From NCBI RefSeq assembly GCF_030705605.1, contig NZ_JAPCKK010000016.1, forward strand, positions 620,001 to 684,000: a stretch of DNA of 64,000 nt, given 5' to 3'. The notes under the pieces were generated by a model. That model searched no databases, was not told the origin of the DNA, and saw nothing but the letters and a program-made list of their open reading frames with translations. The first letter of the stretch is position 1; every line of letters starts with the position of its first letter. Made by a program: the position numbers and the translations under genes. This DNA comes from Paenibacillus zeirhizosphaerae (GTDB lineage Bacteria > Bacillota > Bacilli > Paenibacillales > Paenibacillaceae). This document shows, piece by piece, positions 1-64,000 of the stretch.

Positions 1-343
1 GCACACCCGCAACATCTCTGCGCTCCTTCACCTCGCCTCGGCAGTTGAAGACAATATATCCGGTTTCTGTCCGCTCCAAAAATACAGCCAAACCAAGCTT
101 ATAATCTGCATTATAGTCGTATCGTACCGCCCTTCTTCCACCTCCCGAATGATCGAGGCCGAGCGAAACCACTTCCCCGCTCTTCTCCATCTGATTAATG
201 AACTTGCTGATCGTTGGAAAGCTTATGTCCAGCTTGCGGCTAAGCTCAACCTTCGTTGCACCCCCATGCTTCAATAGCTCGGTACGGATGCCACGAAGAA
301 TAATTTTCTTCATGGACTTTGGATTGGCTGTTATCTCACTCAT
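1..343 (-). CDS. ROK-family transcriptional repressor, N-terminal part (runs off the left edge)
   Basis: About 114 codons are visible. Translation begins at the ATG complementary to 341-343 (MSEITANPKSMKKI). A winged helix-turn-helix follows at about residues 15-75, with the recognition-helix pattern KVELSRKLDISFPTISKFIN and then a GGGRR wing. After it comes the beginning of the ROK actin-like fold (YKLGLAVFLE). This layout is that of XylR/NagC-type ROK repressors, which bind a palindrome and are released by a sugar or sugar phosphate. The C-terminal sugar/ATP domain lies outside the window, so the ligand cannot be inferred. A perfect inverted repeat directly upstream (362-387) suggests autoregulation. 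The gene is divergent from the AT-rich regulator at 535. Confidence 0.85.
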   Translation of the reverse strand, partial: MSEITANPKSMKKIILRGIRTELLKHGGATKVELSRKLDISFPTISKFINQMEKSGEVVSLGLDHSGGGRRAVRYDYNADYKLGLAVFLERTETGYIVFNCRGEVKERRDVAGV

Positions 344-361
344 TTTAGTTCACCCCAAAAT

Positions 362-387
362 AACTTATTAAATATCTTTAATAAGTT
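362..387. promoter_or_regulatory. Perfect 11-bp inverted repeat, probable ROK operator
   Basis: AACTTATTAAA (362-372) and TTTAATAAGTT (377-387) are exact reverse complements around the spacer TATC. The repeat lies 19 bp upstream of the ROK start codon, where an autoregulatory operator would be expected. The palindrome and its position are seen in the sequence; binding by this ROK protein is inference from the family. Confidence 0.6.
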
Positions 388-468
388 GCGATTAGCATAT
401 CATATTAGATAACTTGAAGTAAAGACACACGATGTTAAAAAGCTATTACTAATTCTCTTATTAATCAA

Positions 469-497
469 TTGACCTCCGTTCGATAAATGGTTATATT
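469..497 (+). promoter_or_regulatory. Sigma-A promoter of the AimR-like regulator
   Basis: TTGACC (469-474) and TATATT (492-497) are separated by 17 bp and lie about 38 bp upstream of the TTG start at 535. Both hexamers are close to the sigma-A consensus and the spacing is ideal. Confidence 0.7.
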
Positions 498-534
498 TGT
501 AATATAATTGCAAATTAATTCAGGGGTGGTTAAT

Positions 535-1935
535 TTGAGTGACACTACCACGATAAGAACTCAGCTTGACAACTTCATGGAACAACAAGGATTAAATATA
601 TCACGCTTTGGAAAGATCGCCGGATTAAATGCTGGCACGATGAGTTCAATCTTGAACGGAAACCGTATAATGGCTGTAAATCAATTAGACCGGATCACTG
701 CTGTGCTAGCTTTGCCAGAGGGATATTTTTATGAACAATACGTGCAGGAATATTTAAACGAAGCTTCCCCCAATTGGCGTAGAATCAGGCCATTCTTGTA
801 CCGTTGTGCTGAATTGGACAAGCTTGATTGCATAAGACAAACGGTTGATTTGTTAATGGACAATTTAGTGTACTCTCCTTTGCTTTTTGATACGGCAGAG
901 GATTTTTTCCATAACAACAAAGGCAAAGCAGCGGTAATCCTGTATGAGTGTGTTGCAGAAAGTGAGATTCGTCAACACTCGGAAAGATTGGCCCTATGTC
1001 ATTATCGTTTGTTTCTGCTAAGAATTCGAGAAAATAATCAAACTCGAAACTTGCGTGCAGCCAATCAATTTGAACCCTATGTAGATCGTCTGGATGAGAT
1101 TGACCAGCTCGATGCACTCAAAGAATTAGCAAATACATATCGATCGCTTCGGGAATGGGATAGGGTCGAAAAGACTGTAAATAAAATGGAGCAGCTTGCT
1201 AAGGTTCAGTATTTCGAAGGCCAACGCATCGAAAGGGTTCGGCGATCCATAAAAAAGCCTGGAAGACCTTTGTTTTTTTATCTCGCCTATTCTAATCTAC
1301 TTCGAGCAGGTGTTAGTGATGCGCGCGGAGATTACAGACAAGCCTTGCAATACACATACGCTTATGCCGATTTAGCCTGGGTTAAAGAAAGCGACGAAGA
1401 TACATTACATTGGAAGAACCTATTTAAAGAGTGGGCAAAGGCAAATACTTATGTAAACAAGCTTTTCTCAGGTGAATTAGAAATTTTACCACACTATGTA
1501 ACCTATATGGAGAAGAAGCAGGATGAGATGCTTCTTGCATTGTTTAATATTTTAAAAGCAGCTAATCGTTTTAATTTTAACGTAGATAATATATTGCTCA
1601 AGTTCGAAGAACACGTAAGCACCTATTTGGAGAGACGGCATACCCTCGGCGTGTACAACGAAAAATTTGTAAACGAATATTCCCTTTACCTTTTCTATGA
1701 GTTGGCTGAATATTATCTAGCTAATAAAACAGACTCATATGGATTCAAATATTTATTAGAATGTTTGAAAACATCCTTTATAATGAAAAATGAATCATAT
1801 ATCACTAAGTGCATGGTGCTGTTTGAAAACACTCGCAATCTTGCATCTTCAGACACCGTAATAACCTATCACAATCTGATGAAAGAGGTGTTCATGAATG
1901 AAAAAAAGAATCACACTACTTTGGTTAGCAGTTAG
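535..1935 (+). CDS. RRNPP-type (AimR/AloR-like) HTH-TPR quorum-sensing receptor
   Basis: The predicted protein has 466 residues. An N-terminal XRE-type helix-turn-helix (about residues 5-60) contains NISRFGKIAGLNAGTMSSIL and QLDRITAVLALPEGYFYEQY. A long all-helical TPR-like region follows to the C-terminus, with repeated pairs such as LALCHYRLFLLR, ALKELANTYRSLREW and YSLYLFYELAEYYLA. This architecture is typical of intracellular receptors of secreted oligopeptides (Rap, NprR, PlcR, AimR), and the HTH wording matches the AimR-like AloR receptors of Paenibacillaceae as I recall them. I chose the TTG start at 535 because AGGGGTGG (522-529) sits 5 bp before it; an in-frame TTG at 508 has no such site. 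The last 38 bases overlap the pro-peptide gene at 1898. The gene is clearly more AT-rich than the sugar genes to its right, hinting at transfer. Confidence 0.85.
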   Translation: MSDTTTIRTQLDNFMEQQGLNISRFGKIAGLNAGTMSSILNGNRIMAVNQLDRITAVLALPEGYFYEQYVQEYLNEASPNWRRIRPFLYRCAELDKLDCIRQTVDLLMDNLVYSPLLFDTAEDFFHNNKGKAAVILYECVAESEIRQHSERLALCHYRLFLLRIRENNQTRNLRAANQFEPYVDRLDEIDQLDALKELANTYRSLREWDRVEKTVNKMEQLAKVQYFEGQRIERVRRSIKKPGRPLFFYLAYSNLLRAGVSDARGDYRQALQYTYAYADLAWVKESDEDTLHWKNLFKEWAKANTYVNKLFSGELEILPHYVTYMEKKQDEMLLALFNILKAANRFNFNVDNILLKFEEHVSTYLERRHTLGVYNEKFVNEYSLYLFYELAEYYLANKTDSYGFKYLLECLKTSFIMKNESYITKCMVLFENTRNLASSDTVITYHNLMKEVFMNEKKNHTTLVSS

Positions 1936-2023
1936 TTTTTCGTTATGTTTAGTTGCAACAACTACCGATCAGTTATCAGTAGATTTACTCTTTAACACGT
2001 TAGATCAACACGGACACGGTTAA
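1898..2023 (+). CDS. AloP/Phr-like secreted quorum-sensing pro-peptide (41 aa)
   Basis: An ATG at 1898-1900 opens a 41-codon frame, shifted +1 relative to the receptor gene it overlaps, ending with TAA at 2021-2023. AGAGGTG (about 1884-1890) gives normal ribosome-binding-site spacing. The product has a basic start (MKKR), a hydrophobic core (ITLLWLAVSFSLCLVA), a polar linker (TTTDQLSVDL) and a short C-terminal tail, LDQHGHG. This is the classic layout of Phr, AimP and AloP pro-peptides: Sec export, then proteolytic release of the last 5-10 residues, re-import by an oligopeptide permease and binding to the adjacent TPR receptor. The mature peptide is probably DQHGHG or close to it (inference). 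A gene this short is easily missed by automatic annotation. Position, overlap and composition together make the assignment fairly strong. Confidence 0.8.
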   Translation: MKKRITLLWLAVSFSLCLVATTTDQLSVDLLFNTLDQHGHG

Positions 2024-2097
2024 TATTAGATCGATTCTAAGACATAGAGGCAATACAACATTATAAAGAAGATACTGTAACCCCTTCATCGAAAAAA

Positions 2098-2118
2098 GAG
2101 GCTGTCATAGACGGCCTC
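2098..2118 (-). terminator. Rho-independent terminator of the beta-mannosidase gene
   Basis: GAGGCTGTC and GACGGCCTC pair (one G-T wobble) around an ATA loop. On the minus strand the stem is followed by TTTTTTC, so it fits the gene ending at 2157. It may also act weakly on the plus strand for the receptor/peptide pair, where only a loose T-rich stretch follows. Confidence 0.7.
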
Positions 2119-2156
2119 CTTGTTCTTTTATCCTTTCTCTATGATTCCGCCGAACC

Positions 2157-4721
2157 TCACGGTTGCACAGCCGTTTGTTTAATATAATCGGTTATGGAAC
2201 GGAATGTAACCCGCCCCGGAGCCTGCGGACGGAAATAAGAGCTCTCTCCGCCGAACGTCAGGAACCCAACCGTTTTGGGTACTCCAGGCACCAGATCAAA
2301 GTCATTATCCGTAAAGATGCCATCATGCTCTGCGGACAACCACACATGTCTGGCTAATACATCCGACTTCAATGTAAGCGTCCATTCTTCTCCTTCTCCG
2401 CTTTCCAGGCATTCGATACGGGGCACGGGCAGAATCATTTCTTTGATTGCCGTAAAATAATGCTCCCGCACAGCCTTCGTTTCTCCGCGCTCATTTTCCA
2501 GTCTGGCCACAAGCATATGCTCGGCCGTTTTTTTGCCCCCAAGCAGTTCCTCCACAGCAAGAGTCAGAACCGTCTCATTTCCGTTAGGCTTTATCTGTAT
2601 CTCCTGTTCGAGCTCCTTGACGGTACCTCCGAGAATATGCCGCACACTTACGTTCAGCTTACCTGTAACGTTCTGCAGGGTATCATTTATGACATGAAAC
2701 GATACAGTTCCTTGGTTGTGCCCGGCCACCGACAACAGTATATCACTGAAGCTGCGCTTGGCTCTGTACTGCAGCGCTTTCCAGCGTCCGTAATAATCCA
2801 TGCCAGCCCATGACGCAACCGGCCAGCAGTCATTCATTTGCCAATACAATGTGCCCATGCAGTAGGGTTTGCTGCGGCGATGCGCTTCGATCGCCATCTC
2901 CATGGCGTCCGCCTGCAGAATTTGGCTCATATGCAGGAAAGCTTTAAAATCCTTTGGCTCGTGCAAATACATATCCATATACTGCTTGATCAGCCGGTTA
3001 CCCGCCCCATTCTTCTGATGAGCCAGCATCGGCTCCGATTCCAGCTCCAACTCATGCTCCTCAGCATAGGAACGAACAGACCGGTATTCCGGAAAAGACT
3101 GGAAGCCGTACTCGCTCATAAAACGTCCGACATACACATTATAATTTTCAAACGGTTCGACCGCATGCCATACGCCCCAGTAGTGAATGTCCCCTTCAGT
3201 GGATGCAGGATGCGCATGCTGCCCTGCATCGCCGGTCAGGTCAATCATAGGAGAAGACGGCCAATAGTCACTTCCGGGTGCAAGCCGTTCAACCACCTCT
3301 GGCAGAACACGGTGAAATATAGCTTCATAATCCGCCCAAATCCGCTCACGCTGTTCAGGGGTGTAATTCTTCTTCCAGCCCCAGCCTCCACTCTCGTTAT
3401 AATGCGCCCAGGCCGAGTCGATTTCATTATTGCCACACCACAGAGCGATGCACGGGTGGTTGCGAAGACGCCGCACGTTATCCTCCGCTTCAAGACGGAC
3501 ACTGTTCAGAAAAACTTCATCTCCCGGATACATGCTGCAAGCGAACATAAAGTCCTGCCATACCAGAATGCCGTATTCATCACATAGCTCGTAAAACACG
3601 TCCTCCTCATAAATGCCGCCTCCCCATACACGCAGCATATTCATGTTGGATGCGGCCGCGCTGGCCACCTCATGCCGATACCGTTCAGCCGTAACTTCCG
3701 TAATAAAGCTATCATTAGGAATGTGATTGGCCCCTTTGGCAAATACGGGAGTTCCATTGAGCTCAAAATAAAAGCTTGCGCCTTGTTCATCCTTCTCACG
3801 GACAAGACGAATCGAGCGAAGGCCGGTCCGGACGGACTGCTCGGCAATCGGTTGCTCTCCCCACAGCAGCTCGGCGCGGAACTCGACCATCGCTTGCTCT
3901 CCCAGGCCGCGGCACCACCACAACTTCGGCTCAGTGATCGTCAACGGAAGTTCAAGTGTCTGTCTGCCTTGCTTCAGTTCCACTTTACTGCTCCAGTCCT
4001 GCCCATCCGCCGTCAAACGCAGCAGAACAGGACCGGCTTCGGCCGCTTCGATCTCTACCTGAGCTGTAAGCCTCGCTTCCTTGGCGTTGACTTCATCCTG
4101 ACGGATGAACAGGTCCAAGATGCGGCTAACCGCCCAGCCCTCCAGCCTGATCTCACGCCAGATTCCGCTTGTAACCAAACGCGGCCCCCAATCCCAGCCG
4201 TAATGGTATGGAGCCTTGCGGGCGAAAACACTCAGCTTGCGGTCATCCAGCCCTCCAAGCTCAGACTGGTCGTTCGACGCAGGAAGCCCGTATCCGAGCT
4301 TTTCCAGCTTCGGAAGGTCCTCCTGGATCGGGGAGCGAAAGCGGATATGGATTACGTTATCGCCGACTTTAAGCAAAGACTTAATATCATTTCTCCAGGT
4401 ACGGAACATATTGTCTCCCGAAAATACCAGCACATCGTTAACGCTTACATCAGCATAAGTATCCAGGCCCTCACATACCAGCTCCAGATGCTGCAAAGCC
4501 GCTGCCTCGGGCCGGATCAGGAAGTGGGCCTCATACTCCCAATCCTGCTTGTCGATCCACTGCAGCTCCCGTTCATTCGTTCCATAGAATGGATCGGGGA
4601 TTGTGCCGTTGCGCAGCAAATCGGTATGCACGCAGCCCGGAACTTGTGCCGGCAGCCACTCCTTATCTGCACATGCCTTAAACCTCCATCCTTCCAACCG
4701 CTGAGTCCATTTTTCCATCAT
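2157..4721 (-). CDS. Glycoside hydrolase family 2 beta-mannosidase
   Basis: The protein has 854 residues and no signal peptide, so it is cytoplasmic. It should release mannose from the non-reducing end of imported beta-mannosides. The N-terminal jelly roll starts WTQRLEGWRFKACADKEW and contains VPGCVHTDLLRNGTIPDPFY, a signature of GH2 beta-mannosidases. Two beta-sandwich domains follow, then the TIM barrel with WCGNNEID (acid/base Glu at about residue 428) and SEYGFQSFP (nucleophile Glu at about residue 537). The length is normal for the family. ATGATG at the start gives two possible first codons (4721 or 4718) behind GGAGGG. The gene has its own promoter, a terminator separates it from the upstream lacI gene, and an ACCTAA/TTAGGT operator candidate lies in its 5' leader. 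It is probably induced by the neighbouring LacI protein's ligand. Confidence 0.92.
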   Translation of the reverse strand: MMEKWTQRLEGWRFKACADKEWLPAQVPGCVHTDLLRNGTIPDPFYGTNERELQWIDKQDWEYEAHFLIRPEAAALQHLELVCEGLDTYADVSVNDVLVFSGDNMFRTWRNDIKSLLKVGDNVIHIRFRSPIQEDLPKLEKLGYGLPASNDQSELGGLDDRKLSVFARKAPYHYGWDWGPRLVTSGIWREIRLEGWAVSRILDLFIRQDEVNAKEARLTAQVEIEAAEAGPVLLRLTADGQDWSSKVELKQGRQTLELPLTITEPKLWWCRGLGEQAMVEFRAELLWGEQPIAEQSVRTGLRSIRLVREKDEQGASFYFELNGTPVFAKGANHIPNDSFITEVTAERYRHEVASAAASNMNMLRVWGGGIYEEDVFYELCDEYGILVWQDFMFACSMYPGDEVFLNSVRLEAEDNVRRLRNHPCIALWCGNNEIDSAWAHYNESGGWGWKKNYTPEQRERIWADYEAIFHRVLPEVVERLAPGSDYWPSSPMIDLTGDAGQHAHPASTEGDIHYWGVWHAVEPFENYNVYVGRFMSEYGFQSFPEYRSVRSYAEEHELELESEPMLAHQKNGAGNRLIKQYMDMYLHEPKDFKAFLHMSQILQADAMEMAIEAHRRSKPYCMGTLYWQMNDCWPVASWAGMDYYGRWKALQYRAKRSFSDILLSVAGHNQGTVSFHVINDTLQNVTGKLNVSVRHILGGTVKELEQEIQIKPNGNETVLTLAVEELLGGKKTAEHMLVARLENERGETKAVREHYFTAIKEMILPVPRIECLESGEGEEWTLTLKSDVLARHVWLSAEHDGIFTDNDFDLVPGVPKTVGFLTFGGESSYFRPQAPGRVTFRSITDYIKQTAVQP

Positions 4722-4746
4722 CAGCCCTCCGCTCCGTTTTTCCTCA

Positions 4747-4761
4747 ACCTAACATTTAGGT
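4747..4761. promoter_or_regulatory. ACCTAA-N3-TTAGGT inverted repeat, candidate LacI operator
   Basis: ACCTAA (4747-4752) and TTAGGT (4756-4761) form a perfect 6-bp inverted repeat with spacer CAT. It lies just downstream of the predicted minus-strand transcription start of the beta-mannosidase gene. A further TTAGGTT (4785-4791) falls within the promoter spacer, and a TTAGG/CCTAA pair recurs in front of the lacI gene (5927-5945). Confidence 0.45.
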
Positions 4762-4774
4762 GAATTACATAACA

Positions 4775-4803
4775 AAAATAACATTAGGTTTGATGAAGGT
4801 CAA
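4775..4803 (-). promoter_or_regulatory. Predicted sigma-A promoter of the beta-mannosidase gene
   Basis: On the minus strand TTGACC (4803-4798) and TATTTT (4780-4775) are separated by 17 bp. The -35 box is good and the -10 box moderate. The start codon is about 55 bp further on. Confidence 0.5.
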
Positions 4804-4826
4804 CCAGTTGTTGGAAAATAAAAAAA

Positions 4827-4848
4827 GTCGTTCGGTTTCCCGGACGAC
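4827..4848 (-). terminator. Terminator of the LacI-family regulator gene
   Basis: GTCGTTCGG and CCGGACGAC pair around a short TTTC loop. On the minus strand the stem is followed by a run of seven to eight T, directly downstream of the stop at 4860. Confidence 0.8.
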
Positions 4849-4859
4849 TCGTCACCATG

Positions 4860-5891
4860 TTATTTCACCACTTTTGCTCTACCAACCGTAGAGAGAAATT
4901 GCTCCCTCACCACCAGCTCGGCATCGATGGCTGTCTTCTCGTGAAGAGAAGCGGGATTCATCATTCTCCAGAGGAGTTGATCCACCGAACGCCTGCCCAG
5001 CAGTTCCTTGTCCATCTTAACGGTTGCCGCAATCGGGTGCTGCTCATGCGTATGATCAAACCCGGTAACACCACAATCTGCGGGAACACGGACCCCCAAG
5101 CCGTCCAGGGTGTCAATCACCAGGTGGGCGGTATGATCATTGACACATACAAACAGCTCTGGCAAGCCTTGAGCCGCAATACTCGCAAGACAAGCGGCCA
5201 AGTCTGCTGGCTCCGGCGTAAACAGCCTTTCGTCCTGCTGTACATCGATCCCGTTTCTTTCAAGCGTTGAGCGGTAAGCAGCCCAACGCTCATGAAAGCT
5301 CCAGGCATCGCTGATGTTGCCCACAAACTGCATGCGGCTGTATCCTTTGGCGATCAAGGTATGGAGCATCTCCTCCATACACGCCCAATTATCCGTAAAT
5401 AGAGTATCCGCGCGAACCGCCGCATCTCTGTGATCGACCATAACGAACGGTATGCCAAGACGCCGGATATTCAGCAGTATTCCTGTCGAGATCGAACCCA
5501 CCGTAATAATACCGCGAATGGCTGCAGGGTTCAGCAGCGAAAACAGATCGTCCGACGACGGCTCTGTCAGAGTAAGCACATCCAGTCCTTTATCATTTAA
5601 CTGTTCCGCTATTCCTTCAAACACAGGCCCCCAGTACTTAGACTCCCTGTTCTGACTGCGGATATTGGGAAACAGCACCGCAACCGTGCCCTTCCAAACA
5701 GCCTGTTCCGGTGCAATACGTTTATGCTCCTGCCTGAAATATCCCAGCCTGCCTGCCAGCTCTACAATCGCTGCCCTCGTGTCTTCACTTACGCCCGGTT
5801 TACCCGCCAATGCACGGGAGACGGCAAATTTGGAGACACCAGCCGCTTCTGCAATCTCCTGTAAGGTCACTTTCCCTCGCATATCCATCAC
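4860..5891 (-). CDS. LacI/GalR-family transcriptional regulator
   Basis: About 343 residues. The N-terminal helix-turn-helix is TLQEIAEAAGVSKFAVSRAL followed by a hinge helix, then a periplasmic-binding-like effector domain (ending with GVTGFDHTHEQHPIAATVKMDKELLGRR). The helix-turn-helix marks it as a sugar-responsive repressor. It lies between the beta-mannosidase and the divergent solute-binding protein, and operator-like TTAGG/CCTAA repeats occur at both promoters, so manno-oligosaccharide control is a reasonable inference. The start is unclear: GTG at 5891, ATG at 5888 and ATG at 5882 are in frame and the ribosome binding site (GGGTGATGG region) is weak. Confidence 0.88.
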   Translation of the reverse strand: MMDMRGKVTLQEIAEAAGVSKFAVSRALAGKPGVSEDTRAAIVELAGRLGYFRQEHKRIAPEQAVWKGTVAVLFPNIRSQNRESKYWGPVFEGIAEQLNDKGLDVLTLTEPSSDDLFSLLNPAAIRGIITVGSISTGILLNIRRLGIPFVMVDHRDAAVRADTLFTDNWACMEEMLHTLIAKGYSRMQFVGNISDAWSFHERWAAYRSTLERNGIDVQQDERLFTPEPADLAACLASIAAQGLPELFVCVNDHTAHLVIDTLDGLGVRVPADCGVTGFDHTHEQHPIAATVKMDKELLGRRSVDQLLWRMMNPASLHEKTAIDAELVVREQFLSTVGRAKVVK

Positions 5892-5926
5892 CCGTCAATT
5901 TATTTGTTCTATCGTAGCACAAATAT

Positions 5927-5945
5927 TTAGGATAACAAAACCTAA
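5927..5945. promoter_or_regulatory. TTAGG-N9-CCTAA repeat between lacI and the solute-binding protein gene
   Basis: TTAGG (5927-5931) and CCTAA (5941-5945) are inverted around a 9-bp spacer in the divergent control region. The half-sites match those at the beta-mannosidase promoter (4747-4761 and 4785-4791), although the spacing differs. Confidence 0.35.
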
Positions 5946-5975
5946 CAAACAACAAAATTATTTTGAATATTTTTC

Positions 5976-6004
5976 TTGACTGTTAGTCTTTGTTTTCTTA
6001 GAAT
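5976..6004 (+). promoter_or_regulatory. Sigma-A promoter of the solute-binding protein gene
   Basis: TTGACT (5976-5981) and TAGAAT (5999-6004) with a 17-bp spacer, about 60 bp before the start codon. Confidence 0.7.
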
Positions 6005-6012
6005 TCATGGTA

Positions 6013-6026
6013 TGAAAGTGCTTACA
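6013..6026 (+). promoter_or_regulatory. cre-like CcpA site downstream of the promoter
   Basis: TGAAAGTGCTTACA matches the cre consensus TGWAANCGNTNWCA at 13 of 14 positions (T instead of C at position 7). It lies over the predicted transcription start, where CcpA would repress. Confidence 0.6.
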
Positions 6027-6063
6027 CTGGTGCGTTTATTATTCTATGGAGGGGGATTTTTTC

Positions 6064-7758
6064 ATGATCAAAATAAAAGCAGTACGCCGGATTTCCATAT
6101 TGCTTCTCTCTTCAATGCTGCTGGCTGCTGCTGGCTGCGGCGGCCCTGAAAGTACGGCGAACAACCAGGATGACCCTAACGATACCAGTCCGCTGACATT
6201 GACCTATTTTAGCGGAGAGGGCAGCGCAAACTGGAACAACATGCAGGATGAGATCGGCAAGGAAGTGACGAAAAAGACGGGTGTCACGGTAGATGCGGAA
6301 TTCGCCGTAAACGGCAGCGGGCAGGACAAATTCGCCCTTATGATCGCGAGCGGCGATTATCCCGATATGGTCTACCCTAAGGACAGTGTAGGCAAGCTGG
6401 TGGATGCAGGCGCCCTCATTGATTTAACCGATTTGATCGATCAATACGGGCCGAACATCAAAAAGGTGTACGGCGAATACTTTAACCGAATTAAATACAG
6501 TCTTGACGATCCCGCCATTTATACGATTCCGACCAATATGGGTGTGGACAGCATCAGCTTTGATACCGTAGGCGGTTTTGAAATCCAGCATCAGGCGCTG
6601 GAGAAGCTGGGTTACCCGGAGATACGCACGGTCAAAGATTTTGAGAATGCCCTGCGGACTTATAAAGAGAAATACCCGACGACCAACGGTCAGCCTACCA
6701 TCCCCCTCTCCCTCGACGCCGATGATTGGAAAATCATGATCACAGTAACCAATCCTGCTGTTCAAGCTACGGGCGTTCCTAATGATGGTGAATATTACAT
6801 CGATCCCGAAACCCACGAAGCCATCTTGCATTACCGTCGACCGGAGGAACGTGAATACTTCCGCTGGCTGAACCATATGTACAATGAAGGACTGCTGGAC
6901 CCGGAAACCTTTGTACAGAAGAGCGACCAGTATAAAGCCAAGATCGCCAGCGGCCGTGTCATCGGGCTGATCGATCAGAAATGGAATTACCAGGATGCGG
7001 AGAACGCTTTGAAGGCCGCAGGCAAAGACGAGCATACCTACGCGCATTTCCCGGTAACGATGAGTGAGGAGTACGATGACCCTTCCTTCCAATCGATCGG
7101 CTTTGATACCGCGTATGGCATCGGCATTACCGTGGATAACAAAAATCCGATCCGCACGATCAAGTTTCTGGATTATCTGGCCTCTGAAGAAGGACAAATT
7201 CTGCGCAACTGGGGCATAGAAGGCAAACATTACAAGATGGAAAACGGAAAAAGAGTTGTTCCACCTGATGTGCAGGAGCGTAAAAATAACGATAACCTCA
7301 ATTTTCAGAAGGAAGTCGGAATTGGGCTATACTGGAGCTGGGGACCTCATTACGGGGATGGCATCAAGGATTCCACCGGCAACTATTTCACCACCAACTA
7401 TCCTGAAATGATCACGGCCAACTACAGTGAAGCAGAGAAAAAATCGTTGGAAGCATACAATATTACGATGTGGAAGGACCTCTTCAAGACCGAGGAAGAT
7501 TTCCCAGTGAAAGAATGGGGGGCTGCCTATAATATGCCGGTGCCGACGAATACCGATTACAATGTCATCTACCAAAAGTCACAGGATATCGTGCGCAAAA
7601 GAATTCCGGAGGCCGTTCTTGCTCCCAAAGACCAGTTTGACAGCATCTATGATACGATGCTGAAGGAATTCGACGAGGCGGGCATGCCGGAAGCGGAGAA
7701 GACGTATACCCAACTGATCAAGAACCGCCTGGAGCTTTGGTATGGGGACAGCAAGTAA
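6064..7758 (+). CDS. Sugar ABC transporter solute-binding lipoprotein (orphan, LplA-like size)
   Basis: The ATG at 6064 follows GGAGGGGG (6050-6056) at good spacing; an in-frame ATG at 6046 has no such site. About 564 residues. The lipoprotein signal is a basic start, ISILLLSSMLLAAAG and then the lipobox Cys (LAAAGC). The mature part is an extracellular solute-binding fold (DKFALMIASGDYPDMVYPKD, LIDLTDLIDQYGPNIKK). The length of about 560 is that of large oligosaccharide-binding proteins that normally work with LplB/LplC-type permeases. No permease gene is next to it, so the protein must use a transporter encoded elsewhere. Regulation is probably by the divergent LacI protein and by CcpA. The ligand may be a manno-oligosaccharide, judged only from the neighbouring beta-mannosidase. 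Confidence 0.88.
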   Translation: MIKIKAVRRISILLLSSMLLAAAGCGGPESTANNQDDPNDTSPLTLTYFSGEGSANWNNMQDEIGKEVTKKTGVTVDAEFAVNGSGQDKFALMIASGDYPDMVYPKDSVGKLVDAGALIDLTDLIDQYGPNIKKVYGEYFNRIKYSLDDPAIYTIPTNMGVDSISFDTVGGFEIQHQALEKLGYPEIRTVKDFENALRTYKEKYPTTNGQPTIPLSLDADDWKIMITVTNPAVQATGVPNDGEYYIDPETHEAILHYRRPEEREYFRWLNHMYNEGLLDPETFVQKSDQYKAKIASGRVIGLIDQKWNYQDAENALKAAGKDEHTYAHFPVTMSEEYDDPSFQSIGFDTAYGIGITVDNKNPIRTIKFLDYLASEEGQILRNWGIEGKHYKMENGKRVVPPDVQERKNNDNLNFQKEVGIGLYWSWGPHYGDGIKDSTGNYFTTNYPEMITANYSEAEKKSLEAYNITMWKDLFKTEEDFPVKEWGAAYNMPVPTNTDYNVIYQKSQDIVRKRIPEAVLAPKDQFDSIYDTMLKEFDEAGMPEAEKTYTQLIKNRLELWYGDSK

Positions 7759-7799
7759 AGAGATATACGGAACGGCTAAAAGAAACGAATACTAAAAAA

Positions 7800-7846
7800 C
7801 TGCCGAGACTTTCTCGACAGCTTGCAGCGACTCGAATTAGAGTCGC
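7800..7846. terminator. Tandem hairpins: convergent terminators
   Basis: CTGCCGAGA/TCTCGACAG (7800-7820, one mismatch) is followed by TTTTTT on the minus strand and suits the GNAT gene ending at 7889. GCGACTC/GAGTCGC (7827-7846) is followed by a T-rich stretch on the plus strand and suits the solute-binding protein gene. Confidence 0.7.
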
Positions 7847-7888
7847 TTTATTTATGTTCACCTCCACGAAGGAGGGCGCTGGAAGGAT

Positions 7889-8650
7889 TTAAAGCGTGAA
7901 TGATCCGGACACTCCTCTCTTTACTCTGTACCAATAAGCATAGATTTCCCGGTAACCAAGCTTGTCGTACAACCTGATCGCTGGACCGTTCCCCTTTAAT
8001 ACCTGCAAATAGCTGTGCTTTGCGCCCTGGTGCTTGCCCCACTGCAGCAGGCTCAGAACAAGCTGTTCGGCGTATCCCTTGCCGCGGTGCTCCGGATGAG
8101 TCACGAGATCATAGATCCCGAGCCACTCCCGCTCCATCACGCCCATGACGCAGGCTACGGGTTCAGCAGCTTGATACAGAATGATAAAAGCCTTGTTTAA
8201 GACCGGCAGGGACAGCATTTTGCGCTTGACTGTCACATATTCTGCCGGCAGATGGGTGAACCTTGCGTACACGTCCATCCATTCATCACTGATTTCTGCC
8301 GCAACCTTCACATGTTCCAAGTGAGACCCCTTGATATGATCCAGGCTCAAGGTCTGTACACAGGATAAATCGGCAGTCTCATAACCTCTCTTCTCCAGCA
8401 CTTCATCCAAATTGGCCGGCTGGATAAAAGGGGTGATTTTAAAGATAGGGTCAAGTCCCGCTCTGGCATAAAAGCGCTCACACGCCAAAATCTTCTCTTC
8501 AATGCAAATTTCGTCGCCACTGTAGATGGGGCTAACGGAGTTGGACCTTTGGGTATACCCTTCGGCATAACGTGTAATCCAGCCATCAACGGACATTTGG
8601 TATAGAGCAGGCAGAGCGTTTAATGAAAATTCCTCAATATATTTATGCAC
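7889..8650 (-). CDS. GNAT-family N-acetyltransferase
   Basis: 253 residues, cytoplasmic. The acetyl-CoA-binding signature is in the last third: YDLVTHPEHRGKGYAEQLVL, with the R/Q-x-x-G-x-G/A loop as RGKGYA, followed by SYLQVLKGNGPAIRLYDKLG. The N-terminal half lacks clear acetyltransferase motifs and may be a degenerate GNAT domain or a substrate domain, as in two-domain GNAT proteins. The substrate is unknown. It lies downstream of a Nudix remnant on the same strand and converges on the solute-binding protein gene; nothing ties it to sugar metabolism. Confidence 0.8.
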   Translation of the reverse strand: MHKYIEEFSLNALPALYQMSVDGWITRYAEGYTQRSNSVSPIYSGDEICIEEKILACERFYARAGLDPIFKITPFIQPANLDEVLEKRGYETADLSCVQTLSLDHIKGSHLEHVKVAAEISDEWMDVYARFTHLPAEYVTVKRKMLSLPVLNKAFIILYQAAEPVACVMGVMEREWLGIYDLVTHPEHRGKGYAEQLVLSLLQWGKHQGAKHSYLQVLKGNGPAIRLYDKLGYREIYAYWYRVKRGVSGSFTL

Positions 8651-8722
8651 ACTTACTACCTTCCTTCGTTAATTGGGTAGTATAAATATACATATTAATA
8701 TTTTTTTATTCAATTATATAAT

Positions 8723-8857
8723 TCAATGCAGAATAGCATCATCTCGAAACACAAACCGTTCGATATCATATACATCTCTGCCATAGGCGAGCCCCGTCTG
8801 GCTGATAGCCTGAATTTGCTTTGCCCAAGTAAGCCATTTGGGTTCCATAACATCCAT
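8723..8857 (-). pseudogene. Remnant of a Nudix hydrolase (N-terminal 44 codons)
   Basis: Behind AAAGGATGG an ATG at 8857 opens a 44-residue frame containing EPKWLTWAKQIQAISQTGLA and RDVYDIERF. This resembles the N-terminal domain of small Gram-positive Nudix (ADP-ribose pyrophosphatase-like) hydrolases. The frame then departs into an unrelated tail (VFRDDAILH) and stops. Full-length members have about 200 residues, and the catalytic Nudix box GX5EX7REUXEEXGU is absent. The most likely cause is a deletion that removed the catalytic part. Confidence 0.6.
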
Positions 8858-8975
8858 CCTTTACTGATTAGGTCCACTACTGTCTATATACAGGTCCAAG
8901 CCCGAAGAACAGCCCCCCCTCTGGCAGCCGATGTAGCTGCCCGGAGAGTATCTGTTCCAAAGGAGCCAGGACGGG

Positions 8976-9344
8976 TCACTTTGACCTGCCCAATAGCTCT
9001 GCCATTCTGCTGCTTAACGCATCGTACTGCTCCTGATGGGTATCACTGAACGCTTCAGTTCTAGAAGAAAGCACATGTAAATATGCAATATCACCGGCAA
9101 ATTGCGATGCGGTGAAATCATAGACATCATCGTTAATACGATTGTAATAATGCCAGCCTTCCTTGGTCATCGTCTTCAGGATTTCGCCTCCCAGACGATC
9201 CTGAACGACTACAGCGGTTACACCGCACTGACCCTGGGCCGGAGTGTCCACAGTCCACTTTGAGCTGGTGTGCAGCGACCACACCTCCTGTAGAGCTGCG
9301 GATATCTGATCATATAAAGCGCTTGAAAGCGAGCGTGTTTTCAT
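8976..9344 (-). CDS. YunG-like small protein
   Basis: 122 residues, no signal or membrane segment. It contains SLHTSSKWTVDTPAQGQCGV, AVVVQDRLGGEILKT and GWHYYNRINDDVYDFTASQF. These resemble the Bacillus YunG family as I remember it: a small protein with an invariant QCGxTA segment, reminiscent of a thiol-peptidase fold. No biochemical role can be given. The start is ATG at 9344. It stands alone between the Nudix remnant and the divergent GH94 gene. Confidence 0.65.
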   Translation of the reverse strand: MKTRSLSSALYDQISAALQEVWSLHTSSKWTVDTPAQGQCGVTAVVVQDRLGGEILKTMTKEGWHYYNRINDDVYDFTASQFAGDIAYLHVLSSRTEAFSDTHQEQYDALSSRMAELLGRSK

Positions 9345-9604
9345 ACGGTTTCCCTGCCCTCCAATATGAGTTAACTAAATCTTACCTTTTTCACCAGGGT
9401 GGGAGCAACCTGGAAACAACCCTTACGGGTATGTAATTTTAAGAAGATGGTTAAGGAAATTCAGATCTTGAACAAATACGGAAGGAATTAACCCGTCCGG
9501 AAAGAAGCACTTCAAGAGAACGGATCATGAATATCGATAGAGCTGCCAGCCGTCACCCGCTGTGCTCCATGATCCGTTCCCCAAACTGAAAGGGGCTGTG
9601 ACTA
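9345..9604. promoter_or_regulatory. Leader region of the GH94 gene with two nested hairpins
   Basis: This 260-bp gap holds no gene. GAACGGATCATG (9518-9529) and CATGATCCGTTC (9568-9579) are a perfect 12-bp inverted repeat with a 38-nt loop. Immediately after it CCCC (9579-9582) can pair with GGGG (9592-9595), which is the core of the ribosome binding site for the GTG start at 9605. The two structures share base 9579, so they compete slightly. No known riboswitch class is recognisable. I found no convincing promoter hexamers. Confidence 0.5.
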
Positions 9605-12061
9605 GTGCAGTATGGTTTCTTTGACGATCAAAACAGAGAGTATGTCATTACTACTCCGAAAACACCTTATCCATGGATTAACTACCTTGGCAATGAACAA
9701 TTTTTCGGGCTGATGTCAAATACCGCGGGCGGTTATGCCTTTTACCGGGATGCGCGTCTGCGGAGGCTGACCCGTTACCGTTATAACAATATTCCTGTAG
9801 ACAACGGAGGACGTTACTTCTACCTCTATGATCAGGGAGATTTCTGGACCCCCGGCTGGATGCCGGTCAAGAAAGAGCTTGAGTTCTACGAATGCAGACA
9901 CGGTCTCGGTTATACCTCCATTACCGGCGAACGTGGCGGAATTCGTGTCAACCAACTGACGCTAGTGCCGCTTGGCTTTAACGGTGAGGTGCATCAGGTG
10001 ACCATCAGTAACACTTCCGACGCTGTAAAGCAGGTGAAGCTGTTTTCGTTCGTTGAGTTTTGCCTCTGGAACGCGTATGACGATATGACTAACTTCCAGC
10101 GTAATCTCAACACCGGGGAGGTGGAAGTGCAGGACTCCGTCATCTATCACAAAACGGAATACCGCGAGCGGCGGAATCATTACTCCTTCTTCTCGGTCAA
10201 CGCCCCGATTGCCGGATTTGATACGGACCGCGAATCATTCCTTGGATTGTACAACGGACTTGATGAGCCCCAAATTGTGGCCGCCGGGCAACCGTCCGAC
10301 TCCCTGGCCAGCGGCTGGTCGCCGATTGGCTCCCACTGTCTGGAGATTACGCTCCAGCCCGGTGAGTCAGCCAGCTACAATTTTATCCTCGGATATGTGG
10401 AAAATGCTGAAGACGAAAAATGGGAATCGCCGGGAATCATTAACAAGGCCCCTGCCGAGGCCATGATCCAACGCTTCAACGATGCCAGTGATGTCGAACA
10501 GGCGCTTGACGAGCTTACAGCCTACTGGGACGGACTTCTCTCCAAGTTCACCTTACAGGGTCATGAAGAGAAGCTGAACCGTATGGTTAATATTTGGAAC
10601 CCATATCAATGCATGGTGACGTTTAATATGTCCCGTTCCGCCTCTTATTTCGAATCCGGTATCGGGCGTGGTATGGGCTTCCGTGATTCCAATCAGGATT
10701 TGCTCGGCTTCGTGCACCAGATCCCGGAACGGGCACGCGAGCGAATTCTTGATATTGCCTCCACCCAATTCGAAAACGGCGGAGCCTATCACCAATACCA
10801 GCCGCTCACGAAGAAGGGAAATCATGAGGTGGGCGGCGGCTTTAACGATGATCCGCTGTGGCTCATTCTCGGCACGGCCGCCTACATCAAGGAGACCGGC
10901 GATTTCGGCATTCTCGATGAGCAGGTTCCATTCGACTGCAATCCAGACAATACGGCTACGCTGTTTGAGCATTTGAAGCGTTCCTTCTACCACGTCATGG
11001 AGAATCTGGGACCTCATGGACTTCCGTTGATCGGACGGGCGGACTGGAATGATTGTCTGAATTTGAACTGCTTTTCCAACGTGCCGGATGAGTCTTACCA
11101 AACGACGCAGAACATTGAGGGCCGCACAGCCGAGTCCGTGTTTATCGCTGGTCTGTTCGTTTATACCGGGCCGGATTTCATTGAGCTGTGCAGACGCCGC
11201 GGGCTTGTGGAAGAAGCGGACGCCGCTCAGGCACATGTGGATCGGATGCGTGCCGTAACGTTGGAACACGGCTTTGACGGTGAGTGGTTCCTGCGGGCTT
11301 ACGATCATTTTGGGAACAAGGTGGGCAGCAAGGAGAACGATGAGGGACAAATTTTCATCGAGCCGCAGGGCTTCTGCGTAATGGCTGGAATTGGCGTGCA
11401 AGAAGGTCAAGCCGTCAAGGCGCTCGATGCGGTAGCCGAACGGCTGGAAACCAAGTACGGCATTGTGCTGCAAAACCCGCCTTATTCCAAGTATTATCTC
11501 AATCTGGGTGAAATCTCGTCTTACCCTCCCGGGTATAAGGAGAACGCCGGCATTTTCTGCCATAACAACCCGTGGATCATGATGGCGGAAACGATGATTG
11601 GGCGCGGCGACCGTGCTTTTGAGCTGTATACCAAAATTGCTCCTGCATACCTTGAAGAGATTAGTGATGTCCATCGCACGGAGCCGTATGTATATTCCCA
11701 GATGATCGCCGGCAAGGACGCCATCCGGGAAGGTGAAGCCAAAAATAGCTGGTTAACAGGAACAGCAGCCTGGAACTTCGTTGCCATCACCCAGTCCATT
11801 CTCGGCATTCAGCCCCAGTTCGACGGACTGAAGATCGACCCGTGCGTTCCTGCGGATTGGGAGGAATTTACGATTACACGGGTCTACCGGGGAGATACCT
11901 TTGTGATTCATATATCCAATCCGGACCGGGTCAGCAAAGGAATCGCTTCGGTTATGTTGGATGATCAGGCTCTTAGCGATAATCTGATTCCTCCGGTGGG
12001 CGATGGCGGAACCCATCATGTAAGAGTAGTTATGGGGCATGCAGTGACAGTGGAAGCTTAA
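9605..12061 (+). CDS. GH94 cellobiose/cellodextrin-type phosphorylase
   Basis: 818 residues, cytoplasmic, GTG start. The N-terminal beta-sandwich begins [20 protein letters not shown] and carries [20 protein letters not shown], a hallmark of GH94. The (alpha/alpha)6 barrel contains [16 protein letters not shown] and [12 protein letters not shown], with the general-acid Asp of the WND motif at about residue 480, and later GIFCHNNPW. The enzyme performs reversible phosphorolysis of a beta-glucoside to alpha-glucose 1-phosphate plus a shortened acceptor; cellobiose is the commonest substrate, but laminaribiose or other disaccharides cannot be excluded. The length agrees with cellobiose phosphorylases. 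It is monocistronic with a strong terminator and a structured leader. Confidence 0.9.
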
Positions 12062-12113
12062 GCCGCTTTGGCCGCTTAGTATTTCTCTACTAGTCTCTGC
12101 GGTATTCCAGAGC

Positions 12114-12153
12114 AAAGCAATAGACCCTCTATAAAAGGAAGGTCTATTGCTTT
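12114..12153 (+). terminator. Strong terminator after GH94, possibly bidirectional
   Basis: AAAGCAATAGACC (12114-12126) and GGTCTATTGCTTT (12141-12153) are a perfect 13-bp stem with a 14-nt loop, followed by T-rich sequence on the plus strand. The oxidoreductase operon ends at 12209 on the other strand and may share it. Confidence 0.85.
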
Positions 12154-12208
12154 TACTTTTTGTTATCGCTAATAGAAACGTTCTAAGCCGGAGCCAGTGG
12201 GCGGGAAA

Positions 12209-13315
12209 TTACGCATCTAAAGTATACGGAGCCAGGTCTTGCGGAAGCGCGGAAGGACGCGTACAGGTGCTCTGCATTTCATAGAATGTCCCCTGCTCCG
12301 CAGAATCATGAAATGCCCACATGGCTTCAAGCACGTGATACGCCAGCTCGCCGCTTGCCCTGTGCGGACGTCCGCTGTTGATCGCATAAGCCATATCCGC
12401 CGGACCAATGCCACGCGTATTCTGGTCATATCCGGGCAGAAGCGGCTGTTCTGTCCATTCCTTATCCCCGTTCCGGCGGAACATAACCGGACCTCCGAAC
12501 GTATTCGGATCGGGAACCAGCATCGTTCCCTGCGTTCCGTAAATCTCCATCCTTGGCAGGCTGCTGCCTCCGAAGATATCAAAGCTTGTAATCATCGTCC
12601 CGATGGCTCCATCTTCAAATTCCAGCAGACCGGCTACATGAGTCGGAATGTCCACCTGGATTTTCTGTCCGTATTTCTTCTCACTTGTAATCGTACGTTC
12701 GTCGAAAGCTTTTCCGGTCATACCCGAAACTCTGCGAATAGGCCCAAGTAGCTGTACCAGGGCGGTCAAATAATACGGTCCCATATCGAACATAGGGCCG
12801 CCACCAGCCGCATAATAAAATTCAGGATCAGGATGCCATGTTTCATGACCGCCCGACATCATGAAGGCGGTTGCCGCCACCGGCTGTCCGATCACACCAT
12901 CCTCCAGTAGCTTGAGTGCGGTCTGGATGCCTGCACCCATAAATGTTTCTGGCGCGCATCCCACCAGCAATCCCTTCGCTGCTGCTGCCTCCAGCACCCT
13001 GCGTCCGTCCTCGCGGCTGATCGTCAGCGGTTTTTCCACATAGACATGCTTACCTGCTTCCAGCGCACGCAGACTGATCTCAGCATGTACCGCCGGAATG
13101 GTTAGATTGATGACCAACTCAACATCCGGATCGGCCAGCAGCTCGTCTGTGGAATAGGCGCGTGGGATATCGTATCTGGCAGCCTGCTCCCTGGCCCTGG
13201 CCGGATCCAGATCCGCGCAGGCGATCAGTTCGAGCACCTCGAACTTGTGACAGTTCTCCATATAAATGCTGCTTATTTTCCCGCAGCCGATCACTCCAAC
13301 CTTCACTTTATGCAT
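12209..13315 (-). CDS. Gfo/Idh/MocA-family oxidoreductase (operon gene 4)
   Basis: 368 residues. The N-terminal Rossmann fold has VGVIGCGKISSIYMENCHKF (GxGxxS-type NAD(P) site) and ADLDPARAREQAARYDI. EKPLTISREDG contains the family's catalytic-lysine EKP motif. The C-terminal alpha/beta domain follows with GGGPMFDMGPYYLTAL. Such enzymes oxidise or reduce a hydroxyl of a sugar, inositol or glycoside, often at C3. It is the last gene of the lacI-led operon, 18 bp after thuA. Together with a second Gfo/Idh/MocA enzyme and a ThuA-like protein it suggests a 3-keto-glycoside route (inference). Confidence 0.9.
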   Translation of the reverse strand: MHKVKVGVIGCGKISSIYMENCHKFEVLELIACADLDPARAREQAARYDIPRAYSTDELLADPDVELVINLTIPAVHAEISLRALEAGKHVYVEKPLTISREDGRRVLEAAAAKGLLVGCAPETFMGAGIQTALKLLEDGVIGQPVAATAFMMSGGHETWHPDPEFYYAAGGGPMFDMGPYYLTALVQLLGPIRRVSGMTGKAFDERTITSEKKYGQKIQVDIPTHVAGLLEFEDGAIGTMITSFDIFGGSSLPRMEIYGTQGTMLVPDPNTFGGPVMFRRNGDKEWTEQPLLPGYDQNTRGIGPADMAYAINSGRPHRASGELAYHVLEAMWAFHDSAEQGTFYEMQSTCTRPSALPQDLAPYTLDA

Positions 13316-13333
13316 TTAGGTCTCCTTTCCCGC

Positions 13334-14062
13334 CTATTGGCTGTCCCCCATACCGGTATAGGTGCTGTTGCTTTCCCCGGCCGCTGTGACCGCCGCCAGT
13401 TGCTCTTTGCCTTCCGCCGCCCATAACAAACCTCTGCGCATCATTTCCTTTATCGGCGGCATTTCGACAATATTGGCCTGATGGCCTAGCGAGTTATAAT
13501 AGACACGCCCGGCTCCCCAATACTTGGTCCAGGCAACAGGCATATCCACCGCTCTGTTGCTGCGGTGAGGACCGTCGGCTACTGGAAAACGGGTCGTGGC
13601 CAGCACCTCCACCGCCGGATCCACATGCAGATAATACTGCTCAGACCGAACCGTAAAATCCTCAAGCCCCGCGACGAGCGGACTGGAGCCGGATCTGATC
13701 TCCACGGTATACTCCACACCGTCATTGCCCGGATGAGCCACCCACTGTCCACCCGTCATAAACTGCCAATCCACATTTTTGCGGAAGGCGTCGCACATGC
13801 CCCCATGACAGCCTGCGAGGCCCGTTCCGTTCTGAACCGCCGCCGAGACGTTGTTCACCAGCTCCTGCTCGATCTCTCCCATCGTCCAGACTGGAACGAT
13901 CAGGTCCAGGCTCAGCAATTTTTCCGCATCCGCGTAAGCCTGCAGTGTATCGGCAACCTCCACCTCAAACTGCTCCTGCCGCAGCATGTCTGCAAATATA
14001 GCGGCTACCTGCTCCGGCTGATGCCCATTCCAGCCGCCCCATACGATCAATGCCTTTTTCAT
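13334..14062 (-). CDS. ThuA-like domain protein
   Basis: 242 residues, cytoplasmic. It shows the class-I-amidotransferase-like fold of ThuA: KKALIVWGGWNGHQPEQVAA at the start, LAGCHGGMCDAFRKNVDWQF (the GxHGG element in place of the glutaminase nucleophile) and PVAWTKYWGAGRVYYNSLGH. ThuA proteins act with Gfo/Idh/MocA dehydrogenases in disaccharide catabolism (trehalose use in rhizobia) and are linked to conversion of keto-sugars. Here it lies between two such dehydrogenases, with gaps of 39 and 18 bp, supporting one pathway. The substrate is unknown. Confidence 0.85.
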   Translation of the reverse strand: MKKALIVWGGWNGHQPEQVAAIFADMLRQEQFEVEVADTLQAYADAEKLLSLDLIVPVWTMGEIEQELVNNVSAAVQNGTGLAGCHGGMCDAFRKNVDWQFMTGGQWVAHPGNDGVEYTVEIRSGSSPLVAGLEDFTVRSEQYYLHVDPAVEVLATTRFPVADGPHRSNRAVDMPVAWTKYWGAGRVYYNSLGHQANIVEMPPIKEMMRRGLLWAAEGKEQLAAVTAAGESNSTYTGMGDSQ

Positions 14063-14101
14063 CCGTAACCCTCCCTAAAATCGCGCGCTCTAAGGCAACG
14101 C

Positions 14102-15268
14102 TTACATTTCGCTGATTTTAACCCAGCGCCGCTCGTCGATGGACCGTTCCACCGCTTCCAGCACAGCCTGACAACGTACCCCGTCACGGAAATTCGGCAC
14201 CGGCTGGCGGTCCTCCGCAATCGCGGACGACAGCTCCAGCATCTCATGGATGAACGTATGCTCGAAGCCGATCGTGTGGCCCGGCGGCCACCAGGCAGCG
14301 GCATAATCATGAGCCGGATCGGTGGCCAGCACTCTGCGGAAGCCCTGCACATCCTCCTCATCTGAGTTAAAATAAACCTCCAGCTCATTCATGCGTTCGA
14401 AATCAAATTTAACGCTGCCGAGGCTGCCGTTAATCTCAAACGCATTCGTGGAACGGTGCCCAGCCGCGAAACGGGTCGCCTCAAAGCTGCCGAGCGCGCC
14501 GTTTTCAAACCGGGCCAGAAACAGGGTCGCATCGTCTACAGTGACCCTCCCTTTCGGAGCATCGGATGCCGCGCTTCCCTTGGCGCTCAAGCCTGTCATC
14601 TCAGCAGCCAGCGGCCGTTCCTTAACAAAAGTTTCACTCATGCCGATTACTTCGTCCATACCTCCAACGAGGTAATGCGCCAGATCAATCAAATGCGCCC
14701 CAAGGTCGCCATGGGAACCTGAGCCCGCTACATCCTTCTGCAGCCGCCATACGAGCGGAAAGTCGGGATCTATAATCCAGTCCTGCAGGAACCAGGCGCG
14801 AAAATGATAGATTTGACCCAGCCTTCCGCTGTCCATCAGCCTTTTAGCCAGCCTGACCGCCGGGGAAAACCGGTAGTTGAAGCCGACCATATGCTTCACT
14901 CCCGCCTCTTCAGCCGCATCGAGCATTTCACGTGCATCCTTGAGGGAGAGTGCAAGCGGCTTTTCACAGAAAATATGCTTGCCAGCCTGCGCCGCCGCAA
15001 TCGCAATTTCCTTATGGGCATCACTTGGCGCGTTAATATCGATCAGATCGATGTCTTCACGTATTATGAGCTCTTTCCAATCCGTGCTGCTCGACTGCCA
15101 TCCGAGCTGATGCGCTGCCTGCCTGACCGCCTCTTCGTTGCGGCCGCAGATTACCGACATTTCGGGTTTTACCGTCTCTGGAAAAAACATAGGCAGACTA
15201 CGGTATGCGTTACTGTGGGCCTTGCCCATAAACTTGTAACCGATCATTCCGATACGAAGCTCTTGCAT
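14102..15268 (-). CDS. Gfo/Idh/MocA-family oxidoreductase (operon gene 2)
   Basis: 388 residues. The nucleotide-binding start is MQELRIGMIGYKFMGKAHSN. CEKPLALSLKDA holds the catalytic-lysine motif, and the C-terminal domain has GSGSHGDLGAHLIDLAHYLV (the conserved D and H of the substrate site) and RFAAGHRSTNAFEINGSLGS. It is only partly similar to the paralogue at 12209, so the two probably act on different positions or substrates. It lies 23 bp after the lacI gene, in the same operon, and ends 39 bp before thuA. Confidence 0.9.
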   Translation of the reverse strand: MQELRIGMIGYKFMGKAHSNAYRSLPMFFPETVKPEMSVICGRNEEAVRQAAHQLGWQSSSTDWKELIIREDIDLIDINAPSDAHKEIAIAAAQAGKHIFCEKPLALSLKDAREMLDAAEEAGVKHMVGFNYRFSPAVRLAKRLMDSGRLGQIYHFRAWFLQDWIIDPDFPLVWRLQKDVAGSGSHGDLGAHLIDLAHYLVGGMDEVIGMSETFVKERPLAAEMTGLSAKGSAASDAPKGRVTVDDATLFLARFENGALGSFEATRFAAGHRSTNAFEINGSLGSVKFDFERMNELEVYFNSDEEDVQGFRRVLATDPAHDYAAAWWPPGHTIGFEHTFIHEMLELSSAIAEDRQPVPNFRDGVRCQAVLEAVERSIDERRWVKISEM

Positions 15269-15291
15269 GAAAGCCCTCCTTTTCCTCTGCT

Positions 15292-16341
15292 TTAGTCTCT
15301 GGGTGCCTTTTTAAGGGAAGAAGCCCGGATAACCAGCTCCACCGGCAGCTTTGCTTGGAACGGCTTGTTGCCTTCATCCTTTTCCGTCCCCTCAAGCAGA
15401 TGCAGCACCCGTGCCGCTGCTATTTCACCAAGCTCATAAAATGGCACCCTTACACTGCTGAGTCCCGGAGAAGTCATTTCTGCCACATCCGAGTCGTCAT
15501 ATCCCACAATGGCAGGCATTTGCTCAGGCATAATCCCCGTCTGCCGCAGTCCCTGCTGAATACCAATCGCCATACGGTCATTGGCCGCGAAGATGCTGTC
15601 AATCCGGTCCAGACAGGCTGCAATCTCCTCCGCCACCCTCAGCCCGCTCGTTCTGCTGAAATTACCTGCAAACAGCAATTCCGTTTCCACAGGCAGGCCT
15701 GCTTCCTGCAGTGCACGCTCATAGCCTGCCTTGCGGTCGCTGCTGTTCGAGTAAACCTCAGGGCCATTCACAAAAGCGATACGCCGGAAGCCTTGTTCCA
15801 GCAGATGGCGGACCGCCTCGTAGCTGCCCTCCGCATGATCCGCGTCCACCTCATTAAACGACTCGCCCGCAAAGTGCTGGTTGATCAGGCAGAACGGATA
15901 GCCTTTCTCCTGCATTCTGCGCAGCATGTCCCGTTCTCCCTCTTCCTCTTTGGCCCCGAGAATGAGGCAGGCATCGATCTTCTGCATCCGGAACAGCCCT
16001 TCGACATCCGTAGCACCGTCCGGGTCACGGAATACGATCAGGAGATCATAACCTTCTTCCCGTGCCCTGCTTCCAATTCCACTCAAAATTTCGGAGAAAT
16101 AGTGGGCGGAGAACAGTCGTGCCTTGGGCAGATAGGGCATAACTACCCCCAGATTGCCGCTGCGTCTGCGGGCCAGACTGCGGGCCATTGCGTTCGGTGT
16201 ATACCCCAGCCTGTCAGCCGCTTCAAGGACGCGTTGTCTTGTTTCCTCCTTAATTGGACCTACCCCGTTAAGCACGCGGGATACCGTAGCTTCCGAGACA
16301 CCGGCCAGCTCAGCCACTTCGATTCGTCTTACGATGTTCAT
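15292..16341 (-). CDS. LacI-family regulator heading the oxidoreductase/thuA operon
   Basis: The most likely start is ATG at 16341 (MNIVRRIEVAELAGVSEATV), giving about 349 residues. The frame is open 20 codons further up, but that stretch contains the 18-bp palindromic operator. After the helix-turn-helix (EVAELAGVSEATVSRVLNG) comes the hinge and a sugar-binding-type effector domain (SGNLGVVMPYL, FAANDRMAIGIQQGL, PAIVGYDDSDVAEMTSPGLS). It is transcribed first in the operon, so it should repress its own synthesis together with the downstream enzymes until an inducer appears. Confidence 0.9.
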   Translation of the reverse strand: MNIVRRIEVAELAGVSEATVSRVLNGVGPIKEETRQRVLEAADRLGYTPNAMARSLARRRSGNLGVVMPYLPKARLFSAHYFSEILSGIGSRAREEGYDLLIVFRDPDGATDVEGLFRMQKIDACLILGAKEEEGERDMLRRMQEKGYPFCLINQHFAGESFNEVDADHAEGSYEAVRHLLEQGFRRIAFVNGPEVYSNSSDRKAGYERALQEAGLPVETELLFAGNFSRTSGLRVAEEIAACLDRIDSIFAANDRMAIGIQQGLRQTGIMPEQMPAIVGYDDSDVAEMTSPGLSSVRVPFYELGEIAAARVLHLLEGTEKDEGNKPFQAKLPVELVIRASSLKKAPRD

Positions 16342-16357
16342 CAGCCCTTTTAGCATT

Positions 16358-16375
16358 AATGTACGCGCGTACATT
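16358..16375. promoter_or_regulatory. 18-bp perfect palindrome, probable LacI operator
   Basis: AATGTACGCGCGTACATT is an exact palindrome with a central CG, the format of LacI/GalR operators. It lies 17 bp upstream of the chosen start codon of the lacI gene. No second copy was found in the window. Confidence 0.75.
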
Positions 16376-16430
16376 TTCTCATAAACCAGCTCCCCCGTCA
16401 ACCGCTTACATATTGGGGTGTGAATAAAAA

Positions 16431-16455
16431 GACAGCCGTTTCTACGCCGGCTGCC
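16431..16455 (-). terminator. Terminator of the LysR regulator gene
   Basis: GACAGCCG (16431-16438) pairs with CGGCTGCC (16448-16455) with one mismatch. On the minus strand a T-rich run (TTTTTATTC) follows, 19 bp after the stop at 16474. Confidence 0.7.
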
Positions 16456-16473
16456 CTGTGTCCAATCTAGTCA

Positions 16474-17385
16474 TCACGAGTGCCCATAGGCCTCATGAGC
16501 TTCCTCCCCGCATGATATCGCTCCCAGAAGCTGCGCCTTCAGCTCTTCTATAAATTTCCGAAAGGCGCTAGTCATATATAGATCATGTCTCCTAATAAAT
16601 ACAACAGGAACCTCTCCGTACCTCTCGGGAAAAAAATAATAGCGGATACCGTCCTTTACATTCATCTTATCGAAATAGGAAACAGGCAAAATAGAAAAAC
16701 CTATGCCTGCCTTCACGCACCCCAGCAGCCCTTCCATCGTCCCGAACTGCATGACTTTAGCCAAACGGAAGCCTTCGTCCCGCAGCCACTCTTCCAACTT
16801 GTGCCGATAGATGCAATCTTCGTTCAAGAGCATCAGCGTCATGTCCTGAATCGATGTTAATCCCTGGAAATCCATCCCCTCTGGGATGATAAGCCCCAAG
16901 CGCTCGTTAATGACCAGCTCCTGCACGATTTCCGGATGCTCGACCGGTCCGTCCACGAGGGCTCCGTTGATCGAGTACTGCAGGACCGCATTGATTAATT
17001 GTGCGTTTCTGCCGATTTCCAAATGGACCTCCACTTCAGGAAATTTACCGCGATAAGCGGATAAAATGACGGGCAGACGCACGGCAGACGTCGTATCGGA
17101 GCCTACCGTAATCGAACCTTTTGGAATGGGAGTATCGACCACCGCTTTTTCCGCCTCTTCCAGCAGGTTCAAAATTTTTTCCGTATATTCCAAGAGCGTT
17201 TGACCAGCCGAGGTCAATGTGATCCCCCGGCTATGCCGGTAGAAGAGCGGTGTCTTCAGTTCTTGCTCCAACTGCTGCATTCTTGCCGTCACATTCGATT
17301 GCACATAGTTAAGTTTATGAGCCGCTTTCGAAATGCTCCCTTCTTCAGCAACCGTCCGAAACACCTTCAGAACGCCAATATCCAT
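16474..17385 (-). CDS. LysR-family transcriptional regulator
   Basis: About 303 residues from ATG at 17385, which has AGAGGAG 11 bp upstream; a GTG at 17394 is too close to that site. The N-terminal helix-turn-helix is VAEEGSISKAAHKLNYVQSN, then RMQQLEQELKTPLFYRHSRG and LTSAGQTLLEYTEKIL, the standard LysR signature. The co-inducer domain begins GSITVGSDTTSAVRLPVILS. The residues suggest the CynR/CysB-like branch, but the ligand is unknown. It is divergent from the 68-codon gene at 17521, a possible target, in the usual LysR arrangement. Confidence 0.9.
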   Translation of the reverse strand: MDIGVLKVFRTVAEEGSISKAAHKLNYVQSNVTARMQQLEQELKTPLFYRHSRGITLTSAGQTLLEYTEKILNLLEEAEKAVVDTPIPKGSITVGSDTTSAVRLPVILSAYRGKFPEVEVHLEIGRNAQLINAVLQYSINGALVDGPVEHPEIVQELVINERLGLIIPEGMDFQGLTSIQDMTLMLLNEDCIYRHKLEEWLRDEGFRLAKVMQFGTMEGLLGCVKAGIGFSILPVSYFDKMNVKDGIRYYFFPERYGEVPVVFIRRHDLYMTSAFRKFIEELKAQLLGAISCGEEAHEAYGHS

Positions 17386-17520
17386 GTCCGGCACTTCTCC
17401 TCTCTTCGCCGCCCATCACTCATGATGATGGATCCCTATCAATTACCTTCATTATACATGATCCTCCTTGCCGATTATGATGGAATTACAAAAAGGAATT
17501 GACCTTAAGGAGTGGGATCG

Positions 17521-17727
17521 ATGGAAGAAAAAATTTGGCGTTTTAAGACCCATGAGGGTCATCATGAAGAGGTAGTTGTCCGTGCAAGTGAAATCAGAAG
17601 CGTTTATGATTTATTGGCAAGGCTTAGAGGCGACGAAAGCACAATGACTCGTACGGAACATGTTTCTGTGGAAAACTGCCATCTAAAGGTTGTCGAGGAT
17701 ACCTTGATGAACACTTGCACCTCTTAA
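17521..17727 (+). CDS. Small conserved-looking hypothetical protein (68 aa)
   Basis: ATG at 17521 follows AAGGAGTGGG closely, a strong ribosome binding site. The product begins MEEKIWRFKTHEGHHEEVVV, is acidic and hydrophilic, has several His and Glu residues and no membrane segment. It contains EIRSVYDLLARLRGDES and ends with NTCTS. I do not recognise the family. The position, divergent from a LysR gene with 135 bp between them, makes it a candidate target of that regulator. Confidence 0.6.
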   Translation: MEEKIWRFKTHEGHHEEVVVRASEIRSVYDLLARLRGDESTMTRTEHVSVENCHLKVVEDTLMNTCTS

Positions 17728-17983
17728 TGCTACCCCTTCAGCGGGACCCTTCATTTAGTTTATAGCAGTTGACCGTCCTGCTCTCTCATACAAAGCGATG
17801 ATATGGCGCAGCGTCATGGACTGCGGCTGCAAAGCCAATATGGCCCGCTTGCTCCTGAATGGCTGAATCCGGCCGACTCGGGCATGCGGGCCTCAAGCTA
17901 GGACATGATCCCTTCGAAGTGCGGCTGCTCTGCTCGTTGATCCTCAAAATCCTCTTTTGCTTCCATCATTCCCCTCGTTCCCC
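17728..17983. other. Gap with possible degraded coding remnants on the minus strand
   Basis: No intact gene. On the minus strand a GAGGGGA site precedes ATGATGGAAGCAAAAGAG, a frame of 23 codons ending in a stop. In a different frame further on lies ALQPQSMTLRHIIALYERAG. The codon use looks like former coding sequence (perhaps one gene with a stop and a frameshift), but I cannot name it. Confidence 0.3.
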
Positions 17984-20900
17984 TTATTCCGCTGTTTTAG
18001 GCACTGAAAAGGAGACGACAGTTCCCTTTCCGGGCGCACTGCTGATTTGCAGTCCTTTGCCATAAAGCTGCCTCAGGCGTTTATCCGTATTCTTCAGACC
18101 GACTCCCTCGCTTGCTTCAGAGCTAGCCTGTAAAGCTCCATGCCATTGCTCTTCATCCATACCGAGTCCATCATCCTTGACCGTGACTTCAGTTCGGTCC
18201 GGAAAATCAGCCACGGCAATTGTGACCGTTCCGCCGCTATTCTTAGGCAGAATTCCATGCTTCAAGGCGTTCTCAACCAGCGTCTGCACGGATAATGGCG
18301 GAATACGCACGGTACCGCGCGCTTCTTCTGTAATATCCCACTGTATATGAATTCTGCTGCCAAAGCGTTCTTTTTCGATATAAAGATAGGAATGCAACAG
18401 CTCCAATTCATCATCAAGCGGAAGCAACTGGTTCATATTGATCGGATCGAAGCTTCGGCGCAGATAGTTCCCAAATTCATTGAGCAAGGCGACCATTCGC
18501 TCTGTGTCCACCTCACTGAGAGAGGCAATCGTATTGAGCGCATTATGTAAAAAATGGGGTTGAATTTGTGCCTGCAGCCAAGCAGCCTCCATGCGAAGGC
18601 GCTCACCGACCGATTGCTTCAGATCCATCCATGCACGGATGCGCAGCCTGAGTTCCATAGCTCCTACAGGCTTGGTTACATAGTCATTCGCACCCGAGAC
18701 AAAAGCAGCCTGTACATCCTCCGGCCGATTCCTTGCTGTCAGCAGAATAATCGGCAGCTCGGAGATCGAGAATTGGCGCCGGATTTTCCCCGTCAGTTCA
18801 TACCCGGACATATGCGGCATCATCACATCAGAGATTACCAGATCCCATTCCCCTTGATGAAGCCGTTCCAGCGCTTCCTTAGCGCTTAAAACAGATGTAA
18901 TGTCATAATGCTCCAAAGCGAGCATATCGCCGAGGATGCGCAAATTTACCGGGTCATCATCCACAACCAATATTTTAGCTCTGTACTTCTCCGAAGAAGC
19001 TGCTGTGATTGCTGGAGAAGAATCGAGCAGGGGCGACCGTGTATATGTCTCCTCGTCCCGTCCATCCTCGCGGAGCACACGTGTCTCCCGTCTTGCTTCG
19101 AATTCGGCAGCGGATGCCGCTTCCATCTCTGCAAGATTAGGTGCCGCTTCCAGGGTAAATGAAAACTCCGTTCCTCTCCCTGGTGTGGAGTGAATTTCCA
19201 AATTTCCGCCATGCAGCTCAACCAACTGTTTTGTAATGCTTAGTCCAAGCCCGATGCCGCCGCCAATCGCGGTGATCCCTGTGTCGCCGCGTTCATAAGG
19301 CTTCAATATCCGTTGTTGTGTCTCTTTTTCCATGCCAATCCCCGTATCCTTGATACAGATCATCGCTTTTCCGTTCTTCAATCCCGCAGAAATCGTGATG
19401 GTACCTTCCTCTGTATACTTGATCGCGTTATGGACCAGATTAAACAAAATCTGCACCAGCCGGTTTTCATCCGCAACCACACGTGGAAAATTCATCGGTA
19501 TATCAATGACAACCTTAAGCCGCTTTCCCTCCGACAAATACCGCAGCATATCCGCCACACCAGATGCCAGTCCATGCAGGTTCACCCACCCCTTATCGAG
19601 GCGGAAGTTTTGTTCCTTAAGCAGGGTCACATCCAGCAAATCGTTCAAAAGCAGCGCCATTCTCCGGCCGACATTAATTATTAGCTCAAGCTGCCCTTTG
19701 CTTTGGAGCTCAAGCTTCCTTCCCGCTTGGTCCAGCATCGACTGTGCCATGTTAATAATGCCATGCAGAGGATTGCGGAGTTCGTGCGATGTATTCGCCA
19801 AAAAGTCGTCCTTCAGCTTATCGGCCTTCTGCAGATCATCGGCCAGCTTCTGCACCCGCAGTGTATTCTGATAAAAACGGTTGAACCAAAAAGCGGCAAA
19901 ACCAAGGAATGTAATGATCAGATCAAAAGGATAGTACGGCATATCCTTCCAGAAGTATGTTTTGATGATACCACCGACCAGTTGATTGACCGAGACGGCG
20001 GCCGCCGACAGCAGCAAAACAAAAACATCCTTCTCCCCTCTGCGTATGGCACCAAGCACAAACCAGGGAACAAGCACGATGTTCAGCAGGCAAATAATCA
20101 ACAGCAGTTTACGCTGATAGACGATGAAGTCAAGCGGAAGTGTGATCGCGGCCAACAAGCATGCTACTGCAAAAACGTTGAACCAGCGCATAAACCTCCT
20201 GAATAATTCTGGAGCGAACATCTCCCGTGCGAACCAGATGAGGAGCAGGCCTATTGCCATATAACTTATAAGCCTTATTTTTATCGTCCATACAAAATTG
20301 AAGGGCAGCCATTCCATAAGCAGCCGGTCATCATCCGACAACATTGCAATGAAGGTGGAAACAAGCATCGCCGCAAAAAAAAGAACCGTTCTCTTGCGAT
20401 AACCCAACAAAAACAGAATGACGCCATACAGAGCATGCATCAGAATCACAACAGCTACCATCAACTGCAGAGACTGTCTTACGAGCGTGTCATGTGAAAT
20501 TGCAGTCGCCGTGCCCAGTTTGATCGACTGCGTTATGCCCCCTGCATAGGGATAATCGAAATTGGACACATGAATGAGCAGGTCAATTTCCCCCGAATCA
20601 GGCTCAAAATAGACTGAATAAGGATTGTTATTGGCTTCATTCTTTCCTGCATCCTCGGCTGGACGGCCGTTTTCACGAATCAGAACCTTGTTGATATATA
20701 ACCGTGAAGCGGTCTGGATACCTGGTATACGAAGCCCGTAAACTGCAGCCGAATGATCTATAAGCACTCGCAGCCGATAGGTCCCGATTCCAAGATTGGT
20801 GCCTGTGCCAGCCCTTTGCTTCCACGCCCCCGGAACCTGTATCGATTGCTTGCTCTCCCGCTCCGCCCCTCTCTCCATCGATTGAGCCTGCAGGAATTCC

Positions 20901-21124
20901 CCCGGGTAAAACTCCCATTCGCCATCCAGTGTGACAATACGCTTGTCGTCAAAGGACAATCCGCGAAGATCAAGAACCCCCTGCTTGGCCAATGGTGTAG
21001 GTGGTTCAATGTTAAAAACGAGCCAAAGCATCCTTATTCCCACTAAAATAACAATAAACAACGGCAGAACCCACAGCATTTTTTTTGGAGTTAGTGTTTC
21101 AAAAAATTTTTGCAAGTCATCCAA
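17984..21124 (-). CDS. Hybrid sensor histidine kinase with 7TM sensor, REC domain and second LytS-type kinase
   Basis: 1046 residues. A transmembrane segment lies near residues 18-37, then an extracellular jelly-roll-like sensor domain (FDDKRIVTLDGEWEFYPGEF, GIGTYRLRVLI) and about seven membrane helices (215-420), as in 7TM-DISM receptors. HisKA carries the phospho-His in TSHELRNPLHGIINMAQ (about 450) with the ATPase GIGLGLSITKQL. A receiver domain (ILVVDDDPVNL, Asp in LVISDVMMPHM at about 765) follows. A second kinase of the LytS/YesM type has QIQPHFLHNALNTIASL (His at about 860) and a C-terminal ATPase (LVENALKHGI, GVGLKNTDKRL). It is a membrane phosphorelay protein. The BTAD response regulator at 25286 is the likely output partner. 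The start is ATG with AAAAGGATTGG before it. Confidence 0.93.
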   Translation of the reverse strand: MDDLQKFFETLTPKKMLWVLPLFIVILVGIRMLWLVFNIEPPTPLAKQGVLDLRGLSFDDKRIVTLDGEWEFYPGEFLQAQSMERGAERESKQSIQVPGAWKQRAGTGTNLGIGTYRLRVLIDHSAAVYGLRIPGIQTASRLYINKVLIRENGRPAEDAGKNEANNNPYSVYFEPDSGEIDLLIHVSNFDYPYAGGITQSIKLGTATAISHDTLVRQSLQLMVAVVILMHALYGVILFLLGYRKRTVLFFAAMLVSTFIAMLSDDDRLLMEWLPFNFVWTIKIRLISYMAIGLLLIWFAREMFAPELFRRFMRWFNVFAVACLLAAITLPLDFIVYQRKLLLIICLLNIVLVPWFVLGAIRRGEKDVFVLLLSAAAVSVNQLVGGIIKTYFWKDMPYYPFDLIITFLGFAAFWFNRFYQNTLRVQKLADDLQKADKLKDDFLANTSHELRNPLHGIINMAQSMLDQAGRKLELQSKGQLELIINVGRRMALLLNDLLDVTLLKEQNFRLDKGWVNLHGLASGVADMLRYLSEGKRLKVVIDIPMNFPRVVADENRLVQILFNLVHNAIKYTEEGTITISAGLKNGKAMICIKDTGIGMEKETQQRILKPYERGDTGITAIGGGIGLGLSITKQLVELHGGNLEIHSTPGRGTEFSFTLEAAPNLAEMEAASAAEFEARRETRVLREDGRDEETYTRSPLLDSSPAITAASSEKYRAKILVVDDDPVNLRILGDMLALEHYDITSVLSAKEALERLHQGEWDLVISDVMMPHMSGYELTGKIRRQFSISELPIILLTARNRPEDVQAAFVSGANDYVTKPVGAMELRLRIRAWMDLKQSVGERLRMEAAWLQAQIQPHFLHNALNTIASLSEVDTERMVALLNEFGNYLRRSFDPINMNQLLPLDDELELLHSYLYIEKERFGSRIHIQWDITEEARGTVRIPPLSVQTLVENALKHGILPKNSGGTVTIAVADFPDRTEVTVKDDGLGMDEEQWHGALQASSEASEGVGLKNTDKRLRQLYGKGLQISSAPGKGTVVSFSVPKTAE

Positions 21125-21163
21125 TCCTTTTGACTTTAAATTTAGTGAATTCTGCTAAACCTG

Positions 21164-21199
21164 TTGATTATAGAATTGATTATGGAATTGATTATAACA
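21164..21199. repeat. Three 12-bp direct repeats upstream of the hybrid kinase gene
   Basis: TTGATTATAGAA, TTGATTATGGAA and TTGATTATAACA follow each other without gaps, 40-75 bp upstream of the kinase start codon. Tandem direct repeats with near-helical period are typical binding sites for OmpR-type/SARP winged-helix proteins; the neighbouring response regulator has such a domain. Confidence 0.6.
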
Positions 21200-21310
21200 A
21201 CAGACCTACCAGAATGTAACTTCTTAATGTAACATGACCTAAACTTCATTTCGGCAGAACCTGCGTCTCCACAATCTTCATCCTGATGCACTTGATATAA
21301 TCTAAAAAAA

Positions 21311-21344
21311 GTACCTCCTGAATTTTTACAGCCTCAGGAGGTAC
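21311..21344 (-). terminator. Terminator of the LPXTG surface protein gene
   Basis: GTACCTCCTGA (21311-21321) and TCAGGAGGTAC (21334-21344) form a perfect 11-bp stem, followed by TTTTTTT on the minus strand. Confidence 0.9.
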
Positions 21345-21358
21345 CCCATATTATCCAG

Positions 21359-24300
21359 TTACTCTTTTATTTGCTTTTTGCGTAATTTCAACCAGATGCC
21401 TAGCAGCATAATGACCAGTCCGGTCAATTGTATAGGCAGTGCACTTCTTTCACCAGTTTGCGGAAGGGTGTGATTCTTTCCGACCGTAGTGACAGCGTTA
21501 TCGCCGGAAGAGCTCATCTGACCGGAGGGTCCCTGTCCCCCGGCCGCGCCCGAATTAGGGACTTCTACTCCGTTGCCTTCACCTGTTTCAGCTTCGGATG
21601 CTTGTGTCGGATCAGGTGTAGTGCCCGTTTCAGTTCCCTGAGATGAATCCGGGGCATTACCTCCTGGCGTTTCCCCTGGTGGATTCGACCCGTTTCCTGT
21701 GCCTTGATCGGAACCAGGGTCCGATGAACCTGAATCATCATCGTCATCATCGTTATCCCCCGGGTCGCTTGGAGTTCCAGGGTTACCCGGTGGAACTGTC
21801 ACCTTGCGGTTGGTAACCGTAAGAGTCAGGGTGACGATATCGTCTATTGGTGTGCCTTCCTGGCCGATGACGACATTACGGACCGCATTCTCGATTTGAT
21901 ACCCTGCCGGTGCTGCGATTTCCTTCAGGGTGTATACACCTGGGCGCAATCCGGTAAATACCGCCGTTCCGCTGGAATCTGTCGTCAGCGTCATAGGCTC
22001 CTGCTGCTGTCCCTGATCCCTCAGCTCAAAGGTGGCTCCTGCAAGGAGAAGGGATGAATTTTCAAAATCCAGCTTAACAATCTCCAGCCGGTATTCCGGT
22101 GTTTCTGGTTCCCCAGGACCTCCTGGGTTTCCGGGTTCATGCGACTTTTTCTCGTTTATAAGCGTAACGCTCTTGATACCGCCGGTTTGCTGAATAGATC
22201 TGTCAATGACTACAGAATGAGCCTTAGCATCCAGCACATAACCAGCAGGCGCTTCCGTTTCAATCAGCGTATAAGTGCCATATAGCAGCTTGGTGAACGT
22301 GATCTGACCCAGATCATTTGTAGTTTTCTCGCCAACCACCTTACCAGCGCTGTTGCGCAGCTCATACTTGGCGCCAGCCAGCTTAAGGGATGGATCATCC
22401 TTATCCACCTTCGTGACAGTCAATGCTCCCCGTACCCCGGAGCCTGTGCCAGAGCCATTAGAATAGCGGATTTCGATCGTTTCTTCCGTTTCCTGCACAC
22501 CTGTGGTTACACCATCGCCCTTGAAGACAGCTTGATTGGTGACTTGCTCCCGGTCAGCAGACACGGCGATTTTCGAGGAATATTGAAGCACATAAGCCGT
22601 TTCAATCGGTCCGGTGAAGGTCAGCTCGAAGCTTTCCTGATCATTCGCCTCGTCATTGTGGAATGTGATGTTGTAATCCGTTCCTTTCGTAAGCAGCTCG
22701 CCAGGTGTAACAGCGCCGTTCGCCGCCACAGCCCCTTTGTACAGCTTGAAGGAATCCTTAACCAAAATCTGATTGGAGCTTGGCGTATCGATAATACGCG
22801 CGTTTTCCACATAGGACTGTCCCTCATTGATCTTGATCTGCCAGTCAATCAGGTCTCCCTTTCTTGCACCGGTTTTATCGATATACACTTCCCCGTACGG
22901 GATGGTGACTTTTTTGTCCCAGCTCCAGCTCTTTCCACCCTCTCCGGTGAGAATCGCTTTGTTGGGAATTTCGTCAGCTACCAGCGTTTTATCCAGCTTG
23001 GTATCAAACGTGATCCAGTAGGGAGAGGAAATGTTACCCAGATCAATGGTTAACAGATTGCCACTATACTGAATTCGGCTCGAATCCAGCACCAGCTTGG
23101 AGCCCTTCACTACATTTCCATTCGCCAGCACATTCGCATGATATACCTGGACAGAGTCCTTAACCAGCTTTTGCCCTTCCTTGAGCTCGTCGCTTAAGAC
23201 GGCACCCGTGATAGGAAAGCCATTATAATTTGCGATAACGTCCCAGGTTAATTTTTTCTCACGCGGATCATAGCGGCCTTCTTTGTACCCGTTATTGATT
23301 GTATACTTGTTTGGCGTAAAGGAAGCTTCCACCTTCACAGGACCAGGATACTGCGACGTTTTTTCCGTCCAATTGAGCAACGCCGTATTTTTGTACACGG
23401 ATTTCCCTGGATGAAATTTGGTTTTGTAGGTGATCGTGTACGTATCTTTAAAGGTACCTGTAAAGCTTAATTTGAATCCCTGATCAGGCTTGCTGTCTTC
23501 CAGCTTATAAGGCAGAACAGTCCCCCCCGAAGCACTGATATTCAGAGAATTCGGGATATACTCCAGCCCGCCGCCCGAAAAAGCATCCTCAATGACCAGA
23601 TTCGTCATCGGCCATTGATCCCGGTTTACTACAATTCTCCACGTAATTTCCTTGCTGCTGTAATTGGTTGAGGCAACCGATTTCACGCCGATGCCGCTAC
23701 GGAATGTGTGCGTTGCTGCAGCAGAAGTCTCCTTGCCCGAGAGCTCGGAATAGACGCTGTTCGTAACCGGCGTATTTTGATATACCCGGCCCTTTATTTT
23801 CGTCTCATACTTGATGTTGTACGCAGTATTAATGTCCGTCAAAAACTGCAGATCAAATCCGTTCTTTCCATCAACCCCCGAGACAGGAGTTATCTTATAC
23901 AGACTGGAATTCACTTCCTCGCCTGTAAGCGCTTTGTACACTTTCAGCGAGCCAACGACAATATCCATGCTTTGATCAAAACGGTCTCTAATCGAAGCAT
24001 CCGCCTGCGGAATCGATTTTGCACCATAATTGTATTTCACTGTCCAGGACACACTCTGTGTTGCCTGATTGTAGGTGCCGGCTTCCTTGGTTAGCAGCTT
24101 TTCGCGCTGGATCGTTACCGTCTTGCTCTCCTGTGCCACAATTCCATTCTGATCCTTCAGCTCCGCAGCGTTGGTAAAGCTAGTCTCCTCTTCCCCGGTA
24201 ACCAACGTGGAATACACAATACGATAAGCGGAATCAATGCTTGGTTCGGTAAATGCAAGCCGGAATGCTGACCCATCCGGTTCCGTCGTAAGGGTATAGT

Positions 24301-25144
24301 GATCCTGGGTCACTTCGGTCCCCAGCTCCGGTTCCCGGTCCAGATTAACCTGAAGCCGGTACACATGAATGGAACCCGGATCAAGTGTCAACCCCTGCGG
24401 AATCTGATCGGTAACCTCAGCCTTGCTGATCTTAGCCAGGGAAGTGTTGATATCGAGGGTCCAATCAATGTTGGTGTCCTTGACCGCAACCCCCGCTTTC
24501 TTCAGCAGGTTTCCATCCTTGGGTTCAAAGTTGACCTTGACAACCTGTACCCCGCCTTTAATGGGAAAATAAATCGGAACTTCCACACTTCCTTTGATCG
24601 TTTCCGTACTGAATACTATATGAATTTCCAGCTTTCCGCCAATTTCCGAATACTGCTCTACATTGCTGTTAAACTTCATGACTACATGGCCATTGATGTC
24701 AACCGTAAACTCCCCGACACTGAAGTCGTCGTCATTTATCAGTTGCCCGTTGATGGTGTTATAGATGGTGAATTCCTTCGGAATGTCAAATTCGAATATG
24801 TCCCCGTCCTTGTAGCCATGTCCATCTTCCAGAGCCCACTCGTATTCAATCGTTACGGCGTCGCCCAGATGCGAGCGGTCAAGCCGATCCGGATTGTATA
24901 CAGCGTCAATTACCGTTCCCTTCGAGTCCTTGACGGTAACCTTCGTCAGAATGCTCTCCGTCTCTGATACGGAAGTGGCGGAATCTGTCTCTTCCGTTGT
25001 CCCGTAAGTATCTCCGGTTACTGTTGCCATTTCCGTTGAACCAGCCGGGTCATCCGCATTGGCCGGTAACATTCCGATTCCGGATATCACTTGAAGGACG
25101 AGCACCCACGCCATAATGATGGCTAATAGTTTTCTTCTGTTCAT
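21359..25144 (-). CDS. Cell-wall-anchored adhesin with Cna-B domains and LPQTG sorting signal
   Basis: 1261 residues. The signal peptide is MNRRKLLAIIMAWVLVLQV plus ANA. A long region of repeated beta-sandwich modules follows (collagen-adhesin/SdrG-like 'isopeptide-forming' domains; recurring ATYNGF-, TYTITYKTKF- and VKDS-type motifs). Two Cna-B/SpaA domains (about 925-1005 and 1020-1105) each start with a VxKxD/ALTVTKVDKDD-type strand and end with APAGY. The Gly/Asp/Ser/Pro spacer leads to LPQTG at about residues 1227-1231, a membrane helix and the basic tail KLRKKQIKE. Sortase would link it to peptidoglycan. No sortase gene is in the window. It lies between a response regulator and a hybrid kinase, all on the same strand, each followed by its own terminator, so they are separate transcripts with probably shared control. 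Confidence 0.9.
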   Translation of the reverse strand: MNRRKLLAIIMAWVLVLQVISGIGMLPANADDPAGSTEMATVTGDTYGTTEETDSATSVSETESILTKVTVKDSKGTVIDAVYNPDRLDRSHLGDAVTIEYEWALEDGHGYKDGDIFEFDIPKEFTIYNTINGQLINDDDFSVGEFTVDINGHVVMKFNSNVEQYSEIGGKLEIHIVFSTETIKGSVEVPIYFPIKGGVQVVKVNFEPKDGNLLKKAGVAVKDTNIDWTLDINTSLAKISKAEVTDQIPQGLTLDPGSIHVYRLQVNLDREPELGTEVTQDHYTLTTEPDGSAFRLAFTEPSIDSAYRIVYSTLVTGEEETSFTNAAELKDQNGIVAQESKTVTIQREKLLTKEAGTYNQATQSVSWTVKYNYGAKSIPQADASIRDRFDQSMDIVVGSLKVYKALTGEEVNSSLYKITPVSGVDGKNGFDLQFLTDINTAYNIKYETKIKGRVYQNTPVTNSVYSELSGKETSAAATHTFRSGIGVKSVASTNYSSKEITWRIVVNRDQWPMTNLVIEDAFSGGGLEYIPNSLNISASGGTVLPYKLEDSKPDQGFKLSFTGTFKDTYTITYKTKFHPGKSVYKNTALLNWTEKTSQYPGPVKVEASFTPNKYTINNGYKEGRYDPREKKLTWDVIANYNGFPITGAVLSDELKEGQKLVKDSVQVYHANVLANGNVVKGSKLVLDSSRIQYSGNLLTIDLGNISSPYWITFDTKLDKTLVADEIPNKAILTGEGGKSWSWDKKVTIPYGEVYIDKTGARKGDLIDWQIKINEGQSYVENARIIDTPSSNQILVKDSFKLYKGAVAANGAVTPGELLTKGTDYNITFHNDEANDQESFELTFTGPIETAYVLQYSSKIAVSADREQVTNQAVFKGDGVTTGVQETEETIEIRYSNGSGTGSGVRGALTVTKVDKDDPSLKLAGAKYELRNSAGKVVGEKTTNDLGQITFTKLLYGTYTLIETEAPAGYVLDAKAHSVVIDRSIQQTGGIKSVTLINEKKSHEPGNPGGPGEPETPEYRLEIVKLDFENSSLLLAGATFELRDQGQQQEPMTLTTDSSGTAVFTGLRPGVYTLKEIAAPAGYQIENAVRNVVIGQEGTPIDDIVTLTLTVTNRKVTVPPGNPGTPSDPGDNDDDDDDSGSSDPGSDQGTGNGSNPPGETPGGNAPDSSQGTETGTTPDPTQASEAETGEGNGVEVPNSGAAGGQGPSGQMSSSGDNAVTTVGKNHTLPQTGERSALPIQLTGLVIMLLGIWLKLRKKQIKE

Positions 25145-25244
25145 CTTTTGAAATCCGTCACCCTCTTCTGTTTAATTTTATTCCGCCAGAGAATCTTTAC
25201 TGCTGTTTCTTGCGACCTTTCTAATCTAAAACAGGATAAAAAAA

Positions 25245-25285
25245 AGCCAGCACCTTATCTGGAGTACCAGATATACCGGGGCTGG
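25245..25285 (-). terminator. Terminator of the BTAD response regulator gene
   Basis: An inner stem TATCTGG/CCAGATA and an outer GCCAGC/GCTGG form a long imperfect hairpin starting at the stop codon. A run of eight T follows on the minus strand (25237-25244). Confidence 0.8.
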
Positions 25286-26440
25286 TTATATATTTATTCT
25301 TATTTTCTTTTTCCATGACTCAAACCATTCAATAATAGGGATGCTTGGTTCTACCCCCAATTCCTCCCGCATGACATTCTCCAGCCTGCTGTATTGGAGC
25401 ATCACCTTATTGTTCATTTGCAGGCCAGCATAAATTTGCATTAATGCAAAATGAGATCTTTCCTCTTGAGGAAAGATGTCGCAAATCTTTAAGTAACAAT
25501 TTTCTGCTTCGCCGGTCATTCCTTGTTTTTCAAACCAGCTTGCAAGAGCAAATGCCGTTTGCAGCCACGATGTTTTCAGACGTTCACGTTCGCTCTCCAG
25601 CCACCAATAATCATATTCACCAAGGTAATCTCCTGTATATGTCTCGATCACTCTCAGATAGTCTCTTACAGTTTCTCCTGAAGGGGCGTCCAGCGAAGAT
25701 TGCATCCTTTTCCATTCATCAACATCCACAAGGACATTGTGCAATTGCAAAATGTAACCCTCCGCCACCGTTGCAAGTTTTAAGTAGTTCAGAAACGGCC
25801 GCAGCGTTTGTCTCACATGATACACTGTATTATACAATTGCCCATATACCCTATCCAGTTCATACTCCGGCCACAGCACCTCAATCAGCATCGATTTACG
25901 GACAGGCTGTCCGCGGTGCTGGAGCAAATACAGAAATAACTCCTGTGCCTTATTTGTACGCCACTGAAGCAGCTTATATTCGCCGGAGGAGCCTTCGATC
26001 ATCACCTGCCGGAACAGATTGATTCGAATGCCTGATGAAGATGAAGGCTCCACTGCCGCAACCTCCGTCTCAGGCTGGCTCCTCATACGGTTCCGAATTC
26101 GCTCAATCGTTTTGGCCAAACGCTGCACACTTACCGGCTTCACCACATAATCAAGCGCTTCCAATTCAAATGCCTGCACAGCATAATCATTAAACGCCGT
26201 GACAAACACGATGGATACCCCTGGCCTTTTTCTCTTAATTTCCTTGGCCAATTCGATTCCGTTCATTCCGGGCAGACCGATATCGAGAAAAATAACATCT
26301 ACCGGTGTATGCAATATCTCTGCCCTTCCCATCCGCACATCTGAGTATTTTCCCACGATTTCAATATTGGGAAGCTGCTTCAGTTGCCGTTCCAGAAACT
26401 CAACTGCAAGAATTTCATCATCGATAACTATTACTTTCAT
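25286..26440 (-). CDS. Response regulator with winged helix and bacterial transcriptional activator (BTAD) domain
   Basis: 384 residues. The receiver domain has IDDEILAVEFLERQL, the phospho-Asp in VIFLDIGLPGMNGIELAKEI and the Lys in LDYVVKPVSV. An OmpR-like winged helix follows (about 150-250; ELFLYLLQHRGQPVRKSMLI and LWPEYELDRVYGQLYNTVYH). The C-terminal TPR-like BTAD (LQLHNVLVDVDEWKRM to the end) is as in SARP regulators. This combination typically works with hybrid kinases of the type encoded at 17984. Its gene is 142 bp upstream of the adhesin gene, and direct repeats lie in front of the kinase gene, so it may control both. ATG start at 26440. Confidence 0.9.
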   Translation of the reverse strand: MKVIVIDDEILAVEFLERQLKQLPNIEIVGKYSDVRMGRAEILHTPVDVIFLDIGLPGMNGIELAKEIKRKRPGVSIVFVTAFNDYAVQAFELEALDYVVKPVSVQRLAKTIERIRNRMRSQPETEVAAVEPSSSSGIRINLFRQVMIEGSSGEYKLLQWRTNKAQELFLYLLQHRGQPVRKSMLIEVLWPEYELDRVYGQLYNTVYHVRQTLRPFLNYLKLATVAEGYILQLHNVLVDVDEWKRMQSSLDAPSGETVRDYLRVIETYTGDYLGEYDYWWLESERERLKTSWLQTAFALASWFEKQGMTGEAENCYLKICDIFPQEERSHFALMQIYAGLQMNNKVMLQYSRLENVMREELGVEPSIPIIEWFESWKKKIRINI

Positions 26441-26885
26441 AGATCCGTCTGCTCCCTACTGCTAATGATCGCTTTATTCAAAGAAGGCCACCCTCAATAG
26501 TATACAGACACTGGAAAAATTAAGGAGGATGTCGTTTCTCCTAAATCAACTGTTTGAATTTCCTATATATGATATTTATTTTCCTAAATGCACTGCATTC
26601 CTTCTCAATATACTATCTGGTTCACGTTTTGCCAATAGATTCGAAAGCGTAGCTAAAAATTACTTTAAAGATGCTGACTAAGGTCTTACGGCCAAAAACT
26701 CGATTCAAGTGGATCACCACAATATGTAGGAGTATGCTGCGCAATTAGAACTGCTTCGAACAAACGCAGCCGTCTTCCGAAGAAGAACGAACTGCGTTTG
26801 TTGATTTTATAGGTTAATATCTTCTGCCACCACGCCAGGCCTCAGCTACATGTGCTGTCTGGTTCCCGCATTCCTGGTCTCTGCC
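26441..26885. other. Gap with one hairpin element and no gene
   Basis: Apart from the 44-bp hairpin (26759-26802) nothing coding could be recognised. The left part must hold the promoter of the response regulator, but no clear pair of hexamers stands out. Short plus-strand frames around 26660-26755 look like noise. Confidence 0.4.
26759..26802. repeat. 44-bp hairpin element, copy 1
   Basis: AACAAACGCAG (26759-26769) and CTGCGTTTGTT (26792-26802) form a perfect 11-bp stem. A near-identical copy lies at 28536-28579, in the same orientation. The loops differ by a few bases (CGTCTTCCGAAGAAGAACG against CGTCTCCCAGAGAAGAACG). T-rich sequence follows on the plus strand. It may terminate the gene ending at 26886. 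Confidence 0.7.
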
Positions 26886-27791
26886 TCAGCTTTCGATTCT
26901 GTTAAAGTTCCGCAATGTTCTGAGAGCCTGTAAGGTAAGCACACCCTGCCATTCTCTCTTGGCCTCTGCCCATTCCTTTTCATATTGGTTCCAAGTCCAG
27001 TTGGGCTCCCACGAACCGTCCTCTGCCTGGTTATGGACAAGCTGGTCCAGCTCGGCAGGAATCACTTCTTCATACTTTTTATAAAAAGGAGACATAGGAG
27101 AATCCACCGCCTGAAGCGGAGTTGCGCCGTAACCTGTTCGCTCCCCGGTACGGATATCTACACACCGGTCCAGGAACAGCTCAAGTTGCTCAGCTATCCT
27201 GTTCCCCTGCTCACTATCCAATCTTTCCGCCAGGTGCAGATAACAGAACAGCTCGTGCATTTCAGACAAATCACTTTGATGCAGCAAGTATTCAAGGGCA
27301 TGATCAATTAATTCATTCAGATTCGTAAACTTGAATACAGACCGGTAATCAATAAAGAAAGCGATGATATCGGCATTAGGATTGCCCCAGTAGTCTCTGA
27401 ACATGCCATAACGCCACCAGATGGCTCTGGGATAACTTTCCGCTTGCTGTGGGATGATGTCCCAGCCTTTTAGCTCCGGATGGTATGTATCTTCAAGATA
27501 ACCTAATGCATTGAGGATCATCTCCGCGCGCAGCTCCGAAGGCTCTCCAGCCTGCAGAATCTCTAGTCCCCGTGTCGTTGCAAGAGCGGAGGAATCCGGG
27601 CAGCGAAGATCCGCTTCCAGCCCGTGTCCGAATCCGCCATCTTCATTCTGGTATGCTTGCAATTCTGTCAACACGTCATCAAAGGGACCCGTCTCAAATT
27701 CATATTCAAACAAGGCGCGCTCCAGCCTTCTGGCCCTATGCTTCATAAATGACGCTGCCCGCTCAAATCCGTTCCTGGTTAAAAGCTCCAT
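26886..27791 (-). CDS. Prenyltransferase/squalene-cyclase-like alpha/alpha-barrel protein
   Basis: 301 residues. It carries QW-like repeats: LQAYQNEDGGFGHGLEADLR near residue 50, QAEDGSWEPNWTWNQYEKEW near residue 265, and repeated helices between. This is the motif pattern of the alpha/alpha toroid found in prenyltransferases, terpene cyclases and some uncharacterised Firmicute proteins. The catalytic DXDD of squalene-hopene cyclases is not seen, so an enzymatic role is uncertain. It lies 22 bp downstream of the DinB/YfiT-like gene and is probably in the same transcript. Confidence 0.65.
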   Translation of the reverse strand: MELLTRNGFERAASFMKHRARRLERALFEYEFETGPFDDVLTELQAYQNEDGGFGHGLEADLRCPDSSALATTRGLEILQAGEPSELRAEMILNALGYLEDTYHPELKGWDIIPQQAESYPRAIWWRYGMFRDYWGNPNADIIAFFIDYRSVFKFTNLNELIDHALEYLLHQSDLSEMHELFCYLHLAERLDSEQGNRIAEQLELFLDRCVDIRTGERTGYGATPLQAVDSPMSPFYKKYEEVIPAELDQLVHNQAEDGSWEPNWTWNQYEKEWAEAKREWQGVLTLQALRTLRNFNRIES

Positions 27792-27812
27792 GATTAACCT
27801 CCTAATATTAGA

Positions 27813-28355
27813 TCAGGCTTTCCATCCTTCATGTTCGACCAATGAGCGAATCTGCGCCATATGATGTCTGCCGTGCCATGCGTATCTTTGCAGAGCGGTA
27901 TCCAGCGTCATACTGCCAAGCTGTTCATTTCTGAACGTCCTTTGATAGTCTTCCTCGCCCAGAGTATGGAGCAAGGCTGTAAAGCGGCCATGCACCGCTT
28001 CGATAAGCAGTAGAGAGGTTTTCGCTGCTTCAGTCGAATAGTCCTCCTGCTGAGCCCATAAATCCTGACGATAGCCGGAAATGACCGGGTTGTCTTCCGT
28101 CAATCCCCTTCTGAAACGGATATAGGCGTTCATATCATTGTCTGCCAAATGATGAATGACCTGCAACACGGTCCAGCCTCCCGGACGATAAGGTGTCCGC
28201 AGCTGACCAGGTGTCAGATCCTGTACAAGCTCCCGCAGAATGCGCGGCATCTCGGCTATTTCCTTTATATACGCCGCACGTTGTGCGGTATCAGGCGTCG
28301 GCACGGACTCAAATTTCCCAACAGGGTACCGCAGTTCATCGTCTGCTTGATTCAT
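27813..28355 (-). CDS. DinB/YfiT-like putative metal-dependent hydrolase
   Basis: About 180 residues from ATG at 28355, placed 7 bp after GGGAGG. It is a four-helix-bundle DinB-superfamily protein: RYPVGKFESVPTPDTAQRAA, then WTVLQVIHHLADNDMNAYIR, and RYAWHGRHHMAQIRSLVEH near the end. The His residues of VIHHL and HGRHH are the expected metal ligands. Bacillus YfiT is a putative Ni/Zn-dependent hydrolase; related proteins (BstA) transfer thiols. The substrate is unknown. Confidence 0.8.
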   Translation of the reverse strand: MNQADDELRYPVGKFESVPTPDTAQRAAYIKEIAEMPRILRELVQDLTPGQLRTPYRPGGWTVLQVIHHLADNDMNAYIRFRRGLTEDNPVISGYRQDLWAQQEDYSTEAAKTSLLLIEAVHGRFTALLHTLGEEDYQRTFRNEQLGSMTLDTALQRYAWHGRHHMAQIRSLVEHEGWKA

Positions 28356-28412
28356 ATCCATTCCTCCCAATTCGCAGTAATCAGCTCAGAACACCAGCTC
28401 ATAATCATGATG

Positions 28413-28535
28413 CTACCACACATCAAACAAATTGCCATCAGGGTCTTCGAGCACAAAAAATCTCCCCTACTTCCCTTCGTCTGCAATGTTCCCTACCTTT
28501 ACATTCTCCATGACTGCATAGGTAATCCCCCAGCG
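28413..28535 (-). pseudogene. C-terminal remnant of a VOC (glyoxalase/bleomycin resistance) protein
   Basis: On the minus strand the frame RWGITYAVMENVKVGNIADE is followed after two codons by an in-frame TAG and then GRFFVLEDPDGNLFDVW and a stop. The ending matches the last beta strand of VOC proteins, with Glu as metal ligand in FxxxEDPDGN. The TAG may replace TGG (W). The 5' part is missing: the remnant begins directly at the 44-bp hairpin element (28536), suggesting a deletion or insertion at this element. Confidence 0.65.
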
Positions 28536-28579
28536 AACAAACGCAGCCGTCTCCCAGAGAAGAACGAACTGCGTTTGTT
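28536..28579. repeat. 44-bp hairpin element, copy 2
   Basis: Same design as 26759-26802: AACAAACGCAG (28536-28546) and CTGCGTTTGTT (28569-28579). It lies just downstream of the GNAT gene ending at 28599 and borders the VOC remnant. Confidence 0.7.
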
Positions 28580-28598
28580 AATTTTATGCAAATGCAGC

Positions 28599-29126
28599 TC
28601 AACCGTGAAACTCATGCTCTAAAATAGAAAACAAGTAGGAATCATGATACTGGCCTTTAAACCACAAATGCTCGCGCAAATGTCCCTCCTGCTTCATGCC
28701 GATCCTTCTCATCACATTAGCGGATGCCACGTTCCCGGGCCGGCATGTTGCATAAATCCGGTGCAGATGATGCTCGGTGAACCCGAATTGCAGCATAGCC
28801 CTTGCTGCTTCGGCCGCATAGCCCCGGCCCCAGTAAGCGGGATGAAAGCAGTACCCGATCTCTCCGTTGGGTGTATTCAATACAAGCCCGCATCCTCCGA
28901 TAAGCTGTTCTTCCTCCTTGAGAATCACCGCTAATTCATAAGATAAGCGGGGGTTCTGCCCCTGTGCTGCAATCACCTGCTCTATATAATCCTTGGTCTG
29001 ATGTTCGGTATTCGGCCCCCACATCGTGTATCTACACACCGTCTCATTTGACGCATATTGATGTACACTTTTCCCATCATCCGGCACATAATCACGAATC
29101 AACAGTCTTGCCGTTTCCAAATGCAT
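28599..29126 (-). CDS. RimJ/RimL-type GNAT acetyltransferase
   Basis: About 175 residues from ATG at 29126, which has GAGGAGG 7 bp upstream; an in-frame ATG 21 bp earlier does not fit. It contains LETARLLIRDYVPDDGKSVH, IGGCGLVLN, GEIGYCFHPAYWGRGYAAEA (acetyl-CoA-binding loop RGYAAEA) and CRPGNVASANVMRRIGM, the standard RimJ/RimL ending (NxxSxxvmeKlGM). It probably acetylates a protein N-terminus or a small amine. Terminated by the hairpin at 28536. Confidence 0.88.
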   Translation of the reverse strand: MHLETARLLIRDYVPDDGKSVHQYASNETVCRYTMWGPNTEHQTKDYIEQVIAAQGQNPRLSYELAVILKEEEQLIGGCGLVLNTPNGEIGYCFHPAYWGRGYAAEAARAMLQFGFTEHHLHRIYATCRPGNVASANVMRRIGMKQEGHLREHLWFKGQYHDSYLFSILEHEFHG

Positions 29127-29281
29127 ACGGTACCTCCTCGTGTCCAATTAAGCTTTGCCAGTTCACAATCATTCTAGCAAAATGTAGAAAAATTGTCGCT
29201 TCTAAAATATACAGATTTGGCTCCATAAAACCGATATTACTAACACGTCGTGTTTTACACTAGATAAAAGGGGTCTTTTGT

Positions 29282-31273
29282 ATGAAATCACTAACCAGAA
29301 TGACGCTGCATAGGAAGCTGATGATTACTTTTTTGATCGTCATGTTGATTCCCGCCGTGATTGTAGGTACGTTATCCTATCATTCCTCGTCACGCAACTT
29401 TGAGCAGCAGCTATTGGACAACGCTCGCATCAATGTTGACACAGCTAACAAGATCGTTTCCCAACAGATTGGCAGCAAAATAGCAGATATCGATCAGTAT
29501 GCGCGGCTGATTGACTCTGAAGATGCCGCTAATCCGGAAGCCTCCGGCCTACGTGATAAATTGAAGCTTTACCTGGCTACTCATGAAGAAGTACAGAACA
29601 TCTTTCTTGGGACGGAAAATAAAACTATGGTACGGGCCCGTGAGGATGTCTCCAACGATGACTACGACCCGCGTGAGCGGCCCTGGTACCAGCAGGCAGT
29701 TGCACAGCCCGGACAGACGGTTATATCTGCAGTCACTATCGATTCGAAAAATAATCCGGTGATTTTCATCTCGCGTACCACTGCGGACGGCCGTGGCGTA
29801 TTGTCCTTGTCCCTCAATTTAACCAAGCTGCATGAAATGACCGATATTCAGGTAGGCAAGCATGGTTACGTCTTCATTATGGATCAGTCCAAGCATTACG
29901 TGGCTCATCCTACCGAAGAACTTGGAAAAGCAATTAGCACTGATTATGTAGAGAAACTGTTTGCCGCTGACAAAGGTACATTTCTGTATCAATACGACGG
30001 GCAGACAAAGCAGATGATTTTCTCAACCAATGAACTTACCGGCTGGAAAGTGGCAGGCAGCATGATGAACACTGAGATCAGCGACGCCGTCAAGCCGATC
30101 CGTAATACGACCCTGATCGTTATTATCGCTTCTATTCTTGTCATTGGGGTGCTGGCCACACTGCTGATTCATTCGCTGCTGAGACCACTGAAACGGCTGC
30201 AGCGGAATACCGAGCAGATCAGCGAAGGGGATTTGACGCTGCAGGTGGCGACAGCCGGCAATGATGAAATCGGGGAGCTGTCCCGCCATTTCCAGCAGAT
30301 GGTGGATAACCTTCGTTCCATGATTTCACAGGTGCAGGAGATGACTGAAAATCTGTCCTCCTCCTCCCAACAGCTGGCAGCCGGAGCGGAACAGACCACT
30401 TCAGCTATAGAGCATGTGACCATCGCCATGCAGGAGGTTGCGGTAGGCACAGAGAAGCAATTGGTCACGATTCGTGAAGGGGATCAGCGGATGCAGGAAA
30501 TGTCCGCCGAAGTGGATCATATTTCAGCATCCATGCAGCAGATGTCCGATATCGCCGCCGCTTCCATTACACTTGCAGATTCCGGAAGTGAAGCGATTGG
30601 AGAAGCCGTCGTGAAAATGGACAGCATCCAGACCACTGTATCGGAGCTGGATAGCGTCATTGAGGATCTGAATACACGTTCATCACACATTGGCAGTATT
30701 GTAGGCACCATCTCCGAAATTGCCAAGCAGACCAATCTGCTGTCATTGAATGCGTCCATTGAGGCTGCACGTGCAGGCGAGCATGGCCGTGGCTTCAGTG
30801 TTGTGGCGACAGAGGTCCGTAAATTGGCCGAGCTGTCCGCACAGTCCGCGCAGCAGATTACCGATTTGATTCACGACATCCAAAACGGTGTGGCAACAGC
30901 CACTGCCCGGATGGATGCGGCCAAGGCACGCGTTGGCGAAGGAATTACGGCCGTGGACATTTCTGGACGTTCCTTCTCCCGCATTCGCAGGTCGATCGGC
31001 AAATCGGCGCAGCAAATCGATTCCATTGCGGTGGCTGCCGCCGAACTCGCCCGGAATTCGGCTAATGTCGTTGATGCCATGGAAGAGGTTGGACGTCTTT
31101 CCCAAGAAACGGCGGGCAATTCGGAGACCGTGTCTGCTGCTGCGCAGCAGCAGTTGGCATCTATGGAGGAGATCGGCAGCTCCGCCGCAGATCTGACTCG
31201 GATGGCCGAGCAGCTCCAACTGCTGGTTGCACGGTTCAAGCTGCATGCTTCCAACGGTGAAGCTGGTCAATAA
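29282..31273 (+). CDS. Methyl-accepting chemotaxis protein with dCache sensor
   Basis: 663 residues. Membrane helix 1 is at about 13-34 ([20 protein letters not shown]). An extracellular double-Cache domain follows ([20 protein letters not shown], with TVDSK- and [20 protein letters not shown]-type motifs), membrane helix 2 at about 278-298, then HAMP ([20 protein letters not shown]). The cytoplasmic hairpin has the conserved tip [20 protein letters not shown] plus [19 protein letters not shown]. dCache domains usually sense amino acids, organic acids or other small molecules. It is monocistronic with its own terminator. Start ATG at 29282 with AAAAGGGG before it. Confidence 0.95.
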
Positions 31274-31290
31274 TTACTATATCGCATATG

Positions 31291-31325
31291 AAAGCCGTCC
31301 TTCGATATCGTTGAAGGACGGCTTT
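31291..31325 (+). terminator. Terminator of the chemoreceptor gene
   Basis: AAAGCCGTCCTTC (31291-31303) and GAAGGACGGCTTT (31313-31325) are a perfect 13-bp stem, followed by TTTT. Confidence 0.95.
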
Positions 31326-31392
31326 TTGCATCAATATAATTTTGGTTTAAAATGAAATGAATATGTACGCAGCTTAAGGAGGTCCATAATGT

Positions 31393-32406
31393 ATGAAGTC
31401 TCATACCTCTGACCGTATTAAAATCCCGCCAGGTTTTTGGGCAGGATTACGCCAATTAGGGATTGCTGCCCACGACGTAGCTCGTAAAGCACGACTGCCG
31501 CTCACGATTATTACGGAGCCAGTAGTCACTCCTGCCCAATATTACGCCATCTGGCAGGCTTATTCCGATCTCATTGGTGATACTGCCCAAGGAATTATCA
31601 AGCTTGCTACCATCTTTGAAACAGCGCAGTATCCACCCGCTGTCTTGGCGACTTACCACGCCCGTGACTACCGCGACGCGCTCAACCGAATGGCCCGGTA
31701 CAAACGGCTGTGTCCCCCTGAAAGCTTACGGATCACCGAGGAGGGCGAGCACTGTACAATCGAACTGGAATGGCAGAATACCGGACAGCCCGGTCCGCCG
31801 GTGCTGGTGGGCATCACACTGGCATTTCTTCTGGAGCTTGGACGCCGGGGCACCGGGCAGCCTTTGACAGCACAGTTCGTCGAGTTTTCACACACCATGG
31901 GTAATGTACAGGCCCTTGAAGCTTACTTCGGCTGCCCTATTCGAATTGGTGCAAAATGTAACAGGTTGACGCTGCATCGAAGTGATCTGGACCGCCCCTT
32001 TGTCTCGTACAACGAAGAGTTGCTGGAGATTCTGAGTCCCGTTCTGGACAGAACGTTGGATGAACAGCAGCGAAGCCGCTCCATTACCCAGATGGTCAAA
32101 TGGATCATGAAACGCAGCCTCACAGCAGGGCGCCCCGATATTCAGGCTGTCGCGAAGGAGTTGAGGATGAGCGATCGTACCTTGCAGCGCCGACTTACTG
32201 ACGAGAATACGAGCTTCAAGCATCTGTTGACACAAGCCAGACATGAGCAGGCACGAGAGTACTTGGCAGACCCCTCGCTCGATATTAAAGAGGTGGCTTT
32301 CTTGCTTGGATATGAAGACCAGAACTCGTTCTACCGGGCCTTTCGCCTTTGGGAAGGTGAGACTCCTTCAAATTGGCGCAATTCTACAGAGAGCCAGCAC
32401 GACTGA
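31393..32406 (+). CDS. AraC-family regulator with Arabinose_bd-type N-terminus (OruR-like)
   Basis: 337 residues. The N-terminal half (VTPAQYYAIWQAYSDLIGDT, AVLATYHARDYRDALNRMAR) belongs to the AraC-type 'arabinose-binding domain' found in OruR/ArgR-like proteins, more usual in Proteobacteria. The C-terminal double helix-turn-helix has QAVAKELRMSDRTLQRRLTD and IKEVAFLLGYEDQNSFYRAF, matching the AraC signature. AAGGAGG (31376-31382) is better spaced to an out-of-frame ATG at 31389 than to the gene's ATG at 31393. The downstream SDR gene (115 bp away) is a probable target. Confidence 0.88.
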   Translation: MKSHTSDRIKIPPGFWAGLRQLGIAAHDVARKARLPLTIITEPVVTPAQYYAIWQAYSDLIGDTAQGIIKLATIFETAQYPPAVLATYHARDYRDALNRMARYKRLCPPESLRITEEGEHCTIELEWQNTGQPGPPVLVGITLAFLLELGRRGTGQPLTAQFVEFSHTMGNVQALEAYFGCPIRIGAKCNRLTLHRSDLDRPFVSYNEELLEILSPVLDRTLDEQQRSRSITQMVKWIMKRSLTAGRPDIQAVAKELRMSDRTLQRRLTDENTSFKHLLTQARHEQAREYLADPSLDIKEVAFLLGYEDQNSFYRAFRLWEGETPSNWRNSTESQHD

Positions 32407-32520
32407 GTTTTATAATTGGCGCGTTAAACAAGAACTTTGGCGCAGCATGCTAGTTACCGAACCATACGGACAAGATAATATAAATTACGATCCAGAACAG
32501 ATTAAAAGGAGCAAACTATT

Positions 32521-33315
32521 ATGGACATGGGATTAAACAATAAAACAGCTTTAGTTACGGGATCAACGAAAGGCATAGGTAAGGCAATTGCCATTGAACT
32601 TGCCAAAGAAGGTGTTCATGTACTCATTAATGGACGAAATTACGATGAGGTGGAACGCACTGTAAATGAAATCAAGTCAGATTTCCCAGCTACCTCTCCC
32701 CAAAACGCTACAGCCGATCTTGTAGATATTCAACAAAGAGAAGCTTTGTTCGAAAAATATCCCAATATTGATATTTTAGTAAACAATATGGGCATTTATG
32801 AAATTATGCAATATGAGGACATTGATGATGAAGTATGGGAAAAATACTTCCGTACCAATGTTCTGGCTGCAAATAGCTTATCTAAATTTTATTTACCTAA
32901 AATGTTGAAAAATGATTATGGGCGCATTATCTTTATTGCGAGTGAAGAAGCCATTATGCCTTCAGGACAAATGCCCCAGTATTGTATGACAAAATCCATG
33001 TTGTTATCATTGTCAAAGAGCTTGTCTAAATTGACTGTAGGGACAGAAGTTACCGTCAACACGATCATGCCGGGACCGACACTCTCTGAAAATGTGCAGC
33101 AAATTATTGAGAGTATGTACTCTGATGAAGGTATGACTTTTGCAGACAAAGAGAAAAAATTTATGACCACAAACCTGCCTCAATCTGAAATACAGCGGTT
33201 TATCAAGCCTATTGAAATCGGTAGGTTGGCTACATTTGTATGCAGTCCTTATGCATCTGCGTTTAAAGGTTCTCCAATCCGTATGGATGGAGGAATGGTA
33301 CCCACTATTTTTTAA
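32521..33315 (+). CDS. Short-chain dehydrogenase/reductase
   Basis: 264 residues. LVTGSTKGIGKAIAIELAKE holds the TGxxxGxG cofactor motif, LVNNMG the NNxG motif, and YCMTKSM the catalytic YxxxK; FIASEEA stands in place of the usual catalytic Ser strand (Ser present). The C-terminal part PIEIGRLATFVCSPYASAFK plus IRMDGG is typical of the family. The residues after the first beta strand (NGRNYDEVE) suggest NADPH. The substrate is unknown. The gene follows the AraC regulator on the same strand and is more AT-rich than its neighbours. AAAGGAGC precedes the ATG. Confidence 0.9.
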   Translation: MDMGLNNKTALVTGSTKGIGKAIAIELAKEGVHVLINGRNYDEVERTVNEIKSDFPATSPQNATADLVDIQQREALFEKYPNIDILVNNMGIYEIMQYEDIDDEVWEKYFRTNVLAANSLSKFYLPKMLKNDYGRIIFIASEEAIMPSGQMPQYCMTKSMLLSLSKSLSKLTVGTEVTVNTIMPGPTLSENVQQIIESMYSDEGMTFADKEKKFMTTNLPQSEIQRFIKPIEIGRLATFVCSPYASAFKGSPIRMDGGMVPTIF

Positions 33316-33343
33316 TTTTATGCTTACGGACTGCTCAATTAAC

Positions 33344-33382
33344 ATCAGCCTTGATCCTGGTGAATTCAGGACCAAGGCTGAT
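33344..33382 (+). terminator. Terminator of the SDR gene
   Basis: ATCAGCCTTG (33344-33353) and CAAGGCTGAT (33373-33382) pair perfectly, and an inner TCCTG/CAGGA extends the stem. A T-containing tail follows. Confidence 0.8.
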
Positions 33383-33469
33383 TAAATTTATTTCTATTTT
33401 TATACTCCCGCTTTAGCTGGGATCCGAATCATATCTTCACAGGTGTTCCCGTCCTAGACTGTATGCTGT

Positions 33470-36097
33470 TTAAGGTCTACGCCGCAGCTCAACATTGTAA
33501 GCGGTTGCCGTCCCGATGCTCAGCTCGGCTACAGTCGCTTGTCCGTTCACAGTCGTGAATTGTCCAACCGCGTTGCCGTTGAGCAGAATATCGTACGATC
33601 CCGGCTGCAGTCCGGTGAAGGTCACTCTCGTCGTATGGGCTGTTCCGGGCGTCGTACTGGTTAACGAAAAGCGGATATTGCTTTTGCTCTTAGCCACGGT
33701 GGCCGTCGTGTAGATATCGCGCTCCATTGACATGCCCAGCTTTTCGGTGATCAGATTCAGCCGCTGAAACACACCATCCTTCGGTGTGATAACATAGCTG
33801 CCCCCGGCTTCGCTCACCTCACAGCCGTAGCCGTACAAGCCGAAGAGCGGGTCGACCGCCACGTCGGCACTCAAAATTTTGATTGCGCCCCACAAGCCAA
33901 GATCGGCTTCGCCGGACATTCCTCGCCATCCGTTGAATAACGGTCCGCCTCCAACACCAAATGCCCCATAGTTGCCTTTGGTCATCTGATAGGTCCAGGC
34001 TACCGCGCCGATATTAGCCGGGTCAGAGCTGATCTGCCCGGAATTGATCGCGCTGATGTTGCCGAGCTTGGAGGCATAGGTCAGCCGCTGCTCGACCTCA
34101 GGCTTGGCGGAGTGGTTGCGCACCCAGTCATCCATCGCATATCCCTGCAGAGCGACCGTGTACTGGAAGTTCCACCACGGCTCCCCGGTAATCGTCACTG
34201 GCACGGAGTAAAAATACCATAACGGCATATGCCCGCGCGTCGCACGCACCTTGGTGTTGATCTTGTCCATCATCTGCAGGTTGCTGTTCATCTTCGCCAG
34301 CGTGTATACGGATTCCTCACCGGTATTATCGTAATTGTACTCCGAGCCGTACGGGTACGTTGTATTTTTGAAGTTATTGTATTTGGTTGCCATTTTGCTC
34401 ACAAGGTCGTTGGCTTGTGCCGTATAACCCTCATCCCGCAGGGCCTTGATGATGTCAGGTGTCGTCATTTCACCCATCAAACCGGTATTCCAGTTGTAAG
34501 CAACCGGGCCGTCGTAGAGGGCTTTGAAAATATTGTAGGCGCGAAGCAAGTACGTTGTTCGAGGATGAATGTAACTAACCATGCCAGGGTAAAGCTTGGC
34601 AATCTTGTACATGCTGAAATAGGTGTTATACACGTGCGGATAAGCGTATCCCCGGTAAGTCGGCGTCGTATTCGGCTCAGGCATTAAAAAGTCATGAATA
34701 AGATAATCCGAATGATGTCCGTTCATCAGATTGGTCCAAATTGCGGTTTCCAGATACTTGTCCACCGCGGTAATTTCCGAGACAACCGGCTTCTGCACAT
34801 TTTTCTCAGCCAGAAACTGGCCGTGCGTCAGACCCCAATCATCACCCCAGCCCCAATATCCGTTAAAAACATTTCTGCGCGACTTCGTTTGCATCATCCA
34901 GTCATCAAAGACTTTGTCGCGCAAATCACCGGGCACATTCCACTGCTGCTTCTCGACCATAAAAGTCGCATGGCGCTGCAAAGCATCAGCGACCGGCTCG
35001 ATGGCGTAAAATTGCAGCACGGTTTTTTCGCCGTTGCCGTAGTTGACGGTAATGTTATTCTGGCCCAGGCTGCTGAGCCGCAGCGAGTATAAACGGTGAC
35101 CTCCCGCAACGGTGCCAAGCGGAGTAATCGTCGTCTGCGAAGGATACTGTGCAACAACCGACGTGATCGGCTTTTTCGCCCGCAGGCTGAACTTGGCGGT
35201 CTGATCCGTCGGCACGATCATGCCGGGGATGACGGTAACATCAACCAAACCTTCCTCGTACAGCCTGTCTTTTACCGCCTGCTCATTCGCCGCTTTAAAA
35301 AATTTGAACGCATACGTTCTGCTCTCTCCAGGCGCCAGTACAAGGCTCGTATTTGGCAAATAGCCGCGATTAGTGCTCTTGATCACATTGGAATGAATAT
35401 AGAACACCGTCAAGCCTTCAGGCCAGCCGCCCTGATCGGCCGCCCAGGTGCTGCCTGCATGCTCTTCGACACGCCAGTTGTCCATATATTCAAAGCCTGC
35501 ACCAGTGGAGGTGTCGGGTACCATAAGCAGCGTGTTCCCGATTCCGCTGGGTCGCTGAACCGTAATGTAGGAATTGTTGTTGGCCACATTGGAGTGGGTA
35601 ACAACCCGGGTTTCATAAATTTGCTCGTTATTGCCCCCGGACCAGTACTCATTGAACGGCAACGGCAGACCGAAATCTCCGATTTCCAATGCTTGTCCGC
35701 TTGTATTCGTCACCGTGATCGACCAGCGCAAATAATCGCTGGCCAAGGAATAGGATTCATCCACTTTGAAATTGCGAATCCCTTGCGCATTACTAGAGTT
35801 TTGATAGGTCACATTGACGGTGCTGCCGCTCTGACTCATTGTCCGCCCATCGGCGGAACGGCTGCTCCAGGCTGTCGTCCATGCTCCATTATTCAGGCGG
35901 TACGTAAACATCAGCTCACCCAGCCATTGGTGGTCAGATGTATTTTGCTGGGGAGCGTTAACCGCATTCATCACATAGTTGGTTGGAAAGCTGTCACCGA
36001 CGATTTGCAGGTTCGTAATTTCTCCATGATCACCGGTCGTCACCCGAAAATTGCTATTAGAGATAGTATAGACTGCAGCCTTTTTAGGTCCTCTCAT
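33470..36097 (-). CDS. Large DUF5695-like protein, probable carbohydrate-active enzyme
   Basis: 875 residues with no signal peptide. It starts MRGPKKAAVYTISNSNFRVT behind AAAGGAGG. The first half is beta-rich (NFRVTTGDHGEITNLQIVGD, DYLRWSITVTNTSGQALEIG), then helical repeats rich in Trp and Tyr as in (alpha/alpha)6 glycosidases (NGYWGWGDDWGLTHGQFLAE, YPHVYNTYFSMYKIAKLYPG, GYGSEYNYDNTGEESVYTLA-type segments), and a small C-terminal beta domain (TRVTFTGLQPGSYDILLNGN). I recall this set as the DUF5695 group, which has no firmly assigned activity. The architecture suggests a glycoside hydrolase or lyase. No regulator or transporter is adjacent. The lack of an export signal is odd for a protein of this type. 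Confidence 0.6.
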   Translation of the reverse strand: MRGPKKAAVYTISNSNFRVTTGDHGEITNLQIVGDSFPTNYVMNAVNAPQQNTSDHQWLGELMFTYRLNNGAWTTAWSSRSADGRTMSQSGSTVNVTYQNSSNAQGIRNFKVDESYSLASDYLRWSITVTNTSGQALEIGDFGLPLPFNEYWSGGNNEQIYETRVVTHSNVANNNSYITVQRPSGIGNTLLMVPDTSTGAGFEYMDNWRVEEHAGSTWAADQGGWPEGLTVFYIHSNVIKSTNRGYLPNTSLVLAPGESRTYAFKFFKAANEQAVKDRLYEEGLVDVTVIPGMIVPTDQTAKFSLRAKKPITSVVAQYPSQTTITPLGTVAGGHRLYSLRLSSLGQNNITVNYGNGEKTVLQFYAIEPVADALQRHATFMVEKQQWNVPGDLRDKVFDDWMMQTKSRRNVFNGYWGWGDDWGLTHGQFLAEKNVQKPVVSEITAVDKYLETAIWTNLMNGHHSDYLIHDFLMPEPNTTPTYRGYAYPHVYNTYFSMYKIAKLYPGMVSYIHPRTTYLLRAYNIFKALYDGPVAYNWNTGLMGEMTTPDIIKALRDEGYTAQANDLVSKMATKYNNFKNTTYPYGSEYNYDNTGEESVYTLAKMNSNLQMMDKINTKVRATRGHMPLWYFYSVPVTITGEPWWNFQYTVALQGYAMDDWVRNHSAKPEVEQRLTYASKLGNISAINSGQISSDPANIGAVAWTYQMTKGNYGAFGVGGGPLFNGWRGMSGEADLGLWGAIKILSADVAVDPLFGLYGYGCEVSEAGGSYVITPKDGVFQRLNLITEKLGMSMERDIYTTATVAKSKSNIRFSLTSTTPGTAHTTRVTFTGLQPGSYDILLNGNAVGQFTTVNGQATVAELSIGTATAYNVELRRRP

Positions 36098-36459
36098 ACG
36101 CTGTTCCTCCTTTATTTAATTCGGAATGGCCAAAACAGCACTCTTCTGCGAATCTATCCGATTTCGTAAACCACCCTCCTCCTTTCAGGAAGTAGGTAAA
36201 CATTTTCTTAAATCGGTTTAAAAAATGATTTCTTGAAGGGCCCTCCTCTCTACAAATCTATTATATGAAATTTCACAAGATTGGAAATAAATACCTGACC
36301 CATTCCGCTCATGGTGATGTCCCTGCCTAAAAGAGGCTTGACGAGAAGACTGAGGCCAATTTACGCTATAAATTGAAATTGATCTTCATACTAATATGAA
36401 GATTCTCTTTAATGGAATATAAAAACTCTTGCGTCTGGCCGCCGATAGGAGAGTCGAAA
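36098..36459. other. Divergent control region, no gene
   Basis: It contains the ribosome binding site of the minus-strand gene at its left end and AT-rich sequence with two similar stretches (TAAATCGGTTTAAAAAATGA around 36210). No convincing promoter pair, operator or RNA element was recognised. Confidence 0.4.
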
Positions 36460-36837
36460 TTGAATAAACGCGAAATACATAACCAAGAAATCGCCTTCAC
36501 CATAAGAACAGCTACCCCTGAAGATGCGGAACAGCTATCCGAATTAAGATTGCGGATTGATGGCGAGACCGAGTATCTGGACAGGGAACCGGGAGAGGCT
36601 TTTATCGACGTTACGGGTTTCAAACAGTTGATTAAAGCAGACATAGAGAAACCACGAAACTTGTTTTTGGTAGTCGAGGTTGATGGACGGATCGTCGGAT
36701 TTCCCAGATGCGAAGGCAATGATTTAAAACGGCTTTCTCATAAAGTGGAATTTGGAGTTTGTGTGCTGAAGAACGATAAGCTGCTGGCTGACGGCAGGTT
36801 TTATAATACGGTGGTTATGGGCAGATTCAGAGCATGA
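36460..36837 (+). pseudogene. Truncated GNAT acetyltransferase
   Basis: TTG at 36460 follows ATAGGAGAG at good spacing. The 125-residue frame shows the N-terminal half of a GNAT protein: FTIRTATPEDAEQLSELRLR, FLVVEVDGRIVGFPRCEGND, and RLSHKVEFGVCVLK at the point where the acetyl-CoA loop (Q/RxxGxG/A) should follow. Instead an unrelated tail (NDKLLADGRFYNTVVMGRFR) ends it. The catalytic site is therefore missing and the gene is very likely inactive, formed by a deletion. Confidence 0.6.
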
Positions 36838-37088
36838 AATATAGAGTAACTGATACTTACGTATATGTACTCGATTTTCCCGATGTAATGTGTTTCCCAA
36901 GGCCAACAAAAAACCACGAGGATTTACAACAATTAGTCGACACTTGTTTAACCTATCAAATAGCAAGTCCTGATGATTTTGAATCTTTCAACCACTATGC
37001 AGTAACCGTACCTTCAGATGGCGGTAAATTCTATACACAGGATTCTCTCAACCCTGTCTTAAAGCTGGTCAACGAGAATAAACTATAG
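36834..37088 (+). CDS. Unrecognised small protein (84 aa)
   Basis: ATG at 36834 overlaps the stop of the truncated GNAT gene by 4 bases (ATGA). The product starts MKYRVTDTYVYVLDFPDVMC and contains NHEDLQQLVDTCLTY and DDFESFNHYAVTVPSDGGKF. It is acidic, soluble and about 84 residues. No good ribosome binding site is visible, so translation may depend on coupling to the upstream frame. I do not recognise it. A perfect terminator follows 8 bp after the stop, which supports a real gene. Confidence 0.5.
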   Translation: MKYRVTDTYVYVLDFPDVMCFPRPTKNHEDLQQLVDTCLTYQIASPDDFESFNHYAVTVPSDGGKFYTQDSLNPVLKLVNENKL

Positions 37089-37095
37089 ACAACAG

Positions 37096-37136
37096 AAAAA
37101 GAGCTCTGCCAGCGTTTAAACAACAGAGCTCTTTTT
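37096..37136. terminator. Bidirectional terminator
   Basis: AAAAAGAGCTCTG (37096-37108) and CAGAGCTCTTTTT (37124-37136) are exact complements, giving T-runs on both strands. It serves the small gene at 36834 and the operon ending at 37213. Confidence 0.9.
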
Positions 37137-37212
37137 GTGGACACGATATCCTGAATACAAGTAACTTTCTCACTGTTTTTGACCTTTTTATAAATTCATG
37201 TCAAAGGCATTT

Positions 37213-38250
37213 TCAATTATTGTCCTGCACCGCTTTCCGCACATAAAACCTGCTGCTTTCCTCCCAGATCTCCCCCGGCTGCAGACTGAATACGCCAATC
37301 TCATCAGCTCGCAAATCAACATTAGGGCCGTTGACCAAATTGGTCTGAGGCTCCGGACAGAAAAATCCCTCCTGCGCTCTATTGTTCCAGATCATCCATT
37401 GTTTATACGAGTTTCCAACATCATAGACCAGCGTAATTCCCCTCACTGTATCGTGCAGTTCCATCCGGTTGCGCCCGTTTTGCGGCACGGCGGTGTAATG
37501 GTTATCCATGTCCGCAAAGAAAGGATAGACGCCGCTGTCACGCATCTGCTCCTCCTCCGGCGTAAGCGGCTGAAACTGCGTCGTCGGCAGCATACGGCCG
37601 TCCAGTTCCCACCGCTGTCCGACCGTCAGCTTCAGCTTATAGTCCCGCGCCGAACCCTCTGCAACAAACGGCGCGTTCACGGATATGTGAAATGCCAGCA
37701 GGCACGGCATCACGGTATTGCCATGATTGCGAACCCTCACATACTGCATAAGACCATCGCTGCTAAGCGAATAACGCAAGGTGATGCTGAAGTGAAAAGG
37801 AAAGACCGCGTATACCGGATGGCTTTCATCGATCATAATCGAGACAGATACAAAGCTTTCCAGTCCGGTCTGTCCATATTCATCTACAGTCCACGGTATG
37901 TTGTACAGAAAGCCGTGCAGATGGTTGCCTGTCTCCTCTTCATTGACAGGAAGCTGCAGTGTTCGCCCATCCCAGGCGAACCGCCCGTCCTCATAACGAT
38001 TCGGCGGAAACAGCACCGGGATGCCGTGAATCATCGGCCTTGCCTTGAAGGCCTCCATCTCCTCCGGTGCCGGTTCATGCAGGAAACAGCACAACAGCTC
38101 CTGATCGCGGAAGGCAACCAGATTGCCGCCGATCTGCGGAAGCATCACCGCCTCGTAAGGACCGTAGCGCAGCCAAACCGCTTTTTCCCCTTGATATTCG
38201 TCTTCCCAAGCTGCGTTAGTGAACGGGTGGGGATATTCTACTTTTTGCAT
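37213..38250 (-). CDS. Aldose 1-epimerase family protein
   Basis: 345 residues, cytoplasmic, all-beta. It contains MIHGIPVLFPPNRYEDGRFA, ETGNHLHGFLYNIPW (with catalytic-type His), LAFHISVNAPFV and GFFCPEPQTNLVNGPNV (Glu of EPQT in the position of the epimerase base). This fits galactose mutarotase/aldose epimerase proteins, which interconvert sugar anomers. It is the last gene of the transporter-GH2 operon, 44 bp after the GH2 gene, and would prepare the released monosaccharide for metabolism. Confidence 0.85.
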   Translation of the reverse strand: MQKVEYPHPFTNAAWEDEYQGEKAVWLRYGPYEAVMLPQIGGNLVAFRDQELLCCFLHEPAPEEMEAFKARPMIHGIPVLFPPNRYEDGRFAWDGRTLQLPVNEEETGNHLHGFLYNIPWTVDEYGQTGLESFVSVSIMIDESHPVYAVFPFHFSITLRYSLSSDGLMQYVRVRNHGNTVMPCLLAFHISVNAPFVAEGSARDYKLKLTVGQRWELDGRMLPTTQFQPLTPEEEQMRDSGVYPFFADMDNHYTAVPQNGRNRMELHDTVRGITLVYDVGNSYKQWMIWNNRAQEGFFCPEPQTNLVNGPNVDLRADEIGVFSLQPGEIWEESSRFYVRKAVQDNN

Positions 38251-38294
38251 CGGGATCAGCTCCTATTATCTAAAAATCTGTGTACATGCTCAGC

Positions 38295-40055
38295 TTAAGC
38301 CAAGTTAATCTCCCGAATCACCTCAAGCGGCACCTTAGGCTGGCGGTCTTCCGTCAGCAGCCCGTTGACCTCCTGCTGCACATCAGTTAGCTGTGTATAA
38401 CAATAACCCGCGAGATAAGGAGTCGCCTTAATCGCTCCGGTGATGGCACGAAAGCGTTCGATGAAGGCCTCCTCGGAATCCACCTGGTTCCCGTATCCCC
38501 AACCTTTATCCGTCTGGAACGCAATGCCGCCGAATTCGCTGATGATGATCGGCTGTCCCCGATAGGCGTATCCTTCCGCAAACGCACGCTTCCATTGATT
38601 AAAGGAGATTTGGTTGTTAACAATACTCTCCTTGTCCTGATACCGCTCCAGGAACTCTGCGCCCTTTTCCACATAATCATGCAGAGTCAAAATATCCGAG
38701 ACGGTGTGCTCCCATCCGTCATTGGTGACGACAGGACGGTACGGATCAATCGCCTTCGTAAGATGATAGATGCCTTGTGTGAACTGCTGCTGCCGCACAT
38801 CATGGGCAATGGTTGGTATGCCCCATGATTCATTAAACGGCACCCAAGTGATGATGCTTGGATGATTGTACTGCTGCGGCACAATCTCCAGCCATTCCCT
38901 TGTAAAGCGGCTGACCGCATCGTCATTAAATTCGAAGGTAGCCGCCATTTCCGACCAGACCAGCATGCCCTTCACATCACACCAGTATAAAAAGCGCGGA
39001 TCCTCCAGCTTCATATGTTTACGGAGCCCGTTATAGCCCATCTCCGCCGTTTTATCGATATCCTCAATAAGCGCTTCCTCGGATGGAGGAGTCAGGTGGC
39101 TGTCCGGCCAATAGCCCTGATCCAGAATTAGCCGTTGATAGAGCGGGGCGTTATTCAGCAGAATCTGCCCGTTCTCAATCGATATTTTCCGCATACCAAA
39201 ATAGGAGGACACCCGGTCGCGCTCCTGCTCACCCTCATACAAAACAAACTGCACATCGTACAGGTTTGGCGATTCCGGCGACCACAAGCTTTGCTTCCAC
39301 GGACCGCCTGCCTCATGAAGCACATTGACCTCCACCGTGATCCAGGACCTGTCGGCAGACAGGCTAACGGTTCTTACAGGCTGTCCCTTCAGTTCAATGG
39401 CCGCCTCCAGACGCAAATTCTTCTTGTCTTCAATGCCCTTGAGCTGGAAATCAAAACGGATCATATGGCGGTCGATATCAGGCGTCATTTTGACCGCCTC
39501 AATTCTTGCCTCGTTCACATGCTCGATCCACACACTTTTCCAAATTCCCGTGCTCTGCACATAAAAGCATTCAAAATTTTGCTCCACCCAGCGCTGTTTT
39601 CCCCGTGGCTGCGTACAGCTCTGGCTGTCCTGCACCTCAAGCACGAGATTGTTTTCCGCGCCGTATTTAATATATGGCGTTATGTCGAACGAAAACGCCG
39701 CATATGCACCTTCATGTTCTCCGGCAAGCACACCGTTCACCCAGCATTTCGCTTTATAGTCCACGCCCTGAAAGTGCAAAATCGTCCTTTTGGCTGCCAC
39801 CTCCTGCGGGATCACTACACTTCTACGATACCAGACCTGCGGATGGAAGGTCTCGATCCCGATGCCGCTCGCTTTTGTTTCATAGGTAAATGGCACGATA
39901 ATTTTTTGCCCTTCCGGAAATTGCTTGAACCACTGCTCCGTTTCCCCAATCCTTTCATCATCGAAGCAAAAGTCCCATTGTCCGTTCAAATCCAACCATT
40001 CCTTGCGCACAAATTGCGGCCTCGGATAATCTTTGATATAAGCTTTTGTAGTCAT
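38295..40055 (-). CDS. Glycoside hydrolase family 2 protein (beta-galactosidase/beta-glucuronidase type)
   Basis: 586 residues, cytoplasmic. The N-terminal sugar-binding jelly roll (RKEWLDLNGQWDFCFDDERI, HFQGVDYKAKCWVNGVLAGE, GAYAAFSFDITPYI) is followed by an Ig-like domain and a TIM barrel with RKHMKLEDPRFLYWCDVKGM, WVPFNESWGIPT (acid/base Glu at about 408) and IISEFGGIAF (nucleophile Glu at about 504). Short GH2 proteins of this layout hydrolyse beta-galactosides, beta-glucuronides or related plant oligosaccharides; the sequence alone does not decide. It lies 34 bp after the permease gene in one operon, so the substrate arrives through that transporter. Confidence 0.9.
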   Translation of the reverse strand: MTTKAYIKDYPRPQFVRKEWLDLNGQWDFCFDDERIGETEQWFKQFPEGQKIIVPFTYETKASGIGIETFHPQVWYRRSVVIPQEVAAKRTILHFQGVDYKAKCWVNGVLAGEHEGAYAAFSFDITPYIKYGAENNLVLEVQDSQSCTQPRGKQRWVEQNFECFYVQSTGIWKSVWIEHVNEARIEAVKMTPDIDRHMIRFDFQLKGIEDKKNLRLEAAIELKGQPVRTVSLSADRSWITVEVNVLHEAGGPWKQSLWSPESPNLYDVQFVLYEGEQERDRVSSYFGMRKISIENGQILLNNAPLYQRLILDQGYWPDSHLTPPSEEALIEDIDKTAEMGYNGLRKHMKLEDPRFLYWCDVKGMLVWSEMAATFEFNDDAVSRFTREWLEIVPQQYNHPSIITWVPFNESWGIPTIAHDVRQQQFTQGIYHLTKAIDPYRPVVTNDGWEHTVSDILTLHDYVEKGAEFLERYQDKESIVNNQISFNQWKRAFAEGYAYRGQPIIISEFGGIAFQTDKGWGYGNQVDSEEAFIERFRAITGAIKATPYLAGYCYTQLTDVQQEVNGLLTEDRQPKVPLEVIREINLA

Positions 40056-40089
40056 ACGGTTTCCACCTATCCCTTTGATTTATTTAAGC

Positions 40090-40896
40090 TCATCCCTTGA
40101 TGCCGGACATGCTGATTCCTTTTACGATCTGCTTTTCAAAAATAATGAACAAGATAATGATAGGCACAGAAGCAATCGCGTTGATCACCATCGGTTTAAC
40201 GTAATCCTCCGAGTATTGGCCCATCAGTGTGGGAATCCCCATCGGCAGCGTAAACAAATTGTCGTCCGTAATGGACAGGAACGGCCACAGAAAGTTGTTC
40301 CACGAACCGATAAAGGTCAGAATCGCCATCGAAGCCATGGCCGGGCGGGTCAAGGGCAGCATAATGCTCGTGAAAATCCTCCAGATGCCGCCGCCGTCAA
40401 TTTGTACACTCTCCAGTAAATCATTGGGGACGCCGTCGAAGAAGCTTTTGAGCACAATGACAGCCACCGGAGAGGCCAGCATCGGAATAATGAGCCCGCT
40501 GTATGAATTCAGTAAATCCAGATCCTTCGCAACCTGATAGAGCGGAATAATGGTCGCTTCTCCGGGAATCAGCAGCCCGCCAAGGATGAAGAAGAACATC
40601 CACGTACGGTAACGAAACGGCACCTTGGACAGGGCAAATCCCGCCATGGCCGCGAAAACAACGGTCAGCACTGTGACCACCACGGCTACCAGCAAGCTGT
40701 TGACCGTCCACTGGGACAGTTTGGTGGTCGTCAATACTTCCTGATAAACGGCCAGCGAATACGGAGGTTTGAACCAGTCCAGTACGGTGATAATCTTCAT
40801 GCCTTCTTCCTTGACGGATACGACCAGCATCCAGACGAGCGGAGCCGCGAAAAAAAGCGCCATGATCGCGGAGCCTGTACGATACAGCCATTTCAT
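40090..40896 (-). CDS. Carbohydrate ABC transporter permease, MalG type
   Basis: 268 residues with six membrane helices. MKWLYRTGSAIMALFFAAPL starts helix 1. The coupling loop facing the ATPase is NDLLESVQIDGGGIWRIFTS (EAA motif, degenerate here as LLESVQIDG). FIGSWNNFLWPF is a usual MalG-family element. Its start codon shares one base with the stop of the upstream permease, showing translational coupling. No ATPase is encoded, so a shared MsmX-type ATPase must supply energy. Confidence 0.93.
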   Translation of the reverse strand: MKWLYRTGSAIMALFFAAPLVWMLVVSVKEEGMKIITVLDWFKPPYSLAVYQEVLTTTKLSQWTVNSLLVAVVVTVLTVVFAAMAGFALSKVPFRYRTWMFFFILGGLLIPGEATIIPLYQVAKDLDLLNSYSGLIIPMLASPVAVIVLKSFFDGVPNDLLESVQIDGGGIWRIFTSIMLPLTRPAMASMAILTFIGSWNNFLWPFLSITDDNLFTLPMGIPTLMGQYSEDYVKPMVINAIASVPIIILFIIFEKQIVKGISMSGIKG

Positions 40897-41786
40897 CAGC
40901 TTTCCGCTCCTTTCCTGTTATTGATCCAGTATTGCAGCGCGGACAGCACCAGCAAAATGACGAACAAAATATAGGACATGGTCGCGGCATAACCCAAATT
41001 GTTGTTCTTAAATCCAGTCTGATAGATCAACTGGATGATCGGACGTGTTTGGTCCAGCGGACCGCCGCCTGTAATGACATAAATTTGCATAAATACTTTG
41101 AATGAAGCGATAATCTGCAGCATCGTAATCGTTTTGGTCAGCGGCGTCAGATACGGCAGCGTAATCCGCCAAAAGATTTGCGTATCGCTCGCACCGTCCA
41201 GCCTTGCCGCTTCGTAAATCTCGTCCGGTATTTCCTGCATAGCCGACAGATACAAAATAAAGTTAAAACCGACCGTCCACCACAGGGTGACTATCGTAAT
41301 AACGACCCACGCCAGCCCCGTTTCCGTCAGCCAGAAGATTTCTGATTCCCCGGGCAATAACCCAATGAAATGCAGTGTTGAGTTCACAAGTCCGGTGTAA
41401 GGCTGAAAGACGAATAAGCCCAGATAAGCTGCGACGGCAACAGAAAGCACGCTAGGTATAAAAAAGATAATGCGGTAGAATTTCTGCAAAACCGATTTCC
41501 GGTTGGCAATGAGGGCCAGTAGAATGGACAGTATGATCATCGTTGGCGTGCTTAAGATCACGAAAAAGGTTGAGTGCCACAACGCCTCCCAGACCTCTCT
41601 GTCCTGCAGCGCCTTGCGGAAGTTGTCGAGTCCGACAAAACCCATTTTGCGGATCAATGTCCATTTGTAAAAGGTCATCTCAACGCCCTTAATCATCGGC
41701 CAGATCGTAAACAAAATGTACACGATCAGGAATGGAAGCAGGAATAAAAGCGCCTGCAGGTCTGCTCTCCATTTTTTGATTTTCAT
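40896..41786 (-). CDS. Carbohydrate ABC transporter permease, MalF type
   Basis: About 296 residues from ATG at 41786, preceded by AAAGGGGG; a longer frame starting at 41810 would place that site inside the gene. There are six membrane helices; the N-terminal region LLFLLPFLIVYILFTIWPMI and the coupling motif YEAARLDGASDTQIFWRITL are typical of CUT1 permeases. It pairs with the MalG-type protein encoded next. It lies 73 bp after the solute-binding protein gene. Confidence 0.93.
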   Translation of the reverse strand: MKIKKWRADLQALLFLLPFLIVYILFTIWPMIKGVEMTFYKWTLIRKMGFVGLDNFRKALQDREVWEALWHSTFFVILSTPTMIILSILLALIANRKSVLQKFYRIIFFIPSVLSVAVAAYLGLFVFQPYTGLVNSTLHFIGLLPGESEIFWLTETGLAWVVITIVTLWWTVGFNFILYLSAMQEIPDEIYEAARLDGASDTQIFWRITLPYLTPLTKTITMLQIIASFKVFMQIYVITGGGPLDQTRPIIQLIYQTGFKNNNLGYAATMSYILFVILLVLSALQYWINNRKGAES

Positions 41787-41859
41787 ATGTGCGTCCCCCT
41801 TTGTTGGCACGCAAGCCGACGGATCAGCATCCGGCGGCTTATGTGATCCGCCTGCCTTA

Positions 41860-43161
41860 CTATTCGCTCAGGATTTGCTGAATGGCAGCTTCCATCTTGT
41901 CCATGGCTTCAGCCGGAGTCATTTTGTTCGTCCATACTTCATTCAAAAATTTAAATGCCGCTTCATCACGAATTTGCCAATCTTTCGTAGACTGCTTGCT
42001 GAATTTAACCACACTTGCGACCTCGGCATAATCGCTGCGGTAAGGGAGATCCTTATATTCCGGTTTCTCCAGCACAGATGGTTTGGACGGGATATGTCCG
42101 GCCTTCGCCCACACCTGGCCGTTTTCGGCAACCCAATCGGCAAAAATCATCGCCGCTTTGCGTTTGGCCGGGTCCTCATCCTGAGTCAGCGGCAAAATAA
42201 TCGTATGGGAATCTCCCCATGTCGCTTCCTGATCGAAAATTTTCGGGATCGGCATGGCACCGAACTCCAGCCCTTTCGTGGATTCCCACGTTCCTGTTGC
42301 CCAGACGCCTGTCATCATAATTGCTGCCGTGCCGCTCTGGAAATTTTTATAGAAGTCAGGATCGTTTTTCTTGATATATCCCTCGGTGAACAGCTTCTGG
42401 ATGTAATCCGCCGCCTGAATGCCTTTCTCTTTATCAATGGCCGCCGACTTCAAATCATCTGATATCACATCATTACCGCCCAATTGCGAGTACAAGGCCC
42501 ACCATAGACGATAAGGATCATCATTGACATTGGAGAAAGCGAATGGAGTAACCTTGGCCGGAAGCTTCTCCTTCAACGCCTTGAGGAAGGTTACAAAACC
42601 TTCGGGCGATTGCTCAAACACCGGTTTGTCGTCCTCGCCAAGCAGCCCCGCATCCTGCAGCAGCTTTTTGTTGTAGTACATAATAAATGGATGCGTATCA
42701 ATCGGCACTGCATAATGCTGTCCGTCTACGGTAACCGCATCCAAAAGATTCTGATTGTAGGTGCCCCAGTCCACAGCCGCATCAGCAGCCGGGGTATCAA
42801 GCTCGGTTACTACTCCTTGATTAACCAGGTCCGGGAGTCTGGACGTATGGGATATACCCACATCCGGCCCATTACCGTTGCCCACAGAGGTAATGAGCTT
42901 CGTATAATATTCGCCCCAAGCCAGTTTGGTATTTTTTACTACGATGTTCGGGTGGGTTTTATTGAACTCATCGACCAATGTTTGCATGTTCTCACCATCG
43001 CCACCATCGAACAGTGTCCAGAAGGATAATGTCACTTTTCCGTCACCAGACGTTTCGCCGGCAGCCTGCTCCTCAGTGCCGCCGTTTCCGCTGCATGCGC
43101 TTAAAACCATTGAAAACGAGAGCAATAACGTTAATGACAGCGACCTTATCTTTTTTTTCAT
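41860..43161 (-). CDS. Sugar ABC transporter solute-binding lipoprotein
   Basis: 433 residues. The lipoprotein signal is MKKKIRSLSLTLLLSFSMVL followed by the lipobox LSAC. The mature protein is a CUT1 sugar-binding fold (VTLSFWTLFDGGDGENMQTL, VDEFNKTHPNIVV, IMMTGVWATGTWEST, WAKAGHIPSKPSVL). First gene of a five-gene operon with two permeases, GH2 and aldose epimerase. A cre site and an ACAATAAT/ATTATTGT repeat precede it, and the ArsR-type regulator gene is directly upstream, suggesting carbon catabolite control plus specific repression. GGGGAGG precedes the ATG. Confidence 0.93.
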   Translation of the reverse strand: MKKKIRSLSLTLLLSFSMVLSACSGNGGTEEQAAGETSGDGKVTLSFWTLFDGGDGENMQTLVDEFNKTHPNIVVKNTKLAWGEYYTKLITSVGNGNGPDVGISHTSRLPDLVNQGVVTELDTPAADAAVDWGTYNQNLLDAVTVDGQHYAVPIDTHPFIMYYNKKLLQDAGLLGEDDKPVFEQSPEGFVTFLKALKEKLPAKVTPFAFSNVNDDPYRLWWALYSQLGGNDVISDDLKSAAIDKEKGIQAADYIQKLFTEGYIKKNDPDFYKNFQSGTAAIMMTGVWATGTWESTKGLEFGAMPIPKIFDQEATWGDSHTIILPLTQDEDPAKRKAAMIFADWVAENGQVWAKAGHIPSKPSVLEKPEYKDLPYRSDYAEVASVVKFSKQSTKDWQIRDEAAFKFLNEVWTNKMTPAEAMDKMEAAIQQILSE

Positions 43162-43197
43162 GTAAACCTCCCCTTTGCGCTAGTTTCATAGATACAA

Positions 43198-43229
43198 ACA
43201 ATAATGTTGTTTTATTTCATTATTATTGT
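43198..43229. promoter_or_regulatory. Inverted repeat upstream of the GH2 operon, candidate ArsR operator
   Basis: ACAATAAT (43198-43205) and ATTATTGT (43222-43229) are exact reverse complements around a spacer containing TTGTTTTATTT. A similar arrangement, TATTGT-GTTTTATT-ACAATA (44311-44330), lies just in front of the ArsR-type gene itself. Confidence 0.45.
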
Positions 43230-43263
43230 ATATATTAGGGAGTATATAACTGCTAATTCTATA

Positions 43264-43277
43264 TGTCAACGCTTTCA
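43264..43277 (-). promoter_or_regulatory. cre-like CcpA site upstream of the GH2 operon
   Basis: TGTCAACGCTTTCA matches the cre consensus at 13 of 14 positions (C for A at position 4). It lies about 105 bp upstream of the solute-binding protein start codon. Confidence 0.6.
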
Positions 43278-43310
43278 AACATATTTTATGTAATCAATAA
43301 ACTAAAAAAA

Positions 43311-43343
43311 GGCTTTAGTTACAGTGTACCTGCAACTAAAGCC
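43311..43343 (-). terminator. Terminator of the ArsR-type regulator gene
   Basis: GGCTTTAGTT (43311-43320) and AACTAAAGCC (43334-43343) pair perfectly and include the stop codon. A T-run (43304-43310 on the complementary strand) follows. Confidence 0.85.
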
Positions 43344-44292
43344 TCTCCATCTCACCATCGTCCTGATCCATAGCATAATTTACGGTCATTTTGATATTCT
43401 GATCATAATCTCCAAATTGCCGCCCAAACAGGTTGATGCCCCCCTGATAAACAGCATCCGGCTTAATTCCGATGCGCAGCCGCAGTTTATGGCTGTTCTG
43501 CAGATTGAGCTGATCCAGAGTAACCGGGGATACCTTCTCCATATCCAGCATCGTCTTATCTTTGTCCACTCGCCATGTCTTGAGCAGTCCGTACTGGGTA
43601 GACCATTCATGCCACCAGGCCGGGTTCAGCTTCCCACGCCTGTCCCCAAAATCACCGGGACACGTCCACATGCCAATCTCGACATCATTAATCCACAAAG
43701 AAATATCGGAAGGCCAGTTATTGTCATAGTTTGGAGCTTCGGAGCATATTTCCATCGACAGTTCGAGCGATTCGATCCGCGCCTCTGCCGGTATTTCAAG
43801 CGGCATTAAATATTCCACATACCCCTTGCGGAACCATATAATCTGGGCTCCGACATGCTTCGGATGATAAAAGCTCGCCGGCTCATCCTCGCGTATGATC
43901 ATGCCGTCAGCATTGGCCATGCCACATGTCGGAGATACCTCACAATCGCTATAATGGCCAATTGGCATGTCCACTTCATATGCCTGAATATCTCCTTTGG
44001 GCAATGCTTTCTCCAGATTCAGCGCAATATGAATGTCATCATAGTTGCGGCTGCACACCTTCATCGCACCACGCGAGGCGGGAAGCAGCTCCGTATTGAT
44101 CAGTCTTGCAGCCTCCAGAACCTTGATATTGCTAGCTACAGTGGATACTGGAAGTTTAAGCGCTTCGGCGATTTCAACAATATTAAGGTTTTTGGAGATC
44201 AGAAGGCGGAGAATATCAACCCGCGAACGGGTGGACAATGCATGGGTGACCATCACCAGCTTGTCAGGATCATCAAAACTAAGCTCCAGCAT
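43336..44292 (-). CDS. ArsR-type HTH regulator with C-terminal beta-sandwich domain
   Basis: 318 residues. The winged helix is at about 10-90 (ALSTRSRVDILRLLISKNLN, IVEIAEALKLPVSTVASNIK). No metal-binding CxxC of classical ArsR sensors is seen. The C-terminal two thirds form a Trp/Asp-rich beta region (SDISLWINDVEIGMWTCPGD, LNPAWWHEWSTQYGLLKTWR) that looks like a carbohydrate-binding sandwich, so it probably senses a sugar. Proteins of this layout are common beside sugar operons in Paenibacillus (from memory). It is transcribed towards the GH2 operon, 174 bp away. Confidence 0.8.
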   Translation of the reverse strand: MLELSFDDPDKLVMVTHALSTRSRVDILRLLISKNLNIVEIAEALKLPVSTVASNIKVLEAARLINTELLPASRGAMKVCSRNYDDIHIALNLEKALPKGDIQAYEVDMPIGHYSDCEVSPTCGMANADGMIIREDEPASFYHPKHVGAQIIWFRKGYVEYLMPLEIPAEARIESLELSMEICSEAPNYDNNWPSDISLWINDVEIGMWTCPGDFGDRRGKLNPAWWHEWSTQYGLLKTWRVDKDKTMLDMEKVSPVTLDQLNLQNSHKLRLRIGIKPDAVYQGGINLFGRQFGDYDQNIKMTVNYAMDQDDGEMERL

Positions 44293-44310
44293 TGCATCCC
44301 CCTCCTCATG

Positions 44311-44330
44311 TATTGTGTTTTATTACAATA
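44311..44330. promoter_or_regulatory. TATTGT-N8-ACAATA repeat in front of the ArsR-type gene
   Basis: TATTGT (44311-44316) and ACAATA (44325-44330) flank GTTTTATT, 19 bp upstream of the start codon at 44292. It resembles the repeat at 43198-43229 and may be an autoregulatory operator. Confidence 0.45.
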
Positions 44331-44394
44331 ATTTTACTTGTATGCCTCAAATGAGTCAACATCACTGTATTTAATTATTTGTTTTGTATTAAAA

Positions 44395-44424
44395 CGGCAA
44401 TCCCCCTCTTAGGGGGGATTGCCG
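44395..44424 (-). terminator. Terminator of the aldo/keto reductase gene
   Basis: CGGCAATCCCCC (44395-44406) and GGGGGATTGCCG (44413-44424) are a perfect 12-bp stem. TTTTAATAC follows on the minus strand. Confidence 0.9.
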
Positions 44425-44440
44425 GAAATGATCGTATTTT

Positions 44441-45493
44441 TCAATTTCGGCGCTTGACCGCTACGCCCCCAAAAACGCCCCACAGATTTGCAGGATCATT
44501 TAAGTATTTGTGTGGAAACCCAAGCTCAATCGAGCTTACCGCGTCGAGTCTTTGCAGTTGCTCTTCAGACAGCTTCAAATCCAGCATGTTCAAATTGCTT
44601 TCAAGCTGCCCGGCTTTGCTTGCACCCAGCAAAATGGATGTAACAGACGACTGGGCTCTCAGCCATGCCAGCGCAACATGCGCTGCCGGAGCATTCACTT
44701 CATCTGCTACCTTTGTGACTTCATCCACGATATTAAATACCCGCTCGTTTAACATACCATGGTTAGCCATCATGGTTACCCGCGAGCTCCAGCCCTCGGA
44801 TTCGGTGCTGCGCTGCTGTAAATCCTCTCTTGAATATTTTCCGGTCAAAAGGCCGTTGGCCAGTGGCGACCAGGCAACAACCCCAAGCCCCACTTCCCGA
44901 GCCATCGGAGCAAGCTCTCTTTCCGACGTTCTCTCGATCAGACTATGTTCGTTTTGCAGAGCAATCAGAGGAGACCATCCTCTCAGGTCCGCGATCGTCT
45001 GCATCCGCGAAATCTGCCAGGCTGGCGTATCCGATATCCCTGCATAGAGCACCTTGCCCGCTCGCACAAGATCATCCATGGCCCGCAAGACTTCTTCCAC
45101 CGGCGTCGTATTGTCCCAGGAGTGCAGATACAGCAGGTCGATATAATCTGTTTTCATTCGCGACAAGCTCGTTTCAACAGAGCGGATCATGTTTTTTCTG
45201 TGATTTCCGCCTGCATTCGGATCGCCTTGGTGCGTATTCATCGTATACTTTGTAGCAAGAACGATTCGCTTTCGCCGCTCGCCCAGAATTTCACCCAGCA
45301 TTTTTTCCGAGCTTCCGTTCGTGTAACCGCTGGCCGTATCGACAAAGTTTCCGCCTCGGTCAAGATAAATATCCAGCATATTGCGGGCTTCATCGGTGCC
45401 TGCGCCCCATCCCCAATCCGTTCCGAACGTCATGGTGCCAAGAGCAAGCTCCGAGACGCGTAATCCGCTTTTTCCTAAGAAATAATATTTCAT
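44441..45493 (-). CDS. Aldo/keto reductase
   Basis: 350 residues. It has LGKSGLRVSELALGTMTFGT at the start, GGNFVDTASGYTNGSSEKML (Asp and Tyr of the catalytic tetrad), VLATKYTMNT (Lys) and YIDLLYLHSWDN (His), and IALQNEHSLIERT towards the NADPH site. All four catalytic residues (D, Y, K, H) are present. Members reduce aldehydes and ketones, often sugars or stress-derived carbonyls. TAGGAGG precedes the ATG. It lies downstream of a TetR regulator and a TGAACG palindrome, so a carbonyl or toxic-compound response is a plausible role. Confidence 0.93.
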   Translation of the reverse strand: MKYYFLGKSGLRVSELALGTMTFGTDWGWGAGTDEARNMLDIYLDRGGNFVDTASGYTNGSSEKMLGEILGERRKRIVLATKYTMNTHQGDPNAGGNHRKNMIRSVETSLSRMKTDYIDLLYLHSWDNTTPVEEVLRAMDDLVRAGKVLYAGISDTPAWQISRMQTIADLRGWSPLIALQNEHSLIERTSERELAPMAREVGLGVVAWSPLANGLLTGKYSREDLQQRSTESEGWSSRVTMMANHGMLNERVFNIVDEVTKVADEVNAPAAHVALAWLRAQSSVTSILLGASKAGQLESNLNMLDLKLSEEQLQRLDAVSSIELGFPHKYLNDPANLWGVFGGVAVKRRN

Positions 45494-45590
45494 ATATGCC
45501 TCCTAATCATAGTTATTCATTTTTTCAAAACTGTAAATCTTAGAAAATGATCATCGTTCGATACGCCGCTTTTTACATGAATCACCCCCT

Positions 45591-45704
45591 TTAAGTAATA
45601 TCTCTCCACCATGGAGCCGATGGTATTTCAGAAGAACCAATCTCAACACGTTCACCTATGTGAGGTGCCACGATGACGACATTAGAAATTGAACGTTCAT
45701 TCAT
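45591..45704 (-). CDS. Possible 37-residue small protein between tetR and the reductase gene
   Basis: An uninterrupted frame starts with ATG at 45704 (MNERSISNVVIVAPHIGERV) and ends with SAPWWRDIT and TAA. AAGGAG lies 22 bp before the start, too far for normal use, and the TGAACGTTCA palindrome falls inside its first codons, so it may be non-coding control DNA or a remnant. Its amino acid composition is protein-like. I cannot name it. Confidence 0.3.
   Translation of the reverse strand: MNERSISNVVIVAPHIGERVEIGSSEIPSAPWWRDIT
45690..45699. promoter_or_regulatory. TGAACGTTCA palindrome, candidate TetR operator for the reductase
   Basis: A perfect 10-bp palindrome with TGAACG half-sites, the same half-site found in front of the TetR gene (46316-46327). 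It lies about 200 bp upstream of the reductase gene. Confidence 0.45.
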
Positions 45705-45730
45705 TTTATATTTAAAAAAAGAAGGACTCC

Positions 45731-46303
45731 TTATGCCTTGACAGCGTCCCAGCTTGATTGAATCAAGTCCTTCACATTTCTATCATTAAATTCAAATTCT
45801 CTTCTGTAATATTGCTTGGCCAGCTCGGTAACAGGAGCATAAATCAAAACCAACAGCAGCATGGTGTCGTAATCTTTAAGTAGCTTCTGTTCTTTGCCTT
45901 CCTCAATCAATTTATAAAAAGGCTGGAACATCGAACTGGAATCTTCAAGATACAAATTCTCGACAAGCGGTGAATTGCAAAATTGTTCATAGAAGAGGAA
46001 TTCATCTTTATGGTTAAGAATGAATTCAATATAGTTGCTCATAATCAGTTCAAATCTTGCCTTGACCGGCAATGGATGATGAATACCCTCGAACATACCC
46101 GAACTAATCTTTTGCTCAACATTCAAAAACAGCTTCCTCAGCATGTCCTCCTTATTTTCAAAGTAAACATAAATCGTTCCTGGTGATACCTGAGCCCGTT
46201 TGGCGATTTTAGACATGGAAATTTCAGAAAAACCGATCTCGTTCAAAAGCTGAATGGTTGCTTGAAAAATGGCTTCGTTTTTATTTTTGTCCTTATATCT
46301 CAT
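45731..46303 (-). CDS. TetR/AcrR-family transcriptional repressor
   Basis: 190 residues. The N-terminal helix-turn-helix is RYKDKNKNEAIFQATIQLLN, then FSEISMSKIAKRAQVSPGTI and YVYFENKEDMLRKLF, the standard TetR signature. The helical C-terminal domain is the ligand and dimer part with no recognisable ligand signature. It probably represses itself and the aldo/keto reductase downstream through the shared TGAACG palindromes. Confidence 0.92.
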   Translation of the reverse strand: MRYKDKNKNEAIFQATIQLLNEIGFSEISMSKIAKRAQVSPGTIYVYFENKEDMLRKLFLNVEQKISSGMFEGIHHPLPVKARFELIMSNYIEFILNHKDEFLFYEQFCNSPLVENLYLEDSSSMFQPFYKLIEEGKEQKLLKDYDTMLLLVLIYAPVTELAKQYYRREFEFNDRNVKDLIQSSWDAVKA

Positions 46304-46315
46304 GTTTGAATAATA

Positions 46316-46325
46316 AACGATCGTT
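46316..46325. promoter_or_regulatory. AACGATCGTT palindrome, candidate TetR autoregulatory operator
   Basis: A 10-bp perfect palindrome 13 bp upstream of the tetR start. With flanks it reads TAAACGATCGTTCA on the plus strand, an imperfect version of TGAACGATCGTTCA. Confidence 0.55.
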
Positions 46326-46362
46326 CAACTAAAGTCAAATACATCTGCCTATCCATAACCAT

Positions 46363-47520
46363 TTACCAAATATATAAATCATTTCCCTTGAGCTTGAGCA
46401 TCGCTTCCATGAAAAAATAATCGCCGTAAATGATGGATTGATGGTGGCTACTAGCATGATAGGCGGCAGAGCCATTCTTAAGAATGCAGTCGCAGCCGGT
46501 TGTCCAGTCGGTGCGTGTCTGATCCAGGGTATGCAGCAGCTTGATCGCAGCTCCCAGATACAGATCCTTCTCATGAGGGCCTACTTTCTTGGCAATCTCA
46601 ATCAAACCGCAGGCGGCAATGGCCGCCGCTGTTGAATCCTCCAATGCCGGCTCCTTGGGCTGCCTGAAATCGACCGGAATAATGCCGTCTTCGGGGATGT
46701 TGGCGATAAAATAATGGGCGACCCGTTTTGCCGTATGCAGATACTCTTCCTTCTGCGTATGGTTGTAGCTCATCATAAATCCATACAGTGCCCAGCTTTG
46801 CCCGCGTGTCCATGAAGAACCTTCCTCGTATCCCTGCCCGCCATAGGTTTTGACCACTCCGCCTGCAAACGGATCAAATTCAACGATATGGTTAACAGAG
46901 CCATCAGGTCTGATAAAAGCATTCATGGTTGTATCGGCATGCTTCTCCGCAATCTGCCGGAAACGGGGATCACCTGTTTCTGAGGAAGCCCAGTACAAAA
47001 GCGGGATATTGAGCATACAGTCAATGATGGCCCAGCCTCTCGTATCCTCGTCCTCCAGGTCATTCCAGGCACGAATGAATTGCCCTGCCGGATTGTAACG
47101 GCCAGCGAGCAGGTTTGCGGCATGCATTGCCCGTTTGCGGGAGTCCGGATTTCCGGTTAGTTTAAAGTTAGCCACGCTGGTGGGCTGCCACATGAAGCCC
47201 ACATCATGATGCAGACCATAATAATCCTGGAAGCAGGCATCCAATTTTCGCTCCGAGATTTCAGCGATATCCTTGTATTTCGCTTGCCCTGTAACATGAT
47301 ACATCTGCCACATCATTCCGCCCCAGAATCCGTTGGTCCACCAGCTTATACCGTCCGCCTCCGTATTGGAAGGGTTATGCAGCGACCGGTCATCATGTTG
47401 CCCGTTGATGGTCGTATAAGGAATTTTGTTTTTCGATTTTTCGCTGACCCAGTCCATTTTGGCCGTAATTTTGTCCACAACCTCGTCTACCCAAGCCGTT
47501 TTGCTGTCTAAAACAAGCAT
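46363..47520 (-). CDS. GH88 unsaturated glucuronyl hydrolase
   Basis: The start is ATG at 47520 behind AAGGGGG, giving 385 residues. A longer frame to 47634 overlaps the upstream permease gene and is rejected. It is a cytoplasmic (alpha/alpha)6 barrel: NGFWGGMMWQMYHVTGQAKY, YYGLHHDVGFMWQPTSVANF (a conserved Asp of the active site, D106), GGQGYEEGSSWTRGQSWALY and ASSHHQSIIYGDYFFMEAML. GH88 enzymes hydrate the 4,5-unsaturated uronic acid left at the non-reducing end by polysaccharide lyases. It lies 13 bp after the permease gene, in an operon for uptake of lyase products. The alginate-lyase-like protein at 57211 is a plausible source. Confidence 0.92.
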   Translation of the reverse strand: MLVLDSKTAWVDEVVDKITAKMDWVSEKSKNKIPYTTINGQHDDRSLHNPSNTEADGISWWTNGFWGGMMWQMYHVTGQAKYKDIAEISERKLDACFQDYYGLHHDVGFMWQPTSVANFKLTGNPDSRKRAMHAANLLAGRYNPAGQFIRAWNDLEDEDTRGWAIIDCMLNIPLLYWASSETGDPRFRQIAEKHADTTMNAFIRPDGSVNHIVEFDPFAGGVVKTYGGQGYEEGSSWTRGQSWALYGFMMSYNHTQKEEYLHTAKRVAHYFIANIPEDGIIPVDFRQPKEPALEDSTAAAIAACGLIEIAKKVGPHEKDLYLGAAIKLLHTLDQTRTDWTTGCDCILKNGSAAYHASSHHQSIIYGDYFFMEAMLKLKGNDLYIW

Positions 47521-47533
47521 GGATTCATCCCCC

Positions 47534-48370
47534 TTATCCTTTGGTCGCTCCTGATGAGATTCCCTTAACAAAGTACTTTTGCATAGAAACGAATATAATA
47601 AGCACAGGAATAACGGACAGGGCGGTTCCGGCAAAAATCATATCCCATCTCGACGAAAACTCTCCGATATACCGGTAAATTTCTACAACCATCGTTTTCG
47701 GCTCCCCGGACGGAAGCGCGAGCATCGGCAGGAGAAAATCGTTCCAGATGCCCAGCCCGTTTAATATGACCATACTGGCCGTCACCGGTCCGAGCAGCGG
47801 AAATACAATTCTCCAGAAAATCGTGTACCGGCTGCAGCCGTCGATCTCGGCCGCCTCTTCAATTTCCTTGGGGATGCCTTTGACAAAACTTGTGTAAAGC
47901 AAGCATCCAAAACCAACTGCGCCTGCGATATACACAAAAACCGGTCCGGCCAGGCTGCCGTACAGTCCAAGCATTTTAAGCTCTTTGAACAATGGAATCA
48001 TGTAGGCCTGGAAAGGAATCATCATGCCAGCAAGAAAGTAAAGGAAAACGAAGTGCGTCCATTTGACGTTTCTTCTTTCGATCGCATAACCTGCCATCGG
48101 AATGATCAGGATTTGCATGACGATGGAAACCACCGTCAGGATCAAACTGTTGACGATCGCACGCGGAAATTCGGTCTCGGTCAGCAAATATTTGAAATTT
48201 TCCAGATACAGCGAGGTCGGAAACGATAGGGCATCCCGCATAATTTCACCATTGCTCTTGAAGGCCGACATCAGGTTGAACAGAATGGGAAAAAAGAATA
48301 CAACGGCCACCAGCAGCGTAACCGCGAACAGGAGCACTTCGCCTATTTTTTGGCGTGCCTGCATGCTCAT
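47534..48370 (-). CDS. Carbohydrate ABC transporter permease, MalG type
   Basis: 278 residues, six membrane helices. LLVAVVFFFPILFNLMSAFK begins the first, and PKEIEEAAEIDGCSRYTIFW is the EAA coupling motif. LGIWNDFLLPMLAL is a family hallmark. It starts 1 bp after the stop of the MalF-type gene and is followed by the GH88 gene in 13 bp. No ATPase is nearby. Confidence 0.93.
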   Translation of the reverse strand: MSMQARQKIGEVLLFAVTLLVAVVFFFPILFNLMSAFKSNGEIMRDALSFPTSLYLENFKYLLTETEFPRAIVNSLILTVVSIVMQILIIPMAGYAIERRNVKWTHFVFLYFLAGMMIPFQAYMIPLFKELKMLGLYGSLAGPVFVYIAGAVGFGCLLYTSFVKGIPKEIEEAAEIDGCSRYTIFWRIVFPLLGPVTASMVILNGLGIWNDFLLPMLALPSGEPKTMVVEIYRYIGEFSSRWDMIFAGTALSVIPVLIIFVSMQKYFVKGISSGATKG

Positions 48371-48371
48371 A

Positions 48372-49316
48372 TCAATACTGCACCTCCCTCTTGCGAAGAA
48401 TTTTCACTTGAATAATCGTAATGATTAAGATGATGACAAACAGTACCATAGCAAGCGCTGTACCGAAGCCCTGCCTCAATTCGCCAAAGCCTACCTTGTA
48501 AATGATATAGGTTAACGTTTCTGTCGCGAAGCCTGGTCCGCCATCCGTCATGACCGCAATTTGATCAAATATTTTCAGCGCACTGATCATGGAGAGCACC
48601 ATACATACGGTCACGGAGCCTGCAAGCAGCGGAAAGGTAATAAAACGGAACTGCTGCCAGCCATTCGCGCCATCAATGCTGGCCGCTTCGGACAGCTCTG
48701 CCGGAATGCCCTGCAGTCCAGCCAGATAGATGATCATGTAATAACCGGCGCCCTTCCAGACTGTGGACAGGATGACGGACAGCATAGCGTAGTTGGGGTC
48801 CCCCAGCCAATCCACCGCCCAGCTTCCGAGTCCGGCCGCGTTCAGCATTTGATTAACAACGCCAAAATTATAATTCAGGATCATGGCCCATACGAAGCCC
48901 ATCACGATGCCACTAAGCAACGTGGGAAAGTAGAAAATGCTGCGAAATAGATTCTTGAACCACTTTACCTTGTCAACCATCAGGGCCATGGCAATGGCCG
49001 CAATATTTTCCAGGATGACCAAACTTACGGTCATGATGAGTGTATTCTTCAGCGCATTATGAACCCGGGGACTATTCCATATCTCAACAAAGTTGGCAAA
49101 GCCGATAAAGCGGATATCCTCGCTTATTCCGTCCCATGAGGTAAAGCTGAGATACACACTGCCAAGAGTAGGAACAATGACAAACAAGGTGTACAGGATT
49201 AATGACGGAAGTATAAATACGATAGCAAAAGGGTGCTGCTTTTTCTTTTTTGGATGAACGGTTGCTGTAGTAATACGCTCTCTTGCAGATGATGCGGGTG
49301 TTCCCATAGAATGCAC
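48372..49316 (-). CDS. Carbohydrate ABC transporter permease, MalF type
   Basis: 314 residues, six membrane helices after a basic N-terminus (TVHPKKKKQHP). FAIVFILPSLILYTLFVIVP is helix 1, and PAELSEAASIDGANGWQQFR the coupling motif. It follows the solute-binding protein gene by 71 bp and is coupled to the MalG-type gene. Together they form the channel of a CUT1 importer for oligosaccharides, probably unsaturated uronates. Confidence 0.93.
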   Translation of the reverse strand: MHSMGTPASSARERITTATVHPKKKKQHPFAIVFILPSLILYTLFVIVPTLGSVYLSFTSWDGISEDIRFIGFANFVEIWNSPRVHNALKNTLIMTVSLVILENIAAIAMALMVDKVKWFKNLFRSIFYFPTLLSGIVMGFVWAMILNYNFGVVNQMLNAAGLGSWAVDWLGDPNYAMLSVILSTVWKGAGYYMIIYLAGLQGIPAELSEAASIDGANGWQQFRFITFPLLAGSVTVCMVLSMISALKIFDQIAVMTDGGPGFATETLTYIIYKVGFGELRQGFGTALAMVLFVIILIITIIQVKILRKREVQY

Positions 49317-49387
49317 TCCTTCCTAAAAAGAGGAACCACCTTCACTCTGGGTGCGGGTTCCTCCAAAGCTTCTCTTTCTCACATCTC

Positions 49388-50704
49388 TTACATCGAATTT
49401 GCCTTCACCTGGTTGTCATATTCCGCGTCCACCTGCTGCATATAAGTTTTGACATCCCCGTCGTTCACAACCATCTCCTGCAGCTTTTTGTAGAACCAAT
49501 TGCGGAACTGAGGCGGGATCAGATTCTCTCCCCACCAGTTATTGATAGCCAGCGACTTCGTAACCTTCGGATCGTTCATCAAAGCAAGCGCCGCCTCCAT
49601 CGCTTCTGCGGTCTCATACGTGACCTTTTCTTTTGTTGACGGAATTCCGTTGATGCTCGCCAGATACTGCGAATATTGCTCCGGCTCGAAGAAGAAACGA
49701 ATGAATTTTTTGATCGCTTCCGCTTTCTCGGGATCCTCGGCCGCTTCGGCGGACAAAGACCATCCGGCAGGTGATGGAAGTCCTATAATATTCACTTTGC
49801 CCGCACGGTCAGGCACGGCATAAAAGCCGTATTCAAAGCTCGGATCTGCTTCTTCGATTTGCGAAAACATCCATGTTCCCGAGTAGAGTTGAGCGGCTTT
49901 GCCTGTGATCAGGAAAGAAATCGTTTGATTGTCAGGTGTACTGAGCCAGCCTTTATCCACGTAATTGTTGAACAGCTCTTGGTAATCCGTCATCGCCTGC
50001 ACGACATTGGCGTCTGTGAAGCTGACCTCTTTGGCTGTTTTCTTGGAATTCCAGTCCGGATCCTGCGCGTACACCTCATCAATGAGAAACTTATTCACCC
50101 AGAAGCCCATATGGAAAATGTCTTTGCCGCCAACCACCAGCGGTGTTATACCGGAAGCCTTTAATTTTTCCTGGATGGCGATGAACTCGTCATACGTTTT
50201 GGGCAGCTCGGTAATGCCAGCATCCGCGTATGCTTTTTTGCTGTAAATGATGCCTTGCGGCGCATTCATCGATAAGGGTGCGTTCCACACCTTGCCTTCT
50301 ACCGCTGGAGGCGAATCGAACAAATCCAGCAGGTCTGACGGCAGCTCCACGATTTTACCCGCATGAGCAAACACCTCCGTGTCCCGCATCTCCACCAGAT
50401 CAGGAAACTCGCCAACTGCATCCTTCGTTTTCAGCCAATCCAGATATGAGCTGCTGGAGTTTTCACTGAGATCCTTGATTTCAATATCCGGATTAGCCTC
50501 CATGAATCTCTTCACGGTATCGGCTATCGCTTTTTTGGCAGCCGGATCACCGGCAGCGTATCCGATAGTAAAGCTTATTTTCTTCCCGCCAGGATCAGCC
50601 CCGGTATCACCCCCCGCACCCGTGCTGTTTCCGGCACAAGCTCCCAAAATCATAGCCGTTGCGAGCAGAAGTGCGGTTAACCTGAATTTTGCTTTTTTAA
50701 GCAT
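49388..50704 (-). CDS. Sugar ABC transporter solute-binding lipoprotein
   Basis: 438 residues. The lipoprotein signal is MLKKAKFRLTALLLATAMIL followed by LGAC. The mature protein is a CUT1 binding protein (ISFTIGYAAGDPAAKKAIAD, FMEANPDIEIKDLSENSSSS, FLITGKAAQLYSGTWMFSQI). First gene of the SBP-permease-permease-GH88 operon. A cre-like site lies just upstream of its start codon. The operon has no adjacent DNA-binding regulator, but YesM/YesN-type proteins lie 2.8 kb upstream, separated by a toxin cassette. Confidence 0.93.
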   Translation of the reverse strand: MLKKAKFRLTALLLATAMILGACAGNSTGAGGDTGADPGGKKISFTIGYAAGDPAAKKAIADTVKRFMEANPDIEIKDLSENSSSSYLDWLKTKDAVGEFPDLVEMRDTEVFAHAGKIVELPSDLLDLFDSPPAVEGKVWNAPLSMNAPQGIIYSKKAYADAGITELPKTYDEFIAIQEKLKASGITPLVVGGKDIFHMGFWVNKFLIDEVYAQDPDWNSKKTAKEVSFTDANVVQAMTDYQELFNNYVDKGWLSTPDNQTISFLITGKAAQLYSGTWMFSQIEEADPSFEYGFYAVPDRAGKVNIIGLPSPAGWSLSAEAAEDPEKAEAIKKFIRFFFEPEQYSQYLASINGIPSTKEKVTYETAEAMEAALALMNDPKVTKSLAINNWWGENLIPPQFRNWFYKKLQEMVVNDGDVKTYMQQVDAEYDNQVKANSM

Positions 50705-50722
50705 ATCTTGCGGCCCCCTCGA

Positions 50723-50736
50723 AGTAAGCGTTTTCG
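50723..50736. promoter_or_regulatory. cre-like CcpA site in front of the uronate transporter operon
   Basis: On the minus strand CGAAAACGCTTACT matches the cre core GAAANCGNTNWC, with both outermost bases off consensus (12 of 14). It lies 19-32 bp upstream of the start codon, inside the transcribed leader if the promoter is further up. Confidence 0.5.
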
Positions 50737-50853
50737 TTATTTAGCATAACATGGAGCGTTTTTTGCTTGTATGAACTTTTTTAAGCCGCATATGCGGGGA
50801 ATTTAAGAAAGCAGACCTTCCAGTTAACGGATACACACTTTTTTTCAAAAAAA

Positions 50854-50872
50854 GAGTCGCATAACGCGACCC
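50854..50872 (-). terminator. Hairpin with T-run upstream of the uronate operon
   Basis: GTCGC (50856-50860) and GCGAC (50866-50870) pair, with a run of seven T on the minus strand beyond it. Probably ends read-through from the toxin cassette. Confidence 0.6.
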
Positions 50873-50951
50873 TTATGAAATGATTGCTATTGAATTTAGC
50901 GCAAGATGGCCCTGATATTGCAGAGAAAGATTCCCATAATTCCTCCTGTAA

Positions 50952-50987
50952 CAAAACCGCAAGAATTCTACTCCTCCTGCGGTTTTG
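50952..50987 (-). terminator. Terminator at the end of the toxin/immunity cassette
   Basis: CAAAACCGCA (50952-50961) and TGCGGTTTTG (50978-50987) are exact complements; 27 bp after the stop at 51015. Confidence 0.75.
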
Positions 50988-51014
50988 AAAAACACTTGAT
51001 CAGCATTTTAGAGT

Positions 51015-51395
51015 TTACATAATTGTTAGCTTAGTCATTCCTTCTAAACTAACCGTTTCCTTCCTTTCCCCACTCTCATAACGGTAAACTTGCAGTTTAA
51101 TACTCACTTCATACTCACCAGGATGCAATTCGCTATCTTCATAGTCGCATATATCATATAATATGTGCTGGGGTTTATCATAAGAGATGGTTATTGTGTC
51201 TTTCTCCATTCCCAATCTGGATTTAATATATCCTCCGAAGATATCTTTACCATCTTGCAGAAGCAGTATTTCTCTTAAGTCAATTTTACCCGCAATTTCA
51301 ATTTTATCTGTCGATGATAACCTAACTACAACAGGAATGGATTTTAAATTCGCACAATAAGTGTAACCATTTAACAGAAATACATCTAGCTTCAC
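51015..51395 (-). CDS. Unrecognised beta-rich protein of the toxin cassette (126 aa)
   Basis: GTG start at 51395 directly after the stop of the small membrane protein gene (TAAGTG), so translation is probably coupled. The sequence begins MKLDVFLLNGYTYCANLKSI and alternates beta strands (VVVRLSSTDKIEIAGKIDLR, GEYEVSIKLQVYRY) with no membrane segment. I do not recognise the family. Its position after a toxin and a DUF1871-like gene suggests an immunity or accessory protein, but this is context only. Confidence 0.55.
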   Translation of the reverse strand: MKLDVFLLNGYTYCANLKSIPVVVRLSSTDKIEIAGKIDLREILLLQDGKDIFGGYIKSRLGMEKDTITISYDKPQHILYDICDYEDSELHPGEYEVSIKLQVYRYESGERKETVSLEGMTKLTIM

Positions 51396-51712
51396 TTATT
51401 TCAACCCCCTATATCTTTTATAGTAGTCCTCGAAAATGTTCAAATCATCCGGTTTTAGTCCTAACTTCTTCCTTTCCATACGCCTTTGGCGTTGCTGGTG
51501 CACAAGGAAGGCAGCTATAAACATAAAAAACAGGTCAATCATGGATATATCTAACCATAATCGACCTATTAAAGGTAACGCAAAAACATTATGTGGTTTA
51601 TATAAAATTAAAGCAATTTCGGTTGTACACTTTTTCAGCCGATGTTGCTTTCAGCCTCGTCACGCTCTCGTACATATTCATACTCGGATTTAACCGAAAA
51701 AACAATCCTCAT
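51396..51712 (-). pseudogene. Small membrane protein gene with a -1 frameshift
   Basis: ATG at 51712 behind AGGGGAG opens MRIVFSVKSEYEYVRERDEA and stops after 25 codons. Shifting by one base near 51640-51650 continues into KCTTEIALILYKPHNVFALP, then LWLDISMIDLFFMFIAAFLV (a membrane helix) and a basic tail ending DYYKRYRGLK, with the stop directly at the start of the next gene. The tail and the tight junction to 51395 point to a real gene of about 105 codons damaged by one indel. Two separate short frames (the second from ATG at about 51541) are the alternative. Confidence 0.5.
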
Positions 51713-51780
51713 CTTATCTCCCCTGATCCAGTAACCGGCATTCTACTAAGCCCAATCATAGGGCAGTTTTCTTGAGAAAA

Positions 51781-51803
51781 AGAGCCGCAGTAAGCGGATC
51801 TCT
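51781..51803 (-). terminator. Possible terminator after the DUF1871-like gene
   Basis: AGAG-CCGC and GCGG-CTCT pair with a small internal bulge; TTTTTCTC follows on the minus strand. Confidence 0.55.
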
Positions 51804-51830
51804 ATTAATAGGGTGTAGAGTTTACGCCAT

Positions 51831-52097
51831 TTACTTTACAGACTCAGCCCCACCACCTTGTTTTAACTTTACAATCCTCTCTGCAATAAACTTGCATTCA
51901 TCAATAGACTTCTCAAACTCCTTTCCAAAAGATTTCTCGAATATATTGAACACTTCATCCGCTAGTTCATCAACCGTATTGGTGAAATCCATTGCTTCAA
52001 ACACCTTCTGTGACTCAGAAGAATATTCATCCTCCAGTAGTGGATAAATATCCACCGGATTCCATTCGTTAATTATTTGAATGATGTTATCTCTCAT
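51831..52097 (-). CDS. DUF1871-like protein, probable immunity protein
   Basis: 88 residues, acidic, helical. It starts MRDNIIQIINEWNPVDIYPL and has LEDEYSSESQKVFEA and FIAERIVKLKQ. The IIxEWNPVDIYPL pattern is that of DUF1871 proteins (Bacillus YugE type) as I remember them; such proteins occur frequently next to polymorphic toxins. It lies 11 bp after the toxin gene on the same strand, the usual toxin-immunity order. Confidence 0.7.
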   Translation of the reverse strand: MRDNIIQIINEWNPVDIYPLLEDEYSSESQKVFEAMDFTNTVDELADEVFNIFEKSFGKEFEKSIDECKFIAERIVKLKQGGGAESVK

Positions 52098-52108
52098 CTG
52101 TTACTCGC

Positions 52109-53293
52109 TTACCTCCCAAATAAAGATCTCGATAACGCCTTATAAGCATCATCGTATTTGCTCTTCGGAATTACTGTTACAAGCGTCCCATCGTTGGCAA
52201 CAACCGCTGCACCTTCCTCCGAGAAAAACAAATGCTTGCTTCCATTATTTTGTGAAAGTGCCTTACCATTTTCGACCCAAAATTCTGCCATTTCTTTCGT
52301 CACACCGCGTTCATTCATTCTCTCGATTCCATGAGTTGAGACCTTTGACCACTCAATTTTAGTGCCGGGGTTTTCAACGAGTGTTCCGGCTTTTCCAAAG
52401 CTGTCGCCAATCTTAGCGACACTACTCGTCCCCTCAGAAATTTTGCCTCTTAACCTATCTTGATCCTCTCCTCCAAGTGTGTATTTCCCTCCGTCCCCCA
52501 ACTTCCCCTTGATCCCTATTCTTTTGCCAAGAAATTGAACAGCCATAGCCGAGGCTGCTGTTCCTGCATAAAAGGCCGCACCCTGCTCCTCAAATTTTTG
52601 TTTTTCCGTCTCTACATATTCCTTTGCCTGTTCCCTTGCATCGCCCGTGCCCCAGAGAAAGTTCCAGCCAAATGTTGCACCGCTCACTACGCCTTCGACT
52701 GGGGCGGCGATTGCATCTCGTGCCATTCCGCCAATCGTCCCTACCGGGTCTTTCTCTATCTGTTCGCCCAGTTTAACTATATTATCATCCAATGTGCTGA
52801 GCGGTTTCCATGCTCCTTCGAAAAAATCATGAACATGGTCACCGAACCCTTTCTCCGGTTCTTCTCGCGGTGGTCTTTCGGCAGATATGGATGTAGCATC
52901 AGACCGTTCATTCAGTTGGGTCAAACTGGTATGCGCAGGCCCAATAGTGCTAAAGTCTGGTTTGAAAAAATCTCCAGCATAATCATGAATGCTCTTTGTC
53001 CCAACAAGATCAGGAATATGAACTATACCTGAGTCTGCATCAACAAACCTGTTCACTATGGTTTCTAATTCATCCGCTGCTCTTTGCAGATTTACCGGGA
53101 CTAGGCTCAGTGCCTTCGCATTCTCTTCGTGCAGCGAGCGGAACCTTCTTGCCGTCTCTCCTTCAAACTCATTTAACAAGGCAGTCGTTCTTGAAAAATT
53201 CTGCTCCAATATGTATTTTAACTGATCTTTCCCGACCCTGATCCTTCGAGCGACTTCCATCATGAGATCCGCAGGTACCTGTATTTTCGCCAT
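52109..53293 (-). CDS. Type VII secretion polymorphic toxin (WXG100-like head, DUF4258-like RNase-type tail)
   Basis: 394 residues. The N-terminal ESAT-6/WXG-like helical hairpin (MAKIQVPADLMMEVARRIRV, LLNEFEGETARRFRSLHEEN, VNLQRAADELETIVNRFVDA) is the secretion head. The middle is a pretoxin region (GDHVHDFFEGAWKPLSTLDD, PVEGVVSGATFGWNFLWGTG). The C-terminal effector contains VSTHGIERMNERGVTKEMAE and ends PKSKYDDAYKALSRSLFGR. The pattern His-x-x-x-Arg-Met-x-x-Arg-Gly resembles DUF4258/BECR-fold ribonuclease toxins, but the activity is not proven. It should be exported through the Yuk/Ess machinery, not present in the window, and kill competitors; the next gene is the likely immunity. Confidence 0.7.
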   Translation of the reverse strand: MAKIQVPADLMMEVARRIRVGKDQLKYILEQNFSRTTALLNEFEGETARRFRSLHEENAKALSLVPVNLQRAADELETIVNRFVDADSGIVHIPDLVGTKSIHDYAGDFFKPDFSTIGPAHTSLTQLNERSDATSISAERPPREEPEKGFGDHVHDFFEGAWKPLSTLDDNIVKLGEQIEKDPVGTIGGMARDAIAAPVEGVVSGATFGWNFLWGTGDAREQAKEYVETEKQKFEEQGAAFYAGTAASAMAVQFLGKRIGIKGKLGDGGKYTLGGEDQDRLRGKISEGTSSVAKIGDSFGKAGTLVENPGTKIEWSKVSTHGIERMNERGVTKEMAEFWVENGKALSQNNGSKHLFFSEEGAAVVANDGTLVTVIPKSKYDDAYKALSRSLFGR

Positions 53294-53560
53294 GCCTACA
53301 CATCCACTTCTATTTTATGGAACTAAATTATACTAAAATAGAATTTCAGGGCACAGCGACATTAGGTCTAACTTTGCTATGACCTTCGTGCCATCTTCAG
53401 AAGATTTCCACTTCATTTGACAGTTCACTTTCACTTTTGCGCATTTAAAAATCCACACTTCTGCATAAGGAGCACCAACGACCAATTAAGGCCTTGAAGG
53501 ACAAAGGATTATCCTTGCAAAAGTGCGGATCTCTTCATTTCTTTATTAGAAAAAGAGCCG
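53294..53560. other. Gap between the toxin gene and the sensor kinase gene, with a long inverted repeat
   Basis: No gene. ATCCACACTTCTGCATAAGGA (first 20 bases from 53451) and TCCTTGCAAAAGTGCGGAT (53512-53530) are imperfect reverse complements with a 40-nt loop. They could be a remnant of an inserted element or a rearranged terminator at the edge of the toxin cassette. Confidence 0.45.
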
Positions 53561-55285
53561 TCAACCCGGTATTGGAAAGCAGAGCAGCACAGAGGTGCCA
53601 ATATCCTTCTGACTGCTCACGGACAGGCCATAATTTTCTCCGTACATGGACCGGATTCTCTCATGCACATTTTTTAGCCCGACAGACTTGCTCGGGGCGC
53701 TGGGCTCGTACAAGGTTTCATTAATGCGTGCCAGCGTCCCTCTATCCATTCCCGCGCCGTCATCATAAATCGTGATGGCCAGGTCCTTGTCCCGCTTCTC
53801 TACAGTCACCCCAACCGTCCCCTTTTTCTGCTGGCGCAGTCCGTGCTGGACCGCATTTTCCACGATGGGCTGCAAACATAATTTCAGGATCGGCCAGTCC
53901 ATATCCACGTCAGGAGCGATGTCACACCTGAGCACATATCTGTTGTCATACCGGACCGAAATAATATAGAAATAGTCATGCAAATGCTCAAGCTCCCGGC
54001 GCAGACTTACGCGCTCTTCTCCATAATCAATAACGTATTTCAATTGGTTGGACAAGGAATGAATCATGTCCGCGACCTCTTCCGCCTCTTTATCCACCGC
54101 ATTCATCCGGATCACTTCAAGGGTGTTGTACAAATAGTGAGGTCTGATCTGGCTTTTTAGCGCATTCAGCTCGGTTTGCTTCTGCTTGATCTGGGCCACA
54201 TAAGCTTCATCAATATGCACCCGCAGGCGCTCGACCATCCGATTAAAGCCTTGGGTCAGCCTGCCTATTTCATCGTTGCTGTTGACCGGAAGCATACTGT
54301 CCAGCCTCCCGGACTCCACCACTGCCATTTGCTGAATCAGCTTGCGGATCGGCGCAGCCAAACGGCGGGAGAACCAGGCTCCCATGACAATCAAGGCCAC
54401 TGAGCAAATCAGGATCGCAGTATATACGGTGGCCCGTGCGGAAAAAAGCTGCTCAAACAGTCCTGCCCGATGAATCATTGCAATCAGTTGGCCGTTAATA
54501 AAAGGAATGTCTTCACGCAGCACCAGCATCTCGTTATCCTTGCTTCCTGCTAAAATTTCATCCTTCGTCCTGTTGCCCTGATTGCTGAAATAAATATGAT
54601 CCTCACCATCGAGCAGAACTACCTCGTCCTGCTCCCCAAGATAGAGCTCATTCAAAAATTGACGGAACACCGCTGTATCAATGTCGAGAAACAAGGTGCC
54701 CACCACCTTGGGTTCCCGGGTCAGCACGCCTGAGGTATCAATAAGATTACGTACAAGCGTAAAAACCTCCCGCTTGGACCCGGTGAAATACGAGTCCTGA
54801 TGCTTCGGGAAAATGGCTACCTTCGCAGGCTGCGTGCTCATTTTGTCTTTCCATTCCTGAACAGGCAGTAGCTCACTTCTAAGTCCGCGATTCTCCCGTT
54901 CCTGGTAATAGATACGCCCGTCTGACGCCCGGACAAAATAAGCGCCGGTAATATAGTTATCACTAAAAACGATCGTTTTCAGGAAGGAATCGATGGGCGT
55001 CGCATTGATCTGCTCCAGCTCATTGACATTAAACGTCTGATTCCGGTTGATATCTTCGGATACTCCCTCATAACGGACGTTATACATAAGCTTCGAAATG
55101 TCATTGTACTGCTGGAAGGCCGAATTCAGATTATAGCTCATATACAGCACCATTTGCTGCAGGTTGCTGGTTGTATATCGTTCCACGTAACCCGAAAATA
55201 TTTGCACGGAAAAAAAGCTTAGCGCAAAGAGCGGGATAAGCCCCACCAGCATAAAGGAAGCCGAAAATTTTACGAATATGCTTTT
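53561..55285 (-). CDS. YesM-type sensor histidine kinase
   Basis: About 574 residues from ATG at 55285 (MKSIFVKFSASFMLVGLIPL), which has TGGAGA upstream. Membrane helix 1 is at about 9-30, then an extracellular Cache-like sensor, membrane helix 2 near 285-305, and HAMP (RRLAAPIRKLIQQMAVVESG). The LytS-type kinase has KSQIRPHYLYNTLEVIRMNA (phospho-His) and the ATPase LQPIVENAVQHGLRQQKKGT and VGLKNVHERIRSMY. It works with the YesN-type regulator encoded 67 bp upstream. The pair normally controls an adjacent oligosaccharide transporter, here the GH88 operon on the other side of the toxin cassette. Confidence 0.92.
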   Translation of the reverse strand, partial: KSIFVKFSASFMLVGLIPLFALSFFSVQIFSGYVERYTTSNLQQMVLYMSYNLNSAFQQYNDISKLMYNVRYEGVSEDINRNQTFNVNELEQINATPIDSFLKTIVFSDNYITGAYFVRASDGRIYYQERENRGLRSELLPVQEWKDKMSTQPAKVAIFPKHQDSYFTGSKREVFTLVRNLIDTSGVLTREPKVVGTLFLDIDTAVFRQFLNELYLGEQDEVVLLDGEDHIYFSNQGNRTKDEILAGSKDNEMLVLREDIPFINGQLIAMIHRAGLFEQLFSARATVYTAILICSVALIVMGAWFSRRLAAPIRKLIQQMAVVESGRLDSMLPVNSNDEIGRLTQGFNRMVERLRVHIDEAYVAQIKQKQTELNALKSQIRPHYLYNTLEVIRMNAVDKEAEEVADMIHSLSNQLKYVIDYGEERVSLRRELEHLHDYFYIISVRYDNRYVLRCDIAPDVDMDWPILKLCLQPIVENAVQHGLRQQKKGTVGVTVEKRDKDLAITIYDDGAGMDRGTLARINETLYEPSAPSKSVGLKNVHERIRSMYGENYGLSVSSQKDIGTSVLLCFPIPG

Positions 55286-55352
55286 CATCAACAATCTCCA
55301 GAAGCGCATGAAGGCAGCACCTTCTTTGTTCGTTATGGTTAGTTATGGTTAA

Positions 55353-56963
55353 TTATGTTTGATGTCGGCGGAAGCACTGCCGGTATTCTTGCGGCACCTT
55401 GCCAAATCTTTTTTTGAACATATCGCTGAAATGTCTCACATGGTTATAACCTACACGGTCGGCAATTTCATAGACCATAAGGTCCGATTCGAGCAGCAGC
55501 TTAAGCGCATGCCTCATCCGCACCTCTGTGATATAGTTTTTGAAATTTTGGCCGGTATGCTTCTTGAAAAAGCTGCTGAAATAGTAGGGATTCATATAGA
55601 CAAGGGCGGCCATCGATTCCAGGGTAATATGGCTGGCATAATGCTCCTCAATATACGCTTTGATCTTCGTTAGCAGCACCCGTTCTTTACCCGACAGCTT
55701 GCCCGCAAAATGCTGCAGCATTTCCACCACGATCTCTTCAACCATGCGGGCAACATCCGTGTAGGAAGGACAGGCAGCCAGTTTTTCCAGCAAAGCACCA
55801 TGGTCAGCCTGAAGGAGCTCCATCCCGCTCCCGATCTTCGCAAGCTCCTGATGTATGATCAGGATTGAATTGTAAACCCCCGTCACCGCCAGATTCCTGT
55901 TATCCCCTGTCTGAATCCGGATCTGCTCCAGCAGTTGCCGTATCAGCGGCTGCAACTGTTGCTTCTGTTGAGCGGTCAACGCTTTGACCACATCGGATTG
56001 CAGCTCTGCTATAGACTTATCCTCCAGACTATTCCTTGCACACTGCTCTTCATAACAAATCACCTGGTTCATACCTGTAAAATATTTTATGTTAAGCGCT
56101 TTCAGTGCAGAGCGACAGGATGCCGCCGCTTCTTCAATGCCTGTCACGCTTAACCCTATACCACACGAAACACTCAGCTTTAAATAACTGTTGATCTTAC
56201 GGTGAAGGTCGTTGGCCAGTTGAAGCGGATAATCTCTCTGTTCATGCTGGATTAGAATGACAAAGCATGCTTCTTTCTGAACCAGCCATCCGTTGCCCGC
56301 GTTCCGTTCCTGCTCCAATGTCTCTCTAATGATATTGGACAGTGCAAAATTCACCAGATTGCGCTCCCGCTCCTCCCACGGTGTGCCAGTGCTATTTTCA
56401 TCGATTTCCAGTACACACACAGTAGTAAATCGGCTGATCGCAATGACGTCCATTTGCGAAAGCGCGTCAAGTGTCTTTTTGTCTCCGTCCAGTAAACCGT
56501 CAAGAAGCTGTTCTATGGTGGTGGAGCGATTCTTTTTTTCATAATAAGTCAGCATCTCTTTATTTCGCTCATCAGCGGATTCTTCCTGGAGAATGGTCAC
56601 CGCTTTGGCTGCTGCTTTTTCGAGCTGATGTTTATTGATAGGTTTTACCAGGTAATCCAGCGCTCCCAACTGTATCGCTTGACGGGCATAACCGAACTCC
56701 TGAAAGGCACTGATAAAAATGACCTTAGCACAGTATCCTTGTTCATTTAATTCGGCAATAATATCAATCCCGTTGCCATCCGGCATGCTGATATCACTGA
56801 TAATGAGCTGAGGTTCATGTGTACGGATCAGCTCGCAGAGCTCCTGCCCGTCATTGGCTTCACCAACAATGGTAAATCCAAGCGCTTCCCAGGCTATCAA
56901 TTTTTTCAGGCCGCGTAATATGACGGGTTCATCGTCTGCAAGCAATAATTTAATGGTTTCCAT
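55353..56963 (-). CDS. YesN-type response regulator, AraC family
   Basis: 536 residues. The receiver has LLADDEPVILRGLKKLIAWE, the phospho-Asp in LIISDISMPDGNGIDIIAEL and Lys in LDYLVKPINKHQLEKA. A long helical linker follows. The C-terminal AraC domain has ITLESMAALVYMNPYYFSSF and VYEIADRVGYNHVRHFSDMF plus GKVPQEYRQ. AGGAGGG precedes the ATG. It should activate the solute-binding protein operon and perhaps the divergent lyase gene at 57211, whose promoter region is shared. Confidence 0.93.
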   Translation of the reverse strand: METIKLLLADDEPVILRGLKKLIAWEALGFTIVGEANDGQELCELIRTHEPQLIISDISMPDGNGIDIIAELNEQGYCAKVIFISAFQEFGYARQAIQLGALDYLVKPINKHQLEKAAAKAVTILQEESADERNKEMLTYYEKKNRSTTIEQLLDGLLDGDKKTLDALSQMDVIAISRFTTVCVLEIDENSTGTPWEERERNLVNFALSNIIRETLEQERNAGNGWLVQKEACFVILIQHEQRDYPLQLANDLHRKINSYLKLSVSCGIGLSVTGIEEAAASCRSALKALNIKYFTGMNQVICYEEQCARNSLEDKSIAELQSDVVKALTAQQKQQLQPLIRQLLEQIRIQTGDNRNLAVTGVYNSILIIHQELAKIGSGMELLQADHGALLEKLAACPSYTDVARMVEEIVVEMLQHFAGKLSGKERVLLTKIKAYIEEHYASHITLESMAALVYMNPYYFSSFFKKHTGQNFKNYITEVRMRHALKLLLESDLMVYEIADRVGYNHVRHFSDMFKKRFGKVPQEYRQCFRRHQT

Positions 56964-57210
56964 AGAGTGCCCTCCTGCTTACCCGTGAATAGTAATATTT
57001 ACTTTTACGCGAATAAAAACATGGCCTTCATTTGCTGATTAAGATTATAACGACAAACACGGTATGAAAAAACAGGAACCTGTTCCGATCATCTGGTCCT
57101 GACGCTAAATCTAAAAAAGAATGCATATTTCGCTTAAAAAAGCAGCACACCTCCCCTTCCCCATTCTGTTATTGTGTTTCTTGACTACACAGGAAAAGGA
57201 GGAGATTGTT

Positions 57211-60200
57211 CTGAAACGAGCGTATGAAAGACCGTACCGCACAAGTCTGTGGAGACGGGTGACAGCCGGGTTTACTGCACTCATTTTTGCAGTCATGTGC
57301 ATTCCTTCGTTGTCGGTATCTGCCTCGGCACTAACAGAGGAATCGTCGGTGGCTATCGATATGGCTGTGGCCGATCCGGTAGAGATTACGGAAACAAGCA
57401 GCAACGGCTTCCTGCATCCGGGCATCGGGGTAACCAAGGACATTCTTGAAAACATGCGGGCACAAATTATGGCGAAGCAGGAACCGTGGTATTCGTATTA
57501 TAAAGCCATGCTTGTTTCGTCAACAGCTTCGAAAACGGTTACATCCAGCAATCAGGATACCACGAATCCCACCAAACCGGCGAGTGATGCATTTGATAGT
57601 CAGGGTTTTAATGCGCGCTTTATATCCGATGGATTAAAAGCGTATACACAAGCCTTATTGTATTATATTACAGGCGATGAAACCTATCGGGCTAACGCGA
57701 TGCACATCATTCGCATTTGGTCCCAAATGGACCCTGCCAAATACGTTTATTTTGCCGACGCTCACATTCATACAGGAATTCCGCTGAACCGGATGGTCAC
57801 GGCGGCAGAAATATTGCGGTACTCCAGCTCGCAAACGGAGGCCCTGAAATGGACGGATCAGGATACAGCCAATTTCACCAATAATCTCATTATCCCGGTG
57901 ACGGAAACGTTTCTGCACGATAACAATTACTTTATGAACCAGCATACCTACCCTCTGCTGGGAGCCATGGCGGGTTATATTTTTACAGACAACAAAGACC
58001 GGTACGAAGAAGCCATAGAATGGTTTACCGTGAACAAAACGGCCAAGGATCAAGGCATTAACGGTTCGATTCAACAGTTGTTCCGGCTCGTAGATACCAA
58101 TGCGGTTACGGGAGAGAAGCTGGATCAGCCGGTCGTGCAGCATGTGGAAATGGGCAGAGATCAGGCTCACGGTGCCGGAGACATTACGAATGCAGCGATC
58201 ATTTCCCGGATGCTGCTTGCCCAGAGCACCAAGGTAGACCCCGTGGCAGGCACGGTCTCAACCGCTCCGGATGCGGTGGATATTTTTGCTTTTCTCGATC
58301 ACCGCATTTTGACGGCAGCCAATTATTTCTGGCAATACATGCTGGGCTACGACACCCCTTGGACCCCGGTGGTTTATACCATGAATGAGAGCGGCGACCC
58401 TTTGGGCATTTACCGGGTCATATCCGACTTTTACCGTGGCCGAATGAACACCGCCCAGTTTTGGGATATTTACTACTATTATACCTATAGTAAAGGAGTC
58501 GATCTCTCAGAAAAAGCGCCTTACTTCTATGAAGCGTTCACGAAACGCATCCCGTCCAATCATTATTATCAAGGGAAGCTGGCCCAAGCCTGGGAAAGCC
58601 CGGACGGCGGAGGGGATTTCTGGCTGTATATCCCGGCGGAAGCCGTGGCGGAGGGGGCCAAATATGTGCCCAGGGAGATGACAAGTGATGCTTTGGTCGA
58701 AATCGAAGACCGGTACACGGCCCTTGACAGTCATTCGGCAACCAGGCAAGAAGGTCCCATTTCTTATGTAGAAATCACGGCAACGGATGAGGGAAGCACC
58801 ATTGTGCCTTTGAATCTGTCCTTCGGCCAGCGAACCTCCCCCAAGCTCATCGGCCTGAAAATCAGGACCAACGGGACCGCCATCCTTGAGCTTAGTAAAG
58901 AAAGAAGCTCCATCCCCTTCCATACGATTACGCTGCCGGATACAAAGGGGCAATGGAGATACGTTACCTTTGACATGTCCATCAACACGGTTCCATACGC
59001 ACAGACCGATGAAAACTACAGCCTTATGTATATGAAAGTAATGGGAGGCGGCAGCAAGGTGGACCTGGATCATCTCCATGTCCAGGCAGGCAGCCAGTTA
59101 TCCGCTCCGGTGTTTAAATCAGGCTCGTCGGCACTGCATCTGATCGCATTTACCGGAGGAGCGATCAACGCGGATTTTTCGGCTACAGATTCGAACGTCT
59201 CGGACGTTGTCACCTATGAAATGACAGAGGGTCCTGCAGGAGCCGTTTTGGATGGCAGTACCGGCGCTTTCACCTGGACCCCCACACAAACCGGAACAAG
59301 CTCCTTTATTGTTGTGGCCAGTGACGGAACGTCGGTATCCACGAAACATGTCAAGATCGAGGTGACAGCCGACCGGCCAGCCGCCGTTGCTGCAGCCACC
59401 GCCGGATATAACCCGGCTGAAAGCTATGTGTCAGCTACCCTTGCGACATACACCGATGCTTATACCAACGTTGTCAATCATATGGAGACAGATACAGATG
59501 CGGCGTTTTATGGCAAATTGCAATCCCTTCATACAGCAGTGGGAGACCTCGAGCTTCTAAACAAAGCTTTGCCGGATGGAAGCCTTGACTATGTGAACAT
59601 GGTATCTGCCTCTTCCTTCGGTAATTACCTGCCCAGCCTTACGGACGATAACGACAATAGCTATGTCGCTTACGGATTAGCGCCGGATCAGTACCATACC
59701 CTTGACTTCGGCAGTAAGTTTAACATCACGGCCCAAGCTTTCGAGGTCCAGGGCAGAAGGAGCTTCCCTGAGCGCATCGCCGGTCTTGCCGTGTTTGGAT
59801 CAAATGATGGGGATAACTGGACACGGTTAACGGATCAGATGACCGTTCGCAGTGAAGAGAAACAGCGGCTCGCCGTGAAAGAGGAGTATAACAACACCCC
59901 CTTCCGTTTCTTCAAGCTGGACATCATTGAGCCGCAGAGCACGATGTTCGAGATCGGCGAATTGCGCATCTACGGTCAACGGCATGAAGTGTTCAGCAAA
60001 CTGAGCGCTGTGTCGATCAGCTCGGAGCAAAGCTTGAAAAACCGGATCGTAACAGGCGATACGGTGAAGCTGGATTTTAAAGCCATTGAACCGATTCAGG
60101 ATGTGAAAGTCTTAATTCAAGGACAGGAAGCAGCAGCCGTTTCGACCGACAATATGCACTGGACGGCACAATGGACCGTCAGCCCCGGTGCCGGGGACGG

Positions 60201-60750
60201 GAAGGTCCGCTTCTCGATCAATTACAAACTGATGTCAGACGGAAGCGCTGGAGATGAAGCGTTCCTGACGACGGACAGCACCCATCTGTTTATAACGGAT
60301 GAATCGCAACTGATCCCCAACGTGACGGATATCACCTATCTGCTGGATCCCACAACAGCCGGAAACCGAACTCCTGCAGAAACCATAAAACAGGCCGGTT
60401 ATCTGTTTGACGGGGACCCAAGCACCAATTCCGATTTCCGGCTTGGCAGCAACGGGGCGGGAGGTTTCATTACCTTTGACTTCAAAGCAGATCAGAGGCT
60501 CCTTGTTACGAAGGTAGAACTGTTAGCCAGACAGGATCAATATTACGGCCGGATCAAAGGCGCTGTGGTGCAGGGCTCCAACGATAACGAAAACTGGTCG
60601 AACCTCACGTCAGGGGCCGCTGCCCTTCAAGATTGGCAGACCTTTACGGTAAGCAATACAACACCATACCGGTATATCCGCATTTATAATTCGGGTTCCT
60701 GGTTCGGCAATATGGCCGAGCTAAGGCTTCATGGTTCTTTACAGGAATAA
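57211..60750 (+). CDS. Secreted alginate-lyase-like protein with Ig-like and two F5/8C domains
   Basis: The frame is open from ATG at 57121, but the only good ribosome binding site (AAGGAGGAG, 57197-57205) precedes a CTG at 57211. From it comes a normal signal peptide (KRAYERPYRTSLWRRVTAGF, then TALIFAVMCIPSLSVSASA). An alginate-lyase-type (alpha/alpha) domain follows: FLHPGIGVTKDILENMRAQI, ALLYYITGDETYRANAMHII, HDNNYFMNQHTYPLLGAMAG. After it come a beta domain, an Ig/cadherin-like domain (YEMTEGPAGAVLDGSTGAFT) and two F5/8-type C domains near the C-terminus (VFGSNDGDNWTRL, VVQGSNDNENWSNL), which bind polysaccharide. Length from CTG is about 1179. It should cut a uronate polysaccharide outside the cell into unsaturated products, which the GH88 operon could use. 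The start choice is uncertain. Confidence 0.8.
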   Translation: MKRAYERPYRTSLWRRVTAGFTALIFAVMCIPSLSVSASALTEESSVAIDMAVADPVEITETSSNGFLHPGIGVTKDILENMRAQIMAKQEPWYSYYKAMLVSSTASKTVTSSNQDTTNPTKPASDAFDSQGFNARFISDGLKAYTQALLYYITGDETYRANAMHIIRIWSQMDPAKYVYFADAHIHTGIPLNRMVTAAEILRYSSSQTEALKWTDQDTANFTNNLIIPVTETFLHDNNYFMNQHTYPLLGAMAGYIFTDNKDRYEEAIEWFTVNKTAKDQGINGSIQQLFRLVDTNAVTGEKLDQPVVQHVEMGRDQAHGAGDITNAAIISRMLLAQSTKVDPVAGTVSTAPDAVDIFAFLDHRILTAANYFWQYMLGYDTPWTPVVYTMNESGDPLGIYRVISDFYRGRMNTAQFWDIYYYYTYSKGVDLSEKAPYFYEAFTKRIPSNHYYQGKLAQAWESPDGGGDFWLYIPAEAVAEGAKYVPREMTSDALVEIEDRYTALDSHSATRQEGPISYVEITATDEGSTIVPLNLSFGQRTSPKLIGLKIRTNGTAILELSKERSSIPFHTITLPDTKGQWRYVTFDMSINTVPYAQTDENYSLMYMKVMGGGSKVDLDHLHVQAGSQLSAPVFKSGSSALHLIAFTGGAINADFSATDSNVSDVVTYEMTEGPAGAVLDGSTGAFTWTPTQTGTSSFIVVASDGTSVSTKHVKIEVTADRPAAVAAATAGYNPAESYVSATLATYTDAYTNVVNHMETDTDAAFYGKLQSLHTAVGDLELLNKALPDGSLDYVNMVSASSFGNYLPSLTDDNDNSYVAYGLAPDQYHTLDFGSKFNITAQAFEVQGRRSFPERIAGLAVFGSNDGDNWTRLTDQMTVRSEEKQRLAVKEEYNNTPFRFFKLDIIEPQSTMFEIGELRIYGQRHEVFSKLSAVSISSEQSLKNRIVTGDTVKLDFKAIEPIQDVKVLIQGQEAAAVSTDNMHWTAQWTVSPGAGDGKVRFSINYKLMSDGSAGDEAFLTTDSTHLFITDESQLIPNVTDITYLLDPTTAGNRTPAETIKQAGYLFDGDPSTNSDFRLGSNGAGGFITFDFKADQRLLVTKVELLARQDQYYGRIKGAVVQGSNDNENWSNLTSGAAALQDWQTFTVSNTTPYRYIRIYNSGSWFGNMAELRLHGSLQE

Positions 60751-60766
60751 ACATGAGTCCCTATCA

Positions 60767-60799
60767 AACACCCCTCTGCTTATTTGGGAGAGGGGTGTT
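60767..60799 (+). terminator. Hairpin after the lyase gene
   Basis: AACACCCCTCT (60767-60777) and AGAGGGGTGTT (60789-60799) pair perfectly. Only a weak T-rich tail follows, so termination may be partial. Confidence 0.6.
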
Positions 60800-60871
60800 G
60801 CAGCTTCCCTTCTTTACACCATTATCGGCTTCTATACCCCGAATTATGCTTCAACCATTCAAGTTCCGGGG

Positions 60872-61651
60872 TTACATATGCTTTTTCTTTCGGAATGTAT
60901 AAGATTCTCCGTCATCCGGCACCAGAACATTGGATGAGATCCCTTTTTCAAGAAGGAAGTTCTTCAATTCGTTTCTGGATAGTGTCCAGTGATTCACTGC
61001 TTCCATATGAACCACAATAATCTTTGCTTGAGGGGCAACCTTGTAAACTTCGTAGACATCTTCTTTGCCCATGACCAGAGAGCCACCCTCTAAGAATTGA
61101 TTGTCGCCGCCATTTACTACGATGACTTCTGGCTTGTGTGTATCAATTACTTCTTGTACTGCATCGTACCATACCGTATCGCCAGCTACATACAGGGTGT
61201 CCTCCGTTGCATGCTTAAATACAACGCCGCACACATGACCTGCAATTTTCAAGATTTCTCCCCGTCCATGTTCGCCTTTTGTCTTTGTTAATTGAATGTC
61301 CGCAAAGATTGTATTTTCTTGCAGCACTTCTACATTTGTAAAATCAGCGTTTTGAATTTCTTGTGCATCTTCTTCGTTTTGGACAAACATTTTGATATCT
61401 TTGGGTAACACTTTTTGAGCTGCCTCATCAAAATGATCCAAGTGGAGATGGGTAAGAATGACAGCATCTATATCGTTCACGATCTCGTCAAGTGGTACAG
61501 GCAAGCTAACCAACGGATTATACTGGTCTTGTCTCAAGGAATTCGGGAACGGTGGATACGCCCCTTTTTCCGCTAAAAATGGGTCAATCAAAAACTTTTT
61601 TCCTGCGTATTGAACAATGATCGTAGCATTGCGAATTTGCTGGATATGCAT
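60872..61651 (-). CDS. Metallo-beta-lactamase-fold hydrolase (UlaG-like)
   Basis: 259 residues, cytoplasmic. It starts MHIQQIRNATIIVQYAGKKF. The metal-binding motif is AVILTHLHLDHFDEAAQKVL (HxHxDH), and LYVAGDTVWYDAVQEVI holds the bridging Asp. Further His residues (VVHMEAVNHWTLSR) follow. Related proteins include UlaG lactonases and general hydrolases; the substrate is unknown. It is divergent from a frameshifted Lrp/AsnC gene, which may once have regulated it. Confidence 0.88.
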   Translation of the reverse strand: MHIQQIRNATIIVQYAGKKFLIDPFLAEKGAYPPFPNSLRQDQYNPLVSLPVPLDEIVNDIDAVILTHLHLDHFDEAAQKVLPKDIKMFVQNEEDAQEIQNADFTNVEVLQENTIFADIQLTKTKGEHGRGEILKIAGHVCGVVFKHATEDTLYVAGDTVWYDAVQEVIDTHKPEVIVVNGGDNQFLEGGSLVMGKEDVYEVYKVAPQAKIIVVHMEAVNHWTLSRNELKNFLLEKGISSNVLVPDDGESYTFRKKKHM

Positions 61652-61780
61652 ATGGATATCTCCTTATCTGTTCATTTGTGTTTCCTGACATTGTATAGTT
61701 TATAATATGAGCAGAATGCTTATACACGGATAAAATCAAGTGTTTTGGCCGTTTGACTTGAATTTTGAAAGGAGTTTATT

Positions 61781-62196
61781 ATGCTGGATCAAACAGACAT
61801 GCGAATAATAGAAGAGTTATCTAAAAATAGCCGGATTACGATGAAAGAACTAGGCATAGAGTTCATTTAACAGGACAAGCAGTTGCTGCAAGGGTTGCAA
61901 AATTAGAAGACAATGGGGTAATTGAGGCCTATACCATCAAAGTAAACCAGGTGAAAATTGGATGTCTTATCTACGCCTTTCTGAATGTCTTTATGAACGA
62001 GATTCACCATAAACCTTATCTCTCCTTTATCCAGACACAAGAGAAATATGTGATCAATAGCTACAAAATTAGTGGAGATGGCTGTTATCTCCTGGAATGC
62101 CGATTCCCAACAAATGAAGCATTGGATCAATTTCTATCAGCGTTAAACAAACATGCCAATTACAAATTATCAATTGTGATTAGTGCAATGCGTTAG
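61781..62196 (+). pseudogene. Lrp/AsnC-family regulator broken by a frameshift
   Basis: ATG at 61781 behind AAAGGAG opens MLDQTDMRIIEELSKNSRIT and MKELGIEFI, then TAA at about 61868. In another frame the sequence continues immediately as VHLTGQAVAARVAKLEDNGV, IEAYTIKVNQVKIGC and the RAM-type domain YVINSYKISGDGCYLLECRF. Joined, they would give a normal AsnC-type protein of about 140 residues. The indel lies near 61855-61865, inside the helix-turn-helix. It is probably inactive unless the read is wrong. Confidence 0.75.
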
Positions 62197-62210
62197 GTCA
62201 AATAATGAAT

Positions 62211-62287
62211 AATCCCCTTTGGCAATTGGTATGGTACGGAGCCCGGAATTGACGAACTCTTCTTCCACTGTCTGCCGAAAGGGGATT
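62211..62287. terminator. Long-loop inverted repeat between convergent genes
   Basis: AATCCCCTTTGGCA (62211-62224) and TGCCGAAAGGGGATT (62273-62287) pair with one mismatch (48-nt loop); TTTTT follows on the plus strand. It lies between the Lrp remnant and the end of the GH1 gene. Confidence 0.6.
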
Positions 62288-62303
62288 TTTAAATGAGAAA
62301 CGA

Positions 62304-64000
<1,697 letters not shown>

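Follow-up and report, generated by a model that had tools for sequence, protein, structure and literature searches.

The first two kilobases of the DNA analysed here, a stretch of 64,000 nucleotides referred to as the window, raise the question of whether a regulator gene and a very short reading frame overlapping its 3′ end form a peptide signalling pair, to which family such a pair would belong and which promoters it would control. We conclude, with a probability of roughly 0.85, that they form a two-gene AloR-AloP operon, aloR followed by aloP, that is likely self-controlled through a palindromic box in its own promoter. This reading rests on the anatomy of the locus, the family membership of the receptor, the conservation of the short frame, the predicted fold and the conserved promoter box.

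Results

Anatomy of the operon

The receptor reading frame stays open across 508-1935, and the TTG at 535 is the start that fits the ribosome binding site GGGGTGG (Table 1). aloP starts inside aloR in the +1 frame, the stretch from its ATG through the aloR stop codon being a 38-nt overlap (an offset of −38), and its 41 codons encode MKKRITLLWLAVSFSLCLVATTTDQLSVDLLFNTLDQHGHG, in which a hydropathy scan found a 12-residue stretch at or above 2.0 and K or R among the first residues. An earlier note had described just this layout, namely a receptor with HTH and TPR-like helices, a 41-codon gene with its own ribosome binding site overlapping the receptor by 38 bases, and a product with a basic N-terminus, hydrophobic core, polar linker and DQHGHG tail; both frames, the overlap, the AGAGGTG ribosome binding site and the composition were borne out. 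Folding of the downstream segment from 2024 to 2130 gave z = −2.72. The next gene (2157-4721) lies on the opposite strand and encodes a GH2 mannosidase-type enzyme, and no same-strand gene follows aloP. Among the fetched loci, 23 of 87 regions following aloP contain the 9-mer AAAGACCAG, which is probably part of terminator hairpins.

Table 1. Features of the aloR-aloP operon, in window coordinates.
Feature	Position	Strand	Remarks
aloR promoter	469-497	+	−35 TTGACC (469-474), 17-nt spacer, −10 TATATT (492-497); 10/12 consensus positions
Palindromic box TATATT-TGT-AATATA	492-506	+	Proposed AloR operator; overlaps both the −10 and the expected start of transcription
aloR ribosome binding site, GGGGTGG	523-529	+	Read from the sequence
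aloR	535-1935	+	466-aa peptide receptor, TTG start; HTH (about residues 7-74) and TPR superhelix (81-465)
aloP ribosome binding site, AGAGGTG	1884-1890	+	7 nt before the ATG; read from the sequence
aloP	1898-2023	+	Pro-peptide of 41 aa; begins with basic MKKR, then a hydrophobic core and a polar linker before the tail LDQHGHG
Codons of the predicted signal DQHGHG	2003-2020	+	Putative signal of the last six residues, by analogy with AloP13 and HG-tail conservation
Terminator-like hairpin closing the operon	2098-2118	+	9 pairs, T-rich tail

The receptor belongs to the AloR family and has a predicted TPR superhelix

Receptors have been assigned to known families at 30% identity over 80% coverage (PMC10075063, in excerpt). 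Because the window receptor and the alo13-locus receptor are 37% identical over their full length (172/471; residues 1-466 against 1-463 of 467 aa), which exceeds that criterion, the window receptor fits the AloR family, in agreement with the kinship proposed earlier. The reference for this comparison was locus L120 of a same-genus genome rather than the ATCC 842 sequence itself; it was recognised as alo13 by the published AloP13 pro-peptide, with which its peptide ends exactly, and by the exact published spo0E-promoter primer site. The published AloR13 start primer matched within two mismatches in 13 of 75 same-genus genomes, L120 being among the loci so found. Among 394 family genomes, with up to four candidates scored in each, the closest relative of the window receptor was only 57% identical, and no close orthologue was found.

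Pfam-type family libraries matched the window receptor weakly, with HTH_26 (E 0.0077) and TPR_7 (E 0.019) both under the cut-off, and among 47 aligned family members HTH_3 was present in 31 and TPR_7 in 18 (E up to 0.01). An AlphaFold2 model made from 47 aligned sequences (mean pLDDT 87.9, pTM 0.80) shows an HTH formed by helices at 7-74 and paired helices at 81-465, and so predicts a long TPR superhelix C-terminal to the HTH, for which peptide binding is a candidate role. When the TPR part was superposed on solved structures, eukaryotic LGN scored best (Z 17.9); NprR with NprX reached Z 15.4 (295 residues superposed, rmsd 8.1), apo NprR Z 14.7, RapI Z 14.5 and RapH Z 13.7. Since helical repeats reach Z of up to about 13-14 by chance, as the superposition tool warns, and TPR proteins of unrelated function match or exceed the NprR-NprX value, these scores show a TPR superhelix and not more. 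Foldseek against the PDB found nothing down to the E 0.001 cut-off, with RapF, PlcR and RapH at E 0.008-0.025; AimR was not among the matches listed there or among the best 50 superposition matches, which does not exclude an AimR fold. When solved structures were searched by sequence, the matches up to E 1 were HTH domains of other proteins and included no RRNPP receptor; the AimR chain was absent from them and also from the 32 matches of a profile search run to E 10. Among viral protein models, S5MC02 stood out (E 7.7e-12).

Distribution of related receptors

The source genome holds nine receptor places, two of them without the N-terminal part of the match. The genomes labelled as same-genus include those of P. 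terrae NRRL B-30644 and P. polymyxa M1, which fits a host in the Paenibacillaceae. Matches at E 1e-60 or better occurred in 66 of 75 same-genus genomes, and at 1e-100 or better in 175 of 394 genomes of the host family, Paenibacillaceae (up to four candidates scored per genome), representing 4 of 19 genera. A search of genome contigs with the single receptor protein returned no relative; the same search with the receptor alignment found 366, of which 80 were kept.

Several loci carry more than one receptor. The source genome has two Alo units in tandem on another contig (L039:6100-7540 and 2800-3700, from G000:C33): a receptor match truncated at the N-terminus, whose pro-peptide has the tail ALHGAEH, and then an intact pair with the tail GEQIGGA and the exact box of the window. 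At nine other loci (L122, L131, L132, L134, L139, L073, L083, L091 and L098) two aloR genes stand in tandem and one of them has no called peptide, which resembles the pairing with an orphan receptor published for aloR13-aloR14. AloR-like receptors were also found on 35 plasmid records, with up to five places per record (for example NC_017543.1 of P. polymyxa M1 and NZ_CP024796.1 of P. polymyxa ATCC 842), at 20 IMG/VR loci and, as distant relatives with 26-27% identity, in the Brevibacillus phages SecTim467 (KT151957.1) and Emery (KC595516.1).

The short frame is conserved in position and tail

Published AloP short ORFs are 32-50 aa long and overlap or closely follow the receptor 3′ end (PMC7425212, in excerpt). 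We surveyed 100 sources, consisting of a piece of the window and 99 loci taken from among the best matches and the paralogues in the source genome, which gave 112 distinct receptors, and called a peptide-like ORF where a product of 25-65 aa encoded near the receptor stop had a hydrophobic stretch and K or R close to its start. Such an ORF accompanied 92 of the 112 receptors, the window included, and in 70 cases it started at exactly −38; of 90 control sites, the ends of other ORFs in these loci, 5 had one. At least three of the 92 resemble chance ORFs (L056, L043 and the second receptor of L144), and 20 receptors had no called peptide. A second, overlapping set drawn from named organisms gave similar figures (84/105, with 60 at −38). 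The earlier note had named an unconserved short frame and a receptor lacking a TPR groove as grounds against its proposed pairing of the two genes; the conservation among relatives and the predicted TPR superhelix both came out in favour of that pairing. Within the source genome, the aloP product matched only itself.

The tail is conserved as well. HG occurs within the last eight residues of 46 of 68 peptides (those at offset −38 with clean receptors), against 5.7 expected from shuffled tails, in which the largest count was 15, and tails similar to LDQHGHG include FTQHGG in P. fonticola, FDQHGGI in P. massiliensis subsp. panacisoli and IQHGNG in P. terrae. The mature AloP13 peptide, SHGRGG, comprises the last six residues of its pro-peptide (PMC7425212, in excerpt), and by this analogy the mature signal of the window pair is most likely DQHGHG or QHGHG. 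A literature search, which covered papers without their supplementary tables, returned no paper on a DQHGHG or QHGHG peptide and a single occurrence of QHGHG, in an unrelated virus-diagnostics paper.

Because the window receptor has no close orthologue, codon use in the short frame was compared among relatives rather than for the window aloP. In the non-overlapping part of the peptide frame, differences at codon positions 1, 2 and 3 numbered 232, 181 and 299 over 45 non-independent pairs, and in the same pairs non-synonymous differing codons exceeded synonymous ones (321 versus 174). The third-position excess is mild and would neither prove nor refute coding, and the linker is clearly fast-evolving; given this weak test, the case for aloP rests on conservation of frame, offset and tail. 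Comparison of 57 HG tails with 18 tails having an IGG/VGG-type core against every receptor column placed columns 335, 328, 425 and 303 at the top of those listed. Receptor-peptide co-variation was rejected as a claim, since the tail class changes only four times on the tree and a test of independent pairs had at most three pairs.

A palindromic box in the aloR promoter

Promoter-like sites in the region as a whole were no more frequent than in shuffles (seven against a mean of 5.6). Upstream regions of aloR genes have in common TTGACC, 17 nt and then TATATTTGTAATATA. The 15-mer box occurred with up to two mismatches within 300 bp upstream of 30 of 111 aloR genes, 16 of them exact, where mononucleotide shuffles predict 0.45; it was missing from the other 81, the alo13 loci among them, and in the alo13 promoter the sequence beyond the −10 differs. 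At 80% over 85 nt, 16 of the 30 box-bearing regions are non-redundant. In these 16, for which the core was the selection criterion, TTGAC, a preceding TGG and a following TTAG..A are strongly conserved outside that core; the sequence of the 17-nt spacer is not conserved, and the start codon lies at a distance of 43 to 122.

The box is also specific to aloR genes in the genomes searched. In the source genome, the 18-mer has two exact matches, before the window aloR and before the C33 paralogue; at three mismatches it has seven further matches, where the reversed control has six. The gapped promoter pattern likewise matched twice in the whole source genome, at the window aloR and one paralogue, with no match for its control. 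Within three mismatches, the 23-mer gave 12 matches, one each in 12 of 14 other genomes selected for holding close receptors, against one for the control, and by coordinates each of the 12 copies stands upstream of an aloR, at a distance of 28 to about 125 bp. Mapped on the receptor tree, presence of the box requires 6 changes, versus about 26 when shuffled, and the exact box is shared by aloR genes whose receptors are only about 50-57% identical. The simplest reading of these patterns is that the box is a candidate AloR operator in the promoter of aloR itself.

Genomic setting

The pair lies on a contig of 978 kb and is thus most likely chromosomal; this location is not special, since most AloR systems in print are bacterial and not phage-borne. 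Upstream are a divergent gene for a ROK-family regulator (343 aa, the last part at window 2-343) and then an MFS transporter. From 2157 to 12061 the window is a sugar-use neighbourhood encoding the GH2 mannosidase-type enzyme, a LacI regulator, a solute-binding protein and a GH94 phosphorylase. Pfam searches of ten left-flank and seven window genes, the latter counted with the first 343 bases of the window, and PHROGs searches of eight neighbours that gave general matches only, found no phage structural gene, in keeping with the earlier view of the pair as chromosomal and free of phage genes.

AloR13 acts on the promoter of a downstream spo0E gene, and a spo0E-like gene lies directly downstream in some Alo systems only, six of them in P. 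polymyxa (PMC7425212, in excerpt). The source genome has four spo0E-like genes, none of them on the contig of the pair (C11). Because such a gene is optional, membership in AloR-AloP stands without this neighbour. At another locus of the source genome (L042, G000:C7:17083-18855), a spo0E-like gene lies just before, not after, an aloR whose peptide ends LTHGAGGY.

Discussion

Three other accounts of the gene pair itself were weighed. That aloP is a chance short ORF beside an ordinary HTH-TPR regulator is scarcely credible: short hydrophobic ORFs do turn up at the ends of control genes, but the 70 receptors with an ORF of related sequence at the identical offset and frame, against 5 of 90 controls, refute this in the main, and it was rejected. 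An arbitrium-like AimR-AimP system belonging to a phage or plasmid, rather than a bacterial system, is highly improbable. The plasmid, Brevibacillus phage and IMG/VR records show that AloR-like receptors do occur on such elements, but the window pair sits on a long contig between metabolic and transport genes and none of the genes scanned is a phage structural gene, on which grounds a prophage arbitrium was rejected. An orphan or degenerate pair, in which the receptor works and the peptide is no longer made or recognised, is unlikely, though less so than these two. Orphan AloR receptors and degenerate peptides have been published (PMC7425212, in excerpt), the 20 receptors with no called peptide would be of this kind, and the HGHG tail does not have the GG of many relatives; against this, the aloP frame is intact: it has a ribosome binding site, starts at the −38 offset common in the family, resembles a signal peptide at its N-terminus and closes with an HG tail.

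A rival reading, less likely than not but still considerable, keeps the pair as described and takes the box for a strong and conserved core promoter, or for a site where some other regulator binds, with AloR acting on distant genes in the way that AloR13 acts on spo0E. TTGACC and TATATT are good σA hexamers, most aloR upstream regions do not have the box, and AloR13 works on the downstream spo0E promoter (PMC7425212, in excerpt) while the own promoter of alo13 departs from the box after the −10. However, conservation extends beyond the −10 as far as TGTAATATATTAG, more than the needs of a core promoter, the 17-nt spacer and the length of the leader vary while the box, whose core was selected for, is conserved, and the box was found only before aloR genes in the genomes searched, which is unexpected for the site of a general regulator.

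For the self-controlled AloR-AloP operon that we prefer, a single promoter would read aloR and, through overlapping translation, aloP. AloP would leave the cell through the general secretion route and be cut there to a short C-terminal peptide; an oligopeptide permease would bring this peptide back in, and it would then be bound in the TPR groove of AloR, switching its activity as a DNA-binding regulator. Since no spo0E-like gene lies nearby, the likeliest direct target of AloR is the pair itself, and AloR would most likely act on its own promoter through the palindrome and on the promoter of the one paralogue that shares this box. As the −10 element lies within the box, AloR would be expected to repress, and the peptide could either release or tighten this repression. 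The published mode of AloR13, which activates its target until the peptide shuts that target off (PMC7425212, in excerpt), is the reverse of plain self-repression. A more tentative and rather doubtful extension is a closed circuit, in which the only direct DNA sites of AloR in the genome would be the palindromes of its own promoter and that of one paralogue, so that the signals DQHGHG and GEQIGGA would be cross-wired through a shared operator.

If AloR does bind the box, its presence before aloR genes only, in 12 of 14 other genomes, would represent an old and unreported self-control trait of part of the Alo family. Both the signal sequence and the promoter box appear to be unreported in the literature searched, within which the box would be the first handle on an AloR DNA site beyond the spo0E case, and it makes self-control and the cross-talk of the two pairs directly testable.

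Comparison with known systems places the pair within this family. It shares with AimR-AimP the general logic of a receptor gene followed by a peptide gene (PMC7425212, in excerpt), but unlike arbitrium it lies in no prophage as judged from the neighbours scanned. With NprR-NprX, Rap-Phr and PlcR-PapR it shares a predicted TPR superhelix, although a sequence search to E 1 linked it to none of the solved RRNPP receptors. Resemblance is closest to other Alo systems. Like AloR13-AloP13 of P. polymyxa (PMC7425212, in excerpt), the pair comprises an HTH-TPR receptor, a short overlapping pro-peptide gene and an HG tail, a likeness anticipated in the earlier note; in alo13, however, the start offset is −50, a spo0E-like gene follows and the signal differs. 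Other Alo systems, with P. terrae NRRL B-30644 and P. fonticola DSM 21315 as example hosts, have 50-56% receptor identity, the −38 overlap and related tails such as QHGG, QHGNG and DQHGGI, whereas the signal DQHGHG is the window's own, with no orthologue among the fetched loci. The C33 paralogue pair has 57% receptor identity, the exact promoter box and the overlap layout, at −35, but its tail is GEQIGGA where that of the window is LDQHGHG. The kind of system is one already described in Paenibacillaceae (PMC7425212, in excerpt), and the window pair is a further AloR-AloP member, adding one more private signalling channel to a genus already known for many.
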